Shown here one piece after another: positions 1-33,187 of a DNA stretch of 33,187 nucleotides. Source of the DNA: Haloferax larsenii JCM 13917 (GTDB lineage Archaea; Halobacteriota; Halobacteria; Halobacteriales; Haloferacaceae); NCBI RefSeq assembly GCF_000336955.1, contig NZ_AOLI01000017.1, forward strand, positions 198,785 through 231,971, read 5' to 3'. The notes below the pieces were generated by a model. It was not told where the DNA came from, ran no database searches, and worked only from the letters and a program-made list of their open reading frames with translations. The position numbers and the translations under genes were made by a program. The stretch's first letter is position 1; every line of letters starts with the position of its first letter.

Positions 1-62
1 TCGACGGAAACACTTGAGTGGGAACGGGGTGTAGGAGGGCTATAGTGGCCGGATTGGCCATG
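1..62 (+). promoter_or_regulatory. Probable CRISPR leader (3' part only)
   Basis: These bases lie directly before the first perfect repeat and hold no repeat copy, although one would be expected here if the array continued leftward. The degenerate repeats lie at the other end of the array, so this side should be the leader and promoter side. Only its last 62 bases are in the window, so no promoter can be assigned. This is inference from array polarity. Confidence 0.55.
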
Positions 63-802
63 GTTACAGACGAACCCTAGTTGGGTTGAAGCCCCGAAGC
101 CGCACCGTGCGACGTCGAAGTCGACGGTGTTACAGACGAACCCTAGTTGGGTTGAAGCGAAGGGACGGCCTCCGAAGCACAGGGCCTCGCCGGGTTACAG
201 ACGAACCCTAGTTGGGTTGAAGCCTGTTGGGGGCGGTGGGTGCAGCGGCCACGGGCTTGTTACAGACGAACCCTAGTTGGGTTGAAGCGAGCTGGCGTGT
301 CGTGATGACACCGTCGCGAAGACGTTACAGACGAACCCTAGTTGGGTTGAAGCTCCTGGAGGGTGACGATGCAGCGGACGGGCTCGGACAGTTACAGACG
401 AACCCTAGTTGGGTTGAAGCCCCGTCACGGCGGTTGTGACGCCCCTCGGAAGTGTTACAGACGAACCCTAGTTGGGTTGAAGCCAAAATTACATTGCATG
501 GATACCAGACAACGCTGATGTTACAGACGAACCCTAGTTGGGTTGAAGCACCTCAATAAAATCCTCGCCGGGAACTGACCCGTCTAGTTACAGACGAACC
601 CTAGTTGGGTTGAAGCGACGTGGTCGACTTCAAACATGGCGGCGTCCTCGGTTACAGACGAACCCTAGTTGGGTTGAAGCATCCTGAAGCACGGTCGGGC
701 GGTGCAACGCCCGGGTTACAGACGAACCCTAGTTGGGTTAAGCAGCTCCCAGGACGCCGGAAACTACACCGCCGAAGTGTTACAGACGAACTCGAATTGA
801 AG
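63..802 (+). CRISPR. CRISPR array, 12 repeats and 11 spacers, haloarchaeal type I-B-like
   Basis: A 30-base repeat starts at 63, 129, 194, 259, 324, 391, 454, 520, 587 and 651 (all ten identical), then at 715 (29 bases, one G lost near its 3' end) and 779 (strongly decayed). The repeat begins GTTACAGACG and ends GTTGAAGC, and contains an AACCC-TAGTT-GGGTT mini-hairpin. Spacers are 36, 35, 35, 35, 37, 33, 36, 37, 34, 34 and 35 bases. Repeat decay at the right end and the 3' GAAGC, which would give the 8-base crRNA 5' handle, both indicate transcription on the plus strand. The repeat closely resembles Haloferax-type I-B repeats. No cas genes are present in the window, so processing and interference must rely on genes elsewhere. 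Spacer targets cannot be assigned without a search. Confidence 0.97.
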
Positions 803-963
803 AAGACCGAATATCGACAGGTGAACAAGACGAGTTCCTGACGACCGTATGGAAATCCGTGATTTCCGTGACGACGAGATGCGCTGCATCGTGAACCATC
901 TGACTCCCAAATGGGTCGCCATCAATACATCTACAAATCTACACTCTGTAACTGGTTCTTAAT
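803..963. other. Intergenic spacer with a short perfect hairpin
   Basis: No convincing gene is present. A perfect inverted repeat GGAAATC-CGT-GATTTCC lies at 851-867, about 50 bases past the last CRISPR repeat, and could act as a stem-loop at the end of the pre-crRNA. A 37-codon ORF (849-962) overlaps the hairpin, but nothing supports it as a gene. Confidence 0.4.
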
Positions 964-1272
964 ATGACATCAAATCGAACAGGACCACGGAGCCTCAGCC
1001 GCAGTAGTGTACAATGTGCAGGCATCGTGTGTGTCGCTACGGTACTCGTCCCCGTTTTCTTCGTCCTCGTAAGCCTCGCTTTCACCCCTGTCCCACTCTG
1101 GCTGTATGACAATCGCCTTGTTGCAGCACTCGCAGTGGTGTTGGCCGCCGGCGCTGGCTATGGGAGTGCGCGGACCATTGGGACGCCCCGTACGGCGGGC
1201 TGGACCGCACTCCTCATCTGTGTGACTGGGAGTGTCGTTGGCTGGTTCACCATCCGTGCATTCAGGGTCTGA
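964..1272 (+). CDS. Small membrane protein, unknown function (102 aa)
   Basis: I do not recognise this gene. The product has a short polar, Arg/Ser-rich N-terminus (about residues 1-16) and three hydrophobic segments at roughly 17-42, 50-68 and 77-95, so it is probably an integral membrane protein with three helices. Segment two is rich in Ala, Val and Gly. The ATG at 964 follows immediately on a TAA and no clear ribosome site is visible. A long open frame runs through the same DNA on the opposite strand (down from 1656), but its product is low-complexity and Cys/Asp/Glu-rich over this part, so the plus-strand reading is preferred. It stands alone between the CRISPR array and the TBP gene, and no function can be inferred. 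Confidence 0.6.
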   Translation: MTSNRTGPRSLSRSSVQCAGIVCVATVLVPVFFVLVSLAFTPVPLWLYDNRLVAALAVVLAAGAGYGSARTIGTPRTAGWTALLICVTGSVVGWFTIRAFRV

Positions 1273-1569
1273 ACACGTATCGTTCGGCACCTCTGACTGA
1301 GTGCTCGACGTATCGTGTCCGGAGCTCGTCGAACTCTCGGTGTCGTGGCAGTTTACCGATGCGAGCACCGACTTGTGAAACCGAGCGTGCCGCATTTTTG
1401 TGTACCGCTCAGTCACCTCGAAATACGACCGAGATTCCACAGGCAGTATCAAAATCACTCCCGCACAGTCCAGTACTACGTCTGGAACCAACACTAGGAG
1501 AGCGAGCGATAAACCAGGGGCAATCCCTCCCCCGTTTGGTTGTCCGTCGAGACTCTCTTGCTTCGCACA
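1273..1569. other. Intergenic stretch without a supported gene
   Basis: About 300 bases separate the small membrane gene from the TBP promoter. The minus strand stays open here and would encode a short hydrophobic segment, but the frame runs on through the plus-strand gene at 964-1272 and has no good start. I see no RNA gene, repeat or terminator. Confidence 0.4.
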
Positions 1570-1604
1570 ATCGTTTAAGTATGAGTATTTAAAATATAAG
1601 TGTA
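1570..1604 (+). promoter_or_regulatory. Promoter of the TBP paralogue (TATA box, leaderless)
   Basis: TTTAAGTA at 1574-1581 is centred about 28 bases before the ATG at 1605. This is the spacing of an archaeal TATA box that yields a leaderless transcript. A second AT-rich run (TATTTAAAATATAA, 1586-1599) is too close to the start codon to serve the same start site. Confidence 0.55.
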
Positions 1605-2171
1605 ATGTCCCACGAAGCACGCCTCGATTCGCTTGAGATTCAGAACGTGGTTGCATCCAGTGCTGTCGGTCTGGAATTGGATTTGGAGTCGCTCTCGGAC
1701 GACGTCCCCGGAGCGGAGTTCAACCCGGATAACTTCCCTGGATTGGTGTATCGGACCCAAGACCCCAGAGCGGCGAACTTGATTTTCCGATCTGGCAAGA
1801 TTGTGTGTACGGGCGCGAGTAGTGTCGACGAGGTCAATCAGGCGTTAGAACAAGTCTTCGAAGAACTCGGGAGTCTTGGCATCCCAATCGATGGTCGCGA
1901 AGAGGCGACAGTCCAGAACATCGTGTCGAGTGCAGACCTCGGCACGACTCTCAATCTAAATGCGCTCGCGATTGGGCTCGGTCTCGAACATGTCGAATAC
2001 GAACCTGAGCAGTTCCCCGGCCTCGTCTATCGAATCGACGAGCCGAACGTTGTTGTCTTATTGTTCGGCTCGGGGAAAATCGTCATTACGGGGGCGAAGA
2101 AGGTGGAATACGCACGAGAGGCGATTAACGTGGTGAGCGACGAGATTGAATCGCTCGGACTCCTCGGCTGA
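1605..2171 (+). CDS. tbp: TATA-box-binding protein paralogue (TBP)
   Basis: The product is the general transcription factor that binds the archaeal TATA box and recruits TFB and RNA polymerase. It has 188 residues, the normal archaeal TBP length, and shows the two-fold repeat of the saddle fold: FPGLVYR occurs at about 44-50 and 137-143, and GKIVCTGA / GKIVITGA at 64-71 and 157-164. Each repeat ends in a helix (about 73-90 and 166-184). Haloarchaea usually carry several TBP genes, and extra copies often sit on plasmids; this one lies beside a halocin-like gene and a CRISPR array and is probably an accessory paralogue. The start is supported by the TATA box 28 bases upstream. Whether it serves a particular promoter set cannot be read from sequence. 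Confidence 0.95.
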   Translation: MSHEARLDSLEIQNVVASSAVGLELDLESLSDDVPGAEFNPDNFPGLVYRTQDPRAANLIFRSGKIVCTGASSVDEVNQALEQVFEELGSLGIPIDGREEATVQNIVSSADLGTTLNLNALAIGLGLEHVEYEPEQFPGLVYRIDEPNVVVLLFGSGKIVITGAKKVEYAREAINVVSDEIESLGLLG

Positions 2172-2404
2172 GTGGATGGGTCTTCTTCGAGAACGGTGGG
2201 GTGTAGTTCGGATACTAGCAGTTAGTTGCAGTGTACAACCATCAGTCTCTTGTACCGATTTGGGCTGTCGTTGTACTCTGTGCGCATTATTGTTCGTTCG
2301 GGCCACACACCGCTAACCCGACTTGTACGAACTAACTACTGCGTTGTTGACGACCAACTGATTGGGGAAAATTCACAAAATAAATCCCGAGTTGTCGAGC
2401 GAGT

Positions 2405-2425
2405 ACGACACAACCGCTGTGTCGT
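2405..2425 (-). terminator. Hairpin terminator candidate for the halocin operon
   Basis: ACGACACA (2405-2412) and TGTGTCGT (2418-2425) form a perfect 8-bp stem with a 5-base loop. It begins 10 bases beyond the stop codon of the minus-strand gene at 2436-2642. On the minus strand it is followed about 35 bases later by T-rich sequence. The position fits transcript termination of the halocin-like operon. The remaining bases from 2172 to 2404 show no gene. Confidence 0.5.
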
Positions 2426-2435
2426 GCGGTTTCAG

Positions 2436-2642
2436 TTAGTCGTCCGAGCGAACGGAGACGCCTGCATAGTAGGCGACACCGCTGACGATTCCACCGATGG
2501 TTACCTCGATGAGGCTGATACTTGGGTCACGACCAAGGGCGATGAAGGCCGCCAGTAGTAGGAGAGACGACGCTACGGCAACGATTAGGGCCGCCGCTCC
2601 TGCAGGGATGCTCGTTCCGAATCCAGTTTTGACAGTTGCCAT
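2436..2642 (-). CDS. Small membrane protein downstream of halocin precursor (68 aa)
   Basis: The product has two hydrophobic helices (about residues 11-35 and 42-64) joined by a short polar loop, and ends in a charged RSDD tail. It begins 19 bases after the stop of the halocin-C8-like gene, on the same strand, and is followed by a hairpin, so the two are probably cotranscribed. I do not recognise a family. Its place in the operon makes a role in producer immunity, export or membrane anchoring reasonable, but that is inference only. In the known halocin C8 system the immunity function lies in the N-terminal part of the precursor itself, so this protein may be an additional factor or unrelated. 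Confidence 0.65.
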   Translation of the reverse strand: MATVKTGFGTSIPAGAAALIVAVASSLLLLAAFIALGRDPSISLIEVTIGGIVSGVAYYAGVSVRSDD

Positions 2643-2661
2643 CGTTCAGAGTTTGCCCGTG

Positions 2662-3594
2662 TTAGATGTACGGTATATCGACGTTGATGATGTCTCCGCT
2701 CTCGTTCGGGCCACAGACATCGAGTCCAGACGACTTACAGATCGTCGCAGCTAGGTCGTCACCACAGCCCGAGGCTTTCTCAGCGACGTAGCAGACGGCT
2801 TTGACGAATGTGACACACCCAACTGCACCGACGACGCTGATTCCGAGCAGTCCACACAGGAACCCACCGAACGCGCCACAGACATTGCGACAGATGAGCT
2901 TCGAAGCGTAGTAACAACCACTACACGAACTGATGTTTAGTACGTCCGGGAGGTCTGGGTAGTTGACCTGCGTACTGACGTCTTGTGCCGAGACACCTTG
3001 TGCACTCTGTCCCTTACTAAGGTCGTCGATGAGCGTCCGAACTGCCTTCTCGTTCGGCTTCGATGTCGTTTTGGTAAATGGGCCGTCAGTCTCCTCAGCA
3101 GTACTCGAAGCGACGCCCGATTTCGTTTCAGCGGAGTCGTCGCCTAAGAGATCGTACCGTTCGAGTTTCTTGAATACACCATCCTCGTGGTAATGCTCGA
3201 CGTCGAGTTCGGCGACAACTATCTCGTGAGATTCGGAGTCCCGTCCGAGGATGATTCCCGCGCGGGTGTTCTCTTCTGCATCCTGTAGTTCGTACGAGGC
3301 GACCTCACGCTTGAAGTCCTCCGCGTCGACACTACCGACGTTGAGTTCGGACTTCCCCCAACTGAACGAGTATCCAAGCTCCTTTGCCTTCTTACGTAGT
3401 TGCTTGAACTCGTCGGTCTTTGCAATCGCCTGTGCGATTTTCTTTTTCTTCTTTCCGTCGTGTATCGTGACCGGGTCTGGATTATCTCCCTTTGCGGCCG
3501 CGACTGAGACATTTAGCGTCGACCCGATACCAACCGAACCCAGTGCTGCCATCCCTTTCAGTACCTTTCGCCGATTGGGTTTTTTATCTGTCAT
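2662..3594 (-). CDS. Halocin C8-like precursor protein (Tat-exported antimicrobial pre-pro-peptide)
   Basis: The product is a 310-residue precursor resembling halocin C8. The N-terminus has a twin-arginine signal (NRRKVLKGM at 7-15, then a hydrophobic stretch to about 34). Residues 40-215 form a hydrophilic, charged region equivalent to the halocin C8 immunity part. The C-terminal ~95 residues hold ten cysteines (224, 227, 235, 239, 247, 260, 268, 277, 286, 294) around a hydrophobic core with GGFLCGLLGIS at 243-253 and SGCGD at 275-279. Cys number, spacing and these motifs match mature halocin C8, a disulfide-rich peptide that kills related haloarchaea. Cleavage would be expected somewhere in 205-222, though no protease gene is adjacent. 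Unlike halocin C8, about 16 residues follow the last Cys. The small membrane gene 19 bases downstream is probably in the same operon. Family assignment is strong; activity is inferred. Confidence 0.9.
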   Translation of the reverse strand: MTDKKPNRRKVLKGMAALGSVGIGSTLNVSVAAAKGDNPDPVTIHDGKKKKKIAQAIAKTDEFKQLRKKAKELGYSFSWGKSELNVGSVDAEDFKREVASYELQDAEENTRAGIILGRDSESHEIVVAELDVEHYHEDGVFKKLERYDLLGDDSAETKSGVASSTAEETDGPFTKTTSKPNEKAVRTLIDDLSKGQSAQGVSAQDVSTQVNYPDLPDVLNISSCSGCYYASKLICRNVCGAFGGFLCGLLGISVVGAVGCVTFVKAVCYVAEKASGCGDDLAATICKSSGLDVCGPNESGDIINVDIPYI

Positions 3595-3649
3595 CTACAG
3601 CCGAATCGTGATACTCCAGTAACATAATAGTCTCCAATTCCTGTCAATG

Positions 3650-3687
3650 AAAAAGATATATGTGTGGCGAGAAGGAAATGTGAATAA
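3650..3687 (+). promoter_or_regulatory. Promoter for the small gene at 3688
   Basis: A-rich sequence leading into GATATATG at 3655-3662 looks like a BRE/TATA pair, centred about 30 bases before the ATG at 3688. This suggests a leaderless or nearly leaderless transcript. The 93-base gap to the divergent halocin-like gene must hold both promoters. For the minus strand the best AT-rich candidate is around 3630-3640. Confidence 0.45.
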
Positions 3688-3915
3688 ATGGTGACCAATC
3701 TAAACCGAACGGTACGAGTCTATGGCTCGATTCTCGTTCTCACGACCGGACTTCTCTGCGGTGGTTTGACTGTCGCCTTATTCATCTCCGCCTCTTGGGT
3801 GGTTGAAACGCTCGGCTTGGTTGGATTCGGAATATATGTGGTTACAACCTTCGTCTGTGCAATCCTCTCGTTCATGTTCGACCTCATTGGAAACGCCAAA
3901 GAGGCGTTCGCCTAG
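3688..3915 (+). CDS. Small two-helix membrane protein divergent from halocin gene (75 aa)
   Basis: The product has two strong hydrophobic helices, about residues 13-35 and 40-66, and a short charged C-terminus (NAKEAFA). No family is recognised. The gene has its own TATA-like element and is transcribed away from the halocin-C8-like precursor, separated by only 93 bases. Small hydrophobic proteins beside bacteriocin genes are often immunity or accessory factors, so it is a second candidate for such a role, but there is no direct sequence evidence. The start at 3688 is favoured by the TATA spacing. Just after its stop the remnant of a tnpB element begins, so the right boundary may be an insertion scar. 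Confidence 0.6.
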   Translation: MVTNLNRTVRVYGSILVLTTGLLCGGLTVALFISASWVVETLGLVGFGIYVVTTFVCAILSFMFDLIGNAKEAFA

Positions 3916-3952
3916 AGAATCTGCTGATGCTTACCGGTCCTATTGAGAGCTT

Positions 3953-4075
3953 CGTCGCGGCCATGTCGACGAATGGACCGCAACACGCGGTGAGATATTC
4001 GAATCTGTCGCGACTGCCGACGCTGATTTAAACGGTGACAAGCAGAATTCCACGGGTCACCGCACCCGTGGATGA
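3953..4075 (+). pseudogene. tnpB (IS200/IS605 family) 3' fragment
   Basis: Only about the last 40 codons of a TnpB-type protein can be read. The segment GHVDEWTATRGEIFE, followed by DADLNGD, corresponds to the C-terminal zinc-ribbon and the DADLN-type motif of the RuvC III region. The Cys residues of the zinc ribbon are gone (for example FESVA where FECVEC is usual), so this is decayed. No upstream part of the gene is present. The frame ends at the TGA at 4073-4075, inside a hairpin typical of the element end. Haloarchaeal IS1341-type elements end this way. The assignment rests on the motif plus the characteristic right-end sequence that follows. Confidence 0.7.
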
Positions 4076-4187
4076 ATGCGACAATCGCCCGACTTAAATC
4101 CAATCTTCAACTGAAAGTAGGCGCTAAGTCCCCTTCCTCAAGGAGCGAACCGCGTTAGCGGTGAGCGAGTAGGGTGGGGTAGTTCAC
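4050..4187 (+). mobile_element. Right end of a tnpB element, with omega-RNA-like structure
   Basis: The stretch contains a perfect hairpin CCACGGGT-CACCGC-ACCCGTGG (4050-4071), a second hairpin ACCGC-GTTA-GCGGT (4149-4162), and the run GAGCGAGTAGGGTGGGG before AGTTCAC at 4181-4187. I recognise this as the usual right end of haloarchaeal IS200/IS605 tnpB elements, the part that forms the scaffold of the TnpB guide RNA (omega RNA). In active elements the guide would be read from the sequence just after 4187. No left end is present, so this is a remnant; any RNA expression is untested. Confidence 0.65.
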
Positions 4188-4327
4188 CGGACCTCTCACC
4201 AGAACTGGACACCGTCATACTCTCCGGCTCTCACGAGTTCCGACCCGTCGAATGGGCCGTATAGCTACCACGTACACCGGTGCGGTCTCCAGCAAAAGCT
4301 ACCACGGAGGGGCCGCTATGTGGGGTC

Positions 4328-4690
4328 ATGTCAGGAATTGTGTTCTTCAAAACTCGGAATCGGGACAAAGTATCCCAGTGGTACCAAGAGAACATCGACG
4401 CCGACGTCTGACTCGAACAAACTGGATGTACCATTCTCAATTCGGGCGAGTTCAGGTTCGGCTTCTGTGACGGTGAAGAGACTGAGACTGATGGGGTTCT
4501 GACATTCGTGTACGACGATGAGGAGACAGTCGACGAAATGCACGAACGACTCGGCGACGCCGTCCGCGAGAATCCTCACGAGAACGAACAGTATCAGATA
4601 TACCAGTTCTTCGCTGAAGACCCGGATGGACGCACCGTCGAGGTCCAGACGTTTCTTCACGATACTCCAGCCGTTGGCAACTACGCCTGA
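4328..4690 (+). pseudogene. VOC/glyoxalase-fold protein gene interrupted by one in-frame TGA
   Basis: From the ATG at 4328 the frame reads through 27 codons to a TGA at 4409-4411, then stays open with haloarchaeal codon use to the TGA at 4688-4690, giving a 120-codon gene. The N-part (SGIVFFKTRN, WYQENIDADV) and the C-part (YQIYQFFAEDPDGRTVEVQTF) are the two ends of a single vicinal-oxygen-chelate domain, a fold of metal-dependent lyases, dioxygenases and resistance proteins. The stop replaces what is probably a Trp codon (TGG to TGA). No frameshift is needed, so the lesion looks recent. A short downstream piece could start at the ATG at 4508, but it would lack half the domain. Nearest neighbours are the tnpB scar and a cyclophilin gene. 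Confidence 0.75.
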
Positions 4691-4762
4691 ATACTGTCGC
4701 GTCTCGCTGAACCGCTGTTCCCGACCGCTACGTTCATCATTTCTTGTCTTCAAGCAGAGCCA

Positions 4763-5428
4763 ATGGAAGTACGACGGCGCTCTCTCCTCGCGCTCGCTGC
4801 GGCTGGAGTTGGCGGAACCCTCGCTGGGTGCACGACGAGTAACGAGTCCACGGAGAGTGAGGGCTCCACCGAAACCGAAGCGTCCGACCCCACTGAGTCA
4901 ACTCACACGAGTGAGCAGACCACGGCAACGTTGCGAACGACCAAAGGCGACATCGTAGTCGAACTCTACGCGAATCGCGCACCCCGAACGGTCGATAACT
5001 TCGTCGGCCTCGCTACCGGTTCGAAGACGTGGGTCGACCCCCAAACTGGCGAGTCGGTCGACGGCGAACCGCTCTACGAGGATGTCCTTTTCCACCGGGT
5101 CATCGACGACTTCATGATTCAGACCGGCGACCCGACCGGAACCGGTCGCGGCGGCCCAGGCTACCAGTTTGACGATGAATTCCACGAGGAACTCCGACAC
5201 GACGGCCCCGGTGTGGTTTCGATGGCCAACGCCGGCCCCGACACGAACGGCTCGCAGTTCTTCATCACGCTCGCCGCACAGCCGCACCTCGACGGGAAGC
5301 ACGCTGTCTTCGGGCAAGTCGTCGACGGGATGGATGTCGTCGAGGCGATTGGAGCGGTCGAAACCGACGGCGCTGACCGCCCGGTCAACGACGTGCTTTT
5401 GGAGTCGGTGACAATCGAGACCGAATGA
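4763..5428 (+). CDS. Peptidyl-prolyl cis-trans isomerase, cyclophilin type, lipoprotein
   Basis: The product catalyses cis-trans isomerisation of proline peptide bonds and helps folding of exported proteins outside the cell. Residues 3-23 form a Tat-like lipoprotein signal (RRRSLL, lipobox LAGC with Cys23), followed by a Ser/Thr/Glu-rich linker to about 52. The cyclophilin domain fills 54-221. Visible signatures are FHRVI (110-114), [12 protein letters not shown] (117-128) and the [13 protein letters not shown] segment (about 156-168). The Arg of FHRVI, Phe-Met-Gln of FMIQ and the SQFF motif are the usual active-site residues and are all intact. The length (221 aa) is normal for prokaryotic cyclophilin plus signal. 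It is convergent with the rhomboid gene, with only three bases between the stops. Confidence 0.93.
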
Positions 5429-5431
5429 AGG

Positions 5432-6067
5432 CTATACGTGCAACAGCCTGAATCGTCCAGCGACTAGCCCAATCGTCACTCCGGTAAAGTGAGCCACGAG
5501 CGCACTCCCCGGCGCGCTGTATTGCAGTGTGAGCACGAGGGCAACCACGACGAGCACAACCCCGATAGCCCACCGTGGAACGCGCAAACGGTCGACGATA
5601 CCCTTCGTGAGGATGTTCGACGTCAGAACGTAGCCGACAAGCGCGAACACGGCACCACTTGCACCGAGGACGCCAATCGGCAGGCCAAACAGAGACAGTG
5701 CGAGGACTTGAACCGCGCCAGCTATTCCCCCGGTGACGACGAAATAGAGGTGAAACCGCCCCCACGATGTCGACATCGCCACCAATCCCCCAGCTACCAC
5801 GAGTACTACTGCGTTACCGAAGAGGTGCGCCGGCCCGATGTGTGCATACACACTCGTGACGAGCGTCCAGGGGTGGGCGCTCAAGGGCGCGGTGAGGACA
5901 AACAAATCACGACCGAAACCTGCAACCACAGACACCCACGTTGCCAACGAGACACTGACCATCAAAACGAGCGTCTGCACGACGGGGTTCCGCACAATCG
6001 CCCCCACAAGCGTTTCGTCGGCTCCCGGATTGGAATTGTTCACGACGGGACTGTACTCATCTGCCAT
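5432..6067 (-). CDS. Rhomboid-family intramembrane serine protease
   Basis: The product is a 211-residue polytopic membrane protein with about six helices. The rhomboid hallmarks are present: HLFGN at 81-85 (the His/Asn of helix 2), GASG at 135-138 with the catalytic Ser137, and AHFTG at 192-196 with the catalytic His193, one turn before a Gly-rich helix (IGLVAG). Rhomboids cut single-span membrane proteins within the bilayer. The start ATG at 6067 gives a polar N-terminal tail of about 27 residues before the first helix. The gene stands alone on the minus strand and is convergent with the cyclophilin gene. Substrate unknown; archaeal rhomboids have been tied to surface glycoprotein processing, but nothing here shows that. 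Confidence 0.88.
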   Translation of the reverse strand: MADEYSPVVNNSNPGADETLVGAIVRNPVVQTLVLMVSVSLATWVSVVAGFGRDLFVLTAPLSAHPWTLVTSVYAHIGPAHLFGNAVVLVVAGGLVAMSTSWGRFHLYFVVTGGIAGAVQVLALSLFGLPIGVLGASGAVFALVGYVLTSNILTKGIVDRLRVPRWAIGVVLVVVALVLTLQYSAPGSALVAHFTGVTIGLVAGRFRLLHV

Positions 6068-6198
6068 TGGTGAGCATACTGGCCAGAATCGAATAAGTGT
6101 AGCTCAGCCATTCCGCGGTATTTTACCCAAGAGTCGAGTTCGGGGCGTAACAGTACAGACCGGTAACATATTCGTGGATGGGCCCGCTTATTTAACGG

Positions 6199-6618
6199 AT
6201 GGTGTCCCTCCAACCAAGAAAACCGGTAACGAAGGAATCGGTTTCAACTGGTCTCCTCACTGGATTGGTTCACGTCGTCCTTGCAGCCGTTTTATGGAAT
6301 GCGTTTGGTTTTGAAGACTTAGTTGCTACATTTGGTGCTGAACCGCTGTATGTCACCTACATAGTGGTCGGCATGTTCGTCGTTGGGTTCGTCCCTGCCT
6401 TCCTGTATGCTCGGTATCGGACGTTCTCGCCGATTGTTGCTACGGGAGGACTGTTGGGGGTGACCGCTTTTGCGACGTGGCAAACTGTTCAGTCTGGTTC
6501 CACACCGGTGGACCCAACCCCATTCGGGTGGTACATGCTGCTCTGGATTGGGGTTCTGGTTCTCGACGCTGCCCTTGGTGGCGTCGAGTTCTGGGTGTGG
6601 CGTTCATCGAATAACTAA
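6199..6618 (+). CDS. Four-helix membrane protein, unknown function (139 aa)
   Basis: The product has four hydrophobic segments at roughly 16-36, 50-70, 80-98 and 110-133, with a basic N-terminus (QPRKPVTKE) and short loops. I do not recognise a family. An AT-rich ACATATTC around 6167-6174 lies about 29 bases upstream of the ATG at 6199, which fits a leaderless start, and a second AT-rich run (CTTATTTAAC) lies closer in. The gene is followed by a region of broken genes on the opposite strand. Codon use is ordinary for haloarchaea. Confidence 0.7.
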   Translation: MVSLQPRKPVTKESVSTGLLTGLVHVVLAAVLWNAFGFEDLVATFGAEPLYVTYIVVGMFVVGFVPAFLYARYRTFSPIVATGGLLGVTAFATWQTVQSGSTPVDPTPFGWYMLLWIGVLVLDAALGGVEFWVWRSSNN

Positions 6619-6754
6619 GAGAAAACTGTTCAGCTTTTCAGTCAGCTTCAGTCGTATCCGTGAGTATTTTCGATCGCCAGCCAACACCACCGCACTACGA
6701 GAGTTGGCAGGGGTTACGTCCGGCGCATCGATCCCCGGCAGCGGGTTCGACGTA

Positions 6755-7078
6755 TCAGCCGTCTCGAAGGCAGCTCGAAGATTCGACCGGGAGCGTACCG
6801 ATGTGTTCGACCAGATAGGAGTACGACTCCGAGAACAGGTTCGCCGCGACGATGAACACGAGGTGGGCGGTTCCACCAGTGGTACCGTTGGCGGGGACGA
6901 ACGGCGCTAAAACAGTGCCTTTGTCCCCTGCGAAAAGCGTCGTCGTCAGGAGTTCGAGCCAGTACAGCGCCAAGAGAACGTCCAGCCCCCAGTTCCAAAA
7001 CGCGATGCCACCGAGCGGAACGAGATTGCTCCCGGCGACGAGTGTGACTCCGACGAGCTCGGGGGGACGGGAGCCGGT
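6755..7078 (-). pseudogene. Membrane protein fragment (DUF6498-like), joined to the M48 fragment
   Basis: Read on the minus strand in the third frame relative to the M48 fragment, this piece encodes two or three hydrophobic segments. These include GSNLVPLGGIAFWNWGLDVL followed by LALYWLELLTT, which resemble the N-terminal helices of haloarchaeal DUF6498 proteins (GSNL, then the YWLE motif). A later stretch, HLVFIVAANLFSESYSYLVE, also looks like coding sequence. There is no good start codon, and the frame abuts the M48 fragment with a frame change near 7080. Below 6755 the frame is lost. The family call is tentative; the impression of decayed coding sequence is stronger. From 6619 to 6754 nothing can be assigned. 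Confidence 0.4.
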
Positions 7079-7082
7079 TCCT

Positions 7083-7485
7083 CAGTCAACGAGAGCGGCG
7101 AATCCGACGGGACCAGATATATCGTGGTTCGCGGTGCGTCCGCTTGCCGGCAGACGCCGTCAACGACTGCGAACAACGCCGGGTACTCTGACTCGTTGGC
7201 ACGCCGCGCTCCGATAGAGGCGATTGCGTGGGTCGGTGCCTCACGTTCGCCCCACACGGCGAGAGAGAGGACGAGCAGTGTACAACCGCCGATAATCGCT
7301 CCGGTGAATCGTACGGACGTCACCTGCGAGATGGACGCGATGAACTCAGAGACGAGTCCGGCGCTCACTAACATGAGCGAAACGACGACACCGCTGGCGA
7401 TACCGACGGCGAGGACGCACACGGCGAGCGCCGCGAGCGACGCTGCCATTCGAAATTGTAACCGACGGCTTGGGGACCAATCCAT
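7083..7485 (-). pseudogene. 5' fragment of an M48 (HtpX-like) metalloprotease gene
   Basis: The ATG at 7485 starts a frame with two to three hydrophobic segments in its first 90 residues, followed by GARRANESEYPALFAVVDGV and CRQADAPRTTIYLVPSDSP. This matches the N-terminal membrane region and early soluble part of haloarchaeal HtpX/M48 proteases (pattern ESEYP-L--V---QAD-P). The frame then turns into low-complexity Pro/Ser sequence after about residue 134 and never reaches the HEXXH zinc-binding motif, so it cannot be an active protease. At about 7080 it is fused to an unrelated membrane-protein fragment in another frame. A deletion or recombination that joined two genes is the likely cause. 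Confidence 0.6.
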
Positions 7486-7600
7486 ACACCAGGCTTCGGG
7501 GACTGTCAAAAAATAACTTTGAATGGAGGTTTCGCCCGGCCGAGTGAAGTCGGCGTCCCGACCCAAAATGCTAATACAAATGATATTTTCAAGACACGTA

Positions 7601-7966
7601 ATGCCTTCCAGCAACAGTATGGACAGCGTCAGCGCGTGGAGAGCGGCGGTGTTCGTCGCGTTCGCCCTCTTCTTCGGGTTCCTCGTCTGGTTCATCGACG
7701 AACCGCTATCGCGTTCACTGCTCTCGGTTGCGGTGTTGACGTTCGTCTTTCTCGGAGCGAGCGCGTTCAAACCGGTCGTTACACACCCACTGTACAACCT
7801 CGTCTCGGCGGTGTACACGATGCTTCTCTTCGCCGGGATGTACTTCGGTGGGGCATACAACGACGTCGTGTTGCTCGTGCTGACAGTGCTCTCGACACTC
7901 GGTGTCGGCGTCGAAGTGTACAACTACCGCCACGGTACGAGCTACCTGCGTCTCGACTACTCGTGA
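7601..7966 (+). CDS. Four-helix membrane protein, unknown function (121 aa)
   Basis: The product has hydrophobic segments at about 16-36, 40-58, 64-84 and 88-108 (counted from the 7601 start) and a short polar C-terminus (YNYRHGTSYLRLDYS). No family is recognised. The ATG at 7601 is preferred to further-upstream starts because a TATA-like GCTAATAC (7570-7577) lies about 28 bases before it, as for leaderless haloarchaeal genes. An alternative in-frame ATG is at 7619. The N-terminal extension available further upstream is basic and unlike the rest. The TraB-like gene follows 76 bases later on the same strand. Confidence 0.7.
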   Translation: MPSSNSMDSVSAWRAAVFVAFALFFGFLVWFIDEPLSRSLLSVAVLTFVFLGASAFKPVVTHPLYNLVSAVYTMLLFAGMYFGGAYNDVVLLVLTVLSTLGVGVEVYNYRHGTSYLRLDYS

Positions 7967-8042
7967 GTTCGGCGCGGCTGAGAATATTGTTTCGGCGGAC
8001 AGTGAACCAGCCGAGACGAGTCGTACACCGAAGCACCTCCAC

Positions 8043-8864
8043 ATGACTGCCCCCAACGCCCCCAAGAACACACCCGAACCGACAGTACATCTCGTTGGAG
8101 AGTCACATCTCGGACAGCACGACCAGCTCTCCCGTGGCCTCGAACGACTGCTGACGACAGCGGATATCGCTGTGTTTTACACCGAACACCCAGCGGAACT
8201 GCCAACCATCGCAGAGTATGCTACTGCTGCCGTCTCCCTTCCACTCTACCTGATCGGGATGTGTGTGACCCAGATGCTGTATGGGCCACTCTACGCACTT
8301 CGTTCCGGCACACAACAGGCAGTCGAGACTGAAGCTGTACGCGAACTCTCCTCCGAACACGGTGTGCCAGTAGTCCCTGTCGATACCCACCCGTCACAGG
8401 TGGTGCCAGAACTCTCCGTGGGCTGGCATGCTGTTGGGTGGCTCGGATTGTTGCTGGGCGTCGCTGTGGCACCATTTCAGATTGGCGTGTTCTCTGTCTG
8501 GGTTGTGGCGTGTACTGGCCTTCTCATTCTGTTTAAACGCCGCCGAGTCACGTATGAGACGCCCTTGGCACTGCTTTTTGGCTGGGGTGGACTTGTGGCT
8601 ATTGTCCCACTTGGACTTGTCCCGCTTGCGTTCGGAGTGGTCGCCTTCATCGCGCATGGGCTCGTCATCCGCGTGACGGCGGAACGCAGGGAAGCGGCGA
8701 TGGCCCAGCGGCTGCTCAACCACGTTCCCACATTCACCGACCAGGATGTCTGCCTCACTGTCGGGGAAGCACATCTTGAGGGGCTTGTAACGGAATTTGA
8801 CGCTCGTGGCATCGAGACGGTGCTGCACACCGATCTCAGCGACCAGGCGACTGCTTCGGACTGA
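8043..8864 (+). CDS. TraB/GumN-like membrane protein
   Basis: The product (273 aa) starts with a segment containing HLVGESHLGQHDQ (16-28) and ends with ERREAAMAQRLL and LTVGEAHLEGL, the pattern of the TraB/PrgY/GumN fold, in which G-[TE]-x-H motifs and an ER-x-MA helix recur. This fold is distantly related to Tiki/EreA-type hydrolases. Between these halves lie at least four hydrophobic segments (about 60-80, 128-145, 147-165 and 177-205), so the protein is membrane-embedded. TraB-type proteins act as inhibitors or binding proteins for peptide signals in some bacteria, but the archaeal role is unknown. The start at 8043 is chosen because the frame farther upstream overlaps the preceding gene and looks non-coding. 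A strong hairpin follows the stop. Confidence 0.7.
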   Translation: MTAPNAPKNTPEPTVHLVGESHLGQHDQLSRGLERLLTTADIAVFYTEHPAELPTIAEYATAAVSLPLYLIGMCVTQMLYGPLYALRSGTQQAVETEAVRELSSEHGVPVVPVDTHPSQVVPELSVGWHAVGWLGLLLGVAVAPFQIGVFSVWVVACTGLLILFKRRRVTYETPLALLFGWGGLVAIVPLGLVPLAFGVVAFIAHGLVIRVTAERREAAMAQRLLNHVPTFTDQDVCLTVGEAHLEGLVTEFDARGIETVLHTDLSDQATASD

Positions 8865-8871
8865 GATTCAC

Positions 8872-8886
8872 CTCCCCCTGGGGGAG
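8872..8886 (+). terminator. GC-rich hairpin after the TraB-like gene
   Basis: CTCCCCC and GGGGGAG form a near-perfect stem around a central T, seven bases after the TGA at 8862-8864. No T-run follows. The position fits a transcription end point or an RNA-stabilising stem. Confidence 0.4.
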
Positions 8887-9527
8887 TGGTGGAGTGCCCG
8901 GGGCGTTCCCCTCACCACCTACTGCCTCCACATGTCCAGTTACGGGACTACGGCTGTCATCGAGAGGTGACAATTATTGGGACACCAATTGAGACTGGCG
9001 AACCACATCGATACCCTCGAATTCCATGTGAGGTAACGTCTACCCCACTGCGGATGGGATTGTGCATGGTTGTGAGGGCCGCTGCGATGAGGACCCAGCA
9101 GATGGTCCTGAGGGACTCCACAAGAAGGTCCACCAACGGATACTGGGACAGCCCAGCGGGGTCACCGAATTGGCTCCCCCACTCTACAAACCGTGCGGTT
9201 CCAAGGCCGATCTCTGTCCGCGTGAACTCAAAGACTGGACGGACCAACCCGAGACCGATCGCACGCATCCAGCCGTCACTAGCGGTGTACTTCACCGACC
9301 GCAGCAAGCGCTCAACTGACGAACGCCGATTGAGGGAAGTTACTAACTAGACAGTACCCTGTGAGTTTGGGTCTCAAGTATTACTACGCACTAACTATTC
9401 AATGCGGTTTTGCCTTAGATCTGCGTGCTAATCCCACCACTATTCTTTTGAATTCATACTTATCACGGCTCTAACCCGAACTATCTGAAGGGAAACTGCA
9501 AAAGACGATCCGCATGATGTTACATCT
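8887..9527. other. 640-base stretch upstream of the copper island
   Basis: No convincing gene is visible. The minus strand is open from about 9343 to 8957 and is reported separately as a doubtful ORF. An inverted repeat CAATT-N11-AATTG lies near 8970-8991. The last 170 bases are AT-rich (for example CATACTTATCA around 9451-9461) and should hold the promoter of the permease gene at 9528. Confidence 0.35.
8957..9307 (-). CDS. Doubtful ORF, possible gene remnant (116 codons)
   Basis: The frame begins with TTG at 9307, and an in-frame ATG comes 13 codons later. Upstream the frame is open to a TAG at 9347-9349 without an ATG. The product has one clear hydrophobic stretch (LRTICWVLIAAALTT) preceded by a mixed region, and the last 30 residues read as non-coding. 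I recognise no family. It could be a decayed gene, since composition in the middle resembles haloarchaeal coding sequence. It is listed so that the region is not overlooked. Confidence 0.2.
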   Translation of the reverse strand: MLRSVKYTASDGWMRAIGLGLVRPVFEFTRTEIGLGTARFVEWGSQFGDPAGLSQYPLVDLLVESLRTICWVLIAAALTTMHNPIRSGVDVTSHGIRGYRCGSPVSIGVPIIVTSR

Positions 9528-10922
9528 ATGCAGGTGACGATGGTTGAGGGTATCTTCGAAGCCCTCCGAATCGGTGTCGGATTCCTCTGGACGGCGGCGT
9601 GGGCGATCATTATGGGACTCACGATCACGAGTCTGGTCCAAGTCTATGTCTCCAAGGAGCGAATGGCACAGGTGCTGGGCGACGGTGATCTGAGCGGGCT
9701 CACCAAGGCGACTGCGTTCGGTGCGGCCAGTAGTGGCTGCAGTTTCGGCGCTGTCGCCATCGGGAAGGGACTGTTCAAGAAGGGAGCGCACGCGGTGAAC
9801 TTTCTCGCGTTCATGTTCGCGTCGACGAATCTGATCGTCGAACTCGGGCTGATGATTCTGATTCTGCTTGGCTGGGAGTTCCTCCTAGCGGAACTGCTGG
9901 GCGGCCTCATCCTCATCGCCGTGATGGCGGTGATCGTCCACCTCACGCTCCCCGAGAATCTCTTTGCCGAAGTTCGAGAAACGCTCAACGAGCGCGACCG
10001 TGAGGCGGGCGTCACCGAAGACCCGACCTGCGGGATGGAGGGCAAAGACGAATACACGCTCACGACCGACGGCGGTGAGACGATCAAATTCTGCTCGGAG
10101 GGCTGTATGGAGACCTACCGCCAGGAGACGTCGAGTCGTGGCGGGTGGCGTAACGAGTTGCTGTCGTGGGGGGGCTGGTACAAAGTCGGGAATCAGTACC
10201 GCAAGGAGTGGTCGATGATCTGGAAGGACATCATTGCCGGCTTCCTCATTTCGGGGTTCGTCATCGTCTTCGTCCCCCAGTGGGTCTGGAACACCCTGTT
10301 CATCCAGGGCGACGGGCTGCTTGTGACCGCCGAGAACGCGATTATGGGTGTCACCATCGCCGTGCTCAGTTTCGTTGGCAGTATGGGTAACGTCCCGTTC
10401 GCAGTCGCGCTGTGGGGCGGTGGCGTCAGCTTCGCCGGGATCATCGCGTTCGTCTACGCCGACCTCATCACGATTCCCGTGTTGAACGTCTACCGGAAGT
10501 ACTACGGCTGGAAGATTATGCTGTACATCCTCGGCGTCTTTTTCGTGACGATGGCGTTCACCGGCTTCCTCATGGAGCTGCTGTTCGACGCGCTGGGTAT
10601 CGTTCCAGATCTGGCGGGCGGCGAGACGGCGACCGAGCAAACGTACTTCGAGCTCAACTACACGTTCTATCTCAACCTCATCGCGTTCGCGCTCTCCGGT
10701 TTTCTCCTGTACGTTTATCGTCGCGGCCTCGGTGCGCCTGGCCAGTACCGTGATCCCGTCTGTGGGATGCGGACTGACGGCAGCGAACCATCGGCGACGC
10801 ACGACGGCGAGACGTACTACTTCTGCTCGCAGACCTGTAAGGAGACGTTCGAAAAGGACCCAGATGAATTCACCCATCAACACCCAGAGGCGGGAGCGTC
10901 TCAGGATCATGACCACCATTGA
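9528..10922 (+). CDS. DUF318/ArsP-like permease with two YHS metal-binding domains (probable Cu/Zn efflux)
   Basis: The 464-residue protein has two membrane halves (about 8-145 and 230-398), each with the paired-helix pattern of DUF318/SO_0444-type permeases, which export copper, zinc or arsenic compounds. The first half carries AASSGCSFGA with Cys71; the second carries GSMGNVPFAVALWGGG (284-299). A cytosolic YHS domain sits between them (DPTCGM at 165-170, FCSEGC at 188-193) and a second at the C-terminus (DPVCGM at 409-414, FCSQTC at 432-437), followed by a His-rich tail (about 450-464). YHS domains bind Cu/Zn-class ions through these Cys residues. As first gene of a copper-type cluster, it probably moves copper or a similar soft metal. 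An alternative start is the ATG at 9540. Confidence 0.85.
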   Translation: MQVTMVEGIFEALRIGVGFLWTAAWAIIMGLTITSLVQVYVSKERMAQVLGDGDLSGLTKATAFGAASSGCSFGAVAIGKGLFKKGAHAVNFLAFMFASTNLIVELGLMILILLGWEFLLAELLGGLILIAVMAVIVHLTLPENLFAEVRETLNERDREAGVTEDPTCGMEGKDEYTLTTDGGETIKFCSEGCMETYRQETSSRGGWRNELLSWGGWYKVGNQYRKEWSMIWKDIIAGFLISGFVIVFVPQWVWNTLFIQGDGLLVTAENAIMGVTIAVLSFVGSMGNVPFAVALWGGGVSFAGIIAFVYADLITIPVLNVYRKYYGWKIMLYILGVFFVTMAFTGFLMELLFDALGIVPDLAGGETATEQTYFELNYTFYLNLIAFALSGFLLYVYRRGLGAPGQYRDPVCGMRTDGSEPSATHDGETYYFCSQTCKETFEKDPDEFTHQHPEAGASQDHDHH

Positions 10923-11053
10923 ACACCGATTCGAGATATCGAATTTGTGGGACTGCCTGCCCCGTGATTGCATTGGCCAATCAAAACTGGTACAGCACTG
11001 TCTCACGAACTCTCACGTATGAGCCAGAGTCTCGAAGGACCGAGGTGGAGAAG

Positions 11054-11647
11054 ATGAATCCACGGCGAACCGATACAGTAGCCGGTACCTTGGTCGCTGC
11101 CGTCCTCATCGTCGGCGGGGCACTCAGCTGGCAAGCGTACCAACGGCAGCAGGCATTCGATCAGATGGGATCGATGATGGGCACGTCGATGGGGGCGGTT
11201 CACGGAACGAATCCGCTCTTGTACGTTCTCGGAACACTCCTCGTCTCGGCTGTCCTCGGTGGGGGGTATCTCGCGGTGCGGGACGACCTCACGAGCACAG
11301 GCGCAAACGATCGCTCACTGGAGGAGATGACGGATCCAACCGACTCTGAAAGCGCAGAATCACCAGCAGTGGCTACCCAGCCAACGGGAGCCATCAATCC
11401 AGAGTCTCAGCCGCAGGCTCGCGTGTTGGACCTCTTGCCAGATGATGAACGTCGCATCCTCGAACCGATCCTTTCCTCGCCCGGCATCACACAAATCGAA
11501 TTACGGGATCGCTCGGACTTTTCGAAGAGCAAGGTGAGCCAGACAGTTAGCGCCCTCGAGAAACGTGGGCTGTTGTACCGCGAGCGCCAAGGGCGAACGT
11601 ATCGGATCTATCCGAGCGGTGACCTACAACAGAATCAAGCGCACTAA
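11054..11647 (+). CDS. Membrane-anchored winged-helix regulator with Met-rich external loop
   Basis: The product has 197 residues. Helix 1 (about 7-26) and helix 2 (about 54-75) flank a short loop containing MGSMMGTSMGAVHG (38-51), with Met38, Met41, Met42, Met46 and His50, a Cu(I)-type ligand set. After a Thr/Ser/Glu-rich linker (76-120) comes a winged helix (about 121-190): LPDDERRILEPIL, recognition-helix region SKSKVSQTVSALEKRGL, and wing RERQGRTYRIYP. Helix 1 should place the loop outside and the DNA-binding domain inside. A single-protein membrane copper sensor that controls the surrounding genes is the natural reading, but that is inference. The ATG at 11054 is preferred because GAGGTGGAGA lies just upstream; frames further upstream overlap the permease end. 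Confidence 0.8.
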   Translation: MNPRRTDTVAGTLVAAVLIVGGALSWQAYQRQQAFDQMGSMMGTSMGAVHGTNPLLYVLGTLLVSAVLGGGYLAVRDDLTSTGANDRSLEEMTDPTDSESAESPAVATQPTGAINPESQPQARVLDLLPDDERRILEPILSSPGITQIELRDRSDFSKSKVSQTVSALEKRGLLYRERQGRTYRIYPSGDLQQNQAH

Positions 11648-11906
11648 CCACAGGGATGGGACTCTCCCGCGTGGGTCGTGCGATCCTCGTATCGCTGGGA
11701 GCTCGTCCGTGAGGGGACAGGCGCACATCTACAGCAGCCCGTTGAGACGCTCCACCCGACGCCGTCGAATTCGGCATTCGTGAACGGTCATGTCTCTGAA
11801 AAACGGTTAGAACGCTCGATACACGTTCTTGAACGTTCTCCTGCGCGGATTCACACCCATTGTGATAACTCCCGAGCGGTCCTACGAGTAACCGAGGAGA
11901 AAGACA
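11648..11906 (+). promoter_or_regulatory. Intergenic region with GAACG/CGTTC operator-like repeats
   Basis: Three half-sites lie close together: GAACG (11810-11814), CGTTC (11824-11828) and the palindrome GAACGTTC (11831-11838). They are about 70 bases before the ATG at 11907. Spaced inverted half-sites of this kind are typical of winged-helix operators, and a winged-helix regulator is encoded directly upstream. No gene is seen in this region. The binding assignment is inference. Confidence 0.35.
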
Positions 11907-12203
11907 ATGACCAACTTCAAACTCAGCGGCTGGCTGCTCGTGGCACTCGCGATCGTCGGACTCGCGTTCGCCGCCCCCGTGGTCAGCGCACACGGCACCG
12001 ACACGACCGCAGACGACGCGCCCACTGACAATGCTACCGCCGATGACTGGGCGGCTTGGATGGAGGCGCAGATGACCGAGCACATGGGCCCGGGTAGCGT
12101 CAAGTGGATGGAGTCGCACATGGGTGTGACCGTCGACGAGATGGCCCAAGACATGGCTGACAACGACTACAACGGCGGGATGTACGGGCAGGGCCACTGC
12201 TGA
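11907..12203 (+). CDS. Secreted Met/His-rich small protein, probable copper binder (98 aa)
   Basis: A Sec-type signal (about 1-28, ending VVSA) is followed by an acidic Thr/Asp linker and then a Met/His-rich segment: Met52, Met56, His59, Met60, Met68, His71, Met72, Met79, Met83 and Met92, with His97 and a terminal Cys98. Spacings such as M-x3-M-x2-HM and M-x2-HM look like Cu(I) sites. It lies between the copper-type regulator and a SHOCT protein, so an extracytoplasmic metal-buffer role is likely. I recognise no named family. A GAGGAGA stretch just before the ATG could act as a ribosome site. Function is inferred from composition and place. Confidence 0.7.
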   Translation: MTNFKLSGWLLVALAIVGLAFAAPVVSAHGTDTTADDAPTDNATADDWAAWMEAQMTEHMGPGSVKWMESHMGVTVDEMAQDMADNDYNGGMYGQGHC

Positions 12204-12260
12204 CGGCTCTGACCGTTTTGATCGCTTTAACCGAACACCGAAATTTACCACCGCAAGACA

Positions 12261-12602
12261 ATGATGCAACCCATCACTCACATCGGACGCACTGCTCGCC
12301 GCCTCGCGATCCTCGCTATCCCGCTGCTGGTCGCGGCGACTGGAACGGCTGCCGCCCACGGCGGCGGGATGATGGGCGGAAGCGGCTGGGGCCTCCTCGG
12401 CGGAGCGATGGGGCTCTGGGGACTCCTCTGGATGGGACTCCTCATCGCCGTTCCGCTCTACTTCGTCTATGCGCTCCTCAACCGAGGATCCGGCGGGGAC
12501 GCTGAGCAGTCGTTGTCGGTTCTCCGCGAGCGATACGCTCGCGGGGAGCTTTCGGACGATGAATTCGAACGGCGGCGAAAACAGCTCGAACGGACTGGAT
12601 GA
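12261..12602 (+). CDS. SHOCT-domain membrane protein (113 aa)
   Basis: The product has an N-terminal hydrophobic signal or anchor (about 14-33), then a Gly/Met-rich part (HGGGMMGGSGWG, 33-44), a second helix (about 48-73), and a C-terminal SHOCT motif (about 84-111: LRERYARGELSDDEFERRRK). SHOCT motifs are short oligomerisation elements at the ends of many small membrane proteins. The HGGGMMGG stretch could bind metal and fits the copper context. The start may be 12261 or the adjacent ATG at 12264. It lies 57 bases after the Met/His-rich protein on the same strand and may be cotranscribed. Confidence 0.8.
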   Translation: MMQPITHIGRTARRLAILAIPLLVAATGTAAAHGGGMMGGSGWGLLGGAMGLWGLLWMGLLIAVPLYFVYALLNRGSGGDAEQSLSVLRERYARGELSDDEFERRRKQLERTG

Positions 12603-12926
12603 TCGGAACGGCTGCTGTTCCATCTGAGACACTGCCATCCCCACCGATCGCTGTTGGGCACCCAACCGTTAACCCCGCGACGGGGTGAGAGGGTGGGTCC
12701 GCTCGGGTATTCGGGCTATCGGAGCACTATACGTCTTTTTAGCGGCGAAGACGTATCTGGAGCGCCACAACGATACCTGAGTCTTCCCGCCATCGTCAGC
12801 TGCTGAATCTGAGATTTGGTTCGTTGCGGCTGCACGTACCACTTGGAATCTAAAGTTTGACCCCCAAGAGACCAGTATAATCGAAGGGAAAATCCGCTAA
12901 AGAGAGGGAGCCGTATGTACCTCTGT
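12603..12926 (+). promoter_or_regulatory. Intergenic region with a perfect 9-bp inverted repeat and the copZ promoter
   Basis: ATACGTCTT (12729-12737) and AAGACGTAT (12748-12756) are perfect inverted repeats with a 10-base gap. They could be an operator or a stem-loop. A smaller CCCCGCGACGGGG hairpin lies near 12675-12687. A TATA-like AGTATAAT is at 12874-12881, about 40 bases before the first possible start of the CopZ-like gene, and a purine-rich GAGGGAG precedes the ATG at 12915. No gene is seen. Confidence 0.4.
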
Positions 12927-13124
12927 ATGACGACGACCATCACCGTGGAAGGAATGTCGTGCGGTCACTGTGAGCAGACGGTCGAAGAGGCCCTTGAAGA
13001 GGTCTCTGGCGTGACTTCCGTGACCGTCGACAGGGAGGGTGAACAGGCAAGTGTCGACGGTGAGGCAGAGGTCACGGCCCTCGTGGCGGCCGTCGAAGAC
13101 GCGGGATACACCGCTCACGCATGA
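12927..13124 (+). CDS. CopZ-like heavy-metal-associated (HMA) copper chaperone (65 aa)
   Basis: The product is a single HMA ferredoxin-like domain with the metal-binding motif GMSCGHC (9-15; Cys12 and Cys15). It carries Cu(I) in the cytosol to a P-type ATPase or regulator. The body VEEALEEVSGVTSVTVD and the C-terminal VEDAGYTAHA are typical. The length is the usual one for a free-standing chaperone. The start at 12927 matches the family's normal N-terminus; an ATG at 12915 would add four residues and is better placed after the GAGGGAG stretch, so the true start is uncertain. It sits 146 bases upstream of the CopB-type ATPase on the same strand. Confidence 0.92.
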   Translation: MTTTITVEGMSCGHCEQTVEEALEEVSGVTSVTVDREGEQASVDGEAEVTALVAAVEDAGYTAHA

Positions 13125-13210
13125 GTATCCTGCGCTGCGGATAGCACAAGTCGCTTCGAGACGACGACTAACCGTTGTCTTCGGAGCTTGTCTACGCTGG
13201 TCTTGCTGTA

Positions 13211-13240
13211 CGGTTTCAGGGCCGAAGATTCAGGAAACCG
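13211..13240 (+). promoter_or_regulatory. Inverted repeat in front of the CopB-type ATPase gene
   Basis: CGGTTTC (13211-13217) and GAAACCG (13234-13240) are perfect inverted repeats separated by 16 bases, ending 30 bases before the ATG at 13271. They could be an operator for the metal regulator or a 5' stem-loop. No clear TATA box is visible nearer the gene. Confidence 0.35.
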
Positions 13241-13270
13241 GCGGAACCACCTCAATAGAGAACATGACCC

Positions 13271-15547
13271 ATGGACGACCACAAAGATACAACTGAGAAT
13301 TCCTCGGGAGGAGCGGACCAACAGGATACCACCAGCCACCAGCACGAACACGGCGACCACGATGAAGCAGTCGCTGAATCAGGCGGGGAAGGGGTAGAAC
13401 AGGAGCTACTAGAGGAGGAGGCTCACCCTGCTGCGGCAGGTGAGATGGTGTCCCACGAGCAGCACGCCGGCCACGAGGGCGACGGCCACGACCACGATTC
13501 CCACGAGGGACACGGCGAGGGCCATGGCGGGATGCACGAAGGCCACGAGCAGATGTTCCGGCGGCGCTTCTTCGTCTCGACACTCCTGTCGGTTCCCGTC
13601 CTCCTGTACAGCGAGATGCTGCAGGAGTGGCTCGGATTCTCGGTTCCATCGTTCCCCGGCAGCGAGTGGATTAATCCTGTCTTCGCGGTGATCGTGTTCG
13701 CCTACGGTGGGATTCCCTTCCTTCAGATGGCGGTGCCGGAGCTGAAAGATCGATCACCGGGGATGATGACGCTCATCTCGATGGCGATCACTGTCGCCTT
13801 CGTCTACAGTCTCGCGAGCGTGGTCTTTCCCACGCAGTCGGCGTTCTTCTGGGAGCTCGTTACGCTGATCGACATCATGCTGCTGGGGCACTGGATCGAG
13901 ATGCGGTCGGTGCGCCGTGCCTCGAGTGCGGTCGACGAGCTGGCGAAGCTGATGCCAGACACCGCCGAGCGTATCACCGACGACGGGGAGACCGAGGAAG
14001 TTCCCGTCAGTGAGCTCTCGGAAGGCGACCTCGTGCTCGTCCGGCCGGGCGCGAGTGTCCCTGCTGACGGCACCGTCGAGGGGGGTGATTCGGACGTCAA
14101 CGAGTCGATGATCACCGGTGAGTCGAAACCGGTCTCGAAGGAGCCCGGCGACGAGGTCATCGGCGGCACCATCAACGGCGACGGGAGTCTCCGCGTGCGC
14201 GTCGGGGCGACGGGCGAGGAGACGACGCTCGCGGGCATCATGCGCTTGGTCGAGGAAGCTCAGCAGAGCAAGTCCAAGACGCAGGTGCTGGCCGATCGGG
14301 CGGCCGGCTGGCTGTTCTACGTCGCGCTCGGGGCGGCAGTCGTGACCGCAATCGCGTGGACGGTTGCCGTCTCGTTCGACGTGACCGTCATCGAGCGCGT
14401 CGTGACGGTGCTCGTCATCGCCTGCCCACACGCCCTCGGGCTCGCTATCCCGCTGGTCGTCGCGATTAACACCTCCCTCGCGGCGCGCAACGGGATGCTC
14501 GTTCGCGACCGCATCGCGATGGAAGACGCACGGAATCTGGACGCCATCATCTTCGACAAGACAGGGACGCTTACCGAGGGCAAACACGGCGTCGTGGATA
14601 TGGCGACCGTCGACGGCGTCGACGAGGACGATGCGCTCGGGCTGGCGGCAGCCGTCGAGAGCGACTCCGAACACATGATCGCCCGAGCGATCCGTGAGGC
14701 CGCCGACGAGCGGGACTTAACTACTCCTGACGCGACCGCCTTCGAGGCGATCAAAGGACGAGGAGTTCGTGCGAACGTCGACGACAACGAGGTGTACGTC
14801 GGCGGGCCGAACCTGTTGACCCAACTCGATAGCGAAATTCCCGACCATCTCCAGCGCTTCACTGACGAGGCCGGCCAGAACGCCCAGACTGTGGTGTATC
14901 TCGTTCGTGACGGAGAGCTAATCGCCGCCTTCGCGATGGCCGACGTGATCCGCGAGGAGAGCTACGCCGTCGTCGACGCGCTCCACAATCTGGGCATCGA
15001 GGTGGCGATGCTGACTGGGGACTCCCAGGACGTCGCCAACGCTGTTGCCGACGAACTGGGCATCGACACGGTGTTCGCGGAGGTCCTCCCCGAAGACAAA
15101 GACGAGAAAGTCCAGGCACTCCAAGACCAGGGGAAGCTCGTGGGGATGGTCGGCGACGGTGTGAACGACGCGCCGGCGCTGACGCGGGCCGACGTCGGGA
15201 TCGCCATCGGGAGTGGCACCGACGTCGCGGTTCAGTCGGCCGACGTCATCCTCGTGCAGAACAACCCGATGGACGTCGTTCGACTTGTCAAGCTGAGTAA
15301 AGCGAGCTACCGAAAGATGCAGGAGAACATCGTCTGGGCAGCGGGGTACAACGTCTTCGCAATCCCGCTTGCAGCAGGCGTGTTGGCACCGATTGGGATT
15401 CTGCTGTCCCCCGCTGTGGGGGCCCTCCTGATGTCACTGAGTACAGTAATCGTCGCGATCAACGCACAACTGCTCCGCCGGGTGGATCTGTCCATCCCTG
15501 AGCTTCCAAGCGGGACCCCATCGACGAAGGCACAGCCCGCTGACTGA
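13271..15547 (+). CDS. P1B-type heavy-metal ATPase, CopB-like (CPH motif)
   Basis: This 758-residue ATP-driven pump should export copper-class ions. Residues 1-95 form a His/Asp/Glu-rich N-terminus with many HxH-type pairs instead of a Cys-based HMA domain. The membrane helix motif is CPH (385-387), the mark of the CopB/P1B-3 subgroup. Core motifs are intact: TGES (282-285), DKTGT with phosphorylated Asp429, TGDS (582-585) and GDGVND (628-633). The last helices carry YN (693-694) and MSLST (721-725). An oddity is the nucleotide-binding SEHP motif, which reads SEHM here (466-469). It follows the CopZ-like gene and closes the copper cluster. A stem-forming repeat lies just upstream. Metal choice (Cu(I), Cu(II) or Ag) cannot be decided from sequence. 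Confidence 0.93.
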
Positions 15548-15829
15548 TTTCACAACGAGCGTTCCACTGCGATCGAGATTGTCGTACGTGCAGTCGACAC
15601 TCAAACTGATGAGGCCTTGATCGACACCTCAATCAGCATCGATGGGAATGCCCAACAGGAGATCAAAGACGAGCTTCCGATGAACAGTCAGTACTTAGTC
15701 GAAGTTAGCGTCGAAAATGCTGACTCTGGTTCAGGAACTACTAGTCACAGTTACGAGTGGGGTTCTGTCGAGAACCAGCTACATGTAATAATCAATGACC
15801 GAATTGTCTTCGCGAAGCAGGTGCACTGA
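15548..15829 (+). pseudogene. N-terminally truncated lipoprotein-like gene fragment
   Basis: Immediately after the TGA of the ATPase gene, and in the same frame, 93 codons are open with good coding character. They begin FHNERSTAIEIVVRAVD and contain a repeating beta pattern, then SHSYEWGS and a short C-terminal strand. This pattern (strand, 'NxxY-VEVSV', 'YEWG', 'I-V-I') resembles the C-terminal domain of small haloarchaeal lipoproteins. There is no signal sequence and no ATG near the start; the first alternative start is a TTG at 15617. The 5' part of the gene seems to have been lost when the region was joined to the copper island. Translation could occur only by read-through or from the TTG. 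Confidence 0.5.
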
Positions 15830-15861
15830 TTGAGTCATCAGGTGTTGATTTGAATCTCTAC

Positions 15862-15916
15862 GGCTCTGTTGAAGTCCTCAGAGATTACATGTTTGCTCGG
15901 TAGTCTGACTGGGTGG
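15862..15916 (+). mobile_element. Solo left end of an IS5-like element
   Basis: GGCTCTGTTGAAGTCCTCAG starts at 15862 and continues with sequence closely matching the first ~53 bases of the IS5-like element at 24383 (shared CTCAGAGA-TTACA, then CGGTAGT-TGACT). No transposase and no matching right end follow, so this is an IS scar. A poor second copy (GACTCTATCGAAACC) is nearby at about 15932. From 15917 to 16157 nothing else is recognised; GGGAGGA at 16158-16164 precedes the Usp gene. Confidence 0.6.
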
Positions 15917-16179
15917 GGTTTGGGAGTCGACGACTCTATCGAAACCGTTAGAGACTGAGAGAATCGGCGTGACACAGACAGAGAGGATGCAGCAAACTGG
16001 CTGAGTTCGTTTCAGTGATGAGAGAACAGGAAGCACGGAGACAACCCTTCGACGAGACCTAGGTGTACTCTCCAACAGTTCGGACTCCCGCTCACCGGAG
16101 CGTGGTTGCCTCCGGTGTTCGGAGACGCCTGCACCCCGCGAAGGATTGAAACGCTCCGGGAGGAAATACTTGGTACATA

Positions 16180-16887
16180 ATGACACACATCGGCGAGTTG
16201 CGGATTCTCGTCCCGGTCGATGTCTCGGGGACGGAGTCGCCACCCCTCGACGTCATCGACCATCTCGGTGCCGTCGAGATAGTGTTACTCGGGTATTTCC
16301 CGGTGCCGGACCAGGCCGAACCGGCACTGCTCAGGGACCAGTACGGTCCCAAGGCCACCGACCGGTTGGACACGGTCGCCGACGAGCACGGTAACCCCGC
16401 CGAGGTGCTCGTCTTCACGCACGACCACGAGGCCACCATCGACCGCATCGCTGACGAGTACGACTGCGACGCGGTGCTGACGACCGGTCGTTCGACTGCC
16501 GTCGACCGCGTCCTCGTCCCGCTTCGTGGGGACGTGAACCTCGACCGAATCCTCGCAGTCGTCGCTGACCTGTTACTCGCAGGCAACGAGACCGCCACCC
16601 TGTTCCACTCGGTCGCGGAGGACGCCGACCCAACCCAGGGAGAATTACTGCTCATGGGTGCCGTCGACCGCCTCGTCGAGTACGGCGTCGACCGCGACAG
16701 ACTCGACTGGCGACTCTCGGAGGGCGGTGACCCACAGACTGACATCGTCGAACTCGGAGCAGCGTACGACCTCGTCGTCCTCGGCGAGACCGACCCCTCA
16801 CTCCGCGAGCGTATCATCGGGGACGTTCTTTCGGCTATCGTCAGCGAACTCGATGTCCCGGCGCTCATCGTGAGGGATGTCGAGTGA
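16180..16887 (+). CDS. Universal stress protein-like (Usp) protein
   Basis: The 235-residue soluble protein has the alternating strand-helix pattern of two Usp-type (Rossmann-like) halves: RILVPVDVSG (8-17) opens the first, and VDRVLVPLRGDVNLDRILAV opens the second. YDLVVLGETDPS precedes the final helix and strand (VPALIV). The usual ATP-binding G-2x-G-9x-G-S motif is not clearly present, so nucleotide binding is uncertain. The ATG at 16180 follows GGGAGGA by 15 bases. Its last 11 bases overlap the start of the amino-acid permease gene, implying translational coupling and a joint function, probably as regulator or partner of that transporter. Confidence 0.8.
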   Translation: MTHIGELRILVPVDVSGTESPPLDVIDHLGAVEIVLLGYFPVPDQAEPALLRDQYGPKATDRLDTVADEHGNPAEVLVFTHDHEATIDRIADEYDCDAVLTTGRSTAVDRVLVPLRGDVNLDRILAVVADLLLAGNETATLFHSVAEDADPTQGELLLMGAVDRLVEYGVDRDRLDWRLSEGGDPQTDIVELGAAYDLVVLGETDPSLRERIIGDVLSAIVSELDVPALIVRDVE

Positions 16888-19102
16888 ACCCGAACGCTAC
16901 GACATGGAGGCGGGACAGATGAGCGCCGACGAAGGCGAACTCGAGCGTACGCTCGGATTCCTCGAGGCGATGACGCTCGGCGGGGGGACGATGATCGGTG
17001 CGGGAATATTCATCCTCCCGGGCATCGCCGCCGAAACCGCTGGTCCCGCGAGTTCGATTTCCTACGCTATCGCTGGCTTCGTCGCGCTGCTCGCGGCGCT
17101 CTCGCTGTCCGAACTGGCGACCGGGATGCCCATCGCTGGGGGGAGCTATCACTACGTCAACCGCGCACTCGGCGGACTCTTCGGGGCCGTCGTCGGCTGG
17201 GGGATGTGGACGGGGCTGATGTTCGCCAGCGCGTTCTACATGATCGGCTTCGGGCAGTATCTCGTCGAGCCGATTCCGTTCCTCGACGGACGGGTCTTCA
17301 TCGTCGCCCTCGGGCTCGTCGGGCTCGTTCTCCTCCTCGGGGTCAATTACTACGGGACCGAGGAGTCGAGCGCCTTCCAGAACGTCACCATCGGGGCCGA
17401 GACTGCCATCATCCTCGTCTTCGTCGCGGTCGGCGTGTTCTTCATCGACCCGGGGAACCTCGAACCGTTCGCTCCCTTCGGGCCCGACGGTGTCGTCGCC
17501 ACGACTGGAATCGTCTTCATCTCGTTCCTCGGCTTCGAGATTATCGCCACCGTCGCGGGCGAAATCAAGAACCCCAGTCGAATCATCCCGCTGTCGATGA
17601 TTCTCTCGGTGGTGCTGGTGACCATCCTCTACGTTCTCGTCATGCTCGTCAGCACTGGCGTCATCCCCTTCGAGTCGCTCGGCGACTCTCCTATCCCGGT
17701 TTCGGACGTGGCTGTCGTCTACCTTGGTCCGGTGGGGGTCGTCGCAATCGTCTTCGCCGCCATCATCGCGGCGATATCGAGCTCGAACTCCTCGATACTC
17801 GCAGCCTCGCGGGTTATCTACGCCATGGGAAGAGACGGAGTCGTGACCGACTGGTTCAACGTGAGCCACCCTCGGTTCTACACGCCCCACCGAGCCATTG
17901 CGGCCACTGGCGGCGTGACGGCACTGCTGATTCTCGTCGGTCTCGAAGTGGAGACTATCATCGCGCTGCTTGCAGAGGCAGCGAGCTTCAGTTTCCTCGT
18001 CGCCTACTCGCTCGTCCACATCTCACTCGTCGTCTTCCGACGGGCCGACCCGGATGGCTACGACCCCTCGTTCGCGCTCCCCCGACCGCTCTACCCGGCC
18101 GTCCCGGTACTGGGAGTGGTGCTGTCGCTCGTCGTCGTCTCGCAGATGGCGACTGTCGTCGTCGTTATCGGGTCGGGCATCGTCGCCTTCGGCCTCGTCT
18201 GGTACGCGACCTACACGCGGGGACGAGTCGTGAACGAGGGACTCCTCGGCGAAGCGATTCGAGGCAAACCAGCCGAACCGTTCCGCGTGGTCGTTCCGGT
18301 GGCGAATCCGACGACACAGCGCGGCCTCCTCCGTCTGGCGGCGGCCAGCGCGCACGCCAACGAGGACCGGGGGACGCCCGAACTCGTTGCGGTCAACGTC
18401 ACGCCGGTCGCACATCCCTCGCCGTTCCAGAACGTCGAGGCCGAGCGATTCGAGCATCAGCGCGAACTTCTCGAGAGTGCCCACGACATCGCGGCCGAGA
18501 TGGACGTCACCCTCCGGACCAGAACGGTCGTCGCTCCCGACGTGGGAGCGGCGATACTCGACGTGCTCGAAGAGGAGGACGCCGACGAGGCCATCCTCGG
18601 CTGGGATGGGTCGCTCGAACGTGACGGCAACGTCTTCGGCGCAACGGTCGACCCAGTGGTTCGGAACGCGAGCTGTGACGTCTCACTCGTCAACCTCACA
18701 AACGAGACCATCGGGACGCCAGTGGCACTCATCGCCCCCGGTCACAATGCGCCGGTCGTCGCCCATCAGGCGGTCGAATTCGCAACCGTCGACGGGGCTG
18801 TCCCGACCCTTCTGAACGTCCAGTCTCCCCGGGGGAAGAGCGACTCGGGCGCCGAAGAACGGGGACGGTCGGTCGTCGCCGACGCTGCCGAGGCGGCGGG
18901 CCTCGACCCCAACGAGTACGAGGTTCAGGTCGTCGTCGCGGACGATATCGGTCGGGCAGTCGTCGAAGCAACCAGTCAGTACGACACCGTCTGCGTCGGT
19001 CTCTCGGGGCGGACCGAGGGGTCCCAGATACCCTTCGGAACAGTCACCAAACGAGTCGTGCACGACGTTCCGAGTAACGTCGCCCTGATACGCGGCTCGT
19101 GA
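16877..19102 (+). CDS. APC-family amino-acid permease fused to Usp-like domains
   Basis: The product has 741 residues. Residues about 25-455 form a 12-helix APC-superfamily amino-acid transporter: the first helix has GGGTMIGAGIFILPG, the usual substrate-binding bend, and later parts include GSYHYVNRALG and a Ser-rich ISSSNSSILAASR loop typical of these permeases. From about 465 to the end come two Usp-like domains, the second starting at GTPVALIAPG and ending VVHDVPSNVALI. Haloarchaea commonly join APC transporters to Usp domains, which are thought to sense energy or stress state; this is family knowledge. The gene overlaps the separate Usp gene upstream by 11 bases. Substrate unknown; cationic or neutral amino acids are possible. 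Confidence 0.9.
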   Translation: MSSEPERYDMEAGQMSADEGELERTLGFLEAMTLGGGTMIGAGIFILPGIAAETAGPASSISYAIAGFVALLAALSLSELATGMPIAGGSYHYVNRALGGLFGAVVGWGMWTGLMFASAFYMIGFGQYLVEPIPFLDGRVFIVALGLVGLVLLLGVNYYGTEESSAFQNVTIGAETAIILVFVAVGVFFIDPGNLEPFAPFGPDGVVATTGIVFISFLGFEIIATVAGEIKNPSRIIPLSMILSVVLVTILYVLVMLVSTGVIPFESLGDSPIPVSDVAVVYLGPVGVVAIVFAAIIAAISSSNSSILAASRVIYAMGRDGVVTDWFNVSHPRFYTPHRAIAATGGVTALLILVGLEVETIIALLAEAASFSFLVAYSLVHISLVVFRRADPDGYDPSFALPRPLYPAVPVLGVVLSLVVVSQMATVVVVIGSGIVAFGLVWYATYTRGRVVNEGLLGEAIRGKPAEPFRVVVPVANPTTQRGLLRLAAASAHANEDRGTPELVAVNVTPVAHPSPFQNVEAERFEHQRELLESAHDIAAEMDVTLRTRTVVAPDVGAAILDVLEEEDADEAILGWDGSLERDGNVFGATVDPVVRNASCDVSLVNLTNETIGTPVALIAPGHNAPVVAHQAVEFATVDGAVPTLLNVQSPRGKSDSGAEERGRSVVADAAEAAGLDPNEYEVQVVVADDIGRAVVEATSQYDTVCVGLSGRTEGSQIPFGTVTKRVVHDVPSNVALIRGS

Positions 19103-19294
19103 GCGCCCTCGACGTTCCTCCACGGCACTAGCGCAGTCGGTGTGTCTCCGTCTAGCAAAGCTATGCCCTCTGTTGCAGGAAATCGCTGACTGACTCGCGC
19201 TACGTCCAGCACGGCCTCTCCAAACCTCGCACCTGAAACCCCTCGCAGAGTGGCACATCTGTACGGTTAAGTCTCTCGAAGGGTCACGGTGGAT

Positions 19295-20089
19295 ATGGAT
19301 TTCTTCAGCACGGAAACCCCAATCATTGGGATGGTCCACTTACCGCCCCTTCCAGGTTCTCCCGGGTTCGAGGGTAATCGAGACGAAATTCGAACCCGAC
19401 TTCTTGAGGATGCCACAGCCTTGGAATCGGGTGGTGTCGACGGTATTATGCTCGAAAACTTCGGTGATGCTCCGTTTTATCCAGACCGGGTGCCTCGCCA
19501 CGTCGTCGCTGACGTTGCAGCACTCGCGAACACACTTCGTGAGAATGTCACAGTCCCATTTGGCGTGAACATCCTCCGAAACGACGTCCAAAGTGCGCTC
19601 GGCATTGCCGCCGCGACAGATGGTTCCTTCGTTCGCGTGAACGTCCATACCGGTTCCCGACTTACTGATCAGGGTCTCATCGAGGGGATGGCACACGAAA
19701 CCCTCCGTCTGCGTGACCAACTCGACACCGACGTGGCCATTCTCGCAGACATCGACGTGAAACACTCTGCCCCACTCGCCGAACGGTCACACGAGGAGGT
19801 CGTCGGTGAACTCGTCGAACGTGGCGGTGCCGACGGAATCATCGTGAGTGGAACTGGCACGGGCGAGGCTGTCGATACGACGGTTCTCGAAGACGTGGTC
19901 GACGCTCGCGATGCTCGCGGTCTCGACGCCCCGGTCTTAATCGGCAGCGGTGTCACCCCCGAGACGGCACCCGAACTGCTGTCGGTCGCAGATGGTGCAA
20001 TCGTTGGAACTGCTCTCAAAGAAGGCGGCGAGACGACGAACCCTGTCGACGAAGCAGCAGTCGAACGGCTTGTCGCGTCCGTTCGCTAA
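19295..20089 (+). CDS. BtpA/SgcQ-family TIM-barrel protein
   Basis: The N-terminal signature IIGMVHLPPLPGSPGF is the hallmark of BtpA/SgcQ proteins, followed by the barrel-like series ESGGVDGIMLENFGD, VPFGVNILRND, VRVNVHTG, LADIDVKH and DGIIVSGTGTG, and ending with a phosphate-site-like VLIGSGVTPET and GAIVGTALK. The length from this start is 264 residues, normal for the family. Members include BtpA, needed for photosystem I stability in cyanobacteria, and SgcQ of a sugar operon; the reaction is not established. The ATG at 19295 is chosen over the GTG at 19289. It converges on a PfkB sugar kinase, which suggests sugar or nucleoside metabolism. From 19103 to 19288 no gene is seen. Confidence 0.88.
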   Translation: MDFFSTETPIIGMVHLPPLPGSPGFEGNRDEIRTRLLEDATALESGGVDGIMLENFGDAPFYPDRVPRHVVADVAALANTLRENVTVPFGVNILRNDVQSALGIAAATDGSFVRVNVHTGSRLTDQGLIEGMAHETLRLRDQLDTDVAILADIDVKHSAPLAERSHEEVVGELVERGGADGIIVSGTGTGEAVDTTVLEDVVDARDARGLDAPVLIGSGVTPETAPELLSVADGAIVGTALKEGGETTNPVDEAAVERLVASVR

Positions 20090-20138
20090 TTCGCTGGGCG
20101 GCTCTCTTGTCTTCAGCGGGAAATTGGGATTGCGTGAC

Positions 20139-21065
20139 TCACCGCATCTCTAGAAACTCTTGCACGTCGGCTTCGGATGGGAGATTGCCACGTGCGCCCA
20201 GTTCAGTACAGTTGAGCGCGGCTGTGGCAGCGGCAAAGCGTCCTGCGTTGCGTGCTGCATAGTCGTTCAGCAGCCACGTGTGAATCAGTCCCGCCGTGAA
20301 GGTATCGCCAGCGCCGGTCGTATCAGTCACATCCACCTCGAAGGCCGGGATGTCGGTCACCGTGTCTCCTTCGAGCAGGCGTGCCCCGTCACTCCCTTGT
20401 GTAATCGCCGCACGAGGGACATTCTGCTGTGTAAGCGTGGCAATGGCTTCGTCGGTGCCACCGAAATACGAGCGTGCAGCGACCTCACCGACCACGAACA
20501 AATCGACAACAGAAAGCAGTCGGTCAATCGTCTCTGGTGTTGTCCCGCGCCCTTCGAGTTCCGAGAGTGGACCTGCGAGGTCGAATACGAGTGTCGAAAT
20601 CTCATGCTGCTCACGGGCTGTCACGAGTCTCGACACTACCTCATCTGGTGCATAGGCGCTCGTGAACACCACGCTGGCGTCACTTGCATACTCAATATCG
20701 CGAGCATCAAGCCGAAGGTTCGGAATGCTCTGGCCACCGGCGACAATCATTCGTTCTCCATCTGGACCACGGAGAATCAGCGTGTACGACGATTCTTCGG
20801 AGCCGACTTGAATCCGAGAACAGTCGATGTCACGTGCGTGGAGGTCAGCTTCGGTCTCGGCAGCATCATCGCCCCCGACGCGCGTGATAATTCCCGTCTT
20901 GTTCCCAAACTCGGAGAGCCCCGAGGCGACGTTTGCAGCGACGCCTCCCACGTCGGTCGTGTGTTCGCGGGCGAACGCACCGCCGTCGGGTTCCGGGAGA
21001 TTCGACAGAGAATAGATGTGGTCGATAACGGCACTGCCGACCGTCACGACATCGAACGATGACAT
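20139..21065 (-). CDS. PfkB-family carbohydrate or nucleoside kinase
   Basis: The product has 308 residues with the two PfkB signatures: VGGVAANVASGLSEFG near residues 39-54, and DTTGAGDTFTAGL at 248-260, where Asp254 is the catalytic base and GAGD forms the anion hole. PfkB enzymes phosphorylate sugars or nucleosides with ATP: ribokinase, fructokinase, adenosine kinase, and in some haloarchaea ribose-1-phosphate kinase. Substrate cannot be told by eye. The gene is convergent with the BtpA/SgcQ gene, with 49 bases between the stops, so a common pathway is possible but not proved. Confidence 0.9.
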   Translation of the reverse strand: MSSFDVVTVGSAVIDHIYSLSNLPEPDGGAFAREHTTDVGGVAANVASGLSEFGNKTGIITRVGGDDAAETEADLHARDIDCSRIQVGSEESSYTLILRGPDGERMIVAGGQSIPNLRLDARDIEYASDASVVFTSAYAPDEVVSRLVTAREQHEISTLVFDLAGPLSELEGRGTTPETIDRLLSVVDLFVVGEVAARSYFGGTDEAIATLTQQNVPRAAITQGSDGARLLEGDTVTDIPAFEVDVTDTTGAGDTFTAGLIHTWLLNDYAARNAGRFAAATAALNCTELGARGNLPSEADVQEFLEMR

Positions 21066-21410
21066 ACGCCTACTCGACGGTGGTCCGTCTTGAACATACA
21101 GGGATTAGGGTGTGCCAGTCGAATCCTTCGTCTATTTGTGACGTGTTTCGGGGCTCCGATACTACCGCTCGTAAGGTCTCAGTTTGCAAGGCCGTCGCTG
21201 GCACCGCTGTTGTTCATGCTTGGCACTGTAATCGCATTCACCGCACTAATGAGTGTGGACTGCAGCGAGCGATACGCGGCTCACCTCCGTACTCCCACGA
21301 AAGCGTCGTTGTTTCGTCGTCGCTTGCAGGGTGGTTAGCCGAGTGTGACCTAATCAAACCCGGCTTGCCTGAACTATATTCGACGGACGGTTCTATCTCA
21401 ATCTAGAACG
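21066..21410. other. Divergent intergenic region between PfkB and VOC genes
   Basis: No gene is supported. A plus-strand frame at 21090-21338 gives a partly hydrophobic 82-residue product, but it starts with TTG and ends in basic low-complexity sequence. A TATA-like CTATATTC around 21373-21380 lies about 35 bases before the VOC gene. The promoter for the minus-strand kinase should lie near 21070-21110, but I see no clear box. Confidence 0.35.
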
Positions 21411-21815
21411 ATGGACGCACAACGTATCGACCATGTTCACCTCCGAATCCCGGAGGATGAGATCGAGCACGCAATCGAATTCTATCAGGGGCTCCTTGGG
21501 TTCCCACTCGAAGGATTCGACGAGTACGAAGCAGATGAGACGCCGATTTTTCACTTCCGGCTGACACCAGACACGATTATCCACGTGAGGCCGACCGACG
21601 AGTTCGTCCCCCCCGAACGCGAGAACTTCGACCACCTCGCTATCATTCTGGACGAAGACATCGAAGACGTCAAGCAGGAACTTGAGGATGCCGGCGTCAT
21701 TATCGAGCGAGAAGGGACGCCTTACGGTGCGACCGGTGAAGCCCCAGCAATCTACGTTCGGGACCCGTTCGGCTATCTCCTCGAACTCAAAGAGCCCGCC
21801 GCGGAGACGGCCTAA
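21411..21815 (+). CDS. VOC-family (glyoxalase/dioxygenase-fold) protein
   Basis: The product has 134 residues. It opens with RIDHVHLRIPEDEIEHAIEFY, giving the first metal-ligand His and the helix found in all vicinal-oxygen-chelate proteins. It then shows FDHLAIIL with a second His, and ends YVRDPFGYLLELKE, with a Glu in the ligand position. The H/H/E pattern fits a divalent-metal enzyme such as a glyoxalase, ring-cleaving dioxygenase or thiol-transfer resistance protein. The GST-like gene follows 40 bases downstream on the same strand and an HxlR regulator after that, which suggests defence against electrophiles or quinones. A TATA-like element lies about 35 bases upstream. Confidence 0.88.
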   Translation: MDAQRIDHVHLRIPEDEIEHAIEFYQGLLGFPLEGFDEYEADETPIFHFRLTPDTIIHVRPTDEFVPPERENFDHLAIILDEDIEDVKQELEDAGVIIEREGTPYGATGEAPAIYVRDPFGYLLELKEPAAETA

Positions 21816-21855
21816 TCGACGCCCGCACACGACAACCAACTACAATTCAACATAC

Positions 21856-22794
21856 ATGGGACGCCTCATCGACGGCCACTGGAAGACGACTGACGAATTG
21901 ACTGAGAACGACCAGAATCGACGTGACGACGGATTCCGAAATCGAGTCTCCCCGAATTCTCGACACCCTCCGGAACCGGGGCGCTATCACCTGTACATCG
22001 CTCGCGCCTGTCCATGGGCACACGGGGCTGCCCTCGTCCGGAAACTGCTCGGGCTGGAGGACGCCATCTCAATGGACATCGTCGACCCCCACCGTGGGGC
22101 AGGCGGTTGGCGGTTCACTCCTGACAACCCTGGCAGTACGCCGGATTCCCTCCACGGCTCGGACTACCTCCACGAAGTCTACACCGCAGCCGACCCGGAG
22201 TATACTGGTGGCGTCACCACGCCGGTCCTCTGGGACCGAGAGGCCGGGACTATCGTCAACAACGAGTCCATCGAGATTATGGAGATGCTCGCGACGGCGT
22301 TCGCTGACCACAGCGACGAGTACGACCTGTATCCGACGGGTAAGCGTGACCGCATCGACGCAGTCGTCGAGAAACTGTACGAACCGATTCTCAAAGGCGT
22401 GTATACTGCCGGGTTCGCGCAGTCGCAGGATACCTACGAGAGAGCAGTCGAGGCTATGTTCGACGCCCTCGACTACTGGGAGGACGTGCTCGATGACCAG
22501 CGATTCCTCGTCGGTGACTCGCTCACTATCGCCGACCTTCGACTGTTCCCCGCGCTGGTCCGGTTCGACCCCGTCTACTACACGCACTTCAAATGTAACA
22601 TCCGACGGCTTGTCGATTATCCCAACCTCTGGGGCTACACGCGCGACATTTACCAACACGACGGCGTCTCAGAGACGGTCAATCTCGACCACATCAAGAA
22701 GCACTACTACCGGAGTCATACGGATATCAACCCGACCGGATTCGTGCCGGTCGGCCCGGATATCGATTTTACGGCTTCTCACAATCGAAAATGA
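21856..22794 (+). CDS. Xi-class glutathione transferase-like (glutathionyl-hydroquinone reductase family)
   Basis: The product has 312 residues. It has a thioredoxin-fold N-domain with YIARACPWAHG (47-57) and catalytic Cys52, then an all-helical C-domain. The Cys-Pro-Trp-Ala-His motif, the GGWRF segment and VPVLWD-like loop (here TTPVLWD), NNESIEIM, and the C-terminal DLRLFPALVRFDPVYYTHFKCN block are hallmarks of Xi-class enzymes. These reduce glutathionylated hydroquinones. Haloarchaea use gamma-glutamylcysteine in place of glutathione, so the thiol substrate here is probably that (family knowledge). The start at 21856 gives the usual N-terminus GRLIDGHW. It probably shares a transcript with the VOC gene, and a hairpin terminator candidate follows the stop. 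Confidence 0.93.
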   Translation: MGRLIDGHWKTTDELTENDQNRRDDGFRNRVSPNSRHPPEPGRYHLYIARACPWAHGAALVRKLLGLEDAISMDIVDPHRGAGGWRFTPDNPGSTPDSLHGSDYLHEVYTAADPEYTGGVTTPVLWDREAGTIVNNESIEIMEMLATAFADHSDEYDLYPTGKRDRIDAVVEKLYEPILKGVYTAGFAQSQDTYERAVEAMFDALDYWEDVLDDQRFLVGDSLTIADLRLFPALVRFDPVYYTHFKCNIRRLVDYPNLWGYTRDIYQHDGVSETVNLDHIKKHYYRSHTDINPTGFVPVGPDIDFTASHNRK

Positions 22795-22852
22795 ACAGTA
22801 AATGAATAACATCGGCTCAACGAGCCCCTCTATTCGAAGTCACTGGAGAGAA

Positions 22853-22886
22853 AAGCGGTCGGCGTTACCTGACGAATCGACCGCTT
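22853..22886 (+). terminator. Stem-loop after the GST-like gene
   Basis: AAGCGGTCG (22853-22861) and CGACCGCTT (22878-22886) form a perfect 9-bp stem with a 16-base loop, 58 bases after the GST-like stop and followed by CTTGGGG. It fits a terminator or 3' end stem for the VOC-GST transcript. An operator for the HxlR gene downstream is an alternative. Confidence 0.4.
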
Positions 22887-23008
22887 CTTGGGGTCTGAAC
22901 GACAATAACGACGCAAATTATCTGCACAGTCGGTACGGTCAGTAGTTTCTGAGAGGGACAAGGCACTCCGAGACAAACGCTTACAGTAGGGGCTGCGGTA
23001 TAGCTGAT

Positions 23009-23401
23009 ATGGCTCCAGCACCCGACGAGGATATCGATGAAAACCTCCGAGAGGTTCGCGAACTCACGCCGAACGCGTGTCCAGGCGTCCAGTCGCTGGA
23101 CCAGTTCGGGACCAAGTGGCGACTTCGGATTCTCTACAACCTATTCGATGGCAGTCACCGATTTAACGAGCTGAAGCGAGCCTCTGGGGCGAGTTCGTAC
23201 ACACTCTCGCGAGTCCTCGAATCACTCGAAGACGATGGAATCGTCGACCGTCGTGTCGAGGAAGGGCCACCGGTCGAGACCCACTACAGCTTGACTGAGA
23301 AGGGTGCAGCACTCGAGCCAGTGTTCGACGCAATCGACGAGTGGAATGCAGAGTGGGTTGGAGAAGCGAGTGAGCAGCCCACTGGGGCGCCTGACGTTTG
23401 A
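23009..23401 (+). CDS. HxlR-family winged-helix transcriptional regulator
   Basis: The product has 130 residues. The HxlR pattern is clear: a Cys near the N-terminus (CPGVQSLDQFGTKWRLRILYNL), then GSHRFNELKRASGASSYTLSRVLESLEDDGIVDRR (recognition helix and turn), and the wing VETHYSLTEKG. HxlR regulators respond to quinones, aldehydes or redox signals, often through the conserved Cys (here Cys24). It lies downstream of the VOC and GST genes and is a good candidate for their regulator. The stop codon's final A is the first base of the target duplication of the mobile element at 23409-23999, so the element inserted exactly behind this gene without harming it. Confidence 0.9.
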   Translation: MAPAPDEDIDENLREVRELTPNACPGVQSLDQFGTKWRLRILYNLFDGSHRFNELKRASGASSYTLSRVLESLEDDGIVDRRVEEGPPVETHYSLTEKGAALEPVFDAIDEWNAEWVGEASEQPTGAPDV

Positions 23402-23408
23402 TTTCTTC
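23401..23408 (+). repeat. Left 8-bp target-site duplication
   Basis: ATTTCTTC here is repeated exactly at 24000-24007. The two copies lie directly outside the two terminal inverted repeats, as expected for transposition of the intervening element. Confidence 0.9.
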
Positions 23409-23999
23409 GGCTCTGTTGAAATCCTCAATGGCCAACATCTTCTGGTTGGGGTCGTGAAGTAGAGATAACATACTTACTACGGCCGAATGTAGTCAAACAT
23501 GTGCAACGTCGCCACGCCCTCCTCGCCGCGACCGCCGCGTTGTCCGGATTCACCGGTTGTATCGCCCCGTTCACGTCCAGCGGATCCCTCAAGGAGGTGA
23601 GCGTCAAACTTTGGAATGCGGACGACAGAGCGCGGACGTTCCACCTCGCGCTCGAAACCGAAGCCGGTATGCTGGACTGGGAGTCACACCATATCGACGC
23701 GGGCGCCGACGAGCTAGTGACGATTGCTCCGGACGAAGACGTCTCCCCGGTCGCGTTACACGGAGCCGTCGAGGATTTCGCAGGGAGCGTCGATATCTTA
23801 GGTGTTGATGACCTCGACGAGAACTACTGTCTCCAATTCGATTTCTCGTACTTGCATCCAACCGACAAGCGACCGCAGTTGGCGATGATCGCCGACATCG
23901 AATGCGAATCCTGAACCATTCTGCCGATAGATTCGCAACCTCCACTTACCAGCTGTTCCGTCGATAATAGTGTCTGATAAATGGGGTCTCAACAGAGCC
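23409..23999 (+). mobile_element. Non-autonomous IS5-like element (591 bp) carrying a lipoprotein gene
   Basis: The left end GGCTCTGTTGAAATCCTCA (23409-23427) is identical to the first 19 bases of the decayed IS5-family element at 24383. The right end (23984-23999), read as its complement, gives GGCTCTGTTGAGACCC: the first 11 bases match perfectly and 14 of 16 overall. Both ends are bounded by the 8-bp direct repeat ATTTCTTC. No transposase lies inside. Instead there is one intact gene (23501-23914) for a lipoprotein. The element is therefore a MITE-like or passenger-carrying unit that must be mobilised in trans by a related transposase. The intact duplication implies a fairly recent insertion, directly after the HxlR gene. 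Confidence 0.85.
23501..23914 (+). CDS. Lipoprotein of unknown function, passenger of the mobile element (137 aa)
   Basis: The product starts with a short Arg-Arg Tat-like signal (QRRHALLAATAALSG) ending in a lipobox FTGC at 17-20, so Cys20 would be lipidated. The rest is an acidic all-beta-looking domain: SVKLWNADDRARTFHLALE, then HHIDAGADELVTIAPDE, then NYCLQFDFSYLH near the end. No family is recognised; the pattern resembles other small haloarchaeal Ig-like lipoproteins. The start is a GTG at 23501. AT-rich CATACTTACTAC (23469-23480) lies about 25-30 bases upstream, fitting leaderless transcription from a promoter inside the element. Being the only gene between the inverted repeats, it moves with them. 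Function unknown. Confidence 0.75.
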   Translation: MQRRHALLAATAALSGFTGCIAPFTSSGSLKEVSVKLWNADDRARTFHLALETEAGMLDWESHHIDAGADELVTIAPDEDVSPVALHGAVEDFAGSVDILGVDDLDENYCLQFDFSYLHPTDKRPQLAMIADIECES

Positions 24000-24007
24000 A
24001 TTTCTTC
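24000..24007 (+). repeat. Right 8-bp target-site duplication
   Basis: ATTTCTTC is an exact copy of 23401-23408, directly following the right terminal repeat. Confidence 0.9.
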
Positions 24008-24147
24008 CTCAAGAGCGTGGACAGGGGTCGCACGCTGGACCAGAAGACCCAGGACAGAACTCAGACCCCCCCGAACGATTTGGACTCATCTTACTGAGTT
24101 GTAATCGAACCTTCAGGTTCAAGTGACGTAGCTGAGAATGGTTCTGT

Positions 24148-24354
24148 GTGAGTACACTCTTTCAGCTCGCTGGAATTGTGATTTCGATACTTGGTGTCGC
24201 ATACGTCGCCAAACCAAGGCGGATATACCACTTCGGATTTGATTTCTTACGTGACACTCAATCGGACCCATCTGAACCCGCTGCTATAATCATCTGGTTA
24301 TACCGATTCATTGGGGTCTGTCTCCTCGTTATTGGTGTTTCATACCTTACTTAG
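24148..24354 (+). CDS. Small two-helix membrane protein (68 aa)
   Basis: The product has a hydrophobic helix at about 5-21, a basic and aromatic loop (KPRRIYHFGFDFLRD), and a second helix at about 45-67. It looks like a member of the small haloarchaeal two-helix proteins with a conserved loop between the helices, but I cannot name a family. The start is a GTG at 24148; no ATG is available in frame. It lies between the mobile element and the IS5-family remnant, whose left end begins 28 bases after its stop. Confidence is moderate because of size and start codon. Confidence 0.5.
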   Translation: MSTLFQLAGIVISILGVAYVAKPRRIYHFGFDFLRDTQSDPSEPAAIIIWLYRFIGVCLLVIGVSYLT

Positions 24355-24382
24355 CGATTATCGGCCTTCTTTCCTGTCTAGT

Positions 24383-25016
24383 GGCTCTGTTGAAATCCTC
24401 AGAGAGTTACACGTCCACCCGGTAGTTTGACTAGATGTAGGCCCTCCCGAAGTCGTGGTTACTCCGGTTCGTCGAGTAGGCATTCCACTTGGCTCGGCAA
24501 CCTGTCGCCCGCTACTCCGCGAAGTTTTCAAAACGACGGTACACACTACACCAGCACATCGTCTTGCTCTGTCTCAAAGTTCGGAAAAATGCGACATACC
24601 GGGCACTTCTCGACGAACTCATCGAGATGCCCCGCATTCGGAAAGCCATCAATCTGGATGAGGTCTCGTCACCCTCAACATCATGTAAAGCGTTCAACCG
24701 CCTTGACATGGCCGTTTGGCGGGTTCTTCTCAATCTCTCAGTCACGATTCTTCCGACCAACGGTATCGTCGGGGTCGATGCCTCCGGCTTGACCGCACTC
24801 ACGCCTCTAAGCACTACACGAAGCGAACGAACTGACGATTCAGCAATTGAAAGTCACACCGGACTTCTACGGACAACGTAGTCAGAACGAGACGGTGAAC
24901 TCTCGTATCAAACGGAAATACGGCGCATTCGTCCGCTCACGATACTGGTGGAAGCAGTTCCGTGAACTCGTTGTCGGCTGTCTCCTCACGATATCGACAA
25001 GGTACTCTGAACGGTA
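24383..25016 (+). pseudogene. Decayed IS5-family insertion sequence and transposase
   Basis: The left terminal sequence GGCTCTGTTGAAATCCTCAG begins at 24383. From about 24433 a transposase can be followed: LARQPVARYSAKFSKRRYTL, LIEMPRIRKAINL, FNRLDMAVWRVLLNLS, then GVDASG. It has two early TAG stops (near 24438 and 24477), a one-base loss after GVDASG (about 24788), another frameshift near 24831, and an internal deletion near 24857. The deletion joins QQLKV to DFYGQRSQNETVNSR and removes much of the central catalytic region. The tail KRKYGAFVRSRYWWKQFREL runs to 25016. No right inverted repeat is visible. The element is dead but shares its end with the cargo element at 23409 and the solo end at 15862. 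Confidence 0.85.
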
Positions 25017-25068
25017 GAGTAGGTGAACGGCTTAGCACAGGAGATGAATCTCATTCATCAACTGGTAG

Positions 25069-25551
25069 TCAAGATTGCAGCAGTTCTAGTAGCTTTTTCC
25101 CGTCGCTTATCCTGCCGCCGTAGGAACCACCGGAGTACGTCTGGGGAACAATCGTATAGTAGGCCCTGCCGAGCAGCCAGAAAAAGAAAAATTGCAGTGC
25201 ACCAAACAGCAGTCCGTCGATTCCACTTAGTAGAAGGATGCTGGTGGCAAGTAAGAGCGTCACAGTGACTAGCGGCCCGCAGGCGAGTCCGAGCGCGTGA
25301 ACGCGCTTCGACTCGACGCCACTCCAGTCCGTGGACCCATACAGGAACGTGTTTTTAAGACCATCAATACCTGCCGTTATCTTGAGCCGACCAAGCTTGA
25401 CTGTCCACCCATCAGGGTTCCCGATGGTGATATGTGCACGCCCACCTACCAGTAGAACCGGAACTGCGTGCCCGAGTTCGTGGACGAACAGCTCTGAAAA
25501 CAATGCTATAGGGAGCGCAATGAGGACAGCAACACTAACCATCCACTCCAT
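25069..25551 (-). CDS. M50-type membrane metalloprotease (HELGH)
   Basis: The product has 160 residues from the ATG at 25551; a GTG seven codons upstream is also possible. The first helix (about 4-22) runs directly into HELGH (24-28), the zinc-binding motif of site-2-type proteases, followed by a second hydrophobic stretch. Later helices lie near 85-105 and 112-130. The usual second-site motif (NxxPxxxxDG) of classical S2P proteins is not seen, so this resembles the shorter M50 'peptidase-like' group. A role in membrane-protein processing is possible. The gene ends about 50 bases from the decayed IS5-like element. Confidence 0.75.
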   Translation of the reverse strand: MEWMVSVAVLIALPIALFSELFVHELGHAVPVLLVGGRAHITIGNPDGWTVKLGRLKITAGIDGLKNTFLYGSTDWSGVESKRVHALGLACGPLVTVTLLLATSILLLSGIDGLLFGALQFFFFWLLGRAYYTIVPQTYSGGSYGGRISDGKKLLELLQS

Positions 25552-25649
25552 TGTGTGTCGTCTTTCGGGCACGCTGCTTTTTTCTTTCGTGCCTCACCCT
25601 GTTCATCTGTTGAACCAGTAGCCCACGGATCCGTGCGACCACTGTCCCG

Positions 25650-25967
25650 TCAGGCCTCGCGCCACTTGTGGCCGCACTCGACGCAAGTGAACAGTCGAAC
25701 CTCGTAGGACCCGCCCGGTTTCGGCATCATCTCGTAGTAGGCTCGGTCGCTGTCGCAGTCGTCCGCCGGACAGGGCTCCTGCATCGTCTCGGTAGAGCCT
25801 TGGGTCGCGTCGGCCACGGCGGGTGCTCCGTCGTCCTGCTGTCCATTCTGCGTCGTCATCGCCGCTTCTGCTTGCGAGTCCCGCGGCTCCTCGTTTTCAC
25901 AGGAGCGACACACCCACGCGTTGCCCTCCGTGTGCATTATCGAACCACACTCGTCACAGAATTGCAT
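25650..25967 (-). CDS. Transcription factor S paralogue (TFIIS/RPB9-like), atypical tip
   Basis: The 105-residue protein has two zinc ribbons joined by a Gln/Glu/Ala-rich linker. The N-ribbon uses Cys4, Cys7, Cys20 and Cys23; the C-ribbon uses Cys66, Cys71, Cys95 and Cys98, ending CGHKWREA. This layout is that of archaeal TFS, which restarts backtracked RNA polymerase by RNA cleavage. Canonical TFS needs a hairpin tip with an Asp-Glu pair (usually within RSADE) in the C-ribbon. Here that part reads MMPKPGGSYEV (80-90), with no acidic pair, so cleavage activity is doubtful and a regulatory or inhibitory role is possible, as for Sulfolobus TFS4. The start ATG at 25967 is the family start; earlier in-frame codons give a basic extension. 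Confidence 0.88.
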   Translation of the reverse strand: MQFCDECGSIMHTEGNAWVCRSCENEEPRDSQAEAAMTTQNGQQDDGAPAVADATQGSTETMQEPCPADDCDSDRAYYEMMPKPGGSYEVRLFTCVECGHKWREA

Positions 25968-26267
25968 ATACCGCCGCAATACACGTGTGTCGGATATATG
26001 TGTTAATTTTCGCTTCGCGGTAGATTTCAGGCAAGCACCCACGTTGATTGTACTGAATTATCGAAGAGACAACAGGGGCGTCGCTGTCGAGGTTATTGGA
26101 ATTAAAGCGAGAATACTCCTCAGCATACAATTACGATGATACGGCTGTAAACGAGCGGTGAAAGGCGGGAGTGCTCCACTATCTTCGTGTCTGACACCCC
26201 ACGACTGAACGAAATCGAGACGGTCCAGCAGGAGCAGCCACGGGCCGACTCGCTGAGGACAGCTATC

Positions 26268-26612
26268 TCACCCGCCGGGTTGCTTACTATTGGTTGCGAT
26301 ATGGAGGGAGAACCCAATCAGTGACAGCCCCGCCAGTTGGAGGACACGAGTCAGGAACCGGAAGACATCCTGAAACGAGAGCGTAACAATGTGGAACGCG
26401 ATCAACCCCTGGCCAACGACGGCAAGCGCATAGGTGACGCCGAACAGGAGGACCATGCCGGCAGAGAGATACCGCATGGCCGGTTCGTCGTTGCGCCGGA
26501 GGCCACGGTACGCTTGGTAGCCAATATACAGGCCGATAAGAGCCGACCCAGTCGCCGCCACGCCCGCAAGCAGGTTCAAAAGCGAGCCGTCGAGTACTCT
26601 GTCGACTATCAT
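26268..26612 (-). CDS. Small membrane protein (DUF7521-like), paired with regulator
   Basis: The 114-residue protein has four hydrophobic segments (about 11-32, 46-66, 70-88 and 90-107). The pattern GLYIGYQAYRGLRRNDEPAM and YLSAGMVLLFG matches the haloarchaeal DUF7521 group of small membrane proteins that sit next to winged-helix regulators. It begins one base after the stop of the winged-helix gene, so the two are almost certainly cotranscribed and function together, perhaps as a membrane-linked sensor and a DNA-binding partner. No biochemical role is known to me. The intergenic region 26043-26267 between it and the TFS gene shows nothing I can support. Confidence 0.75.
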   Translation of the reverse strand: MIVDRVLDGSLLNLLAGVAATGSALIGLYIGYQAYRGLRRNDEPAMRYLSAGMVLLFGVTYALAVVGQGLIAFHIVTLSFQDVFRFLTRVLQLAGLSLIGFSLHIATNSKQPGG

Positions 26613-26613
26613 C

Positions 26614-26973
26614 TCAGAACTTCCTCCATAGCCGTGTCAGTTCGTCTGCAACGTCCACGTCTGTACACTCGACTGTCCACGTCAACTCGCCGTCCTGGAC
26701 GACGAGTTCGAACCGTTCGAGGGAGGCAACGTAGACCGTGTCGTGGTGGCCATCGCTCCGTGGCCGGGTTTGTTCTTCGAGGAGGCCAGCCTCGACGAGA
26801 CGGTCAACACGCCGGTAGATAGCCGAGGGCGAGACGCCACAGTGGTCACTCAGCGCGCTGGCCGAGAGTGGGTCGGCACTGGTTGCGGCGAGGATATCCC
26901 GGACGTGGTCGTCGTCGAGGAGGGAAACGATGTCTGCAAGCTCAGCGTCGTCGGCCACGGACGTATCAGTCAT
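26614..26973 (-). CDS. Winged-helix (ArsR/HTH-20-like) transcriptional regulator
   Basis: The product has 119 residues. The N-half carries the winged helix: LLDDDHVRDILAATSADPLSAS, then LSDHCGVSPSAIYRRVDRLVEAGLLEEQTRP (turn and recognition helix) and a beta wing (DTVYVASL). The C-half is a short acidic region ending CTDVDVADELTRLWRKF. The gene is upstream of and nearly fused to the DUF7521-like gene. The ATG at 26973 is chosen; the longer frame upstream is basic and unlike coding sequence. It lies about 100 bases downstream of the 437-residue lipoprotein gene on the same strand and may regulate the cluster up to 33132, though that is inference. Confidence 0.85.
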   Translation of the reverse strand: MTDTSVADDAELADIVSLLDDDHVRDILAATSADPLSASALSDHCGVSPSAIYRRVDRLVEAGLLEEQTRPRSDGHHDTVYVASLERFELVVQDGELTWTVECTDVDVADELTRLWRKF

Positions 26974-27074
26974 TCGTTGGGCGTTTAAACTGGCGGTGTC
27001 TGGCCAGTGTCTGGCTATCGGACGAGTGTGGTGCGTCACGGCCCTGCGTGGGTGCTTGGGTCGGGACGAAACGG

Positions 27075-28388
27075 TCATGCTGTATCCTCCAAGCCGATTG
27101 CAAACAGCGGGCGGGTGGAACGCACAGAGGAGTACGTGACCGCAAGCCGCGTCGCTGGCTGTAGTTCACGTGCTGCATATGGGTCGTCAGCATCCTGGTC
27201 GATATCGTCGACGTGAATTACTCCGACATCCGGCACGGACTGTCGGCCGATTGTCACAGAGTCTCCCGGGGTGAGTTCGTCGTGGTCAGTTGGTAGTGGT
27301 CGTGTCTCTGTGAGTGACAGATACTCTCCGGGTTTGTCTGCGATATCGGCCCTGAACTGGAGGTCGGTCGTCGCCACCGACTCACCTGCTTCGTGGGTGA
27401 ACGTCAGCGTCTGTGCGGCGGCATCCCGAGTGACACCCCACGTTATCTGTGGCGGTTGGGGTGTCGGTGGGTTGCCTTCTCCCGGTGGAATCCGCCCTTC
27501 GGCGACCGCGAGTTGGCCATCGATTCGGAAGTCAGTGGCGTCCACCTCTCGGGTGAGAACCGTGCCGTCGGTGCTTCGTTCGCGGAGGTCGGCTTCCGGG
27601 ACTTTCATCCCTTCTGGATACAGGAAGGCCATGATGTGGTAGGCAGTATCGCCGTCGAAGCGGAAGCCTTCGAGTTTCGTCCACCGGCGGTCACCCTCCG
27701 GTGGAATGTACTCGACCATCCTGCTTTCACCAATCACCTCACTGAGTCGTCGGTAGGCGTCGTGTTCCTCGTGATAGCGTGGGATACGGCCATCACGAGC
27801 ATCGACCAGCGCCTCGACATTTGGGTGTTCGTGGACGCGTTGGCTGGCCCAGACGATTTCTTCGTCGGTCACCAGTGCCTCGCGGTGGACGTCCGACCGG
27901 CTGAATCGTTCGTACCCTCTGTAAGTACCGTCGCGGCGGTAGCCGCTTGCGGTGAGAGTGTTCGTGATAGTCGTGGGGTCGACCCCGCCAGCGAGGACGG
28001 TCCCAAATCTGGTTTCCAGCAAGCGGTCGTAGCCCGTGTACCCGACCCCAAAATAGTCGAGTTCGGTACGGAGGCGCGTTTGAGGAACGACAAAACGGAC
28101 CGGCGCGGGTGACGTGAGTGACTGTGGCTGCCGAAAACAAAACGCGTACTGTGAGTGGTCGCCCGTATCCACAGCCGTGGGTGCGGGCAGCCACTGTCGA
28201 TACGTGGGTGGGTCAGCATCGGGCACGTCAACGCGGCCGAAGTGCTGGCGCGACCCCAATGGTGGTAACGCAGCGGTACAGCCGGCTGACAGCGTGGTGA
28301 ACCCAGTTGCGAGGAGCCCAGCACAGCGACGGAGCACTGTCCGACGCGTTTGGGAACCGTTGGAGGACGGGTCGTCAGTGGGAACCAT
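27075..28388 (-). CDS. Tat lipoprotein with pilin-like C-terminal segment, unknown function (437 aa)
   Basis: A Tat-type signal (TRRTVLRRCAGLL, 14-26) ends in a lipobox LSAGC with Cys37. The middle (about 50-320) is an acidic globular region that I do not recognise. After a Pro-rich linker, the last ~110 residues contain WGVTRDAAAQTLTFTHEAGE followed by VTIG and a final LAVTYSS strand. This resembles the C-terminal beta domain common to haloarchaeal pilin-like proteins (THEGG..., GDSVTV...). The protein should be anchored outside the cell. It may belong with the ABC transporter and other lipoproteins in this minus-strand cluster. A 14-base inverted repeat lies about 40 bases upstream. Confidence 0.7.
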   Translation of the reverse strand: MVPTDDPSSNGSQTRRTVLRRCAGLLATGFTTLSAGCTAALPPLGSRQHFGRVDVPDADPPTYRQWLPAPTAVDTGDHSQYAFCFRQPQSLTSPAPVRFVVPQTRLRTELDYFGVGYTGYDRLLETRFGTVLAGGVDPTTITNTLTASGYRRDGTYRGYERFSRSDVHREALVTDEEIVWASQRVHEHPNVEALVDARDGRIPRYHEEHDAYRRLSEVIGESRMVEYIPPEGDRRWTKLEGFRFDGDTAYHIMAFLYPEGMKVPEADLRERSTDGTVLTREVDATDFRIDGQLAVAEGRIPPGEGNPPTPQPPQITWGVTRDAAAQTLTFTHEAGESVATTDLQFRADIADKPGEYLSLTETRPLPTDHDELTPGDSVTIGRQSVPDVGVIHVDDIDQDADDPYAARELQPATRLAVTYSSVRSTRPLFAIGLEDTA

Positions 28389-28426
28389 TGCACTTCCAAC
28401 TGTGGGAGACAGGACTATCAGGTAGT

Positions 28427-28440
28427 GTGATGCGTCACAG
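28427..28440 (-). promoter_or_regulatory. Operator-like inverted repeat TGTGA-TGCG-TCACA
   Basis: The perfect 5-bp arms are separated by four bases and lie 39 bases before the start codon of the lipoprotein gene at 28388. A TATA-like AACATATAAAACC (minus strand, about 28460-28472) lies a further 20-30 bases upstream, so a bound protein would sit just past the transcription start and could block it. No other gene is seen in 28441-28621. Confidence 0.35.
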
Positions 28441-28621
28441 TGAGCCGCAACCCGTCGATGGTTTTATATGTTTGAATAGGTGGCTACCATCGGTCGGGCA
28501 GGCATTTTGAGCCAACCAGTCCGATATATTCGTACGGGTAACCCCCTGACGCGATTGGCTCCGGGTATAAGCTCCGTTCAGGTATCGCCCCCGCCCACGG
28601 TCAGAGTGCGTTGCTGCACCG

Positions 28622-29824
28622 TCATGCGCGTAGTCCGTACAGCAGTGGCGCAGCGCTCACAAATAGCCCCCCGCGAACGACTGCTGGGGGAGCAACTGCT
28701 CTGTACTCAAATGTCGGCAGGCGGCGGAGGTCGAGCCCAGAGTCGCTCGGTGACGCGCTGGCGAGGCCGCCGTCCGGTGTAACGAACAGCACCCGATTCC
28801 CAGCGACCACTGGCGACTGGTCGATATTCCCGGATGCAACACCCGGGAGGTCTTCAGACGCCTCTGCCGTGGCTGTTGCTTGGATGACGCCGGTGTCTGG
28901 ATTTATTTGATACAGTGTCCCACTCGTGTCGGTCGTGTAGAGTGTCTCGTCGAGGACCGTCGGTGAAAAACTCTGCGTCCCGTTGAGCTGTGTCTGCCAC
29001 TGTTGTGCACCTGTCGCGCCGTCTACGGCAACCAAGTCCCCATCTCCAGTCCCGGTGTAGACCGTTCCATTCCAGACGAGCGGGACATCTCCAAGGTGCC
29101 CGCTCTCAAGCCTCGGATGCGTCCATTGGATGGTCCACGAATCGATGTCGACCGCAAACAGAGTGTTTTTCGTTCGTACATAGATCGTGTCAGGGCTCGC
29201 TGCGAGATGTCTCGGTGCTGCAGGCGCACTGAGTGCCGTCGGTGCTGCTGCAGGGCGGTCGAATACGATAAGCTGGCTTCCGGTGTTCCGATGGACGCCA
29301 ACAATAATGGCGCCGTCAATGATGAGTGGCGAGGTTCGAATGGTAACCGATTCCGGGAATCGATGAATCGTCTCACGCGTCCCCGTCTCGAGGTCGATAC
29401 GAGCCACCGCAGTCTTACTCACGGTGTATACCCAGCCATCAGCAAGCGATGGCGGTTTTACCAATCGCTCTCCGTCCGGTACCTCAACCTGCCACTTTCG
29501 GTCTCCCGTCAGTGCATCGATTGCTGTCGTCGAGAACTTTCTCGCTTGGACTACCACCCGTCCGTCGACGAGTGGTTGCGATGGCGGTTGGATGACAGAC
29601 CCACTGAGACGGGTCGACCACGCCATTTCGGGCTCGGACATCTGGGGACCTGTTCCAGACCGGGCACGGTCGCCGTGCTGTGCTGTCCACGAACTGCCGA
29701 CGGTTTCGATTGTGCCCTTTTGGCTCCATTCACGAGTGCTGTCTGGAGTGGAGGTCGACTCTGGTGAAAGGCTACAGCCTGCGAGACTAGCGGCTACACT
29801 AACGAGGAGGGCTCTTCTGTACAT
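28622..29824 (-). CDS. PQQ-like beta-propeller lipoprotein
   Basis: The 400-residue protein begins with a short lipoprotein signal (YRRALLVSVAASLAGC, Cys17). From about 45 it contains repeated blades: TAQHGDRARSGTG, ALTGDRKWQVEVPDG, VDIDSWTIQWTH, NGTVYTGTGDGDLVAVDGAT, GAQQWQTQLNG and GTLYQINPDTG. The repeating 'VDG-TG---W' pattern marks the PQQ/WD40-like propeller seen in BamB and quinoprotein dehydrogenases. No catalytic residues for PQQ chemistry are evident, so a structural or protein-binding role outside the membrane is more likely. It lies between two other lipoprotein genes downstream of the ABC transporter, which suggests a shared envelope complex. Confidence 0.87.
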   Translation of the reverse strand: MYRRALLVSVAASLAGCSLSPESTSTPDSTREWSQKGTIETVGSSWTAQHGDRARSGTGPQMSEPEMAWSTRLSGSVIQPPSQPLVDGRVVVQARKFSTTAIDALTGDRKWQVEVPDGERLVKPPSLADGWVYTVSKTAVARIDLETGTRETIHRFPESVTIRTSPLIIDGAIIVGVHRNTGSQLIVFDRPAAAPTALSAPAAPRHLAASPDTIYVRTKNTLFAVDIDSWTIQWTHPRLESGHLGDVPLVWNGTVYTGTGDGDLVAVDGATGAQQWQTQLNGTQSFSPTVLDETLYTTDTSGTLYQINPDTGVIQATATAEASEDLPGVASGNIDQSPVVAGNRVLFVTPDGGLASASPSDSGLDLRRLPTFEYRAVAPPAVVRGGLFVSAAPLLYGLRA

Positions 29825-29890
29825 TCAATTGACATTCCAATGCCGCAAAGTAATAAGCCACACGGGGCCTTCGTTTTGTTTCCACTCCGC

Positions 29891-30319
29891 CTAGAACCCG
29901 AAATCGGGCCACTTTGAGAATATCGTTTCGTCTGAATCACACACATCCTGCCCTGTGATATATATCGCATTGTCACGTACTGAAATCACTGCACCTGCTT
30001 CGCGACAGCCACGAAAGTCCAACTCACCGTCGGTGGTTGTGTGTGGGTTGCTTTCGAGTTGGGCAGAGACGACTATCGGACTGCTGTCAATGGCGAGGTC
30101 GCGTTCAATACGGTTCTCTGCGGGAATTGTGAGCGTTCCCTTGTACAATAGTTTTCCAGCAGTGGTTGTGACTGACACCTCCACTGTCCGTGGTTCCGTG
30201 TCAGAATTGACGAGTAAAAGACCCGGTTGCGGAGCTGATTTAGAGAGTCCCAGACAGCCACTGCTACCAGCACTTATGGCTATGAGACATCCCTGGAGGA
30301 GATTCCGGCGTGATAACAT
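29891..30319 (-). CDS. Small lipoprotein, unknown function (142 aa)
   Basis: The ATG at 30319 gives a Tat-like lipoprotein signal (LSRRNLLQGCLIAISAG, lipobox SSGC, Cys22), then a beta-rich domain of the small haloarchaeal lipoprotein type: LLLVNSDTEPRTVEVSVTT, LYKGTLTIPAENRIERDL, VSAQLESNPHTTTDGELDF, and a C-terminal pair of Cys (CREAG and DVCDSD). The upstream frame adds a Cys-rich stretch without value, so this start is preferred. It is 124 bases downstream of the permease gene and 67 bases upstream of the propeller gene, all on the minus strand. Function unknown; presumably an accessory of the ABC cluster. Confidence 0.75.
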   Translation of the reverse strand: MLSRRNLLQGCLIAISAGSSGCLGLSKSAPQPGLLLVNSDTEPRTVEVSVTTTAGKLLYKGTLTIPAENRIERDLAIDSSPIVVSAQLESNPHTTTDGELDFRGCREAGAVISVRDNAIYITGQDVCDSDETIFSKWPDFGF

Positions 30320-30442
30320 ATGTTTGTAGCAACAATTTCGACACACTTTGAGGTACTGGGATGTCGTCGGAAGGAAAGACAGCTTTCGACTTCCAAATAA
30401 TCTTGCCCCGGCGTCAGCTACGACTGCTTCTTCACGAATCGT

Positions 30443-32224
30443 TCAGAGGTCGGTCTCCACGAACTGCACCCGGCCGACGTGAAGCGCTGTTACGCTCACG
30501 AGAACAACGATGCCGACACTGTAGAGGAGGACTCCGGGTGGGACGGAACTGCCACCGCTGCTCGGAAGGAGTGCATGCTCGATGGTGTCGAGAGCAACGA
30601 ATGGACTGAGATGGTTAAGGGCAAGTGGGAGAGAGACGCCTGCGGAGCGTTCGGCAACGACAGCCATCGATTCTCCTGCGACTGTGGCCTCGATTGCAGG
30701 AGTGACGAGCGACTTCCAGGCCTGGGTGAATATCACGAACGTTCCGAGTGTCCCAGCAATCGCACGATAGGTGGACCGCGTTATTGCGGACACACTGAGT
30801 GCCAGACACGTGACTACGATGACACCGATTACCGCGACCAGCGTCCATGCGGTGAAGGCGGCGAAACGCACTTCCCCAAGTTGGAAGACGAAGATAAGCT
30901 TCGCCAGTATCGAACACGTGAGTATCGTCCCAACCGCGAGTAGTACCCTAGAGCTGGCCTTCGCGAGCAGCAGTTCGTCTCTCGTGAGTGGCTTGCCGAG
31001 GAGTGTCCGGAGTTGCCCGGACTGTCGCTCTGCGGCAATCGCTCGATGACCGACGAGAGCACCAAACAGGAATGCAGTGGTGGTGAGCCTGTCGGAGACA
31101 AACGTTACTTGTGCTACGACCGGGGTGATACTGCTGGGTTCAGTTGTCGTCCACACGGTTGACGCGGTGAACACGAGCAGTACGAGGGTGCCGGTGAGGA
31201 CGGGGCCGTCTCTAACGGCGTGGCGACCATCCCTTGACGCGACGAGGTAAATTCGTGACAGCGGACTCTCTCCCGTTCGGTCGCTGTCAGAGATGCCGCT
31301 TAGGCTACGGAGGACACAGCCACCATCACTACCACTCGGGAGTCGCCGTCGAAGTCGAGTTGCGAGGTCAATCGCGTCTGGGTCGACTGTTAGGTCTGTT
31401 CGGCAGAACCGGGTCAACGACCGTCGCAGCGGCAGCGTTACGAACCCGAGGAACGAGGCCAGTGCGAACGCGAGCAATGGCAACGGCAGCAGCGATTGGC
31501 CGGTTGTCGCGGCCGCAACCGACGACTGGAGGAGCCGCCAGCAGGCGGTAAGCGGGTTTAGCAGTGTGAGAGACTGACGCCACCACGGGGCCTGTGCGAG
31601 CGTGTCGTACGTGAGCGCCTCGGCCGAACTGGTGAGTGTCTGCGAAACGAACGGCTCGACGACCGACACCCAGACGCCGAATTTCGGACTCAGGAAGAGG
31701 TAGACCCCGAAGAGTGCGACGAGAGCCGTGTATCGCGACGAGACGCGGGCAGAGAGTGCGACCGCAACGGCTGTCCAACTCATCGCGTACGCGAGTATCC
31801 ACCCTCCCATCACCCAGAACGGGACGACGTGCAGCGTACCGTATACGTCGAACACGATGTACTGTGTGACGAGCAGCACCACCACAACGGGGACGGCAGT
31901 CAGGATGACTCGCGAGAGTGCCTTCCCGAGAAAGACGTCGCGGCGTGTCAGTGGGAGTCCGAACAGTGTTCGGAGTCGCCCTTGTGTTCGGTCCCCGACG
32001 ATAGCGTTGTATCCGATTGCGACGGAGACGGGGACCGTGTACGTCACCAAATCGTATCCAGCCCGATTCAGGAACACCTCGATTGGTGGTGATGATCCGG
32101 ACGGCGGTCGCACGCTGGGCAGGTAGACCGCAGCGAGCAGGAGTATGGCACCCCAGACGACCTTGTTTTGGACCATCCGACGGAGGTCGCGTCGCACGAC
32201 GGCACGAATTGCGGTCGCGCTCAT
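30443..32224 (-). CDS. ABC-2 type permease, two permease modules fused in one chain
   Basis: The product has 593 residues, about twice a normal ABC-2 permease, and the chain reads as two similar halves. Each has a first helix and then a characteristic block: DRTQGRLRTLFGLPLTRRDVFLGKALSR in the first half, and AERQSGQLRTLLGKPLTRDELLLAKASSR in the second. These blocks and the following helices mark ABC-2/NosY-type permeases. A polar linker (about 275-335) joins the halves. The ATG overlaps the stop of the ATPase gene (ATGA), so the two are translationally coupled. The substrate is unknown; the neighbouring lipoproteins suggest export or assembly of an envelope component, or resistance. Confidence 0.9.
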   Translation of the reverse strand: MSATAIRAVVRRDLRRMVQNKVVWGAILLLAAVYLPSVRPPSGSSPPIEVFLNRAGYDLVTYTVPVSVAIGYNAIVGDRTQGRLRTLFGLPLTRRDVFLGKALSRVILTAVPVVVVLLVTQYIVFDVYGTLHVVPFWVMGGWILAYAMSWTAVAVALSARVSSRYTALVALFGVYLFLSPKFGVWVSVVEPFVSQTLTSSAEALTYDTLAQAPWWRQSLTLLNPLTACWRLLQSSVAAATTGQSLLPLPLLAFALASFLGFVTLPLRRSLTRFCRTDLTVDPDAIDLATRLRRRLPSGSDGGCVLRSLSGISDSDRTGESPLSRIYLVASRDGRHAVRDGPVLTGTLVLLVFTASTVWTTTEPSSITPVVAQVTFVSDRLTTTAFLFGALVGHRAIAAERQSGQLRTLLGKPLTRDELLLAKASSRVLLAVGTILTCSILAKLIFVFQLGEVRFAAFTAWTLVAVIGVIVVTCLALSVSAITRSTYRAIAGTLGTFVIFTQAWKSLVTPAIEATVAGESMAVVAERSAGVSLPLALNHLSPFVALDTIEHALLPSSGGSSVPPGVLLYSVGIVVLVSVTALHVGRVQFVETDL

Positions 32225-33132
32225 CTCTCCGCCTCGGCCGCCCGGAGGAACGCTTGTTCGAGTGACGGCCCCCGGCTGTGGAGGTCGGCGATAGCCATGC
32301 CCGATTCATCGAGCCAACGAACGACTGCCGACTTGTCTGCTGGAGACCTGCAGGTGAGATGCAACGTGCCGTCGTCTACTGTTGCCTCTGTGACGCGTTC
32401 CGAGGCAGAGACTCGTTCTGCGAGGTCTTCCGATGGATTTTCGACCGCGAGTGTCAGCTGCGGGTCCGCGTCCATTTCCCGCCGAAATTCGTGTACGTCG
32501 TCGGTGAGGAGGAGTCGGCCGCCGTGCATGACACCGACCCGGTCGCAAATCAATTCGACTTGGTCCATGATGTGACTGGAGAAGAACACTGTGGCTCCTC
32601 GGGCGCGCTCCTCGCGTATCACCTCACGGAAGACGCGTGCACCCGCCGGGTCCAACCCGCTGAGTGGCTCGTCGAGGAGCAGTAATTCCGGCTGGCCGAC
32701 CAGCGCAGTCGCGAGTCTGAGACGCTGACGCATCCCCTTCGACAAGCCTCCAATGGTGCGGTCGGCTGCGTCTTCGATTCCAACTCGGCCCAGCAGTTCG
32801 TCGATGTCGTCGTCAGCCTCATTCATCCGGACGGCGAACTGGAGATGGTCCCGAGGAGTATCTCGTGGATAGAGTCCGCCAGCTTCGGGCAGCGAACCGA
32901 CCCGTTTTCGGACTTCGAGCGGATTCTCTTCGGGGTCGTATCCGAGTATCGAAAGCGAACCGGAGCTCCGCCGAACCAGGTCCAGAAAGATGTTGATGGC
33001 CGTCGATTTCCCGGCACCATTCGGTCCGAGGAAGCCGAATGACTCGCCGCGCTCGACACAGAGGGTGAGATCGTCGAGCGCGGTAATGTCTCCGTACCTT
33101 TTCGTTAGGGACTGTGCTTCGATAACGGACAC
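32221..33132 (-). CDS. ABC transporter ATP-binding protein (NosF/CcmA-like)
   Basis: The 303-residue ATPase has Walker A GPNGAGKS (36-43), the signature LSKGMRQR (130-137), Walker B LLLLDEP (150-156), a D-loop SGLDPAG and H-loop His187. A C-terminal extension (about 215-303) of the type found in ATPases that pair with ABC-2 permeases follows. It energises the double permease encoded directly after it. The start codon is GTG at 33132; a TATA-like element about 35 bases before it supports it as first gene of the cluster within this window. Confidence 0.95.
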   Translation of the reverse strand: MSVIEAQSLTKRYGDITALDDLTLCVERGESFGFLGPNGAGKSTAINIFLDLVRRSSGSLSILGYDPEENPLEVRKRVGSLPEAGGLYPRDTPRDHLQFAVRMNEADDDIDELLGRVGIEDAADRTIGGLSKGMRQRLRLATALVGQPELLLLDEPLSGLDPAGARVFREVIREERARGATVFFSSHIMDQVELICDRVGVMHGGRLLLTDDVHEFRREMDADPQLTLAVENPSEDLAERVSASERVTEATVDDGTLHLTCRSPADKSAVVRWLDESGMAIADLHSRGPSLEQAFLRAAEAER

Positions 33133-33187
33133 GAAGGGTCGTAGATAGTGACAAATGAAAAATGTTTATGTGTGTTTTACAAGTTTG
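33133..33187 (-). promoter_or_regulatory. Promoter of the ABC transporter gene
   Basis: On the minus strand ACATAAACATTTTTC (about 33158-33172) holds a TATA-like CATAAACA centred 34-35 bases before the GTG. The transcript would have a leader of a few bases at most. The region is much richer in A/T than its surroundings. Confidence 0.45.

Follow-up and report, generated by a model that had tools for sequence, protein, structure and literature searches.

The window, that is, the 33,187-nucleotide stretch of the Haloferax larsenii JCM 13917 genome that was analysed here (contig NZ_AOLI01000017.1, positions 198,785 to 231,971), contains a gene for an HxlR-family regulator, a 591-bp unit behind this gene and, further downstream, a decayed insertion sequence (IS) of the IS5 family (Table 1). 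The 591-bp unit lies between exact 8-bp direct repeats and harbors a single ORF of 137 aa, with no transposase ORF. A sequence-only reading had described it as a mini-transposon with matching terminal inverted repeats, an exact 8-bp repeat outside each end, no transposase and an intact lipoprotein gene, inserted with preservation of the HxlR stop codon, and each of these features was located on re-examination; the stop codon is the TGA at 23399–23401, the last base of which is the first base of the left copy of ATTTCTTC. The reported identity of its left end to that of the decayed element was likewise recovered, over 19 bp (23409–23427 and 24383–24401) with about 384 bp between them.

Table 1. 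Features of the 591-bp unit and its surroundings (window positions)
Feature	Position	Strand	Remarks
HxlR-family regulator gene, hosting the insertion site, stop codon kept	23009..23401	+	Pfam HxlR, E=8e-23
Left copy of target duplication, 8 bp, ATTTCTTC	23401..23408	.	Site found empty in other genomes
Left terminal inverted repeat, GGCTCTGTTGAAATCC	23409..23424	+	Matches the transposase-bearing clade's end exactly
Rest of left end, adjoining the cargo; transposase ORF absent (probable internal deletion)	23425..23457	+	
TATA-like ATACTTAC, 24–31 nt upstream of the start codon	23470..23477	+	Homolog alignment; putative promoter
Passenger gene, GTG start; predicted 137-aa Tat lipoprotein with beta-sandwich fold	23501..23914	+	
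Conserved right-end module, ~70 bp, terminating in the right inverted repeat	23930..23999	+	
Right terminal inverted repeat, GGGTCTCAACAGAGCC	23984..23999		14/16 complementary to left
Right copy of target duplication, 8 bp, ATTTCTTC	24000..24007	.	
Decayed, transposase-bearing relative; left end as in the unit, IS5 transposase in fragments, right end missing	24383..25018	+	

The repeats flanking the 591-bp unit are not due to chance. With up to three mismatches allowed, the end sequence occurs four times in the window against an expectation of 0.25, no shuffled sequence reached four occurrences, and the rate of a perfect 8-bp match among mispaired flanks of related elements, used as a control, was 1e-4. 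A search for empty sites was performed by joining the flanks in silico and comparing the result with the haloarchaeal class. The unoccupied site that the sequence-only reading had proposed to look for was present in four other haloarchaeal genomes (L236, L237, L240 and L241), in which HxlR loci of other genera pass the insertion point without interruption and continue into CTCGAGGGCGTGG-like sequence; these genomes belong to other families, and no empty site was found within Haloferax, where the HxlR locus is not conserved. The orthologous insertion, with the same duplication, is carried by plasmid pHl5678-1 of Haloferax larsenii NCIM 5678. The unit was inserted behind the HxlR gene and generated the 8-bp duplication in doing so. 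An ordinary resident lipoprotein gene, with flanking repeats that arose by chance or are remnants of two unrelated IS ends, would be in keeping with the single copy of the 591-bp unit in its own genome, where no further copies were found, and with homologs in loci without recognisable terminal repeats. This explanation is nevertheless extremely improbable in view of the exact 8-bp duplication, the uninterrupted orthologous sites and a second copy in another genus, complete with both repeats; with that copy, the uninterrupted sites already amount to a refutation.

The decayed IS is absent from H. larsenii NCIM 5678, and homology between the two strains ends exactly at its left end (24383). Window positions 24384–25592 replace 315 unrelated bp of strain NCIM 5678, the left break coinciding with the left end of the decayed IS, and the 315-bp stretch includes GTGCTGAATACAGGGCG, which resembles the right-end module of the same clade. 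A membrane protein of 167 aa, zinc-metalloprotease-like in its HELGH motif and with no Pfam match, is encoded on the minus strand at 25069–25572; at 15862–15917, GGCTCTGTTGAAGTCC and the left-end-like sequence after it represent a further left end from the same IS clade.

The second complete copy, of the kind that the sequence-only reading had suggested searching for at other sites, was identified in Haloarcula pelagica (NZ_CP126163.1): it is 592 bp long, has inverted repeats matching at 16/16 positions and carries the same lipoprotein at a different site. A nested IS, with a transposase, a PAS-domain gene and its own duplication (GATTGGCT), has been inserted over the left edge of this copy, and once it is subtracted the flanks ATCTGATT and ATCTAATT match at 7/8 positions. 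A transposase-bearing parent with the same lipoprotein was also identified: in Natrinema salsiterrestre (L012, L071 and L122), a full element with the same ends carries the gene after a frameshifted IS5 transposase and before its right repeat. The Halorussus halobius locus has a 3′ remnant of the transposase directly before the same lipoprotein, and the locus in H. elongans retains the right repeat. In total, the lipoproteins of 12 loci in five families are 68–82% identical, and the homology is limited to a cassette of ~480–540 bp. Around the other homologs (those of Haloferax sp. Q22, H. gibbonsii and N. hispanicum among them), homology breaks off sharply, and terminal repeats are mostly not recognisable; the lipoprotein gene may also move by another route, or the elements without repeats may have decayed.

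These observations indicate that the 591-bp unit is, very probably, a transposase-less, passenger-carrying mobile insertion cassette of an ISHla2-like clade of the IS5 family that generates 8-bp duplications. The 8-bp target duplication and matching inverted repeats typical of the IS5 family are present in the unit and in 58 relatives described below. As in mobile insertion cassettes, two IS inverted repeats enclose a passenger gene without a transposase, and mobility is documented by the duplication, the empty site and copies elsewhere; the complete conserved gene separates the unit from MITEs, which are short, non-coding, transposase-less elements with IS ends, and the lack of a transposase separates it from transporter IS, a class to which the 58 verified elements of the parent clade do belong. 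The unit would have originated by loss of the transposase ORF from a cargo-bearing element and would be moved in trans by an intact relative.

A different origin, in which two solo IS ends came to enclose the gene as an independent composite without any loss of a transposase, could explain why the left end of the unit departs from that of the intact IS after base 19, with 33 bp of the left end unmatched, and Haloferax often has solo or 125-bp units with the same ends. It is, however, quite unlikely, given that Natrinema has the same gene after the transposase and ahead of the right end, that in Halorussus halobius a 3′ remnant of a transposase adjoins it, that homology among the window unit, L012 and L016 extends to the right tip, and that the left end of the H. 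pelagica copy, compared by eye, resembles an IS left end joined to the linker that follows the transposase.

The passenger ORF begins with a twin-arginine motif and a lipobox (MQRRHALLAATAALSGFTGC), and no family in Pfam or NCBIfam matched it. The AlphaFold model obtained from 11 sequences was poor (pLDDT 56), that from 25 sequences was good (pLDDT 82), and a beta sandwich of eight strands is predicted. The best Foldseek hit was the TssJ1 lipoprotein, which was rejected as a functional match at a TM score of ~0.5 and 8% identity; as all matches were merely generic beta-sandwich ones, no function is claimed for the lipoprotein. The TATA-like ATACTTAC is conserved among the homologs and lies at the upstream limit of homology, which starts just before it; this conserved upstream sequence implies that the lipoprotein travels with its own putative promoter. 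The median dN/dS of the lipoprotein was 0.23 (91 pairs), with values of about 0.5–1.3 for the closest pairs, so selection on the window copy may be relaxed.

The parent clade has the ends found in the window unit, and its transposase matches the NCBIfam model NF033579 (transpos_IS5_2) at 145.9 bits (cut-off 140) and Pfam PF01609 at 50.9 (cut-off 23), in agreement with an IS5-type DDE transposase. A complete 1765-bp element with an intact 283-aa transposase and a perfect duplication (CCTAGCCC) is present on contig C19 of the same genome and is a candidate helper for the 591-bp unit; it carries, before its right end, a lipoprotein gene other than that of the window. Close relatives of this transposase were found in 157 of 391 haloarchaeal genomes (40%) and 60 of 86 genera. 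The 107 loci analysed were those most similar to a single cargo-bearing transposase, at 78–100% identity; 99 of them have paired ends, and the 58 with an exact 8-bp duplication were taken as verified, the remaining 41 end-paired elements, without a matching duplication, being left out of the count. The verified elements are 1193–3325 bp long, 50 of them have an intact transposase, and in all 58 the distance from the transposase stop codon to the right repeat is 264–2405 bp. Three parts are constant: the left end together with the transposase, a weakly conserved 10–30-bp linker behind the stop codon and a ~70-bp right-end module, in which the window unit also terminates; the variable cargo zone lies between the stop codon and this module, with both element ends conserved.

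The 58 verified elements contain 56 distinct cargo sequences, which include lipoproteins, membrane proteins, enzymes, transporters and regulators. The ORFs of the cargo zone were called mechanically, and some may be on the wrong strand. Recognisable domains were found in 10 of 10 chosen cargo ORFs in one batch (nine above the curated cut-off) and in 6 of 10 in another; the Pfam domains include TehB-like methyltransferase, PLP enzyme, GNAT, RibD_C, redoxin, maltose acetyltransferase, SnoaL, alpha/beta hydrolase, formate/nitrite transporter, DUF7344 with HalOD1, archaeal pilin, substrate-binding protein and histidine kinase. By a rough rule-based count from hydropathy only, the 56 cargos include at least 5 lipoproteins, and ~31 elements encode a predicted membrane protein. 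Spreading or varying surface proteins, the role that the sequence-only reading proposed for such an element, would be a possible function: lipoproteins and membrane proteins are frequent among the cargos, next to the enzymes, transporters and regulators. The cargo zones of L163 and L168, both of which are counted among the 56, contain transposase-like genes (IS6-like, 227 aa, and IS66-like, 485 aa, as judged by eye), i.e., nested mobile elements.

As a control, elements of sister clades detected by the same NCBIfam model, with transposases 39–48% identical, were examined: the five verified ones were all without cargo, being 919–942 bp long and extending 8–32 bp past the stop codon. Thus, on this small control sample, cargo is a trait of the ISHla2-like clade. 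The remark in the sequence-only reading that elements of the non-autonomous kind rarely code for proteins in haloarchaea is in line with PMC3119063, but in the ISHla2-like clade gene cargo is the rule.

Cargo turnover is illustrated by L088 of Haloferax and L128 on a plasmid of Halorussus halophilus, which have the left 939 bp in common with 2 mismatches and the right 60 bp in common, whereas their cargo zones (845 and 2405 bp, respectively) consist of unrelated DNA. More generally, elements with 93–99.8% identical transposase DNA usually carry different cargo: among the 28 listed pairs with ≥93% identity in the transposase part, the cargo differs in 26. The pairs L098/L101 and L195/L196 each share one cargo although the duplications at their sites differ; cargo therefore travels along with its element. 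Taken together, the sequence comparisons show that the complete unit is mobile and that cargo is replaced between fixed borders in the clade.

Cargo would most likely be gained when the left end of a transposase-bearing copy is joined to a right end farther downstream, contributed by a MITE or another copy, and the gene in between is swept up; recombination between element copies would then shuffle the cargos. In L161, cargo and right end are followed by a second cargo and a second right end; the right end of L099 is part of a MITE-like unit, and that of L160 is 93% identical over 40 bp to the end of a 125-bp MITE. From such arrangements we infer that capture via a distal right end may have occurred. 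Internal end-like sites were found in 8 of the 58 verified elements against 3.2 expected, a mild excess that gives a weak indication of composite origin overall, so recombination between copies would be an equally open route of shuffling.

Transposase-less cargo units also occur elsewhere in Haloferax, namely L208 (467 bp) and L211 (944 bp, with a 212-aa ORF), both with perfect duplications, and L218 and L219 (Na/Ca exchanger), with duplications matching at 6–7 of 8 positions. L202 contains a nested unit of 1353 bp with a 307-aa lipoprotein ORF and the duplication GTTCGAAT, located within the cargo gene of a larger element; after its removal in silico, the cargo gene is an open ORF of 134 aa. 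Empty 125-bp MITEs that share these ends and have perfect 8-bp duplications were identified in L224 (1160–1284) and L227 (163–287). A similar 125-bp spacing was seen again in several Haloferax genomes.

Cargo that is neutral DNA, trapped at random, decaying and of value to neither host nor element, would yield the 56 distinct sequences among 58 elements through random capture and fast turnover, as well as a zone such as that of the verified element L170, which lacks any ORF of ≥55 aa. This account of the clade, under which the 591-bp unit itself would still be real, is somewhat unlikely, since many cargos are full-length with recognisable domains, the median dN/dS of the lipoprotein is low although that of the closest pairs is not, and cargo is kept in every verified element of the clade versus none of the sister clades. 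Tentatively, the clade may instead be a dedicated shuttle for one to a few genes, in which the cargo zone is kept for the benefit of element or host and exchange outpaces transposase divergence.

Insertion sequences are usually regarded as gene-poor parasites, and integron gene cassettes are moved by a tyrosine integrase acting on attC sites. The clade resembles integron cassettes in outcome only, as small mobile gene units whose content changes fast between fixed borders; movement is marked here by inverted repeats and 8-bp duplications, which point to DDE transposition and not to an integron cassette. Mobile insertion cassettes, with two IS ends, target duplications, no transposase and a passenger gene inside, presumably depend on a related IS for activation in trans (PMC3129680); the window unit differs in its IS5-family ends, its archaeal host and a parent clade that bears cargo in every verified copy. 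Transporter IS (tIS) are IS copies with passenger genes unrelated to transposition (PMC3129680), and the clade, with a transposase and a passenger gene between the same ends, resembles them; its cargo, however, is universal in the verified sample and varies among near-identical transposases, and both borders are conserved. Haloarchaeal MITEs (the HqIRS families of Haloquadratum and ISH2) are also transposase-less with ends related to a helper IS, and the ISH2-type element has one ORF (PMC3119063, PMC10264941), but these elements are mostly non-coding and ~530 bp or shorter, in contrast to the diverse complete genes found here, and the ends of ISH2 are related to ISH8. The target duplication of ISH1 is tabulated as 8 bp (PMC10264941). 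Hlac_3088 of Halorubrum lacusprofundi, compared by its description, is a surface-type protein that is likewise the passenger of a haloarchaeal transposon (PMC10544981).

The closest named relative is the "IS5-like element ISHla2 family" of RefSeq, from Halorubrum lacusprofundi, with an 82% identical transposase followed, before the right end, by a short hypothetical gene (57 aa); no description of this extra gene as cargo was found in the literature searched, and many records label copies of the clade merely as "IS5 family transposase". Mobile insertion cassettes and transporter IS are thus known kinds of element; the ubiquity and turnover of cargo in this clade were not found described, and a search of the open-access literature, outside which many journals lie, gave no archaeal IS clade with universal, rapidly exchanged cargo. 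If the shuttle reading is true, archaea would have a transposase-based counterpart of the gene-cassette system. The clade is a concrete vehicle of gene exchange among haloarchaea, and many "hypothetical" lipoprotein or membrane genes beside "IS5 family transposase" annotations are predicted to be mobile cargo. The matched, near-identical elements make the acquisition of passenger genes by IS testable.

Two minor observations concern the same ends and their target sites. A 408-bp unit with these ends, a 64-aa hydrophobic ORF, no transposase and flanks matching at 6/8 positions is present in the own genome (L085, 2005–2412; C14:71004–71411). Among the 58 verified 8-mers, the last base is C or T in 52 and the third base is G in 2, which suggests a target preference.
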